Part shown: piece after piece, positions 1 through 64,000 of the stretch
How the letters are laid out: every line of letters begins with the position of its first letter
Numbering within the stretch: the stretch's first letter is position 1
Assembly: GCF_030161895.1 (NCBI RefSeq)
Contig: NZ_BSVB01000001.1
Location: 2,976,001 to 3,040,000 of the forward strand
Length of the DNA stretch: 64,000 bases
Source: Pseudolysinimonas kribbensis
GTDB taxonomy: Bacteria; Actinomycetota; Actinomycetes; Actinomycetales; Microbacteriaceae
Direction: 5' to 3'
The notes under the pieces: model-generated
Database searches by the model: none
What the model was told of the DNA's origin: nothing
The model's input: the letters and a program-made list of their open reading frames with translations, nothing else
Position numbers and translations under genes: made by a program

Positions 1-699
1 GTCGTCCCAGTGGTGAGCCTGGTGGCGCTCGACGAGCTTGCGCACGACGAGCAGCACCACGAGGAAGACGACGACCGCGCCCACGAAGACGTACCCGAGG
101 AAGTGCAGCTGGCCGACCAGCTGTCGATAGCTGCCCGCGGCGAGCGTGCCGAACGTCACATACAGCGTCGCCCAGATGGCGCACGCGGGAGCCGTCCAGG
201 CCAGGAAGCGGCGGTAACGCATCTCGCCTGCCCCCGCGGAGAGCGGCACGAGGGCGTGCAGCACCGGCAGGAACCGCGAGACGAACACCGCGGGACCGCC
301 GCGGCGGCGCACGTAGCGCTCGGCGCGCGCCCAGTTCCTCTCGCCGATCCGCCGGCCGAGCCGGGAGTGCCGGATGCCGTGGCCGAACCAGCGCCCGAGC
401 GCGAATCCGACGCTCTCGCCGGCCAGCGAACCCGCCACCACGGCGACGAGGAGCGCGACGTACTCCACGGGCGACATGACGGCCGTGCTGGCGACGATGA
501 CGATGGTGTCGCCGGGGACGACGAGCCCGACGAGGATCGAGGTCTCGCAGAACATGCCGACGGCGGCGAGGAGCGTGCGGACCACCGGGTCGACGTGGTG
601 CACGGTCGCGAGGATCCAGAGCAGCAGCTGATTCACCGCGTCGTTGAACCCCGCGAAGAACGATCCGATGGCCGCCAGGACCTCGCCGAGCCAGGTCAT
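1..699 (-). CDS. DedA family membrane protein (3' end outside window)
   Basis: The frame runs open from an ATG at 699 down to base 1 (233 codons, no stop), so the C-terminus lies outside the window. The protein has the DedA/SNARE-associated layout: a hydrophobic N-terminus, a conserved central stretch with ETS, VPGDT and a GE..GF..GRWFG motif around residues 50-105, then an R-rich cytoplasmic stretch, the FVSRFLP motif near residue 141, and two further membrane segments. DedA proteins are inner-membrane proteins involved in lipid carrier recycling and proton-motive-force homeostasis in other bacteria; the substrate here cannot be told. Its ATG overlaps the pabC stop (ATGA), so it is probably translated with pabC from the same transcript. 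Confidence 0.85.
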   Translation of the reverse strand, partial: MTWLGEVLAAIGSFFAGFNDAVNQLLLWILATVHHVDPVVRTLLAAVGMFCETSILVGLVVPGDTIVIVASTAVMSPVEYVALLVAVVAGSLAGESVGFALGRWFGHGIRHSRLGRRIGERNWARAERYVRRRGGPAVFVSRFLPVLHALVPLSAGAGEMRYRRFLAWTAPACAIWATLYVTFGTLAAGSYRQLVGQLHFLGYVFVGAVVVFLVVLLVVRKLVERHQAHHWDD

Positions 700-1492
700 G
701 CCGGCATCACCTCGGGAAGCGGTCGGCGCAGTGCGTCGAGCCGCCGGCGCCACGTCGCGAGGCGCCCCGGTTCGGCGGCGGGCGCGGGACCTCCGGGCCA
801 GCCGGTCACGATCCGGATGCCGTGCAGCGAGTTCAGTGCCCAGATCTCGAACCCGTCGAGGTCGTCGGGCGCGACCCGCTCGTGCCGCACGTCGATGCCG
901 AGCGCCGTCGCGAGCACCACGAGGGCGCCCACGGTGACGCCGGGCAGCTGCGGGATCGCGGTGTCGGGCACGCAGAGCGCGTCGCCGTGCCACCAGGCGA
1001 GGTTCGACGTCGTGGTCTCGGCGACCGATCCGTCGGATGCCAGGAGGACGACGTCGTCGACGCCGCCGGTCCGGGCGGTCGCGCGGATCGCGGCGAGAGC
1101 GTCGAGGTCCGGTCCCTTGATCGTCGGCGCGGATCGGGGATCGGCGCCGCGATGCGTGGCCAGGGTGATGCCGCGGACGCGTTCGGGCGCCGGGCGCACG
1201 CGCAGCGCGAGATCCGGCGCGTCCGCGGTCGTGCCTGCGAGTTCGAGACGCGGGAACCACGCGCCGGTACGGGGAGGGCGGCGAGCGCGGCATCCCAGAA
1301 TGCGGCGCCGTCCGTTCCCGCCCGGGCGGCGACCCCCTGCAGGAACCGGTCGCGGTGCGCGTCCAGCCCGAGTGCCGTGCCGTCCTCGAGCAGCCAGGAG
1401 TCGGCGACCGCCGGCGACCCCGACGGCAGGGCTTCCGCATCGAGCGGTTCGAGCCGTCCGGCGCGCCACCGGAAGGCGCTCGGCGGACTCAT
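696..1492 (-). CDS. pabC: Aminodeoxychorismate lyase-type aminotransferase class IV (frame broken once)
   Basis: A fold-type IV PLP enzyme of about 265 aa once one base is restored. Role by family and context: it converts 4-amino-4-deoxychorismate to p-aminobenzoate and pyruvate for folate synthesis, next to the divergent pabB. Visible features are an N-terminal FRWRAG start, an R.....L..HRDR stretch, and a C-terminal half with VAETTTSNLAW and the PGVT motif typical of class IV aminotransferases. The frame breaks at the GGGG run 1271-1274 (plus strand); a fifth G joins LAALP to RTGAWFPRLEL. The ATG at 1492 lies 7 nt behind a TACCCT -10 element, so the mRNA is probably leaderless. Branched-chain or D-amino-acid aminotransferase is the main alternative, but pabB as neighbour favours PabC. 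Confidence 0.8.
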
Positions 1493-1505
1493 AGGGTCAA
1501 GGGTA
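1492..1505. promoter_or_regulatory. Divergent overlapping leaderless promoters pabC/pabB
   Basis: Plus strand: TAGGGT at 1492-1497, then 7 nt, then the pabB ATG at 1505. Minus strand: TACCCT (1505 to 1500), then 7 nt, then the pabC ATG at 1492. Each hexamer shares its first base with the start codon of the opposite gene. The layout implies both transcripts begin at or next to the AUG. It is inferred from the TANNNT consensus; no -35 element is needed or evident. Confidence 0.6.
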
Positions 1506-2716
1506 TGCACGGGGCCGCGGAACGCATCCCCTCGGGACGGACATCCGGCCCGAGCGTCTGTTCGCCGACCTCGCGGCCGAGCACGAGCACGTGTTCTGGC
1601 TTGACGGCGGCGTCGGGCGCGTGAGCCGGATCGGCGTCGGCAGCGCCGTCGCCCTGGAGCGGGGTGCGGTGCTGCCGGGCGTTCGAGCCGCGCTCGCCGA
1701 CGCGCCCGCCGGCCTGGTCGGCTGGCTCGGCTACGAGCTGCGGTCCGAGACCATGGGGATGCCGCCGTCCCGCCCCCGCGCCTGCCGTCCGCCGCGTTCC
1801 TCCGCGTCGAACGCGAGTACGTGGTCGAGTCGCCGGGCCCACCCACGGGCGCCGCGCCGCCACCGGCACGGCACGAGTCTCCGACCGTCACGCGCCGCGA
1901 CACCGACGCCGCATACCTGGCGAAGATCGCCGCGGCCCAGGAGGCGATCCTCCGCGGCGACGCCTACCTGCTCTGCCTCACGACCGACTACCGCGTCGAC
2001 GGCCCGATCGACCCGCTCGAGACCTACCTCGCGCTGCGGTCCTCGAGCGCGACCGGGCGCGGCGGCATCCTGCGCACCGGCGGTGTGACCCTGCTGAGCG
2101 CGACACCGGAACGCTTTCTGGAGGTCGCCGACGGGATCGTGCGCACCCGTCCGATCAAGGGAACGCGCCGACGGGATGCCGACCCGGCCGAAGACGCCCG
2201 GCTCGCCGCCGAGCTGCTCGCCGACGAGAAGGAGCGCGCCGAGAACGTCATGATCGTCGATCTGATGCGCAACGACCTCGGCAAGGTGTGCGCGCCGGGC
2301 ACGGTCCGCGTGCCGGAGCTGCTCGCCGTGGAGACGCATCCGCAGGTGCATCAGCTCGTCTCGACCGTCGAGGGCCCCTGGCCGCGGGCCGTGACGCGAT
2401 CGACGCCATCGCGGCGTGCTTTCCCGCCGGCTCGATGACCGGCGCCCCCAAGCGGCGCGCGATCGAGCTGCTGGACGAACTCGAGGCGGCCGACCGCGGC
2501 GCCTACGCGGGCGCATTCGGGCGGCTGGGGCCGGACGGGTCGGCGGAGCTGACCATGACCATCCGGACGATCGTGATCGACGACGCCGGTGCCGGATTCG
2601 GCGCCGGCGGAGGGATCACCGTGCTCTCGGATCCCGCCGCCGAGCTCGCCGAGGTGGAGCTGAAGGCCCGGGCGCTGCGGGAGGCTCTGCGAACCCCGGG
2701 CGCTGCGGTTCGTTAG
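1505..2716 (+). CDS. pabB: Aminodeoxychorismate synthase component I (frame broken three times)
   Basis: About 404 aa after restoring three single bases. It is a chorismate-binding enzyme (anthranilate synthase component I/PabB family) that aminates chorismate to 4-amino-4-deoxychorismate with a glutaminase partner not seen here. Signature motifs in the C-terminal half are [40 protein letters not shown] and the closing GAGGGI. Frame breaks lie at CCCC 1528-1531, CCCCC 1773-1777 and CCCC 2375-2378; one extra C at each gives an uninterrupted PabB. Start ATG 1505 is chosen because it follows TAGGGT by 7 nt and joins [13 protein letters not shown] after the first repair. The TAG stop doubles as the start of the leuS -10 hexamer. 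Confidence 0.85.
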
Positions 2717-2719
2717 GCT
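2714..2719 (+). promoter_or_regulatory. Putative -10 element for leuS, overlapping the pabB stop
   Basis: TAGGCT at 2714-2719 matches TANNNT; its first three bases are the pabB stop codon. The leuS ATG follows 35 nt downstream, so a short leader of roughly 28 nt would result. Inferred by analogy with the identical TAGGCT elements in front of holA, panE and the gene at 49661. Confidence 0.45.
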
Positions 2720-2754
2720 GGAACGCCTTCCCCTCGCGAAACGAGAGTCGTCCC

Positions 2755-5305
2755 ATGCCCGAGCAGAGCGCCCACGACGCGGAGTACGACTTCGCCGCGA
2801 TCATGCAGAAGTGGGCGGCGCGCTGGGAGGAGCTTCAGCCGTTCACGGTCGACGGCCCGTCGGATTCGCGGCCGCGCAAGTACGTGCTCGACATGTTCCC
2901 GTACCCGTCGGGCGATCTGCACATGGGGCACGCGGAGGCGTTCGCGTTCGGCGACATCGTCGCGCGCTACTGGCGTCAGCAGGGCTTCAACGTGCTGCAT
3001 CCGATCGGGTGGGACAGCTTCGGCCTGCCCGCCGAGAACGCGGCGATCAAGCGCGGCATCGACCCGCGCGAGTGGACGTACGCCAACATCGCCCAGCAGA
3101 AGGCGAGTTTCCAGAAGTACGGCAACAGCTTCGACTGGAACCGCGAACTGCACACCTCCGACCCCGAGTACTACAAGTGGAACCAGTGGCTGTTCCTCAA
3201 GCTGTACGAGAAGGGGCTGGCGTACCGCAAGGACAGCTGGGTCAACTGGGACCCGGTCGACCAGACGGTGCTCGCGAACGAGCAGGTGCTGCCGGATGGC
3301 ACGAGCGAGCGCTCCGGCGCGGTCGTGATCAAGAAGAAGCTGACCCAGTGGTACTTCCGGATCACCGACTACGCCGACCGGCTGCTCGACGACCTGAACC
3401 AGCTCGAGGGCTCATGGCCGAGCAAGGTCATCGCGATGCAGCGCAACTGGATCGGGCGATCCACCGGCGCCGACGTCGACTTCGTGATCGAGGGCACCCC
3501 GAGAAGGTCACCGTCTTCACCACCCGCCCCGACACGCTGTTCGGTGCGACCTTCATGGTCGTCGCCCCGGATTCCGACCTGGCCGCCGAGCTCGCGGCCG
3601 GTTCCAGCCCCGAGGTGCAGGCGGCGTTCGCCGACTACCTCGAGCAGGTGCAGAAGACCAGCGAGGTCGATCGGCAGGACGCGGGACGGGAGAAGACCGG
3701 CATCCCGCTCGAACGGTATGCGATCAACCCCGTGAACGGCGAGCGGATCCCGGTGTGGACCGCCGACTACGTGCTCGCCGACTACGGGCACGGCGCCGTC
3801 ATGGCGGTGCCCGCGCACGACCAGCGCGACCTGGACTTCGCGCTGAAGTTCGGCCTGCCGGTCAAGGTCGTCGTCGACACGAACGCGGCCGTCACGGGCA
3901 CGATCCCCGTCATCACGCCCGAGATGCTGGAGGAGGGTGCGGAGATCCCGGCTCTCGATCCGGCCGGCACCGGGGTCGCGCTGAACGGCCCGGGCCGGAT
4001 GATCAACTCCGGCCCGCTCGACGGCCTCAGCAAGCAGAACGCGATCTCCCGCGTCATCGACCTGCTCACCGACGCCGGCACCGGTCGCGCCGCGAAGACC
4101 TACCGCCTGCGCGACTGGCTGATCTCGCGGCAGCGATACTGGGGCACGCCGATCCCGATCCTGCACGCCGAGGACGGGTCGCTGCATCCGGTGCCCGAGG
4201 ACCAGCTGCCGCTCGAGCTGCCGCCCACCGAGGGCCTCGACCTGAAGCCCAGGGCCAGTCGCCGCTCGGCGCGGCGACGGAGTGGGTGCAGACCACGCTG
4301 CCCGACGGCCGGCCGGCCCGTCGCGATCCGGACACGATGGACACGTTCGTCGACAGCTCCTGGTACTTCCTGCGCTACCTCGACCCGCACGACGACACCC
4401 GCGCCTTCGAGCCGGCGGATGCGGAGAAGTGGGCGCCCGTCGACCAGTACGTCGGCGGGGTCGAGCACGCGATCCTGCACCTGCTGTACGCGCGCTTCAT
4501 CACGAAGGTGCTGTTCGACCTCGGCTACGTGAGCTTCACCGAGCCCTTCAGCGCCGTGCTGAACCAGGGCATGGTCCTCATGGACGGCTCGAAGATGTCG
4601 AAGTCGAAGGGCAACCTCGTCGAGTTCGCGAGCGAGCTGCGCGAGCACGGTGCCGACGCGCTGCGGCTGACGCTGGCGTTCGCCGGGCCGCCGGAGGACG
4701 ACATCGACTGGGCCGACGTGTCGCCCACCGGCTCCACCAAGTTCCTCGCGCGCGCCTGGCGCATCTCCGGCGAGATCACCTCGCCGACCGACGTGGAGTG
4801 GAAGGGCGGGGATGCCGCGCTGCGCCGTGCGACGCACCACCTGCTCGCCGACGCGCCGGGGCTGCTCGAGGCGTTCAAGTTCAACGTCGTGGTCGCGCGG
4901 CTCATGGAGCTCGTGAACCAGATCCGTAAGACGATCGACTCCGGGCCGGGCGCGGCGGATCCCGCGGTGCGGGAGGCGATCGAGGCGGTCACGGTGCTGC
5001 TGTCCCTGTTCGCGCCGTACACCGCCGAGGACATGTGGGAGCGGCTCGGGCATCCGGCATCGGTCGCGTTCGCCGGGCTGCGCAAGCCCGATCCGACGCT
5101 GCTGGTCGAGGAGTCGGTGACCGCGATCGTGCAGGTCGACGGCAAGGTGCGCGATCGGCTCGAGGTCTCGCCGACCATCGCCGCCGACGAGCTCGAGGCG
5201 CTCGCGCGGGCATCGGCCGCCGTCGCCCGGGTGGTGGGCGATCGCGAGATCGTCAACGTGATCGTGCGGGCGCCGCGCGTCGTCAACATCGCGACCCGGA
5301 GCTGA
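2755..5305 (+). CDS. leuS: Leucyl-tRNA synthetase (frame broken twice)
   Basis: Class I synthetase charging tRNA-Leu, about 850 aa when repaired, the normal bacterial length. The HIGH motif is HMGH near residue 59, the editing domain follows ([11 protein letters not shown]), the zinc/anticodon-side region contains DSSWYFLRY, and KMSKS sits near residue 613 in [11 protein letters not shown]. Frame breaks are at CCCC 3497-3500 (a fifth C restores the TPEKVTVF reading) and near 4248-4254, where CCCAGGG lacks one base (probably KPQGQSPL or KPKGQSPL). The ATG at 2755 begins [13 protein letters not shown], typical of actinobacterial LeuRS. An essential gene broken twice argues for assembly error. 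Confidence 0.95.
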
Positions 5306-5364
5306 TCGTCCCCACCCGCTGAGCGCGGCGCCGCCCCGAGCGCGGTGCTGTCTAGCGTGCTCGA

Positions 5365-6006
5365 GTGAGCGCGTCTCCGGCACCCGACCCCCGCCGCGCC
5401 CGGTTGCGCGCGGGTGCCGGGGCCGCGCTCGTACTCGTGCTGCTGGGCCTCGCGGCGGCCGTGCTCGTGACGGCGCTCACCCCGCACGGCGGCACAACGG
5501 TGGTGGCGCCGACGACCGGCGCGGCGCCCGGGTCGAGCGGAGCTCCGCCGGGGATCGTCGCCTCGCCGAGCCCGGGCGTGCTGTACGTGCAGGTGGTCGG
5601 CCAGGTCGTGCATCCCGGCCTCTACGAGGTGCGCGACGGCGATCGGGTGATGGACGCCGTCGTCGCCGCCGGCGGGTTCACCTCCTCCGCCGATCGCGCG
5701 GGCATCAACCTCGCCCGCGTCGTCGCCGACGGCGAGCAGCTGGTCGTTCCGGCGGTGGGCGAGGCGCCGCCGGTGGGTGCCGGTGCCGGCACCGGGGGTG
5801 CCGCCGCTCCCGGCGCGAAGGTCAACGTCAACACCGCCGACGCGACAGCCCTCGAGACGCTGCCGCGGGTGGGTCCGGCGATGGCGCAGCGGATCATCGA
5901 CTGGCGCACCAAGAACGGACGCTTCCGTTCCATTCAGGACCTGCGCAGCGTGAGCGGCATCGGCGACGCGACCTTCGCACAGCTCGAGCCCCTCGTCACG
6001 GTGTGA
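5365..6006 (+). CDS. comEA: ComEA family DNA-binding competence protein
   Basis: A 213-aa membrane-anchored protein. A transmembrane helix lies at about residues 16-36, a Pro/Gly/Ser linker follows, then an SLBB-type domain at about 72-130 (VQVVGQVVHPGLYEVRDGD) and a C-terminal double helix-hairpin-helix at about 150-213 (VNVNTADATALETLPRVG). The family binds incoming double-stranded DNA outside the membrane and passes it to ComEC, encoded 3 nt downstream. Whether this strain takes up DNA is unknown; no pilus genes are in the window. Start is GTG 5365 behind TAGCGT (5353-5358) with 6 nt between, which suggests a leaderless mRNA. Confidence 0.9.
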   Translation: MSASPAPDPRRARLRAGAGAALVLVLLGLAAAVLVTALTPHGGTTVVAPTTGAAPGSSGAPPGIVASPSPGVLYVQVVGQVVHPGLYEVRDGDRVMDAVVAAGGFTSSADRAGINLARVVADGEQLVVPAVGEAPPVGAGAGTGGAAAPGAKVNVNTADATALETLPRVGPAMAQRIIDWRTKNGRFRSIQDLRSVSGIGDATFAQLEPLVTV

Positions 6007-6009
6007 CCG

Positions 6010-8359
6010 GTGACCGATCTCCGGCTGCTGCCCGCGGCGCTCGCCGCCTGGTTGGTCGCGGGCATCGGCATCGGGCTGCCCGGCTGGGCGAACGGGGTCC
6101 TCGCCCTCGGATGCGCAGCCGCGGCCGTCGCCTGCGCGCTCATCGCGCGCGGGGTGCGCTCGGTGCTCGCGCTCGCTGCGATCGCCCTCGTCGGGGGAGC
6201 GATCATCGGGGCGGCGGTCGCCGCGCAGGTGCCCGGCCGATCGCCGCATGTCCTCGTGGAGGCCGCGCATTCCGGGCGCACGGTCACGTTGCGGCTCGAG
6301 GCGACGTCGCTGGCGACCGCGGGCCGTCTGGCGGCGACCGCGCTCTCCGCCACGGTGGGCGACCAGACGACGACGACCTCGACGCCGGTGCTCGTGATGG
6401 GCGAGCCCGAGGACCACGCCCTCGATCGGGTCCGCATCGGCGAGACCCTGCGCATCGACGCCGCGGTGCGCCCGGGCGACGTCGGCGACACGGTCGCGTA
6501 CCTGGTGTTCCCCGCGGATCACCGACCGAGGTCGCCCCGCCCCTGGCATGCTCGAGGCGGCCGATCACGTGCGCGTGGCGCTCGTCCGCGCCACCGCCGG
6601 GCTCCCGGGCGACGGCGGCGACCTCCTGCCGGGGCTCGCGATCGGCGACACCGCCCAGGTCTCGCCCCGGCTCACGGCCGAGATGAAGGCGTCGTCGCTC
6701 ACCCACCTCACCGCCGTGTCGGGTGCCAACTGCGCGATCGTGGTCGGGCTCGTGCTCTGGGCGGCGTCCGCGATCGGGCTCCCGCGGATGGTGCGGCTCG
6801 CCGTGGCGCTGCTCGCGCTCGTCGGATTCGTCGTGCTGGTCACGCCGCAGGGTTCGGTGATCCGCGCGGCGGTCATGGCGGCGGTCGCGCTGACCGCCAT
6901 CGCGCTCGGACGGGCGGGGCGCGGCCTCCCGCTGCTCTGCATCGCGGTGATCGTGCTGCTCACGACGGACCCCTGGCTCGCGCGGGACTACGGGTTCGCG
7001 CTCTCCGCGCTCGCGACCGGCGGCCTCCTGCTGCTGGCCGCGCCCATCGCCCGTTCGATCGCGCGCCTGCTGCCGAACCGGCTGGCGCTGCTGCTCGCCG
7101 TGCCGATCGCGGCGCAGCTGGCCTGCCAGCCGGTGATCCTGCTGCTGAACCCGGCGCTGCCGGTGTACGGGATCGCGGCCAACCTGCTCGCGGAACCCGC
7201 GGCTCCGCTCGTCACGGTCCTCGGTCTGGCGGCGTGCGCAACCGCAGCCGTGCTGCCCGGGCTGGCATCGGCGATCGGATGGCTCGCGTGGCTTCCGGCC
7301 TCGTGGATCGCCGCGGTCGCCCGGTTCTTCGCCCACCTGCCGGGCGCCCAGAGCCCGTGGCCGCCCGGGGTGATCGGCATCCTCCTGCTGATCGCGGTGA
7401 CGGTCCTCGCGCTGGTCGCGGTGCTGGGCGGGTCGCCCGCTCGGCTGCGCCGGCTCGCACGCGCCGCCCTCGTCGTCGGGGTGGTGGGGTATCTCGCGAG
7501 CGTCGCGGGCATCCACGTCGTCACGGTGGCGGGACGCCCCGCGGACTGGGAGTTCGGCCTGTGCGACATCGGCCAGGGCGACGCGACCCTCATCCGCAGC
7601 GGTGGCGAGATCGCCCTGGTCGACACCGGCCCCGACCCGAAGCCCCTCGCGGTGTGCCTCAGCGACCTCGGCATCGACCACATCGACCTCCTGGTGCTGA
7701 CGCACTACGACCTCGACCATGTCGGAGGCACCGACGCCGTGGTCGGCAAGGTCGACCGCGCGCTCATCGGACCGCCGAGCGATCCGGGCGACCACCGGCT
7801 CGCCTCCGAGCTGCGGGCCGGGGGCGCCCGGGTCGATCAGGTGAGCATCGGCGTGCACGGGGTGCTGGGTGCGCTCCGCTGGGATGTCGTCTGGCCGCCG
7901 GATACCGGCGTCGAGCCGGGCAACCCCGCGAGCGTGACGATCACGATCACGCCGGGGGAGGGTTGCCCGGCCTGCCTCTCCGGCATCCTCCTCGGGGATC
8001 TGGGCGAGGAGTCCCAGGACCGCCTCCTCGGGCTGATGCATCCGGGCCACGTGGATGTCGTGAAGGTCGCGCATCACGGCTCGGCCGACCAGTCTCCCGA
8101 GCTGTACGCGGCACTGCACCCGACGCTCGGCCTGATCGGCGTCGGCGCAGGCAACGACTACGGGCATCCGACCGCGAAGCTGCTCGGCATTCTGACGGCG
8201 AACGGCATCCGGCCGCTGCGCACCGACCTCGACGGGATGGTGCTGGTCGCCCCCGGTGCGCAGCCCCACGAGGCGGTGGTCTGGAAGCAGAAGCCGGGCG
8301 GAGACGAAGCGACCCTCACCGGACCGGAGCTGACCGCGCGTGACGGTCCGACGAAATAG
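6010..8359 (+). CDS. comEC: ComEC/Rec2 DNA uptake channel (frame broken twice)
   Basis: Polytopic membrane protein, about 783 aa when repaired, proposed to carry single-stranded DNA across the membrane. The N-terminus has several hydrophobic helices, the Competence domain contains HLTAVSGANC, and the C-terminal metallo-beta-lactamase domain shows DIGQGDATLI, the LTHYDLDHVGG metal-binding motif and KVAHHGS. Frame breaks occur near 6514-6517 (GCGGATC lacks one base, probably a third G) and at CCCC 6540-6543 (should be five). After repair the reading is continuous: FPAGSPTEVAPPPGMLEAAD. GTG 6010 starts 3 nt behind the comEA stop. The TAG stop at 8357-8359 is also the beginning of the holA -10 element. 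Confidence 0.9.
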
Positions 8360-8362
8360 GCT
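8357..8362 (+). promoter_or_regulatory. Leaderless -10 element of holA overlapping the comEC stop
   Basis: TAGGCT at 8357-8362, 6 nt spacer, ATG at 8369. The first three bases are the comEC stop codon. The spacing implies transcription begins at the holA AUG. Confidence 0.5.
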
Positions 8363-8368
8363 GGCGGC

Positions 8369-9404
8369 ATGGCGGCTCCGGCGCGACGATCGAGCTCGCG
8401 GGGCGCCGCGGCGCCGAAGGCGTCGATCCCGCAGCTGCCCTGGGACCGCGTGCGACCGGCGCCCGTGGTGCTGGTGAGCGGCACCGAGACGGTGCTGGCC
8501 GACCGCGCCATCCGGCTGCTGCGCGACACGCTGCGGGCGGAGGATCCGACGCTCGAGGTGTCCGATCTCGACGCGAGCGCGTACGCGCCGGGCGAGCTGA
8601 TCACGCTGGCGAGCCCCTCGCTGTTCGCCGAGCCGCGTCTGCTCCGCGTCGAGGGTGTCGAGAAGACCGGCGACGCCTTCCTCGAGGAGGCGCTCGCCTA
8701 CCTCGCCAGCCCGGCCGACGACACGTACCTGGTCCTGCGGCATGCAGGGGGCGTGCGGGGCAAGAAGCTCCTCGATGCGATCCGCGGGGGACTCGGCGGC
8801 GGTATCGAGATCGTCTGCGCCGAGCTCAAGCGCGACGCCGACAAGCTCGACTTCGTCGCCGCGGAATTCCAGGCGGCGCATCGCCGGATCACCGGGGAGC
8901 GCAGCGCGCGCTCGTGTCCGCGTTCAGCGACGACCTCGCGGAGCTCGCGGCCGCCTGTCAGCAGTTGCTCGCCGACACCGACAGCGAGATCACCGAGGCG
9001 ACGGTGGACAAGTACTACGGCGGCCGGGTCGAGACGACGGCGTTCGCCGTCGCGGATGCCGCCATCGCCGGCCGGCATGGTGAGGCGCTGGGGCTGCTCC
9101 GGCACGCACTCGCCTCCGGCGCGGACCCGGTGCCGGTGGTCGCGGCGTTCGCGAGCAAGGTGCGCACGATGGCGAAGGTCGCGGGCACGCGCGGGGGTCG
9201 AATCAGCTCGCGCAACAGCTCGGCCTCGCGCCCTGGCAGATCGACCGCGCGCGCCGAGACCTCCAGGGCTGGACCGACGAGGGCCTCGGCCGCGTCATCG
9301 AGTCGCTGGCCGACGCCGACGCCCAGGTCAAGGGCGCCGGCCGCGATCCCGTCTATGCCCTCGAGCGCATGGTCGGGATCGTCGCCGCCCGCGGGGAACG
9401 GTGA
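8369..9404 (+). CDS. holA: DNA polymerase III delta subunit (frame broken twice)
   Basis: Clamp-loader subunit, about 345 aa when repaired. It opens the beta clamp within the DnaX complex. Recognisable stretches are VVLVSGTETVLADRAI near residue 30, EPRLLRVEGVEKTG around 90, a central YLVLRHAGGVRGKKLLDAI, and a C-terminal collar-type domain ending VYALERMVGIVAARGER. Frame breaks are at GGGG 8894-8897 (fifth G restores GAQRALVSAFSDDL) and GGGGG 9193-9197 (sixth G restores RGGSNQLAQQLGL). Position directly after comEA-comEC is the standard one for holA in Gram-positive bacteria. The ATG is preceded by TAGGCT at 6 nt, so it likely has its own leaderless transcript. Confidence 0.9.
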
Positions 9405-9435
9405 GCACGAGCGGGGCGGCCGAGTTCCCGGTCGC

Positions 9436-9909
9436 CTACGCCGGCAGGAATCTCGCCGGCCCGTCCTCGAGTGCGGTGTCGATGCGCCAGCGCATCTCGT
9501 CCGTCATCGGCGGGAGCGAGTCGAGCCGGTACCAGCCGACCTCGCTCGCCTCGCCGTCGGCCGGATGCGGCGCACCGGAGACGTACCGGCACTCGAAGGT
9601 GAGGTCGAGATACCGGCTGCGATCTCCGTTCTCGTACATGATGTCGGGAGTCACCGAGGTCGACGCCAGCCGTGCGACCCGGATGACGACGCCCGTCTCC
9701 TCGAGTGCCTCGCGCGCCGCGGCGACCGCCGGCTGCTCGCCCGGATCGATGATCCCCGTGACGGGGGTCCAGGCTCCGTTGTCGGCGCGGCGGATGAGCA
9801 GCACCCGCTCCCGGGCGTCATCGAGCACGACAGCCGTGACCCCCGAGAGCCACAGGGGTGCGTGTCCGATCCGCTCTCGCAGCTCGAGCACGAAGTCGGG
9901 TACGGCCAT
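9436..9909 (-). CDS. Nudix hydrolase
   Basis: 157 aa, a single Nudix domain. The Nudix box is clear at about residues 50-75: GIIDPGEQ, then REALEETGV, which fits GX5EX7REUXEEXGU. The family cleaves nucleoside diphosphates linked to another group; the substrate cannot be read from the sequence, though ADP-ribose or oxidised nucleotides are common for this size. ATG 9909 is preceded on the minus strand by TAGCGT (9921 to 9916) and a 6-nt spacer, so the mRNA is probably leaderless. It converges on holA with a 31-bp gap. Confidence 0.85.
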   Translation of the reverse strand: MAVPDFVLELRERIGHAPLWLSGVTAVVLDDARERVLLIRRADNGAWTPVTGIIDPGEQPAVAAAREALEETGVVIRVARLASTSVTPDIMYENGDRSRYLDLTFECRYVSGAPHPADGEASEVGWYRLDSLPPMTDEMRWRIDTALEDGPARFLPA

Positions 9910-9960
9910 CCGTCCACGCTAACGGCACACCGCCCTCGCATTCGCCGTCCCCCGATACGC

Positions 9961-9994
9961 GAAGGGCCCCGCACCACCCGGTGCGGGGCCCTTC
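9961..9994 (-). terminator. Hairpin terminator behind rpsT
   Basis: Perfect 15-bp stem (9961-9975 with 9980-9994) and a 4-nt ACCC loop, starting 13 nt after the rpsT stop. No U-tract follows on either side, as is usual for actinobacterial terminators. Confidence 0.8.
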
Positions 9995-10007
9995 GACGAG
10001 AACGTGG

Positions 10008-10268
10008 TTACAGGCTCGCGACGGCCTTCGAGATCGCCGACTTGCGGTTGGCGGCCTGGTTGGCGTGGATGACGCCCTTGCTCGTCGCCTTGTCGAGCTT
10101 CTTGGTGGCGACCTTCAAAGCGGCCGACGCCTTGTCCTTGTCGCCGGCGGTGATCGCCTCGCGCGTGGCGCGGATGGCGGTCTTGAGCTCGCTCTTGACG
10201 GCCTTGTTGCGCTCCTGCGCCTTCTTGTTGGTGCCGATGCGCTTGATCTGCGACTTGATGTTGGCCAT
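10008..10268 (-). CDS. rpsT: 30S ribosomal protein S20
   Basis: 86-aa basic protein beginning [18 protein letters not shown], the classic S20 start, and ending [14 protein letters not shown]. It binds 16S rRNA early in small-subunit assembly. ATG 10268 is chosen over upstream in-frame codons because of this conserved N-terminus and the AAGGA ribosome-binding site 5 nt before it. It is monocistronic, with its own terminator (9961-9994) and a neighbouring terminator upstream (10384-10420). Facing holA from the opposite strand is a common arrangement in Actinobacteria. Confidence 0.97.
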
Positions 10269-10383
10269 GCGTGTCCTTACGTCTACTGCGTCGAGTGGAG
10301 GTGCCGTTCGCGGTAGAGGGCGCGATCGGCGAACCGCGCGGTGGGACGCACGGGAAACCAAGGGGCTACGTTACCAGCCAATC

Positions 10384-10420
10384 GACGCGGGAGGAACGCC
10401 GGTGACGTTCCTCCCGCGTC
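10384..10420 (-). terminator. Hairpin terminator behind the surface protein gene
   Basis: Perfect inverted repeat of 15 bp (10384-10398 with 10406-10420), 7-nt loop, 9 nt after the stop of the minus-strand gene. It would separate that transcript from rpsT. Confidence 0.8.
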
Positions 10421-10428
10421 GTGGAGCG

Positions 10429-11483
10429 TTACGCGTCGACGCGCCGACGCCGCCAGGCGATGACGCCGAACGCTGCACCGAAGACGAGCAGCGCCGCCGC
10501 GGCGATCAGGTAGGGGTCGCGTCGATGCCCGTCGCGGCCAGGCTGGCGGCCGGGGCCGGGTCGGCGACCGTGAACGTGCCCACGGCCGAGAAGGTCGAGG
10601 TCTCGCCATAGGCGCCGAGCGTGTAGGTGCCCGCGGTGAAGCCGGTCGGAGCGACGAAGTGCACGCTGACCGTGCCGTTCGCGTCGGCCGCGACCGGGGC
10701 GCCGTAGCTGTCGCCGGACTGGCCGCTGCCGTAGCCGAAGTCCACGAGCTCACCGGGCACGAAGCCGGTGAAGGTCGCGTCGATGCCCGTCGAGGTGACC
10801 TGCTTGGTGGTGAGCGACGTGGCCGACAGCGTCGCCGTCGGAGCGGCCATGAAGTCGGTGGTGACGCCGTCCCAGGTGACGGTGTGCAGCGTCGTGGTGA
10901 AGCTCGAGTCCACATAGAACCCGTACGCCAGGATCGTGTACGGCGTCGTATCGCCCGACAGGTAGGTCTCGAGGTCGGCGAGCGCGAAGTGGCTCGTGTT
11001 CGCGGTGTACTGCACGGTGCCGGCGCGGGAGATGTCCTGCGTCGAATGCCAGGTCGTCGTGTGCAGGGCGCCCGGCGTGATGTCGTCGGGCACGAGCGTC
11101 GTGAACCCGGTCGGGCTGGCGGCGTCGGTCGCGTCGGTGTTGGTGAAGATCGGGATCTGGAAGGCCGCGGGCCCGTCGGCCGTGAACGACGCCCCCGAGA
11201 CGAGGTTGGCGAGCCCGGTCGTCGGCGTGTCGCCGTTGAGCGGCTGCGCGTTGCCGTTCACCGTCAGACCGGTCGGAACGCTCGTGTAGGTGCCCACGGG
11301 GGCGGTCACGTTCCCCTTGAACCACTGGTGCGGGTAGGGCGAGGCCTCCGCCACGAACTGGCTCGCCGTCACGTACTGGGTGCTGGGAGCGGGGATCGCG
11401 AACGCCGGCGTGGCAGCCGCAAGGGCCGCTGCACCGAGGAGGGCGGTCGCCGCGGAGGCCGCGACGAGTCGGGTGAGCTTCAT
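10429..11483 (-). CDS. Secreted surface protein with LAATG sorting signal (frame broken once)
   Basis: About 351 aa when repaired. A signal peptide ([20 protein letters not shown], cleavage probably after AFA near residue 29) leads a Thr/Ser/Ala-rich mature region without cysteines. Residues about 215-320 look like an immunoglobulin-type repeat ([18 protein letters not shown], then [13 protein letters not shown]). The C-terminus is LAATG followed by a hydrophobic helix and an RRRR tail, the layout of a class E sortase substrate. The membrane anchor is visible only after adding one base at GGGG 10513-10516 (plus strand); without it the protein stops just after LAATG. Start 11483 is set by the signal peptide. 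It is expressed from a strong-looking promoter at 11538-11566. The function of the N-terminal domain is unknown. Confidence 0.75.
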
Positions 11484-11537
11484 GTGATCCGTTCTGCTGG
11501 GCTGCAAAGGAGAACTCCGGAATCGAGATTCGTTCGC

Positions 11538-11566
11538 ACTATATGGTTTCACCTAGAAAACATCAA
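11538..11566 (-). promoter_or_regulatory. Sigma70-type promoter of the surface protein gene
   Basis: On the minus strand TTGATG (11566-11561), a 17-nt spacer and TATAGT (11543-11538). It lies in a short AT-rich patch, unusual here, and would give a 5' leader of about 48 nt. This is the best match to the canonical -35/-10 consensus that I found. Confidence 0.7.
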
Positions 11567-11635
11567 GGCGGCACTCCGAGTCGCGTTCTCCCGCGGCGCA
11601 GCCGGCCTCCGCCGCGAATGAGACAATGGCCCGTC

Positions 11636-13491
<1,856 letters not shown>

Positions 13492-13549
13492 CGCTCGCCG
13501 CACCATCCGCTGATTTGACGCGATCGTCCGCGCTGGCCACCATGGCGAC

Positions 13550-13909
13550 ATGACGACGGCGCCTCCCGGCTGGTACACCGACCCGCGCGACCCGTCGACG
13601 GAGCACTGGTGGGACGGCACCACCTACACCCACGCGCGTCCGCGCATGATGCAGCCTCCGGCGCCGTATCCGGCTGCGCGCGCGTACCCGGTCTCGCCGA
13701 AGAGCCGCCTCGTCGCGACGCTGCTCAGCTTCTTCCTCGGCGGGCTCGGCGTCGACCGCTTCTATCTCGGGAACATCGGGATGGGCGTGGCGAAGCTGCT
13801 GGTCGGCTGGATCACCTTCGGCATCTGGCCGCTCGTCGACTTCATCGTCGTCGTCGCGGGGGCCGCTCACGACGGGGACGGTCTGCCGGTGCTCGACTGG
13901 CAGGCCTGA
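13550..13909 (+). CDS. DUF2510-TM2 membrane protein
   Basis: 119 aa. The N-terminal 30 residues are a DUF2510 domain (PPGWYTDPRD, HWWDGTTYT), common in actinobacterial membrane proteins. A proline-rich linker is followed by a TM2 domain with two helices at about residues 55-75 and 82-105, joined by the conserved GGLGVDRFYLGNIGMG turn. The biochemical role of either domain is not known. It ends before a shared hairpin with the convergent MFS gene. Confidence 0.85.
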   Translation: MTTAPPGWYTDPRDPSTEHWWDGTTYTHARPRMMQPPAPYPAARAYPVSPKSRLVATLLSFFLGGLGVDRFYLGNIGMGVAKLLVGWITFGIWPLVDFIVVVAGAAHDGDGLPVLDWQA

Positions 13910-13918
13910 TCCCCGCGA

Positions 13919-13945
13919 GCGCGGCCTGACGGGCGTCAGCCGCGC
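13919..13945. terminator. Bidirectional hairpin between TM2 gene and MFS gene
   Basis: CTGACG-GG-CGTCAG core flanked by GCGCGG/CCGCGC, with one bulged C. The stop codon of the minus-strand MFS gene (13936-13938) is inside the stem. The two genes converge here. Confidence 0.6.
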
Positions 13946-15342
13946 GCCCGCCCGCGCGCGACGACGGGGATCCGCCGGTCGAGCGTGGTCATGAGCAGCG
14001 CCCCGACGCCGATCGCGACGAGCACCCAGGCGACCGCGTGGAATCCGGCATCCGAGACCCGGCTGCCGAACGAGAGGCTGATGACGCTCGCCGAGAAGAT
14101 CGCGCCGAGGTAGGACGCGGTGCGGTAGAGGCCCGACGCCACCGCGAACGTCTCCGACGGGGACTGCACGTACAGCGTCGTCTGGTTCGCGAAGTTGCTG
14201 AGGCCGTTGGTCGTGCCGAACAGCAGCGTCAGCCCGAGCAGCACGAGCACGCCCGCGCGGTGGTCGATGAACAGCGCGGCGACGCCCGTGCCGATGAGCG
14301 CGACCGCACCGACGATGAGCGGCCAGCGCACCCAGCCGCGCACCGACACGATGCGGGCCAGCACGATGCCCGTGCCGGACAGCGGCAGCAGGAGCAGGCC
14401 CACCTCGAACGCGGAGTACCCGGCCGCGTCCTCCATCCACTGGCTGATCCCGTAGAGGCCGGTGTACACGCCGAGGCCGACGATGATCTGGCGCAGGTAG
14501 GTGCGCTGCAGCGGGCCGTTGGCCGCCAGCATCCGGATGTCGACGAGCGGCTGGGAGGTGCGTCGCTCCCACAGCACGAACCCTGCGGTCGCGGCGACGA
14601 AGACCGGCAGGAGCCACCAGAGCGGAGCCCGCAGGTCGGACAGGAACAGCAGCAGGCTCACGATCGCCGCGGCGAACAGCGCGATGCCCGGGATGTCGAC
14701 GGCCGCCACCAGCGCACGCCCCCGGGCGCGCTTGCGACGGGCCTCGTCTTTCGCGATGCCGAAGAAGGCGAAGAGGAAGACGCCGACGGCGAGCGGGATG
14801 TTGACGAGGAAGAGGGCGCGCCATCCGAACAGTCCGGTCAGCACCCCGCCGATCGGCAGCCCGAGCACGACCGTGATCTGCGCGGCGATCGAGAAGTTGC
14901 CGATCACCCGGCTGGGCACACCGACGCCGAGCGACTCGGCGCGGCGGCGCACGAGCGCCATCCCGGTCGGATAGGCGGCCGAACTGCCGACGCCGATGAG
15001 GGCCCGCGAGACGAGCAGCACCCAGAACTGCGGCGCGGTCGCGCCGACGATGCCGCCCGCCGCGAGGATCGCGATGCCGACGAGGAAGATCCGGCGCGGG
15101 CCGAAGAGCTGCGCGAGCTTGCCCATCGTCGGCTGGGCGACCGAACTGCACAGATAGAGCACGGAGACGAGCGCGGCGCTCTGGCCGGGCCCGACGTGGA
15201 AGTCGCGCGCGATCGCGGCGAGGCCGGTCGCGAGCATCGAGCTGTTGATCGGGTTGAGGGTCGAGCCCAGCAGGAGCGGGATCGTGAAGCGTGCCGGAAA
15301 GGGCTTCGCCGGCGACGGCGTCGACGAGAGCTTCTGGGTCAC
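13936..15342 (-). CDS. MFS multidrug exporter, DHA2/EmrB-QacA type
   Basis: 468 aa with about 14 predicted transmembrane helices. Early motifs are GSTLNPINSSML in helix 1 and a loop 2-3 region with GKLAQLFGPRRIF resembling motif A; motif C-like GPGQSAALV and the GLPIGGVLTGLFGWR stretch fit proton-coupled drug exporters. The substrate is unknown. Start is GTG 15342; GGAG lies 3 nt upstream. It is divergent from the yjbR-like gene, with 56 bp between. No regulator is adjacent. Confidence 0.8.
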   Translation of the reverse strand: MTQKLSSTPSPAKPFPARFTIPLLLGSTLNPINSSMLATGLAAIARDFHVGPGQSAALVSVLYLCSSVAQPTMGKLAQLFGPRRIFLVGIAILAAGGIVGATAPQFWVLLVSRALIGVGSSAAYPTGMALVRRRAESLGVGVPSRVIGNFSIAAQITVVLGLPIGGVLTGLFGWRALFLVNIPLAVGVFLFAFFGIAKDEARRKRARGRALVAAVDIPGIALFAAAIVSLLLFLSDLRAPLWWLLPVFVAATAGFVLWERRTSQPLVDIRMLAANGPLQRTYLRQIIVGLGVYTGLYGISQWMEDAAGYSAFEVGLLLLPLSGTGIVLARIVSVRGWVRWPLIVGAVALIGTGVAALFIDHRAGVLVLLGLTLLFGTTNGLSNFANQTTLYVQSPSETFAVASGLYRTASYLGAIFSASVISLSFGSRVSDAGFHAVAWVLVAIGVGALLMTTLDRRIPVVARGRARG

Positions 15343-15386
15343 TGGCTCCGGTATACCCGCTCCGTGACGCCTCCGCCGACGCGGCG

Positions 15387-15392
15387 TAGCGT
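15387..15392 (+). promoter_or_regulatory. Leaderless -10 element of the YjbR gene
   Basis: TAGCGT at 15387-15392, 6-nt spacer GGCGCC, ATG at 15399. Confidence 0.5.
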
Positions 15393-15398
15393 GGCGCC

Positions 15399-15791
15399 AT
15401 GGCGACCTGGGACGACGTCCGGGAGCTGGCGATGGCGCTTCCCGACGTCGAGGAGACGACGAAGTGGGGCAACCGCACCTGGGCGGTCAAGCGCGGTTTC
15501 GTGTGGGAGCGGCCGCTGCGGGCGAAGGAGATCGAGGAGGTCGGCGAGCAGGAGGGGCCGATCCTCGGTGCGCGGGTCGCGCACGAGCACGAGAAGCAGG
15601 CGCTCCTGGCCGAGGACGTCGGCGTCTTCTTCACCATCTCGCACTTCGACGGATATCCGGCGGTGCTCGTGCGGCTGAACCGCATCACCCGTCGCCGCCT
15701 CGGCGAACTCGTGGTGAGCGCGTGGTGCGAGGTGGCACCGCACACGATCGTGGCGCAGTACCTCCGGGAGCATCCCCTTACCCTGGAGTGA
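15399..15791 (+). CDS. MmcQ/YjbR family protein
   Basis: 130 aa. It carries the family hallmarks: an LALPDVEE-like motif (residues 11-20), WGNRTWAVKRGFVW around 24-37, and a C-terminal SAWCEVAPHTIV segment. The fold is a small double-wing, possibly DNA-binding; no reaction is assigned. Its stop codon shares one base with the next ATG (TGATG), so it is translationally coupled to the DUF1990 gene. Confidence 0.85.
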   Translation: MATWDDVRELAMALPDVEETTKWGNRTWAVKRGFVWERPLRAKEIEEVGEQEGPILGARVAHEHEKQALLAEDVGVFFTISHFDGYPAVLVRLNRITRRRLGELVVSAWCEVAPHTIVAQYLREHPLTLE

Positions 15792-16443
15792 TGGCCGCGA
15801 CCCCGCTCTGGAAGGTGCCCGTGACCTACGGCGCGATCGGGGCGACGCAGGAGCCGGACCTGCTCCGGTACCCCCGACGGGCTACCGCCCGCTCGAGCGC
15901 CGGGTGCGGATCGGGCACGGCGACGAGCGCTGGCGATTCGCGTGGACCGAGGCTATGAGCTGGGGCATCCAGCGTCGATCGGGGCTGAAGGTGGAGCAGC
16001 AGCCGGTGCCGGCCGAGGCGCGGGTCGCTGCGTACACGCCCGTCGCGTTCGACGCCGACGGGGTTCCCGTGCAACCGGCGGTCGTCGGGGGAGCCTCCGA
16101 GACGGTGTATTCCGCGGACGGCACGCCCCTGCTGCAGCCCGGCGACACAGCCAAGCTCCGGATGGCGTTGTGGCCGTTCCCGATCCCGGCACGCGTGGTG
16201 TACGTGATCGATGAGCCGACCCGGCGCGGATTCGCCTACGGCACGCTGCCCGGGCATCCGGAGCGCGGGGAGGAGGCGTTCGTGGTCGAGCGCCAGCCCG
16301 ACGGGTCGGTGTGGCTCGTGATCCGGGCGTTCTCACGTCCGTCGAACGCCCTCATGTGGATCGCGTACCCGGTCGCCCGCCTGCTGCAGGCCTTCTACAC
16401 GGCTCGTTACGAGCGCTCGCTGACGGGACCGATCGGCGGCTGA
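15791..16443 (+). CDS. DUF1990 family protein (frame broken once)
   Basis: About 217 aa once a C is added to the CCCCC run 15871-15875, which joins LLRYPP to TGYRPLERRVRIGHG. Conserved points are the N-terminal VTYGAIGATQ, the RIGHGDERW motif and the C-terminal GFAYGTLPGHPERGEE, all typical of DUF1990. The function is unknown; no membrane helix or signal peptide is seen. It is the second gene of a two-gene unit with yjbR. Confidence 0.8.
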
Positions 16444-16457
16444 GCTCCCGCAATCGG

Positions 16458-16487
16458 TTGTGGTACGCCGTTCACTGTCGCTAAGTT
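16458..16487 (+). promoter_or_regulatory. Putative promoter of the amidohydrolase gene
   Basis: TTGTGG (16458-16463), 18-nt spacer and TAAGTT (16482-16487), about 78 bases before the ATG. A GAAGGAG ribosome-binding site lies 7 nt before the start, so this gene has a normal leader, unlike many neighbours. Confidence 0.45.
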
Positions 16488-16565
16488 CGTGCAGCAGGGG
16501 TTAACGGTCTCGCTGGTCATGAAGGTCGCCCCCTCGTTGTCAATGTCGACAGAAGGAGCAGCACC

Positions 16566-18284
16566 ATGGCGAAAAGCACACATGGACGCGGTGTCGAAGG
16601 GATCTCCCGTCGGGGGCTCATCATCGGCGGCGGCGCGGCGGCGGCGGCCGCGACCCTCGGGGCCGCGTCGCCGGCGATGGCCGCATCAGCGGACAAGCCG
16701 ACCGACGGCGGCGGCGACCTCCTGCTGGTCAACGGCAGGATCCACCTCGGCGACGAGCACGACACCGTCGTCGGCGAGGTGCGCATCCGGGACGGACGTT
16801 TCGTCGCGCTCGGCAAGGACGCCCAGAAGGCCGGCGGCCAGGCAACCCGCATCGATCTCGGCGGCCGCACCGTCATCCCGGGCATCGTCGACTCGCACAA
16901 CCACATCGTGCTGGTGGGCAACCGGCCCGGGTATCACGAGCTGCTCGAGGACGTCTTCACGATCCCGGATGCCGTGGCGCGACTGCAGGCGCGCGCCGCT
17001 CACGTGCCGGCCGGCCAGTTCATCACGACGGTGGGGCCCATCTCGGCGATGCAGTTCCGCGAGGGACGGCTGCCGAACCTGACCGAGCTCAGCGCCGTCA
17101 ACCGCCCGGTGTTCCTCGAGGCCGCACAGGGCGGCGTCGTCACGAACCAGCTCGGCAAGGACTACTTCGAGAGCAAGGGCATCGCGGTCGGAGCGACCGG
17201 AACGCTGAGCGGCAGCGCCTTCGGCACCGGCGCCGCCGGGCAGGCGCTCCTCGCGCTGCGGCAGGACTTCCTCACCGACGACAGCCGCGAGCGCACCACC
17301 CTCGGCGCCCTGCAGTACTACGCGGGGCTCGGCATCACGACGCACTTCGACTCCGGCGCCTTCCACACCGACGAGCCGAGCGGCGCCATCTTCAACGAGA
17401 ACAAGTACACGATGCACAAGCCGTTCCTCGCGCTGAACCGGGCCCAGAAGCTGCCGGTGCGCCTGCGCGTGGACTTCGCCGAGGAGGACATGGATGCCTC
17501 GGTGCCGCAACTGACGCAGCGGCTGAAGGACTCGTTCCCGTTCTTCGGCAACGACATGCTCCGCACCGGTGCGATCGGCGAGTGGACGGCCGGCGGCCTC
17601 ACCGGCATGGGAACGCCGGTCTGGCTCGAGGGCACGCGGGCGGTCGCGAAGGCGCGCTGGCGCAATGAGAACCACTCGCTGACGACCGCCGACTTCAAGG
17701 CCATCATCGACGGCTGGAACCAGGTCAACCAGGAGTTCCCGATCACGGACCTGCGGTGGGTCGTCGCGCATGTGCCGTTCATCACCGCCGAGTACGTGCA
17801 GAAGCTCAAGGGCCTCGGCGGCGGTCTCAAGGTCGGCTGGGGTGCGGTGCGCAGCGGCGCCCTGCAGGGTCCGCCCTACCGGACGATCCTGTCGAGCGGG
17901 ATCCCGACGGCCTACCACTCCGACGGCGGTGACATCACCGTCATCAACCCCTGGCTGAACCTGTACACGATGGTCACGGGCAAGAACCTCCGCGGAGACC
18001 TCATCAACGAGGGGCAGGCGATCAGCCGCGTCGACGCCATCCGTCTCGCCACCTCGACGTCCTCGTGGTTCCTGCAGGAGGATGACCTGGGCGACGGGAT
18101 CAAGGTCGGCAACCACGCGGATCTCGCCGTGCTCGACCGCGACTTCTTCTCGGTGCCCGAGTCGCAGATCACCGGCACGAAGTCGGTGCTCACCATCGTG
18201 GGCGGCGACATCGTGCACGATGCGGGCGTGCTGCCCGCACCGCGCGGCGGCTGGGAGGACGGGCTCCACCGGTACGGCCACTAG
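16566..18284 (+). CDS. Tat-exported amidohydrolase family 3 protein (YtcJ-like)
   Basis: 572 aa. An N-terminal Tat-type signal has SRRGLI at residues 14-19, a long alanine-rich core and a likely cleavage after PAMA near residue 39, so the folded, metal-loaded enzyme is probably exported. The TIM-barrel amidohydrolase core includes the metal-binding VDSHNHIVLVGN (around 110), HFDSG near 260 and the late YHSDGGD motif. Amidohydrolase family 3 members remove N-acyl groups or open amide bonds; the substrate here is unknown. A good ribosome-binding site precedes the ATG and a strong terminator follows, so it is monocistronic. Confidence 0.85.
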   Translation: MAKSTHGRGVEGISRRGLIIGGGAAAAAATLGAASPAMAASADKPTDGGGDLLLVNGRIHLGDEHDTVVGEVRIRDGRFVALGKDAQKAGGQATRIDLGGRTVIPGIVDSHNHIVLVGNRPGYHELLEDVFTIPDAVARLQARAAHVPAGQFITTVGPISAMQFREGRLPNLTELSAVNRPVFLEAAQGGVVTNQLGKDYFESKGIAVGATGTLSGSAFGTGAAGQALLALRQDFLTDDSRERTTLGALQYYAGLGITTHFDSGAFHTDEPSGAIFNENKYTMHKPFLALNRAQKLPVRLRVDFAEEDMDASVPQLTQRLKDSFPFFGNDMLRTGAIGEWTAGGLTGMGTPVWLEGTRAVAKARWRNENHSLTTADFKAIIDGWNQVNQEFPITDLRWVVAHVPFITAEYVQKLKGLGGGLKVGWGAVRSGALQGPPYRTILSSGIPTAYHSDGGDITVINPWLNLYTMVTGKNLRGDLINEGQAISRVDAIRLATSTSSWFLQEDDLGDGIKVGNHADLAVLDRDFFSVPESQITGTKSVLTIVGGDIVHDAGVLPAPRGGWEDGLHRYGH

Positions 18285-18290
18285 GGCGCC

Positions 18291-18329
18291 GGTCCGGTCG
18301 GCGGCGCGATGCCCGCCGCCGGCCGGACC
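18291..18329 (+). terminator. Terminator of the amidohydrolase gene
   Basis: 15-bp stem (18291-18305 with 18315-18329, one G-U pair) with a 9-nt loop, 6 nt after the stop. Confidence 0.75.
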
Positions 18330-18368
18330 CGCTCAGCCGCGCCCGACGGGAACTGCGAGGATCGGGTC

Positions 18369-19579
18369 ATGCCGTCAGCGCTGCCCATCGCGGATCCCGC
18401 CCCGGCCGATGGGATGCTGCCCGCATCGGCGGCCGCGGGCTGGCGCGAGCGCGATCTGGGCGTCTACGTGCACGTGCCGTTCTGCCGGGTGCGTTGCGGG
18501 TACTGCGACTTCAACACGTACACGGCGCAGGAGATCCGGGGGTCAGGCAGAGCGACTACCCCGGTCAGGCGATCGCCGAGCTGGACCTCGCACAGCGGGT
18601 GCTCGGTGCGATGGCGCGTCCCGCGGCGACGGTGTTCTTCGGCGGGGGCACGCCGACCCTGCTGCCGGCCGAGGCCCTCGGCCGGATGCTGGCCGGCATC
18701 CGGGATCGCTTCGGGCTCGCCCCCGGTGCGGAGGTCACGACCGAGGCGAACCCCGACTCGGTCGACGCCGCCGCGCTCGCGCAGCTCGCCGAGGCGGGCT
18801 TCACCCGCGTGAGCTTCGGCATGCAGTCGGCGGTGCCGCACGTGCTCGCCACCCTCGACCGCACGCACGACCCCGAGCGCATCCCCCTCGTCGTGCAGTG
18901 GGCGCGCGAGGCCGGGCTGCAGGTCAGCCTCGACCTCATCTACGGCACGCCGGGGGAGTCGCTCGAGGACTGGGCCGCGTCGATCGACCTCGCGCTCGCG
19001 CAGCGTCCGGATCACCTGAGCGCGTACGCGCTCATCGTCGAGCCCGGCACGCGCCTGCACCGCGACATCGCGCGCGGGCGCATCGCCCAGCCCGATGACG
19101 ACCTCCAGGCCGACATGTACGACCTCGCCGACGAGCGGCTGACGGATGCCGGCCTCGCCTGGTACGAGGTGAGCAACTGGGCGACCGACCCCGCGCATCG
19201 CTCCCGGCACAACCTCGCCTACTGGACGGGGCAGGACTGGTGGGGCGTCGGCCCGGGCGCGCACAGCCACGTCGGCGGGGTGCGCTGGTGGAATGTCAAG
19301 CATCCGGCGGCGTACGCGGAGCGGATCGCGGGCGGAGCGTCACCGGCGGCGGGCCGCGAGACGCTGGACGACGACGCCCGGCGACTCGAGCGCATCCTGC
19401 TGGGCACGCGCATCGCCGACGGGCTGCCGATCGAGGCGCTCGAGCAGAACGGGCGCTCCGCGGTCGCGGCGCTCATCGCGGAGGGACTCGTCGACGGTCG
19501 CACGGCGATCGACGGTCGGGTCGCGCTCACCCGCCGGGGCCGGCTGCTCGCGGATGCCGTAGTGCGCCGCCTCACCTGA
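18369..19579 (+). CDS. hemW: Radical SAM heme chaperone HemW (frame broken once)
   Basis: About 403 aa. The radical SAM cluster motif CRVRCGYC lies near residues 40-48 (YVHVPFC and then CGYCDFNT), with the HemW-type extra cysteine region. FGGGTPTLLP, SFGMQSAVPHVLATLDRTH and SLDLIYGTPGES are signature stretches shared with HemN relatives. HemW delivers heme to respiratory enzymes rather than acting as a coproporphyrinogen dehydrogenase. The frame breaks at GGGGG 18538-18542; a sixth G joins QEIRGVRQSDYPG. Location between lepA and hrcA is the usual one. ATG 18369 is chosen because it leaves the standard short N-terminal extension. Confidence 0.92.
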
Positions 19580-19594
19580 CCCCCGCGCGCAGAA

Positions 19595-19620
19595 GCGCCG
19601 GGCCCCGAAGGACCCGGCGC
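19595..19620. terminator. Bidirectional terminator hemW / DUF4870 gene
   Basis: Stem GCGCCGGG..CC with GG..CCCGGCGC (one mismatch), CGAA loop, centred between convergent genes. Confidence 0.75.
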
Positions 19621-19635
19621 CTCGAGCGTCGCGCG

Positions 19636-20046
19636 CTACTTGATGACGCGGATCGCGAAGGGGTAGCGGTAGCTGGTCTTCTGGCCGCCGCTGAGCTGCA
19701 CGCCGCCGATGATCGAGAAGATCAGGTTGACGATGAGCGCCGCCCAGGCGATGAGGCCGAGCAGGAGGCTGATGATCCAGCCGACGAACGGGATGAAGGC
19801 GAAGAAGATCGAGAGGATCCAGGCCGCGACGACGATCACCGAGATGTTGATCGTCCAGTTCAGGTTCTCCTTGCTCTGCTCGGCGATGCGCGGACCGCGG
19901 TCCTTGAACGCGAAGTAGAAGATCAGCGCCGGGATGAGAAGGATGATGTTGAGGAACGTCGCCAGCGTGGCGTACTGCTTGTCCTCGGCCTCCGAGAACG
20001 GAGCAGCCGGCTGCGGCTGAGGTGCAGGGGCGGCAGGCTCGGTCAT
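19636..20046 (-). CDS. DUF4870 membrane protein
   Basis: 136 aa. A proline/glutamine-rich start (PAAPAPQPQPAAP) is followed by four hydrophobic helices and the DUF4870 hallmark ENLNWTINISV, which reads like Tic20-type proteins. The function is unknown. AAAGG lies 9 nt upstream of ATG 20046. It is divergent from hrcA; the 205-bp gap holds the CIRCE element and promoters. Confidence 0.8.
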   Translation of the reverse strand: MTEPAAPAPQPQPAAPFSEAEDKQYATLATFLNIILLIPALIFYFAFKDRGPRIAEQSKENLNWTINISVIVVAAWILSIFFAFIPFVGWIISLLLGLIAWAALIVNLIFSIIGGVQLSGGQKTSYRYPFAIRVIK

Positions 20047-20200
20047 GGGTAGTTGCCTTTCGTTGGGTGCTGTCGACTTCGACAGCGGGGAAAGTGCACG
20101 GGCTCGCGCTCGTCGCGTCCCGTGGGGAGCGGCACAAGCACGACCACAAGATAGCGGCACCGGGAACGGCGAGGCAACGATTTCGTCACGCGCCTGCGGC

Positions 20201-20232
20201 TACGATTGGCAGTCGGTATCGTCGAGTGCTAA
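20201..20232 (+). promoter_or_regulatory. CIRCE operator and -10 element in front of hrcA
   Basis: TTGGCAGTC (20206-20214), exactly 9 nt, then GAGTGCTAA (20224-20232). The right arm matches the CIRCE consensus perfectly, the left arm in 7 of 9 positions. TACGAT (20201-20206) fits a -10 box, placing the operator across the transcription start. HrcA, encoded next, is the known CIRCE repressor, so hrcA-dnaJ should be heat-inducible and autoregulated. Confidence 0.8.
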
Positions 20233-20251
20233 GCGATGGAGGGCGGTGGCC

Positions 20252-21274
20252 ATGGTCTCGGAACGCGGACTCGCAGTGCTCCGGGTCATCGTGCAGGACT
20301 ACGTCGCCTCCCGTGAACCGGTCGGGTCGAAGTCGATCGTCGAGCGGCACGCCTTCGGGGTCTCGTCGGCGACCATCCGCAACGACATGGCGCTGCTCGA
20401 GGAGGAGGAGCTCATCGCGGCCCCGCACACCTCGTCCGGGCGGGTGCCGACCGACAAGGGCTACCGCGTCTTCGTCGACGAGCTGACCGAGCTGCGCCCG
20501 CTGACGAACGCGCAGCGCACGGCGATCGAGACGTTCCTCGGCGACGCGGTCGACCTCGACGACGTGCTCGCGCGCACCGTGCGCACCCTCTCGCAGCTCA
20601 CGAACCAGGTCGCGCTCGCGCAGTACCCATCGTTCGGCAGCGCCCGGGTGCGGCACATCGAGGTGGTCGGACTCGCGCCCACCCGCCTCATGACCGTGCT
20701 GATCACCGACACCGGTCGGGTCGATCAGCGCCTCGTCGAGGTGCCGCAGCCGCTCGACGCGGAGGGCGTCGCCGCGCTGCGCGAGCGCCTCAACGAGCAG
20801 CTGGGCGGGCTCGCGCTCGCCGAGGCCGCGGGTCGGCTGCACGCGCTCCCGGATGCCTTCCCGCCCGAGCGCGCCGACGTCGTCAACGCCGTGGTCGGCA
20901 GCCTCGGCGAGCAGGTCGCCGCCAACCGGCAGGACCGCCTGGTGATGGCGGGGGCCGCGAACCTCGCCCGCACCGAGGGCGACTTCACCGGCAGCATCTT
21001 CCCCGTGCTCGAGGCGATCGAGCAGCAGGTCACGTTGCTGCACCTGTTCTCGGAGATGGAGCTCGAGGACGACGCGGTGCAGACGCGCATCGGCCGGGAG
21101 ATGGCCGGGTACGGCCTCGGCGAGGCGAGCGTGGTCGCGAGCGGGTATACGGCATCCGGCGGCAGCGTCGCGCACCTCGGGGTGCTCGGCCCGACCCGCA
21201 TGGACTATTCGAACAACATGGCAGCCGTCCGCGCGGTCGCGCGGTATCTCAGCCGGCTGCTCGGTGAGGACTAG
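20252..21274 (+). CDS. hrcA: Heat-inducible transcription repressor HrcA
   Basis: 340 aa. The N-terminal winged helix shows RGLAVLRVIVQDYVASREPV and VSSATIRNDMALLEEE (recognition region about residues 40-60), then SGRVPTDKGYRVFVDEL. A GAF-like central region and the C-terminal YGLGEASVVASGYT, LGPTRMDYSNNMAAV complete the family layout. HrcA binds CIRCE; a CIRCE element lies directly upstream. ATG 20252 has a GGAGGG ribosome-binding site 8 nt before it; a closer upstream ATG at 20235 is out of frame. Only 7 nt separate it from dnaJ. Confidence 0.96.
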   Translation: MVSERGLAVLRVIVQDYVASREPVGSKSIVERHAFGVSSATIRNDMALLEEEELIAAPHTSSGRVPTDKGYRVFVDELTELRPLTNAQRTAIETFLGDAVDLDDVLARTVRTLSQLTNQVALAQYPSFGSARVRHIEVVGLAPTRLMTVLITDTGRVDQRLVEVPQPLDAEGVAALRERLNEQLGGLALAEAAGRLHALPDAFPPERADVVNAVVGSLGEQVAANRQDRLVMAGAANLARTEGDFTGSIFPVLEAIEQQVTLLHLFSEMELEDDAVQTRIGREMAGYGLGEASVVASGYTASGGSVAHLGVLGPTRMDYSNNMAAVRAVARYLSRLLGED

Positions 21275-21281
21275 ATAACGC

Positions 21282-22394
21282 GTGGCTGACCACTACGAGA
21301 CCCTCGGCGTCTCTCGCGATGCGAGCCCCGAGGAGATCAAGAAGGCGTACCGCCGGCTTGCACGGGAGCTGCATCCCGACGTCAATCCGAGCGAGGAGGC
21401 GTCCGAGCGCTTCAAGGGCGTGACGCACGCGTACGACGTGCTGAGCGATCCGGAGCAGCGCGAGCGCTACGACCTCGGCGGGTCCGGCAACCCGTTCAGC
21501 GGCGGCGCCAGCGGAGGCTTCGGGTTCGGCGACATCTTCGAGACGTTCTTCGGCGCGGCGCAGCAGCGCTCGAGCGGGCCGCGATCGCGCCGCGAGCGGG
21601 GTCAGGACGCCCTGCTGCGCATCGAGGTCGAGCTCGCCGACGTCGTGTTCGGCGTCGCGCGCGAGTTCGAGGTCGACACGGCCGTGGTCTGCCCGACCTG
21701 CTCCGGTTCGTGCTGCGCGCCCGGCACCCAGCCGGTGACCTGCGACATCTGCGGCGGCACGGGGTCGATCCAGCGCACCGTGCGCTCGCTTCTCGGCAAC
21801 GTCATGACGTCGTCGCCGTGCGGCACGTGCCGCGGCTACGGCACCGTGATCCCGAACCCGTGCCCGACGTGCGCCGGCCAGGGTCGCGTGCGGGCCAAGC
21901 GCACCGTGCACGTCGACGTGCCCTCCGGCGTCGACACGGGGCTGCGGCTGCACCTGCCCGGCGAGGGCGAGGCCGGCCCCGCCGGCGGCCCGAACGGCGA
22001 CCTCTATCTCGAGGTGAAGGTCAAGCATCACGACACGTTCAGCCGCAGCGGCGACGACCTGCTCGCGACGCTCGAGGTGCAGATGACGGATGCCGTGCTC
22101 GGCACCACCGCGACGCTGCAGGGGCTCGACGGCGAGGTCTCGGTCGAGGTGAAGCCGGGCACCCAGAGCGCCGACATCGTCACGGTCAAGGATCGTGGCA
22201 TCACCCGGCTGCGCGGCGGCGGGCGGGGCGATCTGAAGGTCGGCATCCAGGTCGTCACTCCCGTGCGGCTGAACAGCAAGGAGCAGGAGCTCATGAAGCA
22301 GTTCGCGGCGTCGCGGCGCCCGGTGCCTCCCGAGTTCTCGACCTTCCAGCAGGGCCTGTTCGCGAAGCTGCGCGACCGCTTCCTCAACATCTGA
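21282..22394 (+). CDS. dnaJ: Chaperone DnaJ (DnaJ2 type)
   Basis: 370 aa. The J domain at residues 3-70 contains the HPD motif (LHPDVN). A G-rich stretch follows, then the zinc-binding region with four CXXC units: CPTC, CDIC, CGTC, CPTC. In the first unit the usual CXXCXGXG ends CSGSC rather than GSG, which I recall as common in the HrcA-linked actinobacterial DnaJ2. It stimulates DnaK ATPase. Start is GTG ([10 protein letters not shown]), in an operon with hrcA. A long inverted repeat begins 36 nt after the stop. Confidence 0.95.
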
Positions 22395-22430
22395 CGCCGC
22401 ACGCCCGACGCCGCCGCGATCCGGTTCCCA

Positions 22431-22517
22431 TTCCGAAATGCAGGAGCGGCGCGCCCTGCAAGCGGCTGACCGCCCGCGGACACGGCATCCGGGTGCCTTC
22501 CCTCCTGCATTTCGGAA
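22431..22517. repeat. 16-bp perfect inverted repeat between dnaJ and rsmE
   Basis: Arms 22431-22446 and 22502-22517 are exact reverse complements, separated by 55 nt that can form smaller hairpins. It lies between co-oriented genes, so it could be a terminator or processing hairpin for hrcA-dnaJ, or a repeat element. Confidence 0.75.
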
Positions 22518-22558
22518 GGGATGACTCGAGCGTCGCCCGCGAGTGGGAGGGTGGAGAC

Positions 22559-23259
22559 GTGGCCTCCCTGTACCTGGATCCCGACCTGGAGCCGGCGGAT
22601 GCCGAGGTCGGCGCCCGCGTGCGCCTGCGGGGTGACGAGGCGCGGCACGCGATCGCCGTCGCGCGCGTGCGCCCGGGGAGCGGCTCGCCATCGCCGACGG
22701 CGCCGGGTTCGTGGTGCGGGGTCCCGTCGTCGACGTCGCCTCCGGTGAGCTCAGCATCGAGGTCGACGACGTGCAGCACGACCCGGAGCCCGAGCCGCGG
22801 CTCTGGCTCGCCCAGGCTCTCGCGAAGGGCGACCGCGACGAGCTCGCCATCCAGGCGGCGACCGAGCTCGGCGTGAGCGGCGTGATCCCCTGGCAGGCCG
22901 ACCGGTCGGTGTCGCGCTGGGACGGTCCGAAGGCGGCGAAGGGACGGGAGCGCTGGGCGGCGATCGTGCGCGAGGCGACGAAGCAGTCGATCCGGTCGCG
23001 GGTTCCCGAGGTGCTGCCGCTCGGGTCGCCGCTGCCGGGGCTCGTGCTCGTGCTCGAGCCGGCCGCCGACCGGGCGTTGACCGCGGTCGAGCTGCCGGCG
23101 CAGGGCGACGTGACGCTCGTGGTCGGTCCGGAAGGGGGCCTCACCGCGAGAGAACTCGCGCTCGGCATGCCCGTGCGGCTCGGTGCGGAGGTGCTGCGCA
23201 CCTCGACGGCCGGGCCCGCCGCGCTCGCCGTTCTGAACGCGCGCCTGGGCCGGTGGTGA
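22559..23259 (+). CDS. rsmE: 16S rRNA (uracil-1498-N3)-methyltransferase (frame broken once)
   Basis: About 233 aa. A SPOUT-class enzyme methylating U1498 of 16S rRNA. The N-terminal PUA-like part contains RLRGDEARHAIAVARVRPG; the C-terminal knotted domain contains QAATELGVSGVIPWQADRSV, VGPEGGLTARE and LGAEVLRTSTAGPAAL. The frame breaks at GGGG 22675-22678; a fifth G gives RPGERLAIADGAGFVVRG. GTG 22559 has GGGAGG 8 nt upstream. Following dnaJ is the standard position. Confidence 0.92.
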
Positions 23260-23948
23260 ACTCGCCCGCCCTCTCCGGGATGCCGCCGAGCGGCACGACG
23301 GTCCCCGCCCTGGTGCGCGCGGCGGCCGGCGATGACGAGCTCGAGGCCGTCTGGCTCAACGAGCTCGGCGGGCTCACCTATCGCGCCGGAGCCCGGTACC
23401 TGAAGTGGAGCCCGCCCGGCGGTCCCGACCTGACGGCGGAGCGCGCCCGGCTGGACTGGGCGTCGCCGTACCATCCCGTGCCGGAGGTGCTGCAACTGCG
23501 CGTCGACGCGGGTGCGCAGCTGCTCGTGACGCGAGCGCTGCCCGGGGCGAGCGCGGTGCTGCTCGAGCCCCGCATCGCCGCCCGCGCGCTCGGCGAGGGC
23601 CTGCGCGCCCTGCACGAGCACCTGCCGGTGGCGGCATGCCCGTTCAGCCGCTCGGCCGAGGAGCGCGGCGGCGTGAACCCTCCGCCGGTCGACGAGCCAG
23701 TGGTCGCCCACGGCGATCCGTGCGTTCCGAACACCCTCGTAGGCGCCGACGGCCGCTGGAGCGCACACGTCGACCTGGGGCGGCTGGGGCGCGCCGATCG
23801 CTGGGCCGACCTCGCGGTCGCCAGCGGCAACCTCGATCTGAACTTCGGTCCCGGGTGGCAGCCCGAGTTCTTCGCGGCGTACGGCATCGGGCGCGACGAG
23901 GAGCGCATCCGGTACTACCGGCGCCGGTGGGACACCGAAGCCGCCTGA
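23256..23948 (+). CDS. APH(3')-like phosphotransferase
   Basis: About 230 aa. It has the catalytic segment VVAHGDPCVPNTLV and a metal-binding VDLGRLGRADRWADLAVA, which aligns with the HGDACLPN and DCGRLG motifs of APH(3') enzymes. The family phosphorylates small hydroxylated or aminated molecules using ATP; whether this one touches aminoglycosides is not shown, and its place in a chromosomal heat-shock operon argues for a housekeeping substrate. Its GTG (23256, with another at 23253) overlaps the rsmE stop as GTGA, indicating translational coupling. Confidence 0.75.
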   Translation: MNSPALSGMPPSGTTVPALVRAAAGDDELEAVWLNELGGLTYRAGARYLKWSPPGGPDLTAERARLDWASPYHPVPEVLQLRVDAGAQLLVTRALPGASAVLLEPRIAARALGEGLRALHEHLPVAACPFSRSAEERGGVNPPPVDEPVVAHGDPCVPNTLVGADGRWSAHVDLGRLGRADRWADLAVASGNLDLNFGPGWQPEFFAAYGIGRDEERIRYYRRRWDTEAA

Positions 23949-23964
23949 ATGTGATCCATCACAT
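23949..23964. promoter_or_regulatory. 16-bp palindrome ATGTGATCCATCACAT
   Basis: Perfect palindrome directly after the stop of the preceding gene and about 200 bp before the sugar transporter. The half-sites TGTGA/TCACA recall CRP/GlxR, but the spacer is 4 rather than 6 nt, so the binding protein is uncertain. Confidence 0.4.
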
Positions 23965-24079
23965 AGCCGTCGGCACGTGATGAAGCGCCGGAGTTTCGCC
24001 ATTTGTGCCGGGACTCCCCGGTAAACCCGGCCCTCGCCCCGTTATCGAACCGTGATCATCGCCCTCTGGTGTGATGAGT

Positions 24080-24094
24080 TGTGAACGCTAACAT
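24080..24094 (+). promoter_or_regulatory. LacI-type operator and -10 of the sugar transporter operon
   Basis: TGTGAACGCTAACA (24080-24093) fits the LacI-family pattern TGTGARCGYTMACA with the central CG. TAACAT (24089-24094) inside it can serve as -10. The cognate regulator is probably the LacI protein encoded at 30388-31407, so repression would occlude the promoter. Confidence 0.65.
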
Positions 24095-24161
24095 CATGAC
24101 AGCCGACGCGGTCGGATGACAGCGGGGTTGCCCCCGGCAGCTCAATGACAAGGGAGTCACT

Positions 24162-25133
24162 ATGAAGAAGGGTCTCGTGGCGGCCGCCGTGGTCGCCGCC
24201 ATCGCCTCGCTCGCACTGGCGGGATGTTCCTCCAGCGGAGCCGGCGCGTCCGGGTCGAAGACCATCAAGGTCGGGTTCGCCCAGGAGGGCGCGGAGAGCG
24301 GCTGGCGCACCGCCAACACGAAGTCGCTGCAGGCGGCGCTCGACTCGTCGAACGGGTTCAAACTGAACTTCTCCGACGCGCAGCAGAAGCAGGAGAACCA
24401 GATCGCGGCGATCCGCTCGTTCATCACGCAGGGCGTGCAGGCGATCGTCTTCGCGCCGGTCGTCGAGACCGGCTGGACCGATGTGCTCAAGCAGGCCAAG
24501 CAGGCCAAGATCCCCGTGATCCTCGAGGACCGCGACGTCGACGCCGCCGACCACCAGTACATCGCCTCGCGCGTCGGCGACGACTTCGAGAAGGAGGGCG
24601 AGACGGCCTGCAAGTGGATCGTCGACAACTTCGCGGGCAAGAGCGCGAACATGGTCGTCCTCCAGGGCACCGCCGGATCGAGCGCCGCCAACGACCGCAC
24701 CACCGGCTGCGGCAAGGTGATGAAGGGCTCCGACATCAACGTGCTGGATCAGCAGGACGGCAACTTCACCCGTGCGCAGGGCAAGACCGTGATGGAGGGC
24801 TTCCTGCAGAAGTACGGCAGCAAGATCAACATCCTGTTCGCCCAGAACGACGACATGGGCCTCGGCGCCCTGGATGCGATCAAGGCCGCCGGCATGACCC
24901 CCGGCAAGGACATCCAGATCATCACGATCGACGGCACCCACGACGGCCTGACCGCGCTGTCGAACGGCCAGTTCAACTACGTCGTCGAGTGCAACCCGCT
25001 GCTGGGCGACCAGGTGGCGCAGGTCGTGAAGGACGTCGTGGCCGGCAAGAAGGTGGACAAGCTCTACCTCGCCAAGGACGAGGCCTTCGACCAGGCCGCC
25101 GCCAAGCAGGCGCTGCCCACCCGTAAGTACTGA
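24162..25133 (+). CDS. Sugar ABC transporter substrate-binding lipoprotein (YtfQ family)
   Basis: 323 aa. A lipoprotein signal peptide ends in LALAGC with C22 as the lipidated residue. The mature protein is a periplasmic-binding protein of type 1 (ribose/galactose class) with KVGFAQEGAESGWR, SFITQGVQAIVFAPV, VQTG-like ILEDRDVDA and IITIDGTHDGLTALSNGQ. It most resembles YtfQ, which binds galactofuranose in E. coli; the true ligand is unknown. AAGGGAG lies 6 nt before the ATG. A LacI operator sits about 70 bp upstream, and a stable hairpin follows the stop, which would allow higher expression of this subunit than of the ATPase. Confidence 0.88.
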   Translation: MKKGLVAAAVVAAIASLALAGCSSSGAGASGSKTIKVGFAQEGAESGWRTANTKSLQAALDSSNGFKLNFSDAQQKQENQIAAIRSFITQGVQAIVFAPVVETGWTDVLKQAKQAKIPVILEDRDVDAADHQYIASRVGDDFEKEGETACKWIVDNFAGKSANMVVLQGTAGSSAANDRTTGCGKVMKGSDINVLDQQDGNFTRAQGKTVMEGFLQKYGSKINILFAQNDDMGLGALDAIKAAGMTPGKDIQIITIDGTHDGLTALSNGQFNYVVECNPLLGDQVAQVVKDVVAGKKVDKLYLAKDEAFDQAAAKQALPTRKY

Positions 25134-25159
25134 GTCCGCACGCACGGACGGGCTGACCG

Positions 25160-25200
25160 CGATCGCGGCGCCGGAGCACACCGCCCCGGCGCCGCGATCG
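25160..25200 (+). terminator. Hairpin between binding protein and ATPase genes
   Basis: Perfect 15-bp stem (25160-25174 with 25186-25200), 11-nt loop, 26 nt after the binding-protein stop. In ABC operons such hairpins usually cause partial termination or protect the upstream message. Confidence 0.7.
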
Positions 25201-25223
25201 GCCGCCGAATCGAGGACATCGCC

Positions 25224-26743
25224 ATGCCATCCACGGTCGTCGCCGAGCTCCGCGACATCACGATCGCGTTCCCGGGCGTCAAAGCGCTCGACGGGGTCGA
25301 CCTCGTGCTGCGCGCCGGAGAGATCCACGCGCTCATGGGCGAGAACGGTGCGGGCAAGTCGACCCTCATCAAGGCCCTCACCGGCGTCTACGCCATCGAC
25401 TCCGGCACGGTCGAGGTCGGCGGCCGGCCCCGGCGGTTCTCGGGCACGGCCGACGCGCAGGCCGCGGGCATCGCGACGGTCTACCAGGAGGTCAATCTCT
25501 GCACCAACCTCAGCGTGGGCGAGAACGTCATGCTGGGACGCGAGGTGCGGGGCCGCCTCGGCATCGACTGGTCCGCCACCCATCGCGCGGCCCGCACCGC
25601 GCTGGAGCTTCTGGGCCTGCAGATCGACACGCGCACGTCGCTGTCGTCGCACTCCATCGCCGTGCAGCAGCTCATCGCCATCGCACGCGCCACCGTGCTC
25701 GAGAGCGCCGTGCTCGTGCTCGACGAGCCCACGTCGAGCCTCGACCGCAGCGAGGTGGAGCAGCTCTTCGCCGTCGTGCGCCGGATGCGCGACACCGGCG
25801 TCGCGGTCCTGTTCGTCACGCACTTCCTCGACCAGGTCTACGAGCTGTGCGACCGGATCACCGTGCTGCGCAACGGCCGGCGGGTGGGCGAGTTCCCGAC
25901 CGCGGAGCTGCCGAGGCGCGAACTCGTCTCGACGATGCTGGGCCGCGAGCTGGCCCGGCTCGAGGCGATCGAGGACCGCGCCCTGGCCGTCGGCGCCGCG
26001 GACTCCACGGTGCCCGTGCTGCGGGTCGAGGACCTGGGCCGCAAGGGCGTGATCGCCGGGGCGTCGCTCGAGCTGCGCCCGGGCGAGATCGTGGGGCTCG
26101 CCGGGCTCCTCGGCTCCGGGCGCACGGAGCTCGCGCGGCTGCTCTACGGAGCCGACCGTCCGGATGCCGGCCACGCCGAGGTGCACGGCCGGCCGGCCCG
26201 GCTCAGCAGCCCGCGGGCGGCGCTGGCCCACCGCATCGCCTTCTCGTCGGAGGACCGCCGGAGCGAGGGCATCATTCCCGATCTGAGCGTGCGCGAGAAT
26301 CTCGTGCTCGCGGTGCAGGCGCAGCGCGGCTGGGCCCGGCCCCTGAGCCGCACGCAGCAGGATGCGATCGTCGAGCGCTACATGACCTCGCTCGGCGTCC
26401 AGCCCCCGATGCCGGCGCGCTCATCCGCAACCTGTCGGGCGGCAACCAGCAGAAGGTGCTCCTGGGCCGCTGGCTCGCCACGGATCCCGAGCTCATCATC
26501 CTGGACGAGCCCACCCGCGGCATCGACGTCGGTGCGAAGGCGGAGATCCAGCGTGCGATCACGGACCTCGCGGCCGGCGGCGTCGCGGTGCTGTTCATCT
26601 CGTCGGAGCTCGAGGAGGTCGTGCGCATCTCGCAGCGCATCTACGTGCTGCAAGACCGGCATATCATCGCCCAAGTCGTCAACGAGGAGGACATCGACGT
26701 GGATGACATCGTCGCCCTGATCGCCGAGGGGACGGCCGCGTGA
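25224..26743 (+). CDS. Sugar ABC transporter ATPase, first copy (frame broken once)
   Basis: About 506 aa with two ABC domains, as in YtfR/RbsA. Domain 1 has Walker A GENGAGKST near residue 37 and Walker B VLVLDEPTSSLD near 170; domain 2 has a degenerate Walker A (GLLGSGRTELAR), the signature LSGGNQQK and Walker B LIILDEPTRGID. The frame breaks at CCCCC 26403-26407; a sixth C restores VQPPDAGALIRNLSGG. GAGG lies 9 nt before ATG 25224. It energises the two permeases encoded next, to which it is coupled by a GTGA overlap. A second, equally long ATPase gene lies at 28856. Confidence 0.9.
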
Positions 26744-27801
26744 TCGCGCTGCGGATCCTCCGGCATCGGCTGTTCTGGCCGATCGTCGCGCTCGTCCTCC
26801 TGGTGGCGATCAACACGCTGTCGCGTCCGTCGTTCTTGAGCATCACGATCAAGCACGGCGCCCTGTACGGCTCGAGCATCGACATCCTGCGCAACAGCTC
26901 GCAGCTGATGCTGGTCGCCCTCGGGATGACGCTCGTGATCGCGACGCGCGGCATCGACCTCTCCGTCGGCGCGGTGCTCGCGGTCGCGGGCGCCGTCTCG
27001 CTCACCTACATCGAGGCGTCGCCCGAGCCGGGCTCGGTCGGCACCGTCACGGTGGCCGTGGCGCTGGGTCTGCTCGTCACCCTCGTGCTCGGCGCGTGGA
27101 ACGGGTTCCTCGTCTCGGTGGTGCGGATCCAGCCCATCATCGCGACGCTCCTGCTCATGTTCGCGGGCCGCGGCATCGCGATGCTCATCACCAAGGGGCA
27201 GATCACGACGGTGACGAGCGCGCCGTACGCGGAATTCGCCTCGGGCGTGATCCTCGGTCTGCCGGTCGCGTTCCTCATCGCGGTCGTGGTCGTCGCGATC
27301 GTGGGGCTGCTGGTGCGACGCACGGCGCTCGGCGTGCTCATGGAGGCCGTCGGCATCAACCCGGAGGCGAGCCGCCTGGCCGGCGTGCAGTCGCGCGGCA
27401 TCATCTGGTCGGTCTACGCGATCTCGGGCCTGCTGGCCGGGATGGCGGGCATCCTCTACAGCTCGAACATCATGGCCGCCGACGCCAACAACGCGGGCCT
27501 CAACATCGAGGTCGACGCCATCCTCGCCGTCGTCATCGGCGGTACGTCGCTGGCCGGCGGCAAGTTCTCGATCGCCGGCACCGTGATCGGAGTCCTCATC
27601 ATCCAGACCCTCACCACCTCGATCACGTTCCTCGGCATCCCGCCCGCGGTGACGCCGGTGTTCAAGGCCGTCGTCGTGATCGTGATCTGCCTCATGCAGT
27701 CGCGGCGCGTGCGCGGGCTGCTCGCCGTGCGCCGGCGGCCGGTGGCGCCGTCCGTGCCCGGCACGGCGGCGATCGATGCGAGCGCGGCGGTGAGCAAGTG
27801 A
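26740..27801 (+). CDS. Sugar ABC transporter permease (YtfT type)
   Basis: 353 aa, BPD_transp_2 family, about 8-10 membrane helices. Characteristic stretches are LVALGMTLVIATRGIDLSVG, IQPIIATLLLMFAGRGIAM and the late GGTSLAGGKFSIAGTVIG. GTG 26740 overlaps the ATPase stop. It likely pairs with the next gene to form a heterodimeric channel, as YtfT/YjfF do in E. coli. Confidence 0.9.
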   Translation: MIALRILRHRLFWPIVALVLLVAINTLSRPSFLSITIKHGALYGSSIDILRNSSQLMLVALGMTLVIATRGIDLSVGAVLAVAGAVSLTYIEASPEPGSVGTVTVAVALGLLVTLVLGAWNGFLVSVVRIQPIIATLLLMFAGRGIAMLITKGQITTVTSAPYAEFASGVILGLPVAFLIAVVVVAIVGLLVRRTALGVLMEAVGINPEASRLAGVQSRGIIWSVYAISGLLAGMAGILYSSNIMAADANNAGLNIEVDAILAVVIGGTSLAGGKFSIAGTVIGVLIIQTLTTSITFLGIPPAVTPVFKAVVVIVICLMQSRRVRGLLAVRRRPVAPSVPGTAAIDASAAVSK

Positions 27802-28805
27802 CCGCCCCCGCCGCGACCGGGGCGCCCCGCCTCGGCGGCCGCGGCCGGTCGGTGCGCTATCGGCTGAACGCCTGGCTGCCCGTGCTCGCCACCTGCGTGA
27901 TCCTCGTGCTCATGCTCGGCGCCGGGCAGGCCGTGTTCGGGGACTTCGTCTCGCCGCGTCTGCTGTCGTCGCTGTTCGACAACAACCCGTTCCTGATCGT
28001 GCTCGCGGTCGGCATGACGTTCGTCATCCTCACGGGCGGCATCGACCTCTCGGTCGGGTCGGTCATCGCCTTCAGCGGTCTGCTGGGAGCGCAGCTGTTC
28101 GCCGCCGGCTGGCCGGCCGCCGCGGTGCTGCCGCTCATGGTGCTCTCGGGAACGCTGATCGGCGCGGTCGTCGGGGTCATGGTGGCGTTCTTCGACATCC
28201 AGCCCTTCATCGCGTCGCTCGCGGGCATGTTCCTCGCCCGCGGCCTCGCCTACGTCACCAGCCTGAAGGCGCTGCCGATCCACAACGACGCGCTCAACTG
28301 GCTGCTCGGCACCTCGTGGGGCGTCGGCGACTGGACGACGACGCCCGGCGTGCTGCTGTCCCTCCTGCTCGTGGCGATCGCCTTCTGGGTGTTCCACTAC
28401 ACGCGGTTCGGGCGCACCGTGTACGCGGTGGGCGGCAACGAGCAGTCCGCGCGCCTCATGGGGCTCGCCGTGACGCGCACCGTGTTCCTCGTCTACCTGA
28501 TCAGCGGCACGTGCGCCGGCATCGCCGGGGTGCTGTTCGCCTCGTACACGCAGTCGGGCAATCCCCTCGCCGGACTCGGCATGGAGCTGCAGGCGATCGC
28601 CGCCGTCGTGATCGGCGGCACGATCCTCACCGGCGGCAGCGGCTACGTCATCGGGTCGCTGTTCGGGGTGCTGGTCTACGGCCTCATCCAGATCTCGATC
28701 ACCTACATGAGCGTCGACTCCTGGTGGACCTACATCGTGATCGGCGTCATGCTGCTGCTGTTCGTGGTGTTCCAGCGTGCGATCGCGGCTCGCCGGCGCC
28801 GGTAG
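27798..28805 (+). CDS. Sugar ABC transporter permease (YjfF type)
   Basis: 335 aa, same family: FLIVLAVGMTFVILTGGIDL, DIQPFIASLAGMFLARGLAY, YAVGGNEQSARLMGL and GGTILTGGSGYVIGS. The ARLMGL loop is the usual ATPase-contact region. GTG 27798 overlaps the previous stop (GTGA), so both permeases should be made in equal amounts. Confidence 0.9.
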   Translation: MTAPAATGAPRLGGRGRSVRYRLNAWLPVLATCVILVLMLGAGQAVFGDFVSPRLLSSLFDNNPFLIVLAVGMTFVILTGGIDLSVGSVIAFSGLLGAQLFAAGWPAAAVLPLMVLSGTLIGAVVGVMVAFFDIQPFIASLAGMFLARGLAYVTSLKALPIHNDALNWLLGTSWGVGDWTTTPGVLLSLLLVAIAFWVFHYTRFGRTVYAVGGNEQSARLMGLAVTRTVFLVYLISGTCAGIAGVLFASYTQSGNPLAGLGMELQAIAAVVIGGTILTGGSGYVIGSLFGVLVYGLIQISITYMSVDSWWTYIVIGVMLLLFVVFQRAIAARRRR

Positions 28806-28821
28806 CGACCTCCCCGGCGGC

Positions 28822-28827
28822 TAGTCT
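28822..28827 (+). promoter_or_regulatory. Possible internal promoter before the second ATPase
   Basis: TAGTCT at 28822-28827 resembles the TANNNT elements used elsewhere here. Transcription from it would start near 28834, just before GTG 28841 and GTG 28856, allowing the second ATPase and LacI to be expressed separately from the transporter operon. Confidence 0.35.
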
Positions 28828-28855
28828 CGTGACCGTCGAGGTGAGGACGAGGCCC

Positions 28856-30395
28856 GTGTCGATTCACTCCGCACCGCCGGCGGCGCCGGTGCTCGAGGTG
28901 GTGGATGCCGACGTGCGCTTCGTCGGACAGGTCGCCCTCGAGAAGGCGGCGCTGCGGCTCTTCCCGGGCGAGGTGCACTCGCTCATGGGGGAGAACGGGG
29001 CGGGCAAGTCGACCCTCATCAAGGCCATCACCGGAGCGCAGCGCCTCGACGGCGGCCGGATCACCCTGCGCGGGCGACCCGTCGCGTTCTCCCGGCCCGC
29101 CGAGGCGGCGGCCGCCGGCATCGCCGCGGTCTACCAGGAGATCGAGCTCGTGCCCGAGCTGTCGGTCGCCGAGAACGTCATGCTCGGCGACGAGCCGCGC
29201 CGGTTCGGCGGCATCGACTGGCGCGAGACCCGGCGACAGGCGAGCCGCGCGCTGGCCCAGCTCGGCATCGACCTCGACCCCGCCTCCAGCCTGCGCAGCC
29301 ACTCGCCGGCGGTGCAGCAGCTCGTCGCGATCGCCCGCGCCGTGCGGACCCGCCCCGACGTGCTGGTGCTCGACGAGCCGACCTCGAGCCTCGACCAGGA
29401 CGAGGTCGCGCAGCTGTTCGACATCATGCGCGGTCTGAAGGCCGAGGGCGTCGCGATCCTGTTCATCTCGCACTTCCTCGAGCAGGTCTACGAGATCGCC
29501 GACCGGCTGACGATCCTGCGCAACGGACGGCTCGTCGGGGAGTACCTGACGGCCGACATCCTGCGGATCGAGCTCGTCGAGCGCATGCTCGGCACGACGG
29601 TCGGGGCGCTCGAGGACCTCCAGGATCGCGGTCGCGAGGAACCCGCGGCCCCGGATGCGCGCGTCGTCGTGCAGGCCACCGGCCTCGGCCGGAGCAACCG
29701 GATCGCGCCGTTCGACCTCACCGTGCGCGAGGGCGAGATCGTGGGCTTCGCCGGGCTGCTCGGGTCGGGTCGGACCGACGCGGCCCGCCTGGTCGGCGGA
29801 GTCGACCGGCCCGACGGCGGCACGCTGCGCATCGAGGACCGCACCCTGCGCTCGCCCTCGCCGCGGGCCGCCATCTCGGCCGGTGCCGTGTACTCCTCGG
29901 AGGACCGCACGTCGGAGGGCATCATCGCGCAGCTGAGCGTGCGCGAGAACATCCTGCTCGGCCTGCAGGGGCAGCTCGGCTGGCGGCATCGGATGTCGTG
30001 GTCGCGCCAGCGCGAGCTGGCGGGCAGCTACATCGAGGCCCTCGGCATCGCGCCCGCCGACCCGGAGGCGGTGGCGGGCACGCTCTCCGGCGGCAACCAG
30101 CAGAAGGTCCTGCTCGCGCGCTGGCTCGCGCTCGCGCCGCGCCTGCTGATCCTCGACGAGCCGACGCGCGGCATCGACGTGGGTGCGAAGGCGGAGATCC
30201 AGCGCCAGATCGTGTCGCTGGCCGAGAACGGCATGTCGGTCATCTTCATCTCGGCCGAGCTCGACGAGGTGCTGCGTCTCGGCGACCGCATCGTGGTGCT
30301 GCGCGACCGCGAGGTCGTCGGGGTGGTCGACGGCGACCTCCTCACGCCCGACCAGCTCCTGGCACTCATCGCTCAGGGGAGGCGACGATGGCTGA
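28856..30395 (+). CDS. Sugar ABC transporter ATPase, second copy (3' frame uncertain)
   Basis: About 512 aa, again with two ABC domains: Walker A GENGAGKST near residue 51, Walker B VLVLDEPTSSLD, second domain GLLGSGRTDAARL, signature LSGGNQQKVLLARW and LLILDEPTRGID. It is a paralogue of the ATPase at 25224. Near the end the frame is doubtful at GGGG 30376-30379: as written it runs about 60 codons into lacI; with five G it fuses in frame to lacI; with three or six it ends at TGA 30393-30395 as QGGDDG or QGGGDDG, the most natural outcome. GTG 28856 is taken as start (GTGs at 28829 and 28841 are alternatives). Confidence 0.85.
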
Positions 30396-31407
30396 GCCGG
30401 TCACCCCGCGCAGCGCGAACATCTTCGACGTGGCGCGGCTCGCGGGCGTCTCGCACCAGACGGTGTCGCGCGTCATCAACGCGCACTCGAACGTCAAGCC
30501 GGCGACCCGGGCCCGGGTCGATGAGGCCATCCGGCAGCTGCGCTACCGGCCGTCGTCGGCGGCGCGCGCCCTGGTGACCAAGCGCTCGCGGACCATCGGC
30601 CTGATCACGAGCCGCAGCGCCGACTACGGCCCGTCGATGCTCGCGCTCGCCGTGACCGAGGCGGCCGCGGCCGCGCGCTACACGGTCGTCACCACGACGC
30701 TGACCGACGCCCAGCCGAGCTCCGTGCGCGCGTCGATCGAGGCACTGCTGCGCCAGAACGTCGAGGCGATGGTGCTGGTGGCCATCGACATCGCGGTCGC
30801 CGACATCGCGCGCGATCAGGCATCCGGAGCGCCCCTCGTGGTCATCGCCGCGGAGGCCGAGCCGCACCTGCAGTCGGTGTCGATCGATCAGTACGGCGGC
30901 GCGCGGCTCGCCACTCGGCACCTGCTCGGCCTCGGCTACGAGACCGTGGCGCACGTCGCCGGACCCGCGCGCAATCCGGATGCCGTGGAGCGCGTACGCG
31001 GCTGGACCACGGAGCTCTCGGCCGCCGGCGCCCCGCCCGGCGTGCGCGTGGACGCCGACTGGTCGGCGCGCGGCGGCTACGACGCGGGCATGATCCTGCC
31101 GGTCGAGCCCGGGCGGACCGCGGTCTTCGCCGGCAACGACCAGATGGCTCTCGGGCTGATCTCCGCGTTGCGTTCGCGGGGCTACATCGTGCCCGACATG
31201 GTGAGCGTCGTCGGGTTCGACGACATCCCGGAGGCCGGTTTCTTCGCGCCGCCGCTGACGACGATCCGCCAGGACTTCGAGTCCCTCGGCGCACTGACGA
31301 TGCAGCGCGTGCTGGCGATCCTCGAGGGAGCGCCGCCGCAGGAGCCGGAACGGCCGATCTCGACGCGCCTCGTCATTCGCGACTCGACGGCGCCGTCGCG
31401 CGACTGA
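30388..31407 (+). CDS. LacI family transcriptional regulator
   Basis: 339 aa. The helix-turn-helix is at residues 12-31 (IFDVARLAGVSHQTVSRVIN), followed by a hinge and a periplasmic-binding-like sensor domain (TIGLITSRSADYG, FAGNDQMALGLISALRSRG, VVGFDDIPEAGFF, LTTIRQDFESLG). It probably represses the upstream transporter via the operator at 24080 and responds to the imported sugar. GGAGG lies 5 nt before ATG 30388, which overlaps the likely end of the ATPase gene by 8 bp. Confidence 0.9.
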   Translation: MAEPVTPRSANIFDVARLAGVSHQTVSRVINAHSNVKPATRARVDEAIRQLRYRPSSAARALVTKRSRTIGLITSRSADYGPSMLALAVTEAAAAARYTVVTTTLTDAQPSSVRASIEALLRQNVEAMVLVAIDIAVADIARDQASGAPLVVIAAEAEPHLQSVSIDQYGGARLATRHLLGLGYETVAHVAGPARNPDAVERVRGWTTELSAAGAPPGVRVDADWSARGGYDAGMILPVEPGRTAVFAGNDQMALGLISALRSRGYIVPDMVSVVGFDDIPEAGFFAPPLTTIRQDFESLGALTMQRVLAILEGAPPQEPERPISTRLVIRDSTAPSRD

Positions 31408-31425
31408 CGGCGCCAGCCGGCCGGG

Positions 31426-32055
31426 CTACTCGGCCCCGAGCAGGCCGCGCCGGAAACCCTCCGCGACCGCGGCGGCCCGGTCGCCCACCCCGAGCTTCGC
31501 GTAGATGCTCAGCAGGTGGGTCTTGATGGTCGCCTCGCTCAGGTGCAGGCGCTCGCCGGCCGCGCGGTTCGTGGCGCCGTCGGCGACGAGGGCGAGCACC
31601 TCGAGCTCGCGCGGGCTGAGCAGCCCGGTCTCGGGCCTGCGCACGCGATCGACCAGGCGCGAGGCGACCGAGGGCGCCAGCACGGCATGGCCCCGCGCGG
31701 CCGCCGTGACGGCACGGATGAGCTCGTCGCGCGGCGCGTCCTTCAGCAGGTATCCCGTCGCCCCCGCCTCGATCGCGGGCAGCACGTCGGCGTCGGCGTC
31801 GTACGTCGTCAGCACGACGACGCGCGCGCTCACGCCGAGCCGGTCGAGCTCGCGGATCGCGGCGACCCCGTCGGTGCGGGGCATGCGCAGGTCCATGAGC
31901 ACGACATCCGGCTGCAGGGCGTGCGCGAGGCCGACCGCCTCGGCGCCGTCGGACGCCTCGCCGACGACCTCGATGTCCGGGTCGGACGAGACCATGCCGA
32001 CGATCCCGTCGCGCACCACGGGATGGTCGTCGGCGACCAGCAGCCGGATCGTCAT
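31426..32055 (-). CDS. NarL/LuxR-type response regulator
   Basis: 209 aa. The receiver domain has the acidic pair DD (residues 9-10), phosphoacceptor D55 in VVLMDLRMPR, and T/K positions (VVLTTYD, GYLLKDAP). The C-terminal LuxR-type helix-turn-helix at about 143-195 reads LSPRELEVLALVADGATN and LSEATIKTHLLSIYAKLGV. ATG 32055 overlaps the kinase stop (ATGA), so kinase and regulator form one operon. Target genes are unknown. Confidence 0.93.
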   Translation of the reverse strand: MTIRLLVADDHPVVRDGIVGMVSSDPDIEVVGEASDGAEAVGLAHALQPDVVLMDLRMPRTDGVAAIRELDRLGVSARVVVLTTYDADADVLPAIEAGATGYLLKDAPRDELIRAVTAAARGHAVLAPSVASRLVDRVRRPETGLLSPRELEVLALVADGATNRAAGERLHLSEATIKTHLLSIYAKLGVGDRAAAVAEGFRRGLLGAE

Positions 32056-33161
32056 GCCGGTACCTCCACCAGGACCGCCGTGCCGTGACCGGGGCGCGAC
32101 TCGATCCGCAGCTCGCCCGCGAGCGCCTCGATCCGCTGGCGCATCGCGACGAGGCCGTAGCCGTGGTCGGCGGTCGTCGCCGGCGGCGTCGCCGGGTCGA
32201 AGCCCCGGCCGTCGTCGCGCACCTCGAGCCGGGCGCCCTGCGCGGTGACCCGCAGGGCGAGGGTCACCCGACCCGCCCGCGCGTGGCGCTCGACGTTCGC
32301 GAGCGCCTCCTGAGCGGTGCGCAGCAGCGCCACCTCCGCATCGGTCGGCAGCGCGCGGTCCGGTCCGGTCGTCGTCACGTCGGCCCGGATGCCGGTGCGC
32401 TCCGACCACGAACGCGCGACGTTCGCGATGGCCTCCGGCAGCCGCACGGCGTCGAGCGCGACCGGACGCAGCGCCTGCACCGAGCGCCGCGCCTCCGCGA
32501 GCCCGTCGCGGGCGAGCGCCAGTGCCGCGTCGCTGTGCCGGCGCCGGGCCGCCGCATCCGGCGCCTCGTCCGCCGCCTGCAGCTGGGTGACGATGCCGGC
32601 GAAGTTCTGCGCGAGCGTGTCGTGGATCTCCCCGGCGAGCCGGGTTCGCTCCGCGTCGACGCCGGCCTGCTCGTCCTGGCGCTGGGAGACCCGCAGCCCC
32701 CACGACAGGCCGCACATGATCGCGACGTTGAGCGCGATCACGGCGGCGGCCGCGGCGGTGCCGAGCGGGCCGCTGCGGGCGAAGCTCGAGCTCTGCGCGA
32801 TCCCCGCCACGACCGCCGTCGCACCGACCGCCAGCAGCTGCCACGGCCACTCCACGAGCGCGTAGGCGAACGAGAAGGTCGCGATGGCGAGGAAGCCGAA
32901 CCAACCGGCGCGCAGCACGAGCACGAGGTTCAGCGCGATCATCACCGTCACGAAGACGCCGATCGCCGCGGGGTGGGCCTCCGTCCACCACATCAGAACG
33001 ACGCGGAAGACGAACACCCAGACCGCGGCGAACCCGCACAGCGCCAGATCGACGGCGAGCCCCGGCCGGCCCCACTCGATGCCGACGGTGAAGGCGGTGA
33101 GCGTGCCGAGCACGAGGAACGGCACGACCGTCTGCACGATCCGCCAGCGACCGTCGATCAC
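32052..33161 (-). CDS. Membrane sensor histidine kinase (HisKA_3)
   Basis: 369 aa. About five N-terminal membrane helices (residues 8-150) with almost no external domain are followed by the HisKA_3 dimerisation segment AGEIHDTLAQNFAGIVTQLQ with H180 as phosphoacceptor, and a HATPase_c domain (AQEALANVERHARA, VRDDGRGFDP, HGYGLVAMRQRIE, GHGTAVLVEVP). It likely senses a membrane or envelope signal. GTG 33161 follows TAGGGT (33173 to 33168) by 6 nt; that hexamer starts with the stop codon of the upstream gene. Confidence 0.92.
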   Translation of the reverse strand: MIDGRWRIVQTVVPFLVLGTLTAFTVGIEWGRPGLAVDLALCGFAAVWVFVFRVVLMWWTEAHPAAIGVFVTVMIALNLVLVLRAGWFGFLAIATFSFAYALVEWPWQLLAVGATAVVAGIAQSSSFARSGPLGTAAAAAVIALNVAIMCGLSWGLRVSQRQDEQAGVDAERTRLAGEIHDTLAQNFAGIVTQLQAADEAPDAAARRRHSDAALALARDGLAEARRSVQALRPVALDAVRLPEAIANVARSWSERTGIRADVTTTGPDRALPTDAEVALLRTAQEALANVERHARAGRVTLALRVTAQGARLEVRDDGRGFDPATPPATTADHGYGLVAMRQRIEALAGELRIESRPGHGTAVLVEVPA

Positions 33162-33170
33162 GAGCCGACC

Positions 33171-33608
33171 CTACGCGGCGCGCTCGGCGTCCGACACCGC
33201 GGTCGTCGACGCGGTGGCTTTCGGGAAGAGCGCGGCTGTCCGGGGCAGGTTCAGGATGATCGCCGCCGGCAGCACCAGCGCGCCGCACAGCGCCTGCTCG
33301 AGACGCACCCAGTCGGGCAGGAACCCGGGGATCGCGACGATCACGATGACCGCGATCACGACCACCGGGCTGATGATCCGCGTGCGGATCCAGGAGGAGC
33401 GCGAGCCGCGCGCGGCGGCGACTGCGAGCAGGAGCAGGACGAGCGCGCTGGCGAGCACGAGCGAGCAGCGGGTCCAGATCGCACTGTCGACCGAGGTGCC
33501 GGTGACGGACTGGACCACGAGCACGGTCTCCATCGCCCCGCTCACGAGGAGGTAGGCGGTGACGAGCACGAGCACGGGACGGAATCGGGAGCGGAGGGTT
33601 TCGTTCAT
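33171..33608 (-). CDS. Small membrane protein next to the two-component system
   Basis: 145 aa with four predicted hydrophobic helices (about residues 12-35, 44-65, 78-96, 100-125) and an alanine-rich charged tail. I do not recognise the family. GGAGG lies 2 nt before ATG 33608. It immediately precedes the histidine kinase, so it may be an accessory component of the sensor. Confidence 0.65.
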   Translation of the reverse strand: MNETLRSRFRPVLVLVTAYLLVSGAMETVLVVQSVTGTSVDSAIWTRCSLVLASALVLLLLAVAAARGSRSSWIRTRIISPVVVIAVIVIVAIPGFLPDWVRLEQALCGALVLPAAIILNLPRTAALFPKATASTTAVSDAERAA

Positions 33609-33700
33609 GTCCTCCAGCGTGAGCTCGGCGGCATCCGGCGGGGATCGACCGATCGGCTGGACTCCGACGCCGAACGATGGACCTTCGTAGACTGGATGCC

Positions 33701-34037
33701 ATGGCCGAGCCCACCGTCTTCGAGCGGATCGTCGCGCGCGAGATCCCCGCCGACATCGTGTACGAGGACGACCGGGTCATCGCGTTCACCGACGTCGCCC
33801 CGAAGGCGCCGGTGCACCTGCTCGTCGTGCCGAAGACGGCGGCGTACCGCAATGTCGGCGAGCTCGCCGGCGCCGATCCCCAGCTGCTCGCCCACATCGT
33901 GGACGTCGCGCAGAAGCTCGCCGACGAGCGCACCGGCGGCGACCACCGGCTCATCTTCAACACCGGCGAGGATGCTGGGCAGACCGTCTTCCACGTGCAC
34001 GCGCACGTGCTGGGCACCGGCCTTCAGGAAGGATCCC

Positions 34038-34054
<17 letters not shown>
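33701..34054 (+). CDS. HIT family nucleotide-binding protein
   Basis: 117 aa. The histidine triad is HVHAHV near residue 105, and the N-terminal FERIVAREIPADIVYEDD is typical of HinT-like proteins, which hydrolyse nucleoside phosphoramidates. It directly precedes phoH, as in many Actinobacteria. ATG 33701 follows TAGACT (33688-33693) by 7 nt, indicating a leaderless transcript that starts the HIT-phoH-ybeY-corC-era operon. Confidence 0.93.
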
Positions 34055-35131
<1,077 letters not shown>

Positions 35132-35137
35132 ACGCGA

Positions 35138-35199
35138 GCGGCGAATCGGCGGCGTGTACGGCGATTCGCCGCCTCGCGCCGCAGGAGCGGCGGCGCGAG
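35138..35199 (+). promoter_or_regulatory. Two tandem hairpins between phoH and ybeY
   Basis: First stem 11 bp (35138-35148 with 35162-35172), second stem 10 bp (35173-35182 with 35190-35199), adjacent without a gap. The ybeY ribosome-binding site AGGAG follows at 35201. They may act as attenuator, mRNA processing site or stabiliser inside the operon. Confidence 0.6.
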
Positions 35200-35210
35200 C
35201 AGGAGACGAC

Positions 35211-35672
35211 GTGAGCATCGAGATCAACAACGAGTCCGGGGTCGAGGTCGACGAGGGCGCCCTGCTGCGGCTCGCGACGTTCGCGCTCGACCACCTGCGC
35301 GTGCACCCCGGCGCCGACCTCGCCATCCTGCTCGTCGACGAGGCCGCCATGGAGCAGCTGCACGTGCAGTGGATGGACGAGCCCGGGCCGACCGATGTGC
35401 TGTCGTTCCCGATGGACGAGCTGCGACCCGGCACCGACGAGGACATCACCCCGCCGGGCCTGCTCGGCGACATCGTGCTGTGCCCGCCCGTCGCGATCGC
35501 GCAGGCGAAGGAGGCGGGCCACTCGATGATCGAGGAACTGGAGCTGCTGACCGCGCACGGCATCCTGCACCTGCTCGGGTTCGACCACGCCGAACCGGAT
35601 GACGAGCGCGAGATGTTCGGGATCCAGCGCGACATCCTCGTCGGGTTCACGCTCGCCGAGCGGAAGCGCTGA
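35211..35672 (+). CDS. ybeY: Endoribonuclease YbeY
   Basis: 153 aa. The metal-binding signature [16 protein letters not shown] (three His) lies near residue 115-130, preceded by DVLSFPMDE. YbeY processes 16S rRNA 3' ends and takes part in ribosome quality control. GTG 35211 has AGGAG 5 nt upstream. Its operon position between phoH and corC is conserved. Confidence 0.95.
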
Positions 35673-35688
35673 TGACCGGCGACCGGCG

Positions 35689-36996
35689 ATGATCCCCGTC
35701 TTCATCGCGGTCGCGGTGCTGCTCGTGGCCTTCGGCGGGTTGCTGGCCGCCGCCGACGCCGCGCTCGGCGTGCTGAGTCGCAACGACATCCTGGAGCTCG
35801 CCCAGGCGCGCCGTGCGCGGCGCTCGCTGCTCGCGATCGCGGGCGACATCGCGGAGCACGTCAACGCGATCAACTTCGTGCGCGTCGTGTCCGAGACCGC
35901 GGCCGCGGTGCTCGTCACGCTCGTCTGGGCGACCGTGTTCGGGTCCGAATGGTGGTGGACGCTCCTCGTGAGCGGGCTCATCATGACGGCGGTGTCGTTC
36001 GTGCTCGTGGGATCGAGTCCGCGGTCGGTGGGGCGCGCGCACGCCCGTGGCATCCTGCTGTTCGCGGCGCCCGTGCTGCGCGCCTCGCGGGTCGTGCTGG
36101 GGCCGCTCGCCGACCTCCTCGTCGCGATCGGCCGGCGCGTGACGCCGGGACGCCCGCCCGCCGCGACGTTCTCGAGCGAGGAGCAGCTGCTCTCGATGGT
36201 CGATGAGGCGACCGAGCTCGACGTGCTCGAGGAGGACGACCGCGAGCTCATCCATTCGATCTTCGAGTGGGGCGACACCGTCGTGCGCGAGGTCATGATC
36301 CCGCGCACCGACATGGTGACGGTCGACGACGATGTGACCGTGTTCGCGGCGATGACGCAGCTGCTGCGCACCGGCGTCTCGCGCATGCCGGTCGAGGGCA
36401 AGGACGCCGACGACATCGTCGGGGTGCTCTACCTGCGCGACGCCGCGCGGCTCGCGCACGAGGCGCGCCGGGATGCGAAGACGACGCTCGTGCGCGACCT
36501 CGCGAAGCCCGCGATGTTCGTGCCCGAGTCGAAGAAGGCCGACGAGACCCTGCGCGAGATGCAGCGCGCGTCGACGCACCTCGCCATGGTCGTCGACGAG
36601 TACGGCGGCATCGCCGGCCTCGTGACCCTCGAGGACCTGATCGAGGAGCTGGTCGGCGACATCTCCGACGAGTACGACCGGGAGGTGCGCGAGGTCGTCG
36701 ACCTCGGCGACGGCCTCTACCGGGTCAGCGCCCGGCTGCCGACGGATGAGCTCGGCGACCTGTTCGGCATCGACCTCGACGACGACGACGTCGACTCCGT
36801 CGGCGGACTGCTCGGCAAGGCGCTCGGCCGGCTGCCCACGGCCGGTGCGGCGACCGTGGTGTCGGGGCTCAAGCTCACGGCCGAGCGCGTGGAACGCCGC
36901 CGGGTCGTGACGGTGCTCGTCGAGGCCACGCCCGACCTGCTCGCGTTCCAGGAGCGGCGCCGGGCCGATCGTGCGGAGGTCGAACGCCATGACTGA
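35689..36996 (+). CDS. CNNM/CBS-domain membrane protein (HlyC/CorC family)
   Basis: 435 aa. Three to four N-terminal helices form a DUF21/CNNM domain (residues about 1-150), then a CBS pair (VREVMIPRTDMVTVDDDV, VSRMPVEGKDADDIVG, HLAMVVDEYGGIAGLVTLED) and a C-terminal CorC_HlyC domain (DDDDVDSVGGLLGKALGRLP). Such proteins are linked to magnesium or cobalt export. ATG 35689 follows the ybeY stop by 16 nt; no clear ribosome-binding site is seen. Its end overlaps era by 8 bp. Confidence 0.9.
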   Translation: MIPVFIAVAVLLVAFGGLLAAADAALGVLSRNDILELAQARRARRSLLAIAGDIAEHVNAINFVRVVSETAAAVLVTLVWATVFGSEWWWTLLVSGLIMTAVSFVLVGSSPRSVGRAHARGILLFAAPVLRASRVVLGPLADLLVAIGRRVTPGRPPAATFSSEEQLLSMVDEATELDVLEEDDRELIHSIFEWGDTVVREVMIPRTDMVTVDDDVTVFAAMTQLLRTGVSRMPVEGKDADDIVGVLYLRDAARLAHEARRDAKTTLVRDLAKPAMFVPESKKADETLREMQRASTHLAMVVDEYGGIAGLVTLEDLIEELVGDISDEYDREVREVVDLGDGLYRVSARLPTDELGDLFGIDLDDDDVDSVGGLLGKALGRLPTAGAATVVSGLKLTAERVERRRVVTVLVEATPDLLAFQERRRADRAEVERHD

Positions 36997-37894
36997 GACG
37001 GGCGCTGACACGTTCCGGGCGGGATTCGCGTCCTTCGTCGGCCGGCCGAACGTCGGCAAGTCGACGCTCACCAACGCCCTCGTGGGCGAGAAGGTGGCGA
37101 TCACGTCGTCCAAGCCGCAGACGACGCGGCACGCCATCCGGGGCATCGTGCACACGGCCGGCGGCCAGCTCGTGATCGTCGACACCCCCGGCATGCACCG
37201 GCCGCGCACGCTGCTGGGGGAGCGGTTGAACGCCGTCGTCGCGGCGACGCTCGGCGATGTCGACGTGATCGGGTTCTGCGTGCCCGCCGACGAGAAGCTG
37301 GGGCCGGGCGACCGGTTCATCAACGAGCAGCTCGACGCCTTCCCGCGGGCGCGCAAGGTGGCCATCGTGACCAAGGTGGATGCCGCCCCGCGCGGCATGG
37401 TCGCCGCGCGGCTTCTCGCCGTGAGCGAGCTGCGGGAGTGGGAGGCGGTCGTGCCCGTGTCGGCGGCGTCGCTCATCCAGCTCGACGTGCTCACCTCGGA
37501 GCTCGTCAAGCTGCTGCCGCCGTCGCCGCCGCTGTACCCCGACGAGGCGGTCACCGACGAGTCGCTGGAGACCCGGATCGCGGAGCTCATCCGCGAGGCA
37601 GCGCTCGAGGGCGTCTCGGACGAGCTGCCGCACTCGCTCGCGGTGACGATCGACGACCTCGTCGAGCGCGACGATCGCGAGCTCGTCGAGGTCTACGCGA
37701 ACCTCTGGGTCGAGCGCGACAGTCAGAAGGGCATCGTGATCGGCCGCGGCGGATCCCGCCTGCAGGAGGTCGGCGCCCGCGCCCGCGCCTCGATCGAGCC
37801 GCTGATCGGCAAGCAGGTCTTCCTCTCGCTCCGCGTCAAGGTCGCGAAGGAATGGCAACGCGACCCGAAGCAGCTCGGCCGCCTCGGCTTCTGA
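36989..37894 (+). CDS. era: GTPase Era
   Basis: 301 aa. G1 GRPNVGKST at about residues 15-23, SKPQTTRH (G2), DTPGMHRPRTLLG (G3), TKVDAAP (G4) and SAAS (G5), then a KH domain with GIVIGRGGSRLQEVG. Era binds the 3' end of 16S rRNA during small-subunit assembly. GGAGGT sits 8 nt before the ATG inside the corC coding region. It is the last gene of the HIT-phoH-ybeY-corC-era set. Confidence 0.97.
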   Translation: MTETGADTFRAGFASFVGRPNVGKSTLTNALVGEKVAITSSKPQTTRHAIRGIVHTAGGQLVIVDTPGMHRPRTLLGERLNAVVAATLGDVDVIGFCVPADEKLGPGDRFINEQLDAFPRARKVAIVTKVDAAPRGMVAARLLAVSELREWEAVVPVSAASLIQLDVLTSELVKLLPPSPPLYPDEAVTDESLETRIAELIREAALEGVSDELPHSLAVTIDDLVERDDRELVEVYANLWVERDSQKGIVIGRGGSRLQEVGARARASIEPLIGKQVFLSLRVKVAKEWQRDPKQLGRLGF

Positions 37895-37924
37895 CGTGGC
37901 AAGCCCCCGCGCCGCGCGCACCAC

Positions 37925-37980
37925 GGATTCGTGCCTCCGTGTCGGTTCCCTCCACCAAGGCGACCGGAACGCACGAATCC
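37925..37980. repeat. Palindromic repeat, copy A (56 bp)
   Basis: Ends are GGATTCGTGC and GCACGAATCC (perfect 10-bp inverted repeat). The right arm, GCGACCGGAACGCACGAATC, is nearly identical to copies B (38922) and C (51351). Confidence 0.75.
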
Positions 37981-38034
37981 ACCAGGGACGAGGCGATGCG
38001 TCCGGCGCGGAGGACCCGGGACGAGGATCGCCGG

Positions 38035-38990
38035 ATGCGGCGCTCTCCTCTCCCGTCCTCGTTCGACGGCTGGGCCTTCCGGTCGTCCGAGGCGCAACTG
38101 CTGCTCGGCCTGTCGCCGCGTCGGCTCCGCGCCCCCGACATCCAGCATCCGCACCGCGGGGCCCGGTCGATCGGACTCGATTTCGAGCGGCTCCGAGACC
38201 GCTGTCGAGCGCTCGAGACGCTGTTGCCGCCGGATGCCGTGTTCTCCCATGTGACCGCCCTCGGTCTCTTAGGTGCACCGGTTCCCGCCTCCGCGGAGCT
38301 CCACGTCTCGGTTCCGGTCCCGCGCACCCCGCCGCGGCGGCCGGGAGTGCGCGGACACTCCCTGACCTCCGTCTCGGCGCGGATCCTCGACGACCTGCCC
38401 GTCGTAGCCGCCGAGGCGGCGTGGCGGCAGTCGGCGTCGCTGCTCGACCGGAGAGAGCTCGTCGCGGCCGGCGATTCGCTCGTGACCGGACGCCGGGTCG
38501 CGGGAGTCCGCCGCGCCGGCGTCACCACGATCGAGCGTCTCGCGCGCACCGTCGACCTGGACCGGGGTCGTCCCGGCAACGCCCGGGCCCGATGGGCTCT
38601 CGCCAGGGTGCGTTCAGGGGTGGACTCCGCGGCCGAGACCGAGATTCGGCTGCTGCTGGCCGGCGCCGGTCTCCCGGAGCCGCTGGTCGACCACCCGATC
38701 GTGGTTGCCGGCGGCCTCGTGCTGCACTCGGACATCGCTTATCCGGAGGCGCGGATCGACATCGAGTACGAGGGGATGGCCATCGCGCCGATCGCGCGAC
38801 CTGGTACGGCGACATCGAACGGCGGGAGTTGATCGAGGACGCGGGCTGGCGCATGGTGCGGGTGGCGGCGCCGGCGCTCCGCGATGCCGCGCCGCTGGTG
38901 GGCCGCATCCGGAATCTGCTCTCGATTCGTGCCTTCGGGTCGCAGGCGCAGGCCCAAGCGACCAGGACGCACGAATCGCGGGGGCGCTGA
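38035..38990 (+). CDS. DUF559/Vsr-fold-like protein (frame broken once)
   Basis: About 318 aa. The N-terminal part (residues 1-100, FRSSEAQLLLGLSPRRLRAPD) resembles the AbiEi-like winged-helix region of actinobacterial proteins. The C-terminal part has ETEIRLLL, DIAYPEARIDIEYEGDGHR and DIERRELIEDAGWRMVRV, the layout of DUF559/very-short-patch-repair endonucleases, including the acidic E and D residues before the YEG. The frame breaks at GGGG 38772-38775; a fifth G restores EYEGDGHRADRATWYGD. The start is uncertain (38035 preferred, 37996 possible). Repeat copies flank it; copy B encodes its last about 20 residues. Not part of the conserved era-nusA neighbourhood, so probably acquired. Confidence 0.65.
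38922..38978. repeat. Palindromic repeat, copy B (57 bp), overlapping a coding 3' end
   Basis: Outer arms CGATTCGTGC / GCACGAATCG and inner arms GGTCGC (38937-38942) / GCGACC (38958-38963). It lies inside the 3' end of the DUF559-like gene. Confidence 0.8.
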
Positions 38991-39007
38991 ACGAGTGCGA
39001 TGACGCC

Positions 39008-39013
39008 TAGAAT
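39008..39013 (+). promoter_or_regulatory. Putative -10 element of nusA
   Basis: TAGAAT at 39008-39013. Transcription would begin near 39020, which is also an in-frame ATG, and would give a 39-nt leader for the GTG at 39059. Confidence 0.5.
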
Positions 39014-39058
39014 CGACGGATGCCCCGGACGGGGTCAGAGCTCAATATCGGAGGCCCC

Positions 39059-40038
39059 GTGGACATCGACCTCACCATGCTGCGCATGATGGAGCGCGAG
39101 CGCGAGATCCCGTTCGATGAGCTCGTCACGATCATCGAGCAGGCGATCCTCACCGCCTACCTCAAGCACACCGGCACCGACCCCGAGTCCGGCGCGCGCG
39201 TCGAGCTCGACCGCAAGACCGGGCACGTGACGGTGTACGTGCCCGAACTCGACGACGACGGGGAGCAGATCGGCGAGGCCGTCGACAACCCCGACGACTT
39301 CGGGCGCATCTCGGCCTTCGCCGCGAAGCAGGTCATCAACCAGCGGCTGCGCGACATCGGCGACGACAAGGTGCTGGGGAGTTCCGCAACCGCGAGGGCG
39401 ACATCGTCGCCGGCGTCATCCAGCAGGGCCCGAACCCGCGCATGATCCACATCGACCTCGGTTCGGTCGAGGCGATCCTGCCGCCCGAGGAGCAGGTGCC
39501 CGGCGAGGACTACGCGCACGGCACCCGCATCCGGGTCTACGTGACGAGCGTGAGCAAGGGGCTCAAGGGACCGTCGATCACGGTCAGCCGCACGCATCCC
39601 GGTCTGGTGCGCAAGCTGTTCGCGCTCGAGGTGCCCGAGATCGCCTCCGGCGCGGTCGAGATCACGAGCCTCGCGCGGGAGGCCGGCCACCGCACCAAGA
39701 TCGCCGTGCGGGCCACCCAGCCGGGCATCAATGCCAAGGGCGCCGCGATCGGGGAGCTCGGCCAGCGGGTGCGCGCGGTCACGAGCGAGCTGCGCGACGA
39801 GAAGATCGACATCGTCGACTGGTCGGATGACCTCGCCACGTTCGTCGCCAACGCATTGAGCCCCGCGAAGGTCTCGAGCGCCTTCGTCGTCGACGAGTCG
39901 ACGCGGGCCGTGCGGGCGCTCGTGCCCGACTACCAGCTCTCGCTCGCCATCGGCAAGGAGGGCCAGAACGCGCGCCTCGCGGCGAAGCTGACGGGGGCGC
40001 GCATCGACATCCAGCCCGACAGCGTCATGGAGGGCTGA
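39059..40038 (+). CDS. nusA: Transcription elongation factor NusA (frame broken once)
   Basis: About 326 aa. It has the N-terminal RNAP-binding domain ([24 protein letters not shown]), an S1 domain, and two KH domains ([49 protein letters not shown]). It controls pausing, termination and antitermination. The frame breaks at GGGG 39376-39379; a fifth G gives [20 protein letters not shown] 39059 is preferred because GGAGG lies 4 nt upstream and family members begin MDIDL; an ATG at 39020 is the leaderless alternative. rimP, its usual upstream partner, is not next to it. Confidence 0.95.
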
Positions 40039-40064
40039 GGCGCACGCTCGGTGCGCGGGGTAGT

Positions 40065-40348
40065 ATGGAGTCCGTCAGAACCTGCCTGGGTTGCCGGCAG
40101 CGCGCCCCCGATCCTCACTCGTGAGAGTCGTGGCGCGCGACGGCCGGGTCGCGGTGGATGCCGCGGCTCGCCTCCCCGGGCGGGGCGCGTGGCTGCATCG
40201 CAGCCAGGCGTGCGTCGAGACCGCCCTGAAGCGCAAGGCCTTCGGCCGGGCGCTGCGGGCGGACAACCTCGACGCGACCGGGCTCCTCCAGGAGTTCGGT
40301 GTCGACACCCTCAACCAGAAGGCTGAAAAGGCTATGGACCAGTCATGA
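40065..40348 (+). CDS. YlxR family RNA-binding protein (frame broken once)
   Basis: About 94 aa. The family motif RTCLGCRQRAP opens the protein, followed by VRVVARDGRVAVD, LPGRGAWLHRSQACVETALKRKAFGRAL. The frame breaks at CCCCC 40105-40109; a sixth C joins RQRAPRSSLVRV. Without it the protein stops after 19 residues. YlxR-like proteins sit between nusA and infB in many Gram-positives and have been linked to regulation of RNase P and nucleoid functions; the role here is not known. Confidence 0.88.
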
Positions 40349-40382
40349 GCGGCTCGAAATGAGCCTCCTCACCCACTGACGT

Positions 40383-40417
40383 CCGCTCCTGTCCGGGAGC
40401 GGGCACCCTGACAGGAG
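40383..40417 (+). promoter_or_regulatory. infB leader with two mutually exclusive hairpins
   Basis: Hairpin 1: 40383-40389 (CCGCTCC) with 40396-40402 (GGAGCGG), 6-nt loop. Hairpin 2: 40386-40393 (CTCCTGTC) with 40410-40417 (GACAGGAG), 16-nt loop; its 3' arm contains the AGGAG ribosome-binding site of infB. Both use 40386-40389, so only one can form. Hairpin 2 would hide the ribosome-binding site; hairpin 1 would free it. Confidence 0.55.
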
Positions 40418-40421
40418 AAAT

Positions 40422-43133
40422 GTGGCCAACCCACGTGTGCATGAAGTCGCTGCCGATCTCGGCATCGACAGCAAGATCGCGCTCGACAAGCTCAAGGACA
40501 TGGGCGAGTTCGTCAAGAGCGCGTCGTCGAGCATCGCCCCGCCCGTCGCGCGTCGCCTGAAGGCGGCCCTCGAGGCGGACCCGAACGTCAAGGTCGCGGA
40601 GAAGCCCACGGCCTCGCCCGCGCCGCCGAAGTCCGCGACGCCGAAGTCGGCTGCCCCGGCGGCGCCGACTCCCGCTCCTGCGCCGACCCCTGCGGCGCCC
40701 GCGCCCGCGCCCGCCGAGAGTGCAGCGCCGGCCGCCGCGCCCGCGGCCGCCGCGCCGCAGGCCGACGCCCCGGATGCCGCGGCAGCGCCGCGCCCCGCCG
40801 ACGGCGGCGTCGCGCGCCCGGGCGGCCCGCGTCCCGGCGCCCCGCGTCCCGGCAACAACCCCTACGCGTCGTCGCAGGGCATGTCGCGTCCCGGAGCGCC
40901 GCGTCCCGGTAACAACCCGTTCTCGTCCACGCAGGGCATGCCGCGTCCGGGTGGGGGCAACATCCCGCGCCCTGCGGCACCCCGCCCCGGGTCCCCGCGC
41001 CCGGGGGCTCCGCGTCCCGGCGGCCCGGGTCGTCCCGGCGCCCCGTTCCAGCAGCGTCCCGGCGGCGGTCGTCCCGGCGGCGGTGGCGGCGGATTCCAGC
41101 GTCCCGGTGGCGCTCCCGGCGGCGGCGGTTACGCCGGCCGTCCCGGCGGCGGCGGTGGTCGCGGTCGCGGTCCGGGCGGCGGCACCGCGGGAGCGTTCGG
41201 TCGTGGCGGAGGCAAGAGCCGCGCCCGCAAGTCGAAGCGGACGAAGCGCGCCGAATTCGAGATGCGCGATGCCCCGACGATCGGCGGCGTCAGCGTTCCC
41301 CGTGGTGATGGCAGCACGATCATCCGGATGCGACGCGGCGCCTCGATCGTCGACTTCGCCGAGAAGATCGAGAGCCTGACCGGCTACAGCGTGCAGCCGG
41401 GCAACCTCGTGACCGTGCTCTTCCAGCTCGGCGAGATGGCCACGGCCACCGAGTCGCTGGACGAGTCCACATTCGAGATCCTCGGCGGGGAACTGGGCTA
41501 CAAGGTCCAGGTCGTCTCGCCGGAGGACGAGGACAAGGAGCTCCTGGAGGGCTTCGGTCTCGACCTCGAGCAGGAGCTCGAGGACGAGGACGAGTCCGAC
41601 CTCGAGATCCGTCCGCCGGTCGTGACCGTGGTCGGCCACGTCGACCACGGAAAGACGAAGCTGCTCGACGCCATCCGCCAGACGAACGTCGTGGCGGGCG
41701 AGGCCGGCGGCATCACCCAGCACATCGGCGCCTACCAGGTGTGGACCGAGCACGACGGCATCGAGCGCGCCATCACCTTCATCGACACCCCGGGTCACGA
41801 GGCGTTCACCGCCATGCGTGCCCGCGGTGCGCAGGTGTCGGACATCGCGATCCTCGTGGTCGCCGCCGACGACGGCATCATGCCGCAGACGGTGGAGGCC
41901 CTGAACCACATGCAGGCGGCGAACGTGCCGATCGTGGTCGCGGTGAACAAGGTCGACAAGGAGGGCGCCAACCCCGCCCGCGTGCGCCAGCAGCTCACCG
42001 AGTTCGGCCTGGTCGCGGAGGAGTTCGGCGGCGACACCATGTTCGTCGACGTCTCCGCGCTGCAGGGCAAGGGAATCCCGGAGCTCCTGGACGCCGTGCT
42101 GCTGACCGCGGATGCCGGACTCGACCTGCGTGCGAACCCGAACAAGGACGCGCGCGGGATCGCGATCGAGGCGAAGCTCGACCGGGGCCGCGGTGCGGTC
42201 GCGACCGTGCTCATCCAGTCGGGCACGCTGCACGTCGGCGACGCGATCGTCGCGGGAACGGCCTACGGCCGCGTCCGCGCGATGCACGACGAGAACGGCG
42301 ACGCGGTCGAGGAGGCCCAGCCCTCTCGCCCGGTGCAGGTGCAGGGTCTGTCGACCGTGCCCCGCGCGGGCGACACCTTCCTCGTCACCGAGGAGGACCG
42401 CACCGCCCGCCAGATCGCCGAGAAGCGCGAGGCCGTCGAGCGCAACGCCCAGCTGGCCAAGGCCCGCAAGCGGATCTCGCTCGAGGACTTCACCCGTGCT
42501 CTCGAGGAGGGCAAGGTCGAGTCGCTCAACCTCATCATCAAGGGCGACGTCTCCGGTGCCGTCGAGGCGCTCGAGGAGGCCCTGCTCAAGATCGAGATCG
42601 ACGACAGCGTCCAGCTGCGCATCCTGCACCGCGGTGTGGGTGCCGTCACCGAGTCGGACATCGACCTGGCGACGATCGACAACGCGATCGTGATCGGGTT
42701 CAACGTCCGCCCCGACGTGAAGGCACGCGAGCGCGCTCAGCGCGAGGGCATCGACGTGCGGTTCTACTCGGTCATCTACGCGGCGCTCGAGGACATCGAG
42801 AGCTCGCTCAAGGGCATGCTCAAGCCGGAGTTCGAGGAGGTGCAGTCGGGCGTCGCCGAGATCCGCGAGATCTTCCGGTCGAGCAAGTTCGGCAACATCG
42901 CCGGTGTCATCGTCCGGTCGGGCACCATCACCCGCAACGCCAAGGCGCGGGTCATCCGCGATGGCGTCGTCGTCGGCGACAACCTCGCCATCGAGTCGCT
43001 GCGGCGGTTCAAGGACGACGTCACCGAGGTTCGCACGGACTTCGAGGCCGGTATCGGGCTCGGCAAGTTCAACGACATCCAGATCGGCGACGAGATCGAG
43101 ACGATCGAGATGCGCGAGAAGGTTCGGGCGTAG
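40422..43133 (+). CDS. infB: Translation initiation factor IF-2
   Basis: 903 aa. An IF2_N start ([27 protein letters not shown]) is followed by a long Pro/Ala then Gly/Arg-rich region (about residues 65-270) typical of Actinobacteria. The GTPase core has [12 protein letters not shown] near 405, [15 protein letters not shown], and [10 protein letters not shown]; domains II-IV follow to [20 protein letters not shown]-2 brings fMet-tRNA to the 30S subunit. GTG 40422 has AGGAG 4 nt upstream, and that site is inside a hairpin (40386-40417). The frame is intact despite the GC-rich repeats. Confidence 0.97.
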
Positions 43134-43158
43134 TTTCTCGGGGTCGCCCCGGCTCCGT

Positions 43159-43223
43159 GGGGTGGCATCCGAAAGGCAAGAGCGGGGACCCCTGCGCCCC
43201 GATTGCCTTTCGGATGCCACCCC
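43159..43223. repeat. 21-bp perfect inverted repeat between infB and rbfA
   Basis: Arms 43159-43179 and 43203-43223 are exact reverse complements, with a 23-nt loop that holds its own GGGG/CCCC pairing. It starts 25 nt after the infB stop, between co-oriented genes. Confidence 0.8.
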
Positions 43224-43264
43224 GCCGCCGGGGCGGAGCCGGAAACTCCTTGAGGGGAGAGGAA

Positions 43265-43759
43265 ATGGCGAACGGTGATCGGGCCGCGAAGGTGGCGGAC
43301 CGGATTCGTGAGGTCATCGCGAAGCGGCTCGAGAAGGGGCTGCGCGATCCGCGGATGGGCTTCGTGACCATCACGGATGTGCGCGTGACGGGCGACCTGC
43401 AGCACGCGAGCGTGTTCTACACCGTGTACGGCACCGCCGAGGAGCGCACCGACACGGCCGCGGCGCTCACGGCCGCGACCGGCCTGCTGCGCACCGAGGT
43501 GGGCCGCAACCTCAACACGCGGCTCACGCCGTCGCTCGAGTTCATCCCGGATGCCATCCCCGAGAACGCGGCGGCGATCGAGTCGCTGCTCATCGCTGCC
43601 CGCGAACGCGACAACGAGGCCGCCGCGCTCGCGGCGAATGCGGACTACGCGGGCGAGGCGGACCCGTACGTCAAGCCGCGCGACGTCGAGACCGACGACG
43701 AGCTCGAGGACCTCGAGGAGAACGAGGCCCAGGACGACGAGGCCGGCGCCTCGTCGTGA
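43265..43759 (+). CDS. rbfA: Ribosome-binding factor A
   Basis: 164 aa. The KH-like core contains VADRIREVIAKRLEKGLRDPR, GFVTITDVRVTGDLQHASVFYTVYG and LRTEVGRNLNTRLTPSLEFIPD. The C-terminal 45 residues form an acidic tail (DDELEDLEENEAQDDEAG) beyond the usual domain. RbfA matures the 16S rRNA 5' end. GAGGGGAGAGG precedes the ATG. Downstream truB is about 9.8 kb away, interrupted by an accessory block. Confidence 0.96.
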   Translation: MANGDRAAKVADRIREVIAKRLEKGLRDPRMGFVTITDVRVTGDLQHASVFYTVYGTAEERTDTAAALTAATGLLRTEVGRNLNTRLTPSLEFIPDAIPENAAAIESLLIAARERDNEAAALAANADYAGEADPYVKPRDVETDDELEDLEENEAQDDEAGASS

Positions 43760-43777
43760 CGCGCACCGTCAGCTGAG

Positions 43778-45160
43778 TCACTCCATCGGGCGCTCGGGGC
43801 CGGATGCCGGTCCCGCCTCCGGCTGAGGTTGGCGATCCGTGTCGGTCGCGGTCTGTGCATCGGTGTCGGGATCGGAAGCAGAGCCTGGCGTCCGGGTGCC
43901 GGTCATGTCGGCCTCGGGCGGCACGAGCACGCGCAGGCGCCGCAGCGGCGAGAACACCACCGGGCCCGCCGAGAGCAGGGCGCCGACGGCGCCGACGAAC
44001 AGCGCCGGCACGAGACCGATCGCGCCCGCGAGCAGGCCGGAGCAGATGCCGCCGATCGGGATCACACCCCAGACGACGAACCGCACCGACGCGTTCATCC
44101 GGCCGAGCAGCTCGGGAGGGCAGATGCGCTGCCGGTAGCTCACCGAGGTGATGTTGAACACGAGCACGGCGAATCCGAAGACGAAGTCGCCCACGATGAG
44201 CAGCACGATCGAGATCGAGGTGAAGACCCCGGCGCTCGCCGTGATGAGCAGAGCGATGCCCAGGACGACGGCGGCGACCGGGATCACGCGCCCCTCGCCG
44301 AGGACCCGGCTCAGCGCCGAGGTGAGCACGCCCCCGAGTACGCCGCCGATGCCGCCGATCGCGAAGATCACCCCGTAGATCGACGGCGGGATGCCGAGCG
44401 TGCGCAGCGCGAGCACGGGCAGCATGGTCATGAGGATCGTGCCGAACAGGTTGCCGATCGAGACGCTCGCCACGATCCGCACCAACAGCGGCTGGTGGAT
44501 GACCCACGCCATCCCCTCGCGGATCTCGACGACGAGCGACCGCCGCGTCTCCCGCGGGGCCTTCGTCTCGCGATCCTGCAGCGACGCGATCGCGCCGAAC
44601 GACAGCAGATAGGTCGCCGCGGTCACGAGAAGGAGCACGGGGGCCGCGACGATCGCGAGCAGGCCGCCGCCGACGGCCGGCCCCGCGATCCGGGCCACCT
44701 GCATCGTCGTCTCGAGCTTGCCGTTGGCGTCGGCGATGCGGTCGGAGGGCGCCAGCTTGGGGATGAAGCTCTGGTAGCTGACGTCGAAGAACACCGAGCC
44801 GACCCCGACCGCGGTGCCGATGACGATGAGCTGCCAGAACTGCAGCGCCCCGACGAACCACAGGATGGGCAGCAGGCCGAGCAGGATCGCGCGCCCGAGG
44901 TCGACGGTCAGCATCACGCGACGCTTGATCATCCGGTCGATCCACGCCCCGGCCGGGAGTCCGAGAACCAGGAACGCGAGGGTCTCGACCGCGTTGAGCA
45001 GTCCGACCTCGAACTCGGTGGCGTGCAGGATGGTGACCGCGATGATCGGGATCGCGAGCTGCCCGAACTGCTCCCCGAACGCGCTGAAGGTCTGGCCGCC
45101 CCAGAACCGCAGGAACCCGGCGTCGCGCCAGAGCGGACGCGAGAGCGCCGGCTGGCTCAT
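43778..45160 (-). CDS. MFS transporter (MFS_3/enterobactin-exporter type)
   Basis: 460 aa with about 12 helices. It begins MSQPALSRPLWRDAGFLRFW and shows WGGQTFSAFGEQFGQLAIP, LGLPAGAWIDRMIKRRVML (motif A region) and SYQSFIPKLAPSDRIADANGK, typical of the MFS_3 group. A Gly/Asp/Thr-rich cytoplasmic tail of about 60 residues follows helix 12. The substrate is unknown. ATG 45160 overlaps the Fpg stop (ATGA), so both genes are coupled. Confidence 0.82.
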   Translation of the reverse strand: MSQPALSRPLWRDAGFLRFWGGQTFSAFGEQFGQLAIPIIAVTILHATEFEVGLLNAVETLAFLVLGLPAGAWIDRMIKRRVMLTVDLGRAILLGLLPILWFVGALQFWQLIVIGTAVGVGSVFFDVSYQSFIPKLAPSDRIADANGKLETTMQVARIAGPAVGGGLLAIVAAPVLLLVTAATYLLSFGAIASLQDRETKAPRETRRSLVVEIREGMAWVIHQPLLVRIVASVSIGNLFGTILMTMLPVLALRTLGIPPSIYGVIFAIGGIGGVLGGVLTSALSRVLGEGRVIPVAAVVLGIALLITASAGVFTSISIVLLIVGDFVFGFAVLVFNITSVSYRQRICPPELLGRMNASVRFVVWGVIPIGGICSGLLAGAIGLVPALFVGAVGALLSAGPVVFSPLRRLRVLVPPEADMTGTRTPGSASDPDTDAQTATDTDRQPQPEAGPASGPERPME

Positions 45161-46020
45161 TTGAGCAGCCGCGACAGCACGCGGTCGGCGAGGGGCTTGC
45201 CGCCCGTCTGGCAGGTCGGGCAGTACTGGAAGTTCGAGTCCGCGTAGGTCACCTGACGCACCGTATCCCCGCACACGGGGCACGCCTCGCCGGTGCGGCC
45301 GTGCACCTGCAGATTGCTCTTCTTCTCGGCCTTCAGCTGGGAGGCCGGCACGCCCTCGTCACGGGCGAGCGCCGCCCGCAGGGTCGACTGCATCGCCTCG
45401 TAGAGGAGGTGCACGTCATCCGGCGGCATGTCGGCGGGTTTGAACGGCGACATCCTCGCCGCGTGCAGGATCTCGTCGGAGTAGGCGTTGCCGATCCCGG
45501 CGATCACCGCCTGGCTGCGCAGCACGCCCTTGATCTGCGCGCGGCCCTGGGCGGCCAGGATGGCGGCGAACACCTGCTCGGTGAAGCCCGGGTCGAGCGG
45601 GTCGGGCCCGAGGCGCGCGATGCCGGGCACGTCGCTCGGGCGGTGCACGACCGAGATCGCGACGCTCTTCTTCGTGCCCGCCTCGGTGACGTCGAAGCCG
45701 GACCCGTCATCCAGGACCATCCGCGCCGCGATCGGTCCGGAGCCCGGCCGGGTGCGGACGGCGGGGGCGGCGTCGCGCCAGCGGACCCAGCCGGCCCGCG
45801 CCAGATGCATGACGAGGTGCAGGCCGGCGTCGGTCGCGATGTCGAGGAACTTGCCGTGCCGGGACACGCCGGTGATCGTCCGGCCGGCCAGCTCGGTCAG
45901 CGGCGGGTCGTAGGTCTTGAGCGCGGGGAAGAACGTGACGTCGACGCGTTCGATCACGCGACCGACCAGCCGGCCGCCCAGATCGTCGGCCAGCGCCTGC
46001 ACCTCCGGCAGCTCCGGCAT
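45157..46020 (-). CDS. Fpg/Nei family DNA glycosylase
   Basis: 287 aa. It starts MPELPEVQALADDL: P1 and E2 are the catalytic residues after Met removal, which fixes the start at 46020. HGKFLDI supplies the conserved Lys, GIGNAYSDEILHAA is the helix-two-turn-helix region and a C-terminal zinc finger has CPVC and CPTC. The enzyme removes oxidised bases. In the finger the usual Arg before Y-C is not seen (ADSNFQYC), as in Nei-like actinobacterial members, so substrate range may differ from MutM. Confidence 0.88.
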   Translation of the reverse strand: MPELPEVQALADDLGGRLVGRVIERVDVTFFPALKTYDPPLTELAGRTITGVSRHGKFLDIATDAGLHLVMHLARAGWVRWRDAAPAVRTRPGSGPIAARMVLDDGSGFDVTEAGTKKSVAISVVHRPSDVPGIARLGPDPLDPGFTEQVFAAILAAQGRAQIKGVLRSQAVIAGIGNAYSDEILHAARMSPFKPADMPPDDVHLLYEAMQSTLRAALARDEGVPASQLKAEKKSNLQVHGRTGEACPVCGDTVRQVTYADSNFQYCPTCQTGGKPLADRVLSRLLK

Positions 46021-46049
46021 GACGACCATTCTCTCCGCCCGCACGGACA

Positions 46050-46055
46050 TACGCT
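46050..46055 (+). promoter_or_regulatory. Leaderless -10 element of the GNAT gene
   Basis: TACGCT at 46050-46055, 6-nt spacer, ATG at 46062. Confidence 0.45.
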
Positions 46056-46061
46056 CGAGGA

Positions 46062-46550
46062 ATGACCGACATCGTGCGCCCGGCGGTCGCCGCGGATGCG
46101 GCGGGCATCCACATCGTGCACCGCGTGTCGTGGCTGGAGACCTACTCGCACCTCGTGGACCCGGCGGTCATCGAGCGGCGCTACGCGGACGCGGAGCTGT
46201 GGCGGGCGCGATGGCTGGGGCTCATCGCGAACGGCGTCGTGAGCGTCGCCGAGCGCGACGCCCGCGTCGTCGGCTGGGCGTATGCGGTGACCGGGCGCAC
46301 CGGAGACGGGCCCCGGGACCGCGAGCTCGAGGGCATCTACCTGCTCGCGGAGGCGCACGGGTCGGGACTCGGCCAGGCGCTGCTGGATGCGGTGATCGGC
46401 GACGCGCCGGCGTTCCTCTGGGTGGCCGACCGCAATCCCCGGGCGGAGGCCTTCTATCGCCGCAACCGCTTCGAGCGCGACGGCGCAACGGACCAGCACC
46501 GCGTCGGGCCCGGTGGCGAGACCTTGACGGCCGTGCGCATGGTGCGCTGA
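46062..46550 (+). CDS. GNAT family N-acetyltransferase
   Basis: 162 aa. The acetyl-CoA loop is LLAEAHGSGLGQALLDAVI near residue 90-110, followed by LWVADRNPRAEAFYRRNRFERDG, the end of a standard GNAT fold. The substrate is unknown. It is followed after 2 nt by an APH-type kinase gene, so the two are probably co-transcribed. Confidence 0.88.
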   Translation: MTDIVRPAVAADAAGIHIVHRVSWLETYSHLVDPAVIERRYADAELWRARWLGLIANGVVSVAERDARVVGWAYAVTGRTGDGPRDRELEGIYLLAEAHGSGLGQALLDAVIGDAPAFLWVADRNPRAEAFYRRNRFERDGATDQHRVGPGGETLTAVRMVR

Positions 46551-46552
46551 CG

Positions 46553-47302
46553 GTGGCGCCGCAGGAGGAGCCGCTCGCGGGCGGCAACGCGTCGGGCCCG
46601 GTGGTGCGCATCGGAGAGACCGTCCGCAAACCGTCGACGCCGACCACCGGCCGGGTCGCCGCCCTGCTCGATCGGCTGCACGCGGCCGGCATCGACGTGC
46701 CGCGGCACCGCGGGCGAGACGGCTACGGCCGGCAGGTGCTCGAGTACGTGCCCGGCTGCGTCGCGCAGGAGCTGCTGCCGCTCGAACCCCAGCTGCTGAC
46801 CCGGGTCGGGCGGTTGATCCGCGCCATCCACGATGCCTCGCCCGCCTACGACCGGGTCGACGGCGACTGGGAGACGCTGATCCCGGCATCCGCCCCCGAC
46901 CTCATCTGCCACAACGACCTGGCACCGTGGAACCTCGTGGTCGGCGACGGCCGGCTCGTCTTCATCGACTGGGACGGCGCCGGCCCGAGCACCCGGCTCT
47001 GGGATCTCGCGTACGCGGCGCAGACGTTCACGCTGAACGATCCCGCCCGGGATGCCGTGCTCGCCGCGGCGGACCTGCGCGCCCTCGTCGACGGCTACGG
47101 CGCCGATCCCGCCATCCGCACGGCGCTCCCGGACGCCATGGCCGAGCGCACCGACGCGATGCGGCGCCTGCTGCTCGACGGAGCCGCGAACGGTCACGAG
47201 CCGTGGGCGAGCATGCACCGCGCCGGACACGGTGCGCACTGGGAGGCGGCGACCGCGTACGTCACCTGGCACCACGACGTCTGGTCTGCCGCGCTGGCCT
47301 AA
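46553..47302 (+). CDS. Aminoglycoside phosphotransferase-fold kinase
   Basis: 249 aa. The Brenner-type catalytic motif CHNDLAPWNLVV near residue 122 and FIDWDGAGPSTRLWDLAYA near 140 identify an APH/choline-kinase-like fold. The substrate cannot be told. The N-terminus (VRIGETVRKPSTPTTGRVAALL) matches a common group in soil actinobacteria. GTG 46553; the TAA stop overlaps the stop of the convergent RNB gene by 2 bases. Confidence 0.82.
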   Translation: MAPQEEPLAGGNASGPVVRIGETVRKPSTPTTGRVAALLDRLHAAGIDVPRHRGRDGYGRQVLEYVPGCVAQELLPLEPQLLTRVGRLIRAIHDASPAYDRVDGDWETLIPASAPDLICHNDLAPWNLVVGDGRLVFIDWDGAGPSTRLWDLAYAAQTFTLNDPARDAVLAAADLRALVDGYGADPAIRTALPDAMAERTDAMRRLLLDGAANGHEPWASMHRAGHGAHWEAATAYVTWHHDVWSAALA

Positions 47303-48716
47303 GCGGCGAGCTCGAACTCCACCGAGGCCGTCGGCACGTCCGCCCGCACGAGCCGCACGCGCACGGCGGATCCGGTCTCGGGATGCCCCGCGCACGCCGC
47401 CGTGACGGCGGGGTCGGTCAGCTGCACGGTGCAGCCGTCCTTCGTCTGCGCGACGACGGTGGCATCGAACGTGTCGCCGACGCGATGGGCGAGCACCGCG
47501 GCCTCGACCGCGTCGAGGAGCGGTTCGCGACCTGGCCGGAGAGATTGCCGCCGTGCGCCATCTCGGCGGGCAGCTGCGGTAGGGCGGCGCGCACGGCATC
47601 CGACGGCTCGCGGCCGGCGACGAGCGCCTCGCACACCTGCAGCACGTACCGATCGACGAGCCGCCGCAGAGGAGCGGTGGCGTGCGCATAGGGAGCGCCG
47701 ATCGCGGCCTGCACGGTGTCGGCGGGCACCTCGCCGTCGAACGCGGTGTATCCGGCGCCGCGGAACAGGCGGGTCGCCGCATGCAGGATCGCGAGGTCGC
47801 CCGGCTCGCTGCCGTCCACGTCGTCGAGGTACTCGCCGTACGGTTCGTCCTTCGGCCACGGCCGCCCGAGGGCCTCGGTCTGCCGGCGGAACGTGTCGAA
47901 CGCCTGCGGGTCGGCCTCCGGCATCGTGCGCAGGATGCCGACCTTGCCCTGGATCATGATCTGCGCCGCCTCCATGCCGGTCAGCAGCGAGAGCTCCGCG
48001 TTCCAGCTCTCGAGCGGCTGGACCGCACGGCGCTGCAGCGCGTACCGGCCGCGGACCCGCTCGACCACCGTCTCCGGCGCCTGCAGGCTCGCTCCGCCGC
48101 GCTGCTTCTCGAGCGCCAGCCGCAGCCGACCCACCTCGGGCACGAGCCGCAGCATCTCGTCGGCGGTGCCGTCCGCGAGCTGTTTCGCGACGCCGACGTA
48201 GTCCAGCCGACGGCGGCTGCGCACCCGGGCCCGCGCCACCGTGCGCGACGTGACGTTGCCCGCGTGGTCGAGGGCGAACTGCCAGACGAACGCCCCGCGC
48301 AGCTGGCCCTCCAGCAGTGACGCCGCGCCCTCGCTCAGCACCGTCGGGTACAGCGGGATGCGGTGTCCCGCGGCGTAGATCGTCTCGCCGCGCTGATGCG
48401 ACTCGAGGTCCAGGGGCCCGCCCGGGGCGACGAAGTCGGCGATGTCGGCGATCGCGTAGAGGAAGCGGTAGCCGCCGCCGTCGCGCGCCAGGAAGAACGC
48501 CTGGTCGAGGTCCATCGATCCGGCCGGGTCCATCGTCGCGAACTCGACGTCGGTCAGGTCGGCGTCGGGCAGCGGCGTCGTCGTCGCGACCCGCTCCGCC
48601 TCGGCGATCACGTCGGGCGGGAAGTCGGCCGCGACGCCGGCCCTCCGCGGGATCGCGGCGAGCTCCCCGGCGAGCTCGGCGGCGGCGGACGGCACGGACA
48701 GGATCGGCGACGGCAC
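47299..48716 (-). CDS. RNB-domain 3'-5' exoribonuclease (frame broken once)
   Basis: About 472 aa. The RNB active-site strip reads TMDPAGSMDLDQAF near residue 65, where RNase II/R usually have DFDDA; the last Asp is Gln here. Further family motifs are YAIADIADFV, HRIPLYPTVLSEGAASLLEG, and YAHATAPLRRLVDRYV. The frame breaks near 47519-47524 (one base missing around ACCGCTCC on the minus strand), which joins NRLLDAVEAAVL. GTG 48716 follows TAACCT (48730 to 48725) by 8 nt. It likely degrades RNA; stand-alone copies without cold-shock domains are common in Actinobacteria. Confidence 0.82.
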
Positions 48717-48739
48717 GATCCGCCAGGTTACTCGGGCCG

Positions 48740-49638
48740 CTACTCGGGCAGCCGATACCCGTTCCGCGGGTCGCCGGTGACGAGGCCGTCGCGCAGCAGG
48801 CCGGCGACGGCGCGGTCGCGCTGGGCGGCATCCGGCCACAGGGCCGTCAGGGCGCTCGCGGGCACCGGGACGTCGCTTCCACGCAGCTCGCGCAGGATCC
48901 GCCCGCGCACCTGGCGATCCGATCCCTCGTAGCGCTTCTGCCGGGGGCGGTGGGACCCTCGTACGGCGGATATCCGGCCCGGCGCCACGCGCACGCCTCG
49001 GCGAGCGGGCACACCTCGCACCGTGGCGCGCGGGCGATGCACACGGTCTGGCCGAGTTCCATGGCGCCCGCGTTGACCAGCCGCGCGCGCTCGGCGTCGC
49101 CGGGCAGCTGCGAGGCCATGAGGTCGTGGTCGCGCCGGGCGTTCGCCGGGCCGGCGTCGCCCTGGCCGAGCACGGCGCGGGCCAGCACGCGGCGGGTGTT
49201 GACGTCGACGACCGGCACCCGGATGCCGTACGCGAACGACGCGACCGCACGCGCCGTGTAGGGCCCGACCCCGGGCAGCGCGAGCAGCTCGTCGACGTCG
49301 GACGGCACGATCCCGCCGTGCCGCGCCGTGATCGCGACGGCGGCGCCGTGCAGGGCGAGCGCGCGTCGCGGATAGCCGAGACGGTCCCACGCGCGCACCG
49401 CCTCGCCCGACGGCACGGCGGCGAGGGCCGCCGGAGTCGGCCAGCGCTCCAGCCACGCCTCCAGCCGCGGGATCACTCGGGCGACGGGCGTCTGCTGCAG
49501 CATGAACTCGCTCACGAGGATGCCCCACGCGCCGAAGCCGTCACGGCGCCAGGGGAGATCGCGGTGACCGGTGGCGTACCAGTCGGCGATGCGGTCGGCG
49601 ATGACGGGGAGCGAACCGGCTTCCGGGCTCGTTCGCAT
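48740..49638 (-). CDS. mutY: A/G-specific adenine glycosylase (frame broken once)
   Basis: About 299 aa. A helix-hairpin-helix GPD glycosylase: LPWRRDGFGAWGILVSEFMLQQT near residue 27, LPGVGPYTARAVASFAYG (hairpin) and VVDVNTRRVLAR with the catalytic Asp, then an iron-sulfur cluster motif C-X6-C-X2-C-X5-C (CIARAPRCEVCPLAEAC). It removes A mispaired with 8-oxoG. The frame breaks at GGGGG 48943-48947 (plus strand); a sixth base joins PTAPRQKRYEGSDRQVRG. The usual long C-terminal recognition domain is short. ATG 49638 is leaderless behind TAGGGT. Confidence 0.88.
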
Positions 49639-49644
49639 CCGATC

Positions 49645-49654
49645 ACCCTAGGCT
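49645..49654. promoter_or_regulatory. Overlapping divergent -10 elements (mutY / 49661 gene)
   Basis: Minus: TAGGGT (49650 to 49645), 6 nt, mutY ATG 49638. Plus: TAGGCT (49649-49654), 6 nt, ATG 49661. The two hexamers share the TA dinucleotide 49649-49650, so RNA polymerase cannot occupy both at once. Confidence 0.6.
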
Positions 49655-49660
49655 GGCGAC

Positions 49661-50256
49661 ATGACCACCGTGTCGCCCATCGAGCCCCCGTCGCTCGCGC
49701 TCACGCGCCTGCCGGCGACGCGGCGCGCGCTCGTCGAGGCGCTCGCCGCGGAGATCCGGACGCACTACTCGCGCGGACGCCGGATCGTCGCCCTCGATGC
49801 GGCCGAGCCGCGCGCCGATCTGGACGCGTTCGCCGCCGACCTGGGGCTGGCGCTGCGCGCCGCGGGCGACAACGTGTGGATCGCCCAGGCCGCCGACTTC
49901 CGCGACGACGAGCAGCTCGTGCGCGCGCTGCTCGACCCGTTCCGTCTCGGGGTTCCACGGGTTTCGTGCTCGCGGCCTGGGATGCGGCGCGCGACGCCGA
50001 CCGGATCCAGGAGTGGACGACCGGGCCCGCCGACGCGGTCCTGCTGCTCGTCGGATCCCGGCTGCAGCGCCCATCGGTGCGCGGCCGCTGGTCGTACACG
50101 ATCTGGGTCGACCTGGCGGGGGAGGCCGGGGCCGCCGCGTCGATCGCCGACGACTACCGCGACGCGGTCCGCCCGCGCGAGGCCGCGACCGCGGTCGTCG
50201 ACCTCCGGATCGTCGACGAGCCGAAGCGCCTCTACCTCGACTACTGCGCCCTCTGA
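49661..50256 (+). CDS. Uridine kinase-like protein with degenerate P-loop (frame broken once)
   Basis: About 198 aa. The arrangement (RRIVALDAAEP, VWIAQAADFRDDEQ, FRLGGSTGFVLAAWDAARDADRIQEW, VLLLVGSRLQRPSVRGRWSYTIWVD, YRDAVRPREAATAVVD, LYLDYCAL) follows uridine kinase-like P-loop proteins, but the nucleotide-binding G-X4-GKT loop is missing: the equivalent position reads LDAAEPRADLDAFAADL. It may be a non-catalytic member. The frame breaks at GGGG 49949-49952; a fifth G restores LGGSTGFVLAAW. Start is leaderless ATG 49661. Confidence 0.6.
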
Positions 50257-50271
50257 CCCGCGGGATCCCAT

Positions 50272-50328
50272 CCATCTGACCCAAATGTCCAGTGGCGGGC
50301 CCACGGACCCGGCATTCGCGTCAGATGG
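50272..50328. terminator. Inverted repeat between convergent genes
   Basis: Perfect 9-bp outer arms (50272-50280 with 50320-50328) extended by imperfect pairing around AAATG/CATT. The panE stop codon is inside the right arm. Probably a bidirectional terminator. Confidence 0.55.
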
Positions 50329-51331
50329 AGACCGGGCTCAGGGGGATGCGGCGGGCCACATCGGCGGGCGGCACGAACACCGTCGTGCGTTCGACCTCGT
50401 GCACGAGGGCGACGATCGCGGAGTTGACCGGGGACGGCATCCCGATGCGCGTCGCCACCTCGACGGCCGCACCGTTCAGGTAGTCGATCTCGGTGAGCTG
50501 CCCGCGCCGGATGCTCTGCAGCGTCGAGCCGGGATTCGGCACCGACCCCATGCGCCGCGCGAGCAGGCGCGGGAAGAACGCGCCGAGCGTCAGCGGCAGC
50601 ACCCCGACCATCTGGAGCACGCGACCCGAGACGCCCTGCACCCGCGCGAACCGCGCACCGGCCCGCCGGGCGATCCGCACCGTCTCGCGCATGCTCGCCG
50701 TCATGATGCGGCGCAGCGCCGGGTCGGCCACCACCTCCTGCACGCTCAGCCCCGTGATCGCGGGCAGCGCGTTGACGTGGTTGATGAGCAGCTTCGTCCA
50801 CTGCGCGCCCTCGATGTCGTCGGTCACCTCGATCGGCAGCGCGTCGCGCAGCACGGCGACGACCCGGTCGAGCAGTGCCCGGTCGGCATCGGGCCCGGCG
50901 CCGACGATCATCGGGTTCGGCCCCGTGACGGTGACGTGGCCGGCCTCGAGGAAGCTCGCGGCGAAGAGCGCGAGACCGCCCAGCAGCGGGGATGCCGGCG
51001 CCACCCGCCGCGCCACGTCGAGCCCGCCGAGCCCGTTCTGCACCACGAGCAGCGGAACACCGTCGAGGTGATCGCGTGCCGCGAGGAGCGCGGCCTCCGC
51101 ATCCTGGGCCTTGGTGGCGAGCACGGCGAGCTCGGGCGCCTCGGTCAGGCGGCCGGTGGAGGTGAGCGGCGCGTTCACCTTGCCGAATCCGCCGTCGAGC
51201 CGGAGGCCCTCCTGGCGGATCGCCCGCAGGTTCTCGCCCCGGGCGACCACGGTCACGTCGTTGCCGGCGCGGGCGAGGAGCGCGGCCAGCGTGCCGCCGA
51301 CCGCGCCCGCCCCGATGATCGCGATGCGCAC
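50321..51331 (-). CDS. Ketopantoate reductase family protein
   Basis: 336 aa. The NADP-binding GAGAVGG is at residues 7-13, KAQDAEAALL near 73 and the C-terminal ApbA domain has WTKLLINHVNALPAITG, TEIDYLNG and a final SAIVALVHEVE. PanE reduces 2-dehydropantoate on the way to pantothenate; other hydroxyacid reductases share the fold. GTG 51331 follows TAGGCT (51343 to 51338) by 6 nt (leaderless). Confidence 0.82.
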   Translation of the reverse strand: MRIAIIGAGAVGGTLAALLARAGNDVTVVARGENLRAIRQEGLRLDGGFGKVNAPLTSTGRLTEAPELAVLATKAQDAEAALLAARDHLDGVPLLVVQNGLGGLDVARRVAPASPLLGGLALFAASFLEAGHVTVTGPNPMIVGAGPDADRALLDRVVAVLRDALPIEVTDDIEGAQWTKLLINHVNALPAITGLSVQEVVADPALRRIMTASMRETVRIARRAGARFARVQGVSGRVLQMVGVLPLTLGAFFPRLLARRMGSVPNPGSTLQSIRRGQLTEIDYLNGAAVEVATRIGMPSPVNSAIVALVHEVERTTVFVPPADVARRIPLSPVSI

Positions 51332-51350
51332 GCGCCGAGCCTAGATGCCG

Positions 51351-51406
51351 CGATTCGTGCGTTCAGGTCGCCTGCGAGAGCAGGCGCGACCAGAACGCAC
51401 GAATCG
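51351..51406. repeat. Palindromic repeat, copy C (56 bp)
   Basis: Perfect 14-bp outer arms (51351-51364 with 51393-51406) and inner GGTCGC..GCGACC arms. It lies between the 3' end of the MFS gene and the panE promoter. Confidence 0.85.
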
Positions 51407-51421
51407 AGGGGTGGTGCGGGG

Positions 51422-52878
51422 TTACGGGACCGGCGTGAGCTGGCGCTCGGCGGCGAGCTCGTCCTCGAGGGTGACCTCGCGCGGGTGGCGGGCGAGGCGT
51501 CCGGCGGGCAGCAGGATCGCGAGGAGTGCGGTGGCCAGCACCACGGCCGCGCCGACGAGCACCGCGGGGTGGGCGGCATCCACGTAGCCGGTCGGCGTCA
51601 GCTGGCCGCCGGCACCGGTGAACACCGCCGTGAGCACCGCGGTGCCGAGCGCGACGCCGATCTCGCGCACGGTCGAGTTGGTGCCGCTCGCCTTCGCGGT
51701 GTCCTCGGGGGCGATGTTCGCGAGCACCGCGGTCGAGGAGGAGCGAACACCATGCCCATGCCGACGCCCGCGAGGATGAACGCGGGCAGCATCATCCCGT
51801 AGCCCGTGTCGGCGGCCATGGTGAGCCCGAGCCAGCCGAGGCCGGCGGCCTGCAGCAGCAGTCCCACGACGATGAGCGCCCGGGTACCGACCCGCGGCGC
51901 GATCAGGCCCGCGAGCGGCGCCACGATCATGGGCGCCATCGTCCACGGGGTCGTCATGACGGCGGCCTCGAGCGGGGTGTGCCCCTGCACGATCTGCAGG
52001 TACTGGATCAGGATGAACACCGCACCGAACATGCCGAAGCTGAACCCGAACCCGACCACGTTGGCGATCGTGAAGCTCCGGTCGCGGAACAGGCGCAGCG
52101 GCAGCAGCAGGGTCGGGGTGCGCAGCTCCCACAGCACGAAGCCGACCAGCAGCGCGCCGCCCGCGACGAGCGCCGCGAGCACCGGGAAGCTGTCCCAGCC
52201 CGCGTCGTTGCCGCGCACGATGCCGAAGACCACGCCGAGCACGCCGAGGCCGGCGAGCAGCACGCCCGGCACGTCCAGCCGCATCCGCTGGCCGAACGCG
52301 TTCGGCAGCACGAGGAGGATCAGCGGGATGGCGATGAGCCCGACCGGCACGTTGATCCAGAAGATGCCCTGCCAGTTCCACCCGCCGACGATCGCGCCGC
52401 CGACGAGCGGTCCGACCGCGACCCCGAGGCCGGCGATGCCGCCCCAGATGCCGATCGCGAGCGGGCGGCGCCGCGGCTCGACGGCGCCGGTCAGAAGCGA
52501 GAGCGACAGCGGCATGATGCCGGCGCCGCCGAGGCCCTGGATCGCGCGGGCGATGATGAGCTGCACCGGGTCGGTCGAGAGGGCCGAGAAGATCGAGGCG
52601 GCGGTGAAGATCGCGATCCCGGCGACGAAGACGGTGCGCCGCCCGAGCCGGTCGCCGAGCGCGACGGCCATGAGGATGAGGCTCGCGAACACGAGCGTGT
52701 ACGCGTTGACGAACCACTGCAGCTCCTCGATGCCCGCGCCGAGGTCGGTGCGCAGCACCGGGAGCGCGTTGGTCATCACGAGGTTGTCGAGGGTGGCCAT
52801 GAACATCGGGATGCCGGTGGCGAGCAGGGCGAGGGCGAAGGGCACCCGGCGACCCGGGAGGGGCGAGGAAGCGGACAT
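51422..52878 (-). CDS. DHA2-type MFS drug exporter (frame broken once)
   Basis: About 485 aa with 14 predicted helices. Motifs are MATLDNLVMTNALPVLRTDL (motif D1), ALGDRLGRRTVFVAG (motif A) and LGVAVGPLVGGAIVGGWNW (motif C). The frame breaks around 51739-51743 (one base missing; restoration reads VFAPSSTAVLANIAPED). It is divergent from a TetR regulator, and two operator-like sites lie between them, so it is probably an inducible efflux pump. The substrate is unknown. GGAG lies 5 nt before ATG 52878. Confidence 0.85.
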
Positions 52879-52896
52879 CCGGTCTCCAAAAATGTT

Positions 52897-52939
52897 GTAA
52901 TCGAATGATTACCCGCGACTGTAGTAATCGACTGATAAC
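52897..52939. promoter_or_regulatory. Two tandem TetR operators
   Basis: GTAATCGAATGATTAC (52897-52912) and GTAATCGACTGATAAC (52924-52939): 16-bp inverted repeats of the form GTAATC-N4-GATTAC, 27 bp apart centre to centre. The second ends at the base before the tetR ATG. They occupy the 61-bp divergent region, so the regulator would control both genes. Confidence 0.8.
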
Positions 52940-53568
52940 ATGTCAAGCGTGACCACGACCGCCCCCGAACCGGCGACCCGGATGAGCTCCGAGGCGCGCC
53001 GCGGCTCGATCCTCGAGGCCGCCGCCGCCGTGTTCGGCGAGCGCGGGTACGTCGGGGCGACGACCGACGCCGTCGCCAAGGCCGCGGGCGTGAGCCAGCC
53101 CTACGTCGTGCGGATGTTCGGCACCAAGGAGAACCTCTTCCTCGAGGTGCTGGGGCGCTCGCTCGAGCGACTGCTGACGACCTTCCGCCGGGTGATCGCC
53201 GAGGCGCCCGCAGGCACCGACGCCGTGGAGCTCAAGGGTCTCATCGCCCTCGCCTACGCCGACCTCCTGCAGGACCGCGGCCTGCTGCTGAGCCTCATGC
53301 AGGGCTTCATGCTGGGCGCGGATCCCGCGATCGGGCCGGCGGCGCGCGCCGGCTTCCTGCAGGTGTACCGACTGGTGCGCGACGAGGCCGGCTTCTCGCC
53401 GGAGATGGCGGGGAGTTCCTCTCCGGCGGCATGATGCTCAACACCCTCGTGGCGATCGGGCTGCCCGCCGAGTACGACACCGACCCCGTCGCGCACGAGC
53501 TTCTCGACCAGTGCGCGCCGAACAAGGCGGCCATGATCGCGAAGCTCTCGAAGAAGCAGCTCGCGTGA
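52940..53568 (+). CDS. TetR family regulator (frame broken once)
   Basis: About 209 aa. The helix-turn-helix domain at residues 20-65 reads ILEAAAAVFGERGYVGATTDAVAKAAGVSQP in sequence and the ligand domain is a helical C-terminus. The frame breaks at GGGG 53410-53413; a fifth G restores MAGEFLSGGMMLNTL. It probably represses the divergent MFS pump and itself through the two upstream operators. The stop overlaps the truB GTG (GTGA). Confidence 0.88.
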
Positions 53569-54464
53569 CGGATGCCGCGCCCACCGGCATCCTGCTCGTC
53601 GACAAGCCCGGTGGCGTCACGAGCCACGACGTCGTCGGCGCGGCGCGGCGCGCGCTCGGCACCCGCAAGGTGGGGCACGCGGGCACGCTCGATCCGATGG
53701 CGACGGGCCTGCTCATCCTCGGGGTGGGCACGGCGACCCGGCTGCTCACCTACCTCGTCGGCCTCGACAAGACCTACGCGGCGACGATCCGGCTCGGCGA
53801 GTCGACGACCACCGACGACGCCGAGGGCGAGACCGTCACGCGCTCCGACGCGTCCGGGCTGGACCGCGCCGCGATCGACGCCGGCATCTCCGCCCTGACC
53901 GGCGAGCTCGACCAGGTGCCGTCGACGGTCAGCGCGATCAAGGTCGACGGCCGGCGCGCGTACGCGCGGGTGCGCGACGGCGAGGACGTGCAGCTCGCAC
54001 CCCGCCGCGTCACCGTCTCGCGGTTCGACGTGCTCGCCGAGCGTCGCGGCGACGGCGTGGTCGATCTCGACGTCATCGTCGACTGCAGCTCGGGCACCTA
54101 CATCCGGGCGCTCGCCCGCGACCTGGGCGCCGGGCTCGGGGTGGGCGGGCACCTCACGGCCCTGCGGCGCACGGCGATCGGCCCCTTCCCGATCCCGGAT
54201 GCCGTCCCCGTCGACGCGATCGGCCCCTCCGCCCTGCGCACCCCCGCCTCGATCGCGACCGCGCTGTACCCCGCCCTCGAGCTCGACGACGAGCAGGCGG
54301 CCGCCCTCGCCGACGGCAAGCGCATCCCGGCCACCGCCCCGGACGCGCCGGTGGTCGCCGCGCTGCACCGCGGCCGCCTGACCGGGCTCGTCGCGGTCGC
54401 GGACGGCGTCGCGCGGGTGGTGGTGAACTTCCCGCCCGCCCCGGCCGGTAGCGTCGGACCGTGA
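53565..54464 (+). CDS. truB: tRNA pseudouridine-55 synthase
   Basis: 299 aa. The catalytic motif GHAGTLDPMATGLL (Asp near residue 43), the YAATIRLGESTTTDDAEGE stretch and CSSGTYIRALARDLGAGLG identify TruB. A C-terminal extension with a PUA-like end follows. GTG 53565 lies inside the tetR stop, so translation is coupled to the regulator, an unusual partner for truB. ribF follows 0.9 kb later with two small membrane genes between. Confidence 0.93.
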   Translation: MTDAAPTGILLVDKPGGVTSHDVVGAARRALGTRKVGHAGTLDPMATGLLILGVGTATRLLTYLVGLDKTYAATIRLGESTTTDDAEGETVTRSDASGLDRAAIDAGISALTGELDQVPSTVSAIKVDGRRAYARVRDGEDVQLAPRRVTVSRFDVLAERRGDGVVDLDVIVDCSSGTYIRALARDLGAGLGVGGHLTALRRTAIGPFPIPDAVPVDAIGPSALRTPASIATALYPALELDDEQAAALADGKRIPATAPDAPVVAALHRGRLTGLVAVADGVARVVVNFPPAPAGSVGP

Positions 54465-54829
54465 TCCTCGTCTTCACGATCGTGCAGGCCGCCGTCGCGG
54501 CGGCCGCTGCGGTCGTGTGCGTCGTGCTCGGCCTCGCGAACCGCAAGCCCTCGGACCTGACGCTCGGGGCGCTCGTGCTCGTCGAGCTGCTGCTCCTCGC
54601 GCAGCTCGTGATCGCCCTCGTGGCGCCCGCCGTGGGCAACCCGTCGCGGGGCAGCGTCGTCGAGTTCTACGTCTACCTGATCACCGCGCTCGTGATCCCG
54701 CCGCTCGGCGTCGTCTGGGCGCTCATCGAGCGCACCCGGTGGAGCAACGTCGTGCTCGGCATCGCCGGCTTCGCGGTCGGGGTCATGGTCGTGCGGATGT
54801 ACCAGATCTGGGCGCTCCAGGTCGCCTGA
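54461..54829 (+). CDS. Small four-helix membrane protein
   Basis: 122 aa with four hydrophobic helices (about residues 3-24, 35-57, 68-88, 96-117). I do not recognise a named domain, but this kind of gene is common between truB and ribF in Microbacteriaceae. GTG 54461 overlaps the truB stop (GTGA) and also follows TAGCGT (54449-54454) by 6 nt, so it may have a leaderless promoter of its own. Confidence 0.65.
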   Translation: MILVFTIVQAAVAAAAAVVCVVLGLANRKPSDLTLGALVLVELLLLAQLVIALVAPAVGNPSRGSVVEFYVYLITALVIPPLGVVWALIERTRWSNVVLGIAGFAVGVMVVRMYQIWALQVA

Positions 54830-54854
54830 GCAGGCGGCCGGATGCCTCGTCGCA

Positions 54855-54860
54855 TAGCCT
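54855..54860 (+). promoter_or_regulatory. Leaderless -10 element of the gene at 54868
   Basis: TAGCCT at 54855-54860, 7-nt spacer, ATG at 54868. Confidence 0.45.
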
Positions 54861-54867
54861 GGACACC

Positions 54868-55320
54868 ATGCCCGTGACCGAGCAGCCGCATGCCTCGACG
54901 CAGTCGGCACGCCGTCGGGGCACCGGCGTCGGCCGGGTGCTGGTGGCGGTGTACGCGATCCTCGCTCTCGCCGCGTTGGGGCGCTCGATCTTCCAGATCA
55001 TCGACCGATTCGACGAGGCGCCCGTCGCCTTCCTGCTCTCGCTCCTGGCGGGCGTGGTCTACGTCGTCGCCACCGTCGCGATCGCGGCCCGCTGGCGACG
55101 GCTGGCCTGGGTGACGATCTCGGCGGAGCTGCTCGGGGTGCTCGTGGTCGGCACGATCACCGTGCTCGCCCCGCACCTGCTCGGGCTGCACGCGAACGAC
55201 CCGTTCGGGCGCACCGCGACGGTATGGAGCACCTACGGGGCCGGGTACCTCGGCATCCCGCTCGTGCTGCCGATCCTCGGCCTGCTGTGGCTGGCGCGCA
55301 GCCGGGTCGCGAAGGGCTGA
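54868..55320 (+). CDS. Small membrane protein upstream of ribF
   Basis: 150 aa, four helices after a 25-residue polar N-terminus (TEQPHASTQSARRR). It contains YAILALAALGRSIFQI and FGRTATVWSTYGAGYLG, which I associate with uncharacterised actinobacterial DNA gyrase-neighbour-type membrane proteins, without firm family assignment. The ribF GTG follows after 1 nt, so both are co-translated. Confidence 0.65.
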   Translation: MPVTEQPHASTQSARRRGTGVGRVLVAVYAILALAALGRSIFQIIDRFDEAPVAFLLSLLAGVVYVVATVAIAARWRRLAWVTISAELLGVLVVGTITVLAPHLLGLHANDPFGRTATVWSTYGAGYLGIPLVLPILGLLWLARSRVAKG

Positions 55321-55321
55321 C

Positions 55322-56257
55322 GTGCACGTCTTCGGCTCTCCCGCGGAGGTGCCGGCCGGCTTCGGCCCGTCCGCGGTCACGATCGGCAAGTTCGACGGTG
55401 TGCACCTCGGCCATCGCGCCGTGATCGCGCAACTGCGCGAGCTCGCCGACGAGCGGGGGCTCACGGCGAGCGTGGTGACGTTCGACCGCAATCCGGTCAG
55501 CCTGCTGCGCCCCGAGGCGTGCCCGCCCGACGTCGTCAGCCCGGCGCAGAAGGTCGAGCTCCTGGCCGATGCCGGCGTCGATGCCACGCTCGTGCTGCGC
55601 TTCGACCTGGCCCGCAGCCGCCAGACCGCCTCGGACTTCGTGCGCGACGTGCTCGTCGACGCGCTGCACGCGCAGGCGGTGCTGTGCGGCGCCGACTTCC
55701 GGTTCGGGGTCGGCGGCTCGGGGGACGTGGAGCTGCTGCGCACCCTCGGCGCGGAGCTCGGCTTCGCGGTGGTGCTCATCGACGACGTGCGCGCCGACGG
55801 GGAAGCCGGCCGCGTCTCGTCCACGCGCATCCGGGAGCTCATCGCCGCGGGGCGCGTGCGCGAGGCGGGTCGGCTCCTCGGCCGCCCGCCCGCCGTGCGC
55901 TCCGTGGTCGTGAGCGGCGACCGGGTCGGCCGCGAGCTCGGCTATCCGACGGCGAACCTCGACCCCGCGCGGCTCGAGGGACTGCTGCCCGCCGACGGCG
56001 TGTACGCCTGCTGGGCGATCGTCGACGGCGTCGGGTACGGAGCGGCGGTCTCGATCGGCAACAACCCGACGTTCGACGGCGTGCCGGAGCACCAGGCCGA
56101 GGCGCACCTGTTCGACACCGACCAGGACCTCTACGGTCGCACGATCGAGCTGCGGTTCGTCGAGCACGTGCGTCCGATGGTCAAGTTCGACGGGGTCGAG
56201 CAGCTCATGGCGGCGCTGCGCCAGGACGACGCGACGATCCGCGGCATCCTGCGGTGA
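55322..56257 (+). CDS. ribF: Bifunctional riboflavin kinase/FAD synthetase
   Basis: 311 aa. The N-terminal FAD synthetase domain shows VTIGKFDGVHLGHRAVI, VVTFDRNP and SSTRIRELIAAGRV (to about residue 175); the C-terminal flavokinase shows VSGDRVGRELGYPTANL, GVYACWAIV and ELRFVEHVRPMVKFDGVEQL. It turns riboflavin into FMN and FAD. GTG 55322 starts 1 nt after the previous stop; its end overlaps the next GTG (GTGA). Confidence 0.96.
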   Translation: MHVFGSPAEVPAGFGPSAVTIGKFDGVHLGHRAVIAQLRELADERGLTASVVTFDRNPVSLLRPEACPPDVVSPAQKVELLADAGVDATLVLRFDLARSRQTASDFVRDVLVDALHAQAVLCGADFRFGVGGSGDVELLRTLGAELGFAVVLIDDVRADGEAGRVSSTRIRELIAAGRVREAGRLLGRPPAVRSVVVSGDRVGRELGYPTANLDPARLEGLLPADGVYACWAIVDGVGYGAAVSIGNNPTFDGVPEHQAEAHLFDTDQDLYGRTIELRFVEHVRPMVKFDGVEQLMAALRQDDATIRGILR

Positions 56258-57494
56258 GCGGCGCTCTCGAGGCTCCGTGGCGGGGCCGCATCCTCGCCCT
56301 GGTCGGGATCGTCCTCGTGGCCTTCGACCTGCGCAGCGCCGTGTCGGCCGTCTCGCCGCTGATCGACCTGATCCAGCACGACATCGCCCTCGGGCCGGTG
56401 CTCGTCGGCGTGATCGGCTCGCTCGCGCCCGTCGCGTTCGCGATCTGCGGCATCCTCGGTCCGCTCGTGGCCCGGCTGCTCGGGCTCGAGGGGCGCTCGT
56501 CGCGGCCCTGGTGCTCATGGTCGCCGGGCACCTGACGCGGGCGCTGGCCTCCGACGCCTCCGTACTGGTCGTCGGCAGCGGGCTTGCGCTGCTGGGCGTC
56601 GGCATCGGCAACGTACTGCTGCCGCCCGTCGTCAAGCGCTACTTCCCGGCCCGGGTGGGGGCGATCACCGCGGTGTACGCGACCATGCTCGCGATCGGCA
56701 CGACCACGCCGGCGCTGCTCGGCATCCCGATCGCCGCGGCGTCGAACTGGCGTGTCTCGCTCGGCGTCTGGGCCGCGGGCGCGGTCGTCGCCGCCGTGCC
56801 GTGGATCGCGCAGCTGGTCGTGCTGCGACGGCGTCCGCTCGTCGACCCCGAGGACCCGGGCGCCGAGCGTCCGGAGCCGGCGCTGGAGGCGCGTCTCGTC
56901 CGGTCCCGGATCGCATGGGCGCTCACCGGCATGTTCGCGGCGTCGGGGATCACGGCCTACATCGTCTTCGGCTGGCTGCCCGAGATCCTGCAGGGCGTCT
57001 CGGGGGTGGATGCCGGCACCGGCGGCGCACTGCTGGCCCTGTTCGCGATCATGGGCTTCCCGGTCTCGATCGTGACGCCGGTGCTCGCGTCGCGCCTGCG
57101 GTCGGTGCGCCCGCTCATCGTGCTCGCGTTCGCGCTGTCGATCGTCGGATTCGGCGGCCTGCTCGTGGCGCCCGGCATCCCCGTGCTGTGGGTCGTGATC
57201 GGCGGGCTCGGGGCGCTGTGGTTCCCGCTGTGCCTGTTCCTCATCGGCGACCGCACCCGCACCCAGTCGGGCGCCGTCGCGCTCAGCGGATTCGTGCAGG
57301 GGATCGGCTACCTGGCCGGAGCGGCCGGACCGCTCGTGGTCGGCATCCTGCGCTCGGCCACGGGCGGCTGGACGGCCCCGCTCGTCTTCGCGCTGCTCTC
57401 GCTGCTGCTCGCGGTGCCGGCGATCTTCGTGCTCGCCCGGCGGCGGACCGTGGAGGACGAGCTGGCCGAGCGCACCGGCGCGCCCGTCGCGTAG
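56254..57494 (+). CDS. CynX/NimT-type MFS transporter (frame broken once)
   Basis: About 413 aa with 12 helices. VAFDLRSAVSAVSPLIDLI in helix 1, GVGIGNVLLPPVVKRYFPAR in helix 4 and SRIAWALTGMFAASGITAYI at the domain border identify the CynX/NimT group (cyanate, nitroimidazole or similar). The frame breaks at GGGG 56490-56493; a fifth G restores GLEGALVAALVLMVAG. It is coupled to ribF by GTGA overlap. The TAG stop lies inside a terminator stem shared with the ROK gene. Confidence 0.85.
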
Positions 57495-57518
57495 GCCTGG
57501 CCGCGGGGCCGGGGCCTA
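57492..57518. terminator. Bidirectional terminator holding both stop codons
   Basis: TAGGCC (57492-57497) pairs with GGCCTA (57513-57518), with an inner GGCC/GGCC stem. The first arm begins with the MFS stop codon and the second holds the ROK stop on the other strand. Confidence 0.7.
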
Positions 57519-58445
57519 ACCGACGAGCTCGGAGCGGTGCACGAGGGCGGCCGCTCCGATGAGGGGTCCGTCGCCGGAGAGCATCGACGGCACGACGCGC
57601 ACCCGCCGCACGTAGGCGGAGTTGACGCGCTGGGCGATCGGCTCCCGGATGAACTCGAACAGGTCCGGCGTGACGTTCGCGAAGCCGCCGCCGATCGCCA
57701 CGATCTCGAGGTCGAGGAGCGCGGACGCCGATGCGATCGCGCGCCCGATCGCCGTGCCGGCGCGGCGCACGGCGGCCACCGCGATCCCGTCACCGGCGGC
57801 GTAGGCGCGGCCGAGGTCCTCCCCGGTCGCGCCCTCGAATCCCCGCTCCCGCGCCCAGCGCACCGTGTTGGGCCCCGAGGCGACGGCCTCGAGGCAGCCG
57901 CTGCCGCCGCACGTGCACGGATCGTCGAAGCCCGCGACCTCGATGTGGCCGATATGGCCGGCGTTCCCGGTCGGGCCCGGGATGGTGTGCCCGCCGAGGA
58001 TGAGGCCGCCGCCGACACCGGTCGAGACGATCATCCCGAGGACGTCGTCCGCGCCGCGCGCGGCGCCGACCCAGTGCTCGGCGAGCGTGATGCAGAGCCC
58101 GTCGATGCGGAGGGTGACGGGCACGTCCGGCACGAGCTCCTGCACGAGGTCGCGCAGGGGGTACCCGCCGTGCCACGGCGTGAGGTTGTAGGGCATGACG
58201 GCGCCGCGCGGGATGTCGATGGGGCCGGCGGAGCCGATCCCGGCCCCCGCGAGCTCGGCTCCGGCGGGCAGCTGCGCGAGGGCGCCGCGCACGGCCTCGC
58301 GCACGGCATCCGCGAGCTCCTCGGCCGAGCGATCGCGGCCCGTCGGGCGGCGGGTGCGGGAGGCCTCGTCGATCGTGCCGTCGTCGGCGACGAGCGCCGC
58401 ATCCACCTTGGTACCGCCGAGATCGATCGCGAGGGCCGTCGTCAC
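57516..58445 (-). CDS. ROK family sugar kinase
   Basis: 309 aa. The ATP-binding DLGGTKVDAALV is at the N-terminus, the hinge has STGVGGGLILGG and GNAGHIGHIEV, and the ROK zinc site is CTCGGSGCLE near residue 180. It probably phosphorylates glucose or a related hexose; no helix-turn-helix precedes it, so it is a kinase, not a ROK repressor. GTG 58445 is leaderless behind TACGCT. Confidence 0.9.
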   Translation of the reverse strand: MTTALAIDLGGTKVDAALVADDGTIDEASRTRRPTGRDRSAEELADAVREAVRGALAQLPAGAELAGAGIGSAGPIDIPRGAVMPYNLTPWHGGYPLRDLVQELVPDVPVTLRIDGLCITLAEHWVGAARGADDVLGMIVSTGVGGGLILGGHTIPGPTGNAGHIGHIEVAGFDDPCTCGGSGCLEAVASGPNTVRWARERGFEGATGEDLGRAYAAGDGIAVAAVRRAGTAIGRAIASASALLDLEIVAIGGGFANVTPDLFEFIREPIAQRVNSAYVRRVRVVPSMLSGDGPLIGAAALVHRSELVG

Positions 58446-58451
58446 GGGCTC

Positions 58452-58461
58452 AGCGTAGTGT
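58452..58461. promoter_or_regulatory. Overlapping divergent -10 elements (ROK / SRPBCC)
   Basis: Minus: TACGCT (58457 to 58452), 6 nt, GTG 58445. Plus: TAGTGT (58456-58461), 7 nt, GTG 58469. The hexamers share TA at 58456-58457, the same geometry as at 49645-49654. Confidence 0.6.
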
Positions 58462-58468
58462 CGCTGGC

Positions 58469-58834
58469 GTGAGCATCCGGACCGTCGAACGCGTCGTCGA
58501 TCTCCCGCGCGCGATCGTCTGGGACGGGCTCGTCGACCCCGTGCTCGTCGAGGGCTGGTTCGACCCCGAGCTGCGGCTCGTGGGCGGCGAGCCCCGGGTC
58601 GAGGTGCTCGAGCGGCGCGATCCGGAGCTGCTGCGGGTGCGGATCGCCGGGCTCGGCGAGCTGACCTTCTCGTCCGACGAGGTGGCGGGCGGGACGCGGG
58701 GCACCTCGACGCTCCTGCGGTTCACGGGGCCGGTGGGCGACCCCGACGAACTGCTGGACCGTCTCGAGGATCTGCTGCGCGGGCACCCGGTCGATTGGCG
58801 GGCGGAGGCGCCCGCGATCCGGTCGGCGGGGTGA
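58469..58834 (+). CDS. SRPBCC/AHSA1-like protein
   Basis: 121 aa. VVDLPRAIVWDGLVDPVLVEGWFDPELRL is the typical start of an activator-of-Hsp90-like START fold. No catalytic residues are assigned in this family. GTG 58469 is probably leaderless. Confidence 0.7.
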   Translation: MSIRTVERVVDLPRAIVWDGLVDPVLVEGWFDPELRLVGGEPRVEVLERRDPELLRVRIAGLGELTFSSDEVAGGTRGTSTLLRFTGPVGDPDELLDRLEDLLRGHPVDWRAEAPAIRSAG

Positions 58835-58867
58835 CGCCCGCATCCGCTGCCCGCGACGGATGGCGCC

Positions 58868-58881
58868 TGCTCATCTGAGCA
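58868..58881. promoter_or_regulatory. 14-bp palindrome TGCTCA-TC-TGAGCA
   Basis: Perfect inverted repeat about 43 bp before the SorC-family regulator start and just upstream of its -10 element (TACGCT, 58910-58915). Candidate operator for autoregulation of the deo operon. Confidence 0.5.
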
Positions 58882-58924
58882 CGGCCACCCACATGTGTAG
58901 AACGCGTCGTACGCTGGACGCGAG

Positions 58925-59890
58925 ATGCCGGTGCTGGACGAGGACGAGGAGCTGACGGCCGTGCGGGTCGCCGAGCTCTACTACGACGAGGGCAGGACCC
59001 AGGACGAGGTCGGAGCCCTCCTCGAGCTGTCCCGCTGGAAGGTCGGGCGGCTGCTCGCCCAGGCGCGCGAGCAGGGCATCGTGCGGATCGAGATCGTGCA
59101 CCCGCGTGCCCGGCGACTCGGCGTCGAGCGCGCGCTGCGGGAGCGCTTCGGCCTGGCCGACGCCGTCGTCGTGCCGGCACCGGACGACCCCACCGACAGC
59201 GACGACGCCGAGACCCTGGCACGGGTCGCGCAGGCGGCGGCCGACCACCTGGCGGCCATGCGGCCGGTGCCGCGCACGCTCGGCGTCAGCTGGGGCCGGA
59301 CCCTCGCCGAGGTGGCCGACCGGCTGCAGCCCGGCTGGGCGCACGGCGTGACGGTGGTGCAGATCAACGGTGGCGTGACGCTCAACCGCCGACCGGGCAC
59401 CGCCGCCTCCACGGCGGCGACGATCGCGCAGCGCGCCGACGGGCAGGTCGTGCTGCTGCCGAGCCCCGCGATCCTCGAGCGCATCCAGACCAAGCGTGCG
59501 ATCGAGGCGGATCGCGTGGTCGCCGACGCGCTCGCGCGGGCCCGGTCGGCATCCGCGTACCTCTTCACGGCCGGTGCCGCCGACGATCGCTCCGTGCTGG
59601 TCGAGAGCGGGTACGTGAGCACCGACGACGTCGCCGAGCTCGTGCGCAAGGGCGCCGTCGGCGACGTGCTCGGCCGCTTCGTCGATGCGGACGGCAACAT
59701 CGTCGATCCCGCGCTCGACGCGCGTACCGTGGGACTGGGCCTCGACGGACTGCGCGCGGCCGACACGGCGATCCTCGTGGTGGCCGGGCGCGCGAAGCAC
59801 GACATCGCACGGACCGCGGTGGCGAGCGGGCTGTGCACCGTCCTCATCACCGACGACACGACCGCACGAGCGCTCCTGGAGGACTCATGA
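58925..59890 (+). CDS. SorC/DeoR-type regulator of the deo operon
   Basis: 321 aa. N-terminal helix-turn-helix at residues 15-55 (VAELYYDEGRTQDEVGALLELSRWKVGRLL) and a sugar-binding domain with LGVSWGRTLAEVADRL, VVQINGGV, GAVGDVLGRFVD and a final VAGRAKHDIARTAVAS. The family senses phosphorylated sugars; with deoC directly downstream (ATGA overlap) deoxyribose-5-phosphate is the likely signal, as for B. subtilis DeoR. Confidence 0.88.
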   Translation: MPVLDEDEELTAVRVAELYYDEGRTQDEVGALLELSRWKVGRLLAQAREQGIVRIEIVHPRARRLGVERALRERFGLADAVVVPAPDDPTDSDDAETLARVAQAAADHLAAMRPVPRTLGVSWGRTLAEVADRLQPGWAHGVTVVQINGGVTLNRRPGTAASTAATIAQRADGQVVLLPSPAILERIQTKRAIEADRVVADALARARSASAYLFTAGAADDRSVLVESGYVSTDDVAELVRKGAVGDVLGRFVDADGNIVDPALDARTVGLGLDGLRAADTAILVVAGRAKHDIARTAVASGLCTVLITDDTTARALLEDS

Positions 59891-60897
59891 CGATGCAACA
59901 CACGGCGCTGGCCCCGGCGGAGCGCGCGGTGCGCGTGCTGGGCGGCGATCTGACCGAGCGCAGCCTGCGGCTGCACCTGGAGGGGCTGAGCGGCGTGGAC
60001 GCCGTCGGCCTGGAGCAGCGCGCGGCCGGCCTCGGCACCCGCTCGATCAAGACCAGCTCGAAGGCCTGGGCCCTCGACACGATCATCAAGCTCACCGACC
60101 TCACGACCCTCGAGGGCGCCGACACCCCCGGCAAGGTGCGCTCCCTCGTCGCGAAGGGTCTGAACCCCGACCCGTCCGACCCGAGCACGCCGCGGGTGGC
60201 CGCGGTCTGCGTGTACGGCGACATGGTGCCGGCGGCGATCGACGCGCTCGGGGCGGCCCACGGGGATCCGGATGCCGGCCTCGTCTCGGTCGCGGCCGTC
60301 GCGACCGCCTTCCCGAGCGGCCGGGCCTCGCTGCCGGTCAAGCTCGCCGACACGCGCGACGCGGTCGCGAACGGCGCGGACGACATCGACATGGTCATCG
60401 ACCGCGGCGCGTTCCTCGCGGGCGACTACGGCACGGTGTTCGAGCAGATCGTGGCGGTCAAGGAGGCGTGCCGCCGCGACGACGGCGGCTTCGCCCACCT
60501 CAAGGTGATCCTCGAGACCGGCGAGCTGACCACCTACGACAACGTGCGCCGCGCGAGCTGGCTCGCGATCCTCGCCGGTGCGGACTTCATCAAGACCTCC
60601 ACCGGGAAGGTCACGCCCGCCGCCACGCTGCCCGTCACGCTGCTCATGCTCGAGGTGGTGCGCGACTGGTACCGGCTCACCGGCGAGCGGATCGGCGTGA
60701 AGCCGGCCGGCGGCATCCGGTCGTCGAAGGACGCGATCAAGTACGTCGTGACCGTCGCGGAGACCGCGGGGGAGCAGTGGCTGCAGCCGCACCTGTTCCG
60801 GTTCGGCGCCTCGAGCCTGCTCAACGACGTGCTTCTGCAGCGCCAGAAGATCTCGACCGGCCACTACAGCGGCCCCGACTACGTCACCATCGACTGA
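59887..60897 (+). CDS. deoC: Deoxyribose-phosphate aldolase
   Basis: 336 aa, the long form. It cleaves 2-deoxyribose-5-phosphate to acetaldehyde and glyceraldehyde-3-phosphate. The Schiff-base lysine is K236 in ADFIKTSTGK and the second active-site Lys is in GVKPAGGIRS. The ATG overlaps the regulator stop. About 90 N-terminal residues (LHLEGLSGVDAVGLEQRA) exceed the short bacterial form. Confidence 0.94.
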   Translation: MTMQHTALAPAERAVRVLGGDLTERSLRLHLEGLSGVDAVGLEQRAAGLGTRSIKTSSKAWALDTIIKLTDLTTLEGADTPGKVRSLVAKGLNPDPSDPSTPRVAAVCVYGDMVPAAIDALGAAHGDPDAGLVSVAAVATAFPSGRASLPVKLADTRDAVANGADDIDMVIDRGAFLAGDYGTVFEQIVAVKEACRRDDGGFAHLKVILETGELTTYDNVRRASWLAILAGADFIKTSTGKVTPAATLPVTLLMLEVVRDWYRLTGERIGVKPAGGIRSSKDAIKYVVTVAETAGEQWLQPHLFRFGASSLLNDVLLQRQKISTGHYSGPDYVTID

Positions 60898-60913
60898 GAG
60901 CAGGGGACCGAAT

Positions 60914-62353
60914 ATGTCGTTCCTGGAATACGCACCCGCGCCCGAGTCGCGCGCGATCGTGAAACTGCGTCCGAGCTACGGGCTGTTCATCGACGGCAGC
61001 TGGGTCGACGGCCACGGCGAGCCGTTCTCGACGATCTCGCCGGCCTCCGAGGAGAGGCTCGCCGAGATCGCGACCGCCGACGAGCACGACGTCGACCTCG
61101 CGGTCGCCGCCGCCCGCCGCGCGTACGACCGCACCTGGTCGCGCCTGTCGGGCGCGGATCGCGGCAAGTACCTGTTCCGCATCGCGCGGCTCGTGCAGGA
61201 GCGCGCCCGCGAGCTCGCCGTGGCCGAGTCGCTCGACAACGGCAAGCCGATCAAGGAGAGCCGCGACGTCGACGTGCCGCTCGTGGCCGCGTGGTTCTTC
61301 TATTACGCCGGCTGGGCCGACAAGCTCGACTACGCGGGGCTCGGCGCGAACCCGCGCGCGCTCGGGGTCGCGGCGCAGGTCATCCCGTGGAACTTCCCGC
61401 TCATGATGCTCGCGTGGAAGATCGCGCCGGCGCTCGCCGCCGGCAACACCGTCGTGCTGAAGCCGGCGGAGACGACGCCGCTCACGGCGCTGCTGTTCGC
61501 CGAGATCGTGCAGCAGGCCGACCTGCCGGCCGGGGTCGTGAACATCGTGACGGGCGCGGGAGGCACGGGACAGGCGCTGGTGCGGCATCCGGGCGTCGAC
61601 AAGGTCGCCTTCACCGGTTCGACGGCGGTCGGGCGGGAGATCGCGAAGACGGTCGCGGGCACCCACAAGAAGGTCACGCTCGAGCTCGGCGGCAAGGCCG
61701 CCAACATCGTGTTCGACGACGCCCCGATCGATCAGGCGATCGAGGGGATCGTGAACGGCATCTTCTTCAACCAGGGTCACGTCTGCTGCGCCGGTTCGCG
61801 GCTGCTCGTGCAGGAGAACGTGCACGCGGAGGTCGTCGACCGGCTCAAGCAGCGCCTCACGACGCTGCGGATGGGCGACCCGCTCGACAAGAACACCGAC
61901 ATCGGGGCGATCAACTCCCGCGAGCAGCTGGACCGCATCCGGAGCCTCAGCGACATCGGCGAGCAGGAGGGCGCCGAGCGCTGGAGCGCGCCGTGCGAGA
62001 TCCCCGAGAACGGGTTCTGGTTCGCGCCGACGATCTTCGACAACGTCTCCACGTCGTCGACGATCGCCCGCGAGGAGGTCTTCGGGCCGGTGCTCTCGGT
62101 GCTGACGTTCCGCACGCCGGCGGAGGCGATCGCGAAGGCCAACAACACGCCCTACGGTCTCTCGGCGGGCATCTGGACCGACAAGGGCTCCAAGATCCTC
62201 GCCGTCGCCGACAAGCTGCGCGCGGGCGTGATCTGGGCCAACACGTTCAACCGATTCGATCCGTCCTCGCCGTTCGGCGGCTACAAGGAGTCCGGCTACG
62301 GCCGCGAGGGCGGCCGGCACGGCCTCGCGGGCTACCTGAAGGCAGGGAACTGA
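60914..62353 (+). CDS. Aldehyde dehydrogenase
   Basis: 479 aa, NAD(P)-dependent ALDH superfamily. Visible: VIPWNFPLMMLAWKIAPALAAGN, KPAETTP (cofactor lysine), FTGSTAVGREI, general base in LELGGKAANIVF, and catalytic Cys near residue 291 in GHVCCAGSR, then EEVFGPVLSVL. It likely oxidises the acetaldehyde made by DeoC to acetate. AGGGGA lies 6 nt before the ATG. Confidence 0.93.
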   Translation: MSFLEYAPAPESRAIVKLRPSYGLFIDGSWVDGHGEPFSTISPASEERLAEIATADEHDVDLAVAAARRAYDRTWSRLSGADRGKYLFRIARLVQERARELAVAESLDNGKPIKESRDVDVPLVAAWFFYYAGWADKLDYAGLGANPRALGVAAQVIPWNFPLMMLAWKIAPALAAGNTVVLKPAETTPLTALLFAEIVQQADLPAGVVNIVTGAGGTGQALVRHPGVDKVAFTGSTAVGREIAKTVAGTHKKVTLELGGKAANIVFDDAPIDQAIEGIVNGIFFNQGHVCCAGSRLLVQENVHAEVVDRLKQRLTTLRMGDPLDKNTDIGAINSREQLDRIRSLSDIGEQEGAERWSAPCEIPENGFWFAPTIFDNVSTSSTIAREEVFGPVLSVLTFRTPAEAIAKANNTPYGLSAGIWTDKGSKILAVADKLRAGVIWANTFNRFDPSSPFGGYKESGYGREGGRHGLAGYLKAGN

Positions 62354-62355
62354 CC

Positions 62356-63222
62356 ATGGCGGATCGGCTGAGCATCCCCAAGACCTACAAGCTCGCGATC
62401 GGCGGCGCGTTCCCGCGCAGCGAGTCGGGGCGCACCTACGAGGTCGTGACCCCGAAGGGCGCGTTCCTCGCCAACGCGGCGCTCGCCTCCCGCAAGGACG
62501 CGCGGGATGCCGTGGTCGCCGCGCGCGCCGCGTTCAGCGGTTGGGCGGGCGCCACCGCCTACAACCGCGGCCAGGTGCTCTACCGGATCGCGGAGGTGCT
62601 CGAGGGCCGGCGGGCGCAGTTCGCCGACGAGATCCGCGCGTCGGAGGGTGCGACCGCCCTGCAGGCCGCCGCCCAGGTGGATGCTGCGATCGACCTCTGG
62701 GTCTGGTACGCGGGCTGGACCGACAAGTTCACGCAGGTGGCCGGCTCCGGCAACCCGGTTGCCGGGCCGTACTTCAACCTCTCGGTGCCGGAGCCGACGG
62801 GCGTCGTCGCGATCGTCGCGCCCCAGGAGCCGAAGGGCGCGAGCCTGCTCGGCCTCGTCGCGACCGTCGCCCCCGCGCTCGTCGCCGGCAACACCGTCGT
62901 GGTGGTCGCCGACCGAGCGCATCCGCTCAGCGCGATCAGCCTCGCCGAGGTGCTGGCGACGAGCGATGTGCCGGGCGGTGTCGTCAACGTGCTGACCGGA
63001 TCGCCGGCCGAGATCGCTCCCTGGCTCGCGGCGCATGCCGACGTCAACGCGCTCGACCTCAGCGGCGCCGGCGCGCTCGACTGGGTCGACCTCGAGATCG
63101 CGGCGGCGGACACGCTCAAGCGGATCGTGTCGCCGGAGCCGGGTGTGCCATCCCGATCCCTGCAGCGGATCCTGGCCTTCACCGAGACGAAGACGGTCTG
63201 GCACACGAAGTCCCTCCTCTAG
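62356..63222 (+). CDS. Aldehyde dehydrogenase-like protein lacking the catalytic residues
   Basis: 288 aa, unbroken frame. It matches the N-terminal cofactor-binding part of ALDHs (YKLAIGGAFPRSESGRTYEV, RGQVLYRIAEVLEGRRAQF, VAIVAPQEPKGASLLGLVATVAPALVAGNTVVVV) but the KPAE lysine is replaced (VADRAHP), the ELGG base and the Cys segment are absent, and it ends FTETKTVWHTKSLL. It should bind no substrate covalently. Two nucleotides separate it from the active ALDH, so a non-catalytic partner subunit is plausible. Confidence 0.82.
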   Translation: MADRLSIPKTYKLAIGGAFPRSESGRTYEVVTPKGAFLANAALASRKDARDAVVAARAAFSGWAGATAYNRGQVLYRIAEVLEGRRAQFADEIRASEGATALQAAAQVDAAIDLWVWYAGWTDKFTQVAGSGNPVAGPYFNLSVPEPTGVVAIVAPQEPKGASLLGLVATVAPALVAGNTVVVVADRAHPLSAISLAEVLATSDVPGGVVNVLTGSPAEIAPWLAAHADVNALDLSGAGALDWVDLEIAAADTLKRIVSPEPGVPSRSLQRILAFTETKTVWHTKSLL

Positions 63223-63229
63223 GACCGCC

Positions 63230-63284
63230 GAGTGACCAAAAATGACCAGTCGCCGACCTGGCGACTGGTCATTTTTGGGCACTC
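63230..63284. terminator. 25-bp inverted repeat, bidirectional terminator
   Basis: Arms 63230-63254 and 63260-63284 match except one A:G position; 5-nt loop GACCT. It contains A5/T5 tracts within the stem and sits between convergent genes 7 nt and 4 nt away. Confidence 0.8.
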
Positions 63285-63288
63285 GCGC

Positions 63289-64000
63289 TCAGAGGCGGCG
63301 GAGGAGCTCCTCGTAGAAGCGGAGGCCGCGGAGGTAGGAGGACACGCGGATCGACTCGTCGATCGCGTGCAGGCCGCCGAGCTCGGCGTTGCTGAGCTCG
63401 AACGGGAAGAACCGGTACACCGGCCCGATGCCCGTGAAGTGCCGCCCGTCGGTCGCCCCGAGCATCCCGTACGGCGCCGGCAGCACCCCGGGATGCGACG
63501 ACGCGAGCGCCGCGACGAGCGCCTCCCAGCCCGGTCCCGAGGCGGGCGAGATCGGCGCCGGATCGCCGCCGGTCAGCACCTCGACCTCCACATCCGGCCC
63601 GACGAGCCGCCGGATGTCGTCGACCGCGTCGTCGAGCCGCTCGCCGATCGCGACGCGCAGGTTCACGATGGCCGACGCCGACTCCGGCAGCACGTTCGCC
63701 GCGGCGGCCCCCGCAGCTGCGTCACCGTGCGCGTGGTGCGGATCATCGCGGCCGTCTCGTCGCTGCCCGTGCGCATCGCGCGCAGCAGCAGCGGTCGCAT
63801 GAGCCGCGGATGCCGGTACGCGAACCCGACGATCCCGCGCGCGTGCGGCGCCAGGGCCGCGAACATCGCCGGCAGCACGGGTGGGAGCACCGTGCGCGAT
63901 GGTCGCGTGAGCGCCGTGACGGCGGCGGCGAGCCGGGTCACGGCGGTGCGTCCGTCGCTCGGCGGGTGCGCGCTGTGGCCCCCGCCTGGTGCACGCTCAG
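63289..64000 (-). CDS. M20 family metallopeptidase, C-terminal part (frame broken twice)
   Basis: The 5' part lies beyond the window. Visible are the dimerisation-domain start (SVHQAGGHSAHPPSDGRTAV), the linker VLPESASAIVNLRVAIGERLDDA and the C-terminal metal-site region (PYGMLGATDGRHF, IGPVYRFFPFE, HAIDE). Frame breaks are at CCCCC 63718-63722 and CCCCC 63979-63983 (plus strand); a sixth base restores each. M20 enzymes are zinc peptidases or deacylases such as succinyl-diaminopimelate desuccinylase; the exact substrate is unclear. Confidence 0.8.

Follow-up and report, generated by a model that had tools for sequence, protein, structure and literature searches.

Little is known to us of how the amount of IF2, an essential factor, is controlled in bacteria other than enterobacteria. 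The autoregulation of infC (IF3) in E. coli reads the level of the factor via a rare start codon. In erm leaders, a short ORF precedes competing hairpins, one of which hides the Shine-Dalgarno (SD) sequence, and in the GCN4 leader of yeast several short upstream ORFs (uORFs), with re-initiation dependent on initiation factors, are situated upstream of the regulated ORF. A uORF also belongs to the CsrA/iraD attenuator (PMC5574718), and in the IF3 control of sigR in Streptomyces the factor level is likewise read via unusual initiation at a rare start codon (PMC5472188). Post-transcriptional control of infB has been documented in E. coli (PMC6511841). Genes coupled by termination-re-initiation (TeRe) through ATGA overlaps have a 4-nt stop/start overlap and a downstream start without SD (PMC6728339, PMC10666635). 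In E. coli, re-initiation depends on IF2, perhaps to a greater extent than de novo initiation does, and is lowered by excess IF3 (PMC2268962); IF2-dependent re-initiation has been reviewed (PMC12548453).

Here we describe the leader of infB, starting from a window of 64,000 nt (the whole stretch of DNA analyzed) from Pseudolysinimonas kribbensis, a member of the Microbacteriaceae. Positions 40380-40424 of its forward strand read CGTCCGCTCCTGTCCGGGAGCGGGCACCCTGACAGGAGAAATGTG and contain two stems together with the AGGAG of infB (Table 1). The first-pass annotation had proposed an 8-bp stem covering the AGGAG and a competing 7-bp stem leaving it free, and both are present exactly where it placed them. 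Their cores were correctly sized, but the second stem, S1, is really a helix of 10 bp, and the first, S2, gains three inner pairs. In S1, the core CCGCTCC (40383-40389) pairs with GGAGCGG (40396-40402), the full helix having -19.2 kcal/mol, and the AGGAG stays unpaired. In S2, the core CTCCTGTC is the perfect complement of GACAGGAG, which includes the AGGAG and buries it; with the inner pairs, S2 has -19.6 kcal/mol. S1 and S2 are mutually exclusive, and the two states are nearly balanced in energy. Nevertheless, the fold of the 91-nt leader barely beats those of shuffled sequences (z -1.09; 29 of 200 shuffles equally good), and an 8-bp Watson-Crick stem over the AGGAG appeared in 39 of 2000 shuffles (2%). 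One sequence alone thus proves little, and the comparative evidence is decisive. An Rfam search of the window gave no match at the gathering level, its best chance matches (E 0.67 and 1) both being outside the leader.

Table 1. Features of the infB leader and its flanking genes; coordinates are positions in the window.
Feature	Coordinates	Strand	Details and basis
ylxR (rnpM), 3′ part	40091..40348	+	Stop TGA 40346-40348; ORF list and reading
Mini-ORF 1, ATG AGC GGC TCG AAA TGA (MSGSK)	40345..40362	+	Chain tracing; kept in relatives
Mini-ORF 2, ATG AGC CTC CTC ACC CAC TGA (MSLLTH)	40359..40379	+	Chain tracing; relatives
Hairpin S1, open state, 10 bp	40381..40404	+	40381-40390 with 40395-40404; folding, class-wide swap test, pair types
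Hairpin S2, closed state	40386..40417	+	40386-40393 with 40410-40417, plus 40395-40397 with 40406-40408; covariation in 62 leaders
infB Shine-Dalgarno site, AGGAG	40413..40417	+	S2 3′ arm; GGAG invariant in alignment A1
infB (IF2)	40422..43133	+	GTG start 40422; ORF list and infB homologue collection

Two genes upstream appear frameshifted in the window. Near 40104-40112, ylxR contains one surplus C in GCGCGCCCCCGAT relative to the expected frame, and VRTCLGCRQRAP runs on in another one; this is probably a homopolymer error in the assembly (one contig, 86% estimated completeness). Gene nusA is broken into two ORFs (39020-39445 and 39442-40038), with a change of frame near 39375 (region 39365-39445), probably an assembly error of the same kind. 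Single bases of the leader could therefore also be wrong in the window, and our conclusions rest on its relatives.

Leaders were gathered via the N-terminus of infB from the family, public contigs, the order (Micrococcales; Actinomycetales in GTDB), the class and the phylum, and were assigned to families labeled f1 to f82, f1 being the Microbacteriaceae according to named contigs. The sampled leaders of the class Actinomycetes, around 190 of them distinct, include Streptomyces-like, Mycobacteriaceae and Micrococcales sequences. Alignment A1 comprises 62 diverse leaders of the order, 45 from Microbacteriaceae and 17 from other families. In A1, the positions of S2 form standard pairs in 87.4% of the cells, compared to 80.1% after shuffling, and seven of the ten pairs change on both sides, a count that none of 500 shuffles attained. 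All five measures of S2 beat 500 of 500 shuffles, a test that removes shared ancestry only partly; the compensatory changes recur across many families, for instance CCUUCUCUGG/CCAGAGAAGG in leader L145, CCAUUCCCGG/CCGGGAAUGG in L148, CCUGAUCCGGGG/CCCCGGAUUAGG in L094 and CCAGUCUGGG/CCCAGACUGG in L120. Sliding the 3′ arm by a single base left around 50% pairing. The number of double changes was reached by none of 1000 shuffles in the 45 Microbacteriaceae, and likewise in the 17 leaders from other families.

A swap test limited to the S2 duplex was not significant in the families of the order other than Microbacteriaceae, because the tested region also holds the arms of S1; the column counts of A1 are significant in these families. 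S2 was discarded as a class-wide feature (p = 0.36 in other orders). S2 is limited mainly to the order and the complete two-hairpin switch is not class-wide. Within family f4 (L123, L124, L126, L130-L133 and L138), S2 is weak or absent and S1 is kept. When genomes were searched with a covariance model of S2, the infB leader was the sole site in 26 of 30; elsewhere, there was just a marginal partial match (E 0.056), and this near confinement fits a cis element.

Since the length of S1 is variable, this hairpin was tested by swapping its 5′ and 3′ halves among leaders. The native combination gave better pairing than the swapped ones in 88 of 90 leaders of Microbacteriaceae (p = 2e-16), in 30 of 32 leaders from other families of the order (p = 3e-6) and in 47 of 55 from other orders (p = 2e-8); significance in these three taxonomic groups indicates that S1 is class-wide. 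Several types of pairs occur at each of its outer seven positions. The comparison of relatives that had been suggested as a check gave covariation for both stems (none of 500 shuffles for S2; p = 2e-16 within the family for S1), which strongly supports the idea that the infB leader has two states and that the ribosome-binding site is hidden in one of them. S1 was not followed by a U run, and an intrinsic terminator was consequently rejected. An H-type pseudoknot of S1 and S2 was rejected too, because the 3′ arm of S1 abuts that of S2 and leaves no loop; in the window, it is further excluded by the bases that the arms have in common. A third hairpin, P0 (CCGU/ACGG), was seen by eye in the stretch separating mini-ORF 2 from the 5′ arm of S1; it occurs in many Microbacteriaceae and was seen in that family only.

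The annotation of two stems had overlooked a conserved chain, made of mini-ORFs that overlap one another and run as far as the foot of S1. The leaders have in common several ATGA motifs in the stretch from the ylxR stop to S1, and we traced the chain backwards from the last mini-ORF. It consists of ORFs in series, mostly of 4-6 codons, that follow the ylxR stop and are linked by 4-nt ATGA stop/start overlaps. In the window, the ATG of mini-ORF 1 overlaps the ylxR stop by 4 nt, that of mini-ORF 2 overlaps the stop of mini-ORF 1, and the stop of mini-ORF 2 ends 1 nt 5′ of S1. At least two linked mini-ORFs were found in 94% of 190 non-redundant leaders, versus 0.3% of shuffled sequences and 0.6% of random windows from the same loci; the 26 leaders from the phylum's other classes contained no such pair. 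The typical number is two in Microbacteriaceae (90 of 93 leaders) and three or more in other orders (47 of 57); examples are ATGAGCACTCGATGA, ATGAGCACGCGATGA and ATGAGTACGCCCATGAAGTAG in the Streptomyces-like leader L222, and GTGAAGTCCCGACGATGA and ATGACCATGCGTCGTAGCTAA in L284, presumed to be from Mycobacteriaceae (f22). Additionally, genome-wide scans of 146 members of the class located the triple-ATGA pattern in 114 genomes, versus about 12 for the reversed pattern. As a sequence feature, the chain is therefore class-wide in the Actinomycetes, being present in nearly all sampled leaders. The first-pass annotation implied a feature particular to Microbacteriaceae, which does not hold: S1 and the chain extend to the class, and S2 mainly to the order.

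The ATGA motifs are mostly spaced by 11, 14, 17 or 20 nt, the spacing being 2 mod 3 in 332 of 362 cases, so that the frame is kept although the length varies. The 4-nt overlap and preserved frame are those of TeRe-coupled ORFs, and an SD-like sequence precedes just 14 of 438 mini-ORF starts, in agreement with the lack of an own SD in such ORFs. The last stop is TAA, TAG or TGA interchangeably and lies some 38-50 nt ahead of the infB start, and the first paired base of S1 usually follows it by 0-4 nt, as occurs in most leaders. No conservation indicative of a stalling leader peptide was found past the initial MS or MR (e.g., MRPVRN, MSLLTH, MSTPQH, MTMRRS), and sensing by a leader peptide was rejected because the peptides are not conserved.

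The chain varies in some families. The last mini-ORF is longer in the f4 leaders listed above, with 10-11 codons (MRxxxLAVxx), and in f6 (L125, L146-L148) it has 23-27 codons instead of 5-7. In f7 (L137, L149, L150) there is an extra inverted repeat across the start of the last mini-ORF, AGAGCAGU...ACUGCUCU in L137 and L150. The early mini-ORFs have a common context, CGATGAGCAC, across the class (e.g., L222, L233, L246; MSTR, MSAR, MSTQR), which may reflect coding, a preference of the initiation region or a binding site.

When a stop codon occupies the A site, the footprint of the ribosome extends roughly 9 nt past that codon, which at the last mini-ORF would take in most of the 5′ arm of S1. 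We computed exposure of the infB SD with 0, 5, 8, 10 or 12 nt past the last stop covered, in a thermodynamic model that ignores kinetics and proteins. Predicted exposures were, in this order, 0.84, 0.65, 0.52, 0.52 and 0.54 for other orders; 0.55, 0.37, 0.39, 0.43 and 0.53 for other families of the order; and 0.33, 0.23, 0.40, 0.69 and 0.78 for Microbacteriaceae. The predicted drop from 0.84 to 0.52 under a 10-nt cover in other orders was significant (p = 7e-9), the shuffles remaining unchanged. In Microbacteriaceae, the SD opens at 10-12 nt because the 5′ arm of S2 is then also covered; adding the RNA of the mini-ORFs to the model altered exposure little in this family (0.27 vs. 0.33). According to these predictions, the accessibility of the SD depends in every group on whether a ribosome sits at the last stop; in most groups such a ribosome closes the SD, and in Microbacteriaceae the sign of the change hinges on two or three bases of the footprint.

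We therefore tentatively propose, as a reading with a little less than an even chance of being right, that the leader acts in cis as a switch of infB translation, which re-initiating ribosomes read, and that the dependence of re-initiation on IF2 gives infB feedback. The chain, both hairpins, their covariation and position, and their restriction to infB are shown by the sequences, and from these we infer translation of the mini-ORFs, IF2 as the input and the sign of the response. Having finished ylxR, ribosomes would start again at the overlapping ATGA, read one to five mini-ORFs lacking SDs of their own and be released at a stop situated 0-4 nt 5′ of S1. During transcription of free RNA, S1 would fold first, so that the SD of infB stays open. 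Once a ribosome stood at the last stop, it would cover the 5′ arm of S1 and, in Micrococcales, the freed loop could form S2 with the SD and thereby close it. Re-initiation over about 38 nt is nearly abolished in E. coli gene pairs (PMC10666635), and the last mini-ORF, 38-50 nt upstream, is thus unlikely to hand a ribosome straight to infB; the chain probably delivers ribosomes to the foot of S1 rather than feeding infB directly. The chain might act as a sensor of IF2, because re-initiation needs this factor, perhaps more than ordinary initiation, and a series of IF2-dependent restarts just upstream of the gene for IF2 suggests feedback. With plentiful IF2, ribosomes would reach the last stop, S1 would be opened and infB translation lowered; with scarce IF2, ribosomes would drop off early, S1 would stay folded and infB would be translated from its own strong SD.

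The same anatomy might work with another input or sign if the ribosome at the last stop kept the infB SD open, as in erm leaders, in which case the output of infB would follow the translation of ylxR, or release and recycling at the stop codon, and not the sensing of IF2. The increase in predicted exposure from 0.33 to 0.69-0.78 under a 10-12-nt cover in Microbacteriaceae, the family of the window, agrees with such an activation, and a footprint of about 9-10 nt past the stop makes either sign possible; since an equal cover lowers exposure outside Microbacteriaceae, both elsewhere in the order and in other orders, we consider it rather unlikely. Alternatively, the chain could drain the ribosomes from ylxR and S1 keep the infB SD clear of upstream RNA, making infB translation independent and its rate steady, with S2 as minor tuning. 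Exposure of the SD in free S1 RNA from other orders, which is higher than in shuffles (0.84 vs. 0.58), and the fact that S2 is not class-wide are in line with this insulation. Nevertheless, a single distant stop would insulate equally, the 4-nt overlaps, which are conserved, favor re-initiation instead of hindering it (PMC10666635), and the covariation of S2 throughout the order would be left without a reason, making an insulator unlikely.

The first-pass annotation had named YlxR, temperature or transcription speed as possible inputs of the switch; the chain points to ribosomes instead, and none of our results speaks specifically for YlxR or temperature. A leader bound by YlxR or another RNA-binding protein, or acting as an RNA thermometer, with mini-ORFs only keeping ribosomes behind the RNA polymerase against Rho, appears quite improbable, as no motif stands out besides the pairing and the helices change sequence freely while keeping it. 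This is so even though YlxR is encoded adjacently and is reported to act with RNase P in Bacillus (PMC11898665), and though two balanced states, both of about -19 kcal/mol, could answer many inputs. The weak statistics of the single sequence would suit hairpins arising by chance in GC-rich DNA, an explanation that is refuted by the covariation and the class-wide chain and can hardly be correct.

We searched the open-licence literature (infB leaders, uORFs of Actinobacteria, control of IF2 and ylxR-infB; subscription papers were outside the scope) and obtained no description of the actinobacterial infB leader. In a survey of actinobacterial leader genes, infB is absent from the main text (PMC4833913), and the abstract of the report on E. 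coli infB mentions neither a mini-ORF chain nor such a pair of hairpins (PMC6511841). In our proposal, the leader operates in the manner of a translational attenuator to which termination-re-initiation supplies the ribosomes. It appears to be undescribed in the open-licence literature, which is not proof of novelty.

As in TeRe-coupled genes (PMC6728339, PMC10666635), the leader has 4-nt ATGA overlaps and downstream starts without SD, but its ORFs of 4-6 codons are serial and end at a hairpin around 40 nt before a gene with its own SD. It resembles the attenuators linked to uORFs, such as those of erm and CsrA/iraD (PMC5574718), in having short ORFs before rival hairpins, one of which hides the SD. 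The short ORFs are general, and mutually exclusive hairpins with sequestration of the SD occur in the order only, S2 not being significant in other orders. Unlike erm-type attenuators, however, it contains two or more linked ORFs and would receive its ribosomes from the upstream gene, and, as it lacks a conserved stalling peptide, it is not strictly of the erm type. It would share with infC and sigR the reading of a factor's level via unusual initiation, and would differ from them in using re-initiation steps and hairpins, and in doing so for IF2.

It is possible, although we regard it with some doubt, that control of IF2 in Actinomycetes is a re-initiation counter, in which serial mini-ORFs, each with an IF2-dependent restart, set the position of ribosomes at a two-hairpin infB gate, as a bacterial counterpart of GCN4. 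The likeness to GCN4 is one of layout and an analogy only: the infB leader is bacterial, does not involve scanning, and the gene controlled is that of an initiation factor itself. Each part of the chain can be mutated in a reporter, making self-control of IF2 directly testable, and, if true, this would be the first serial cascade of mini-ORF re-initiation in bacteria known to us.
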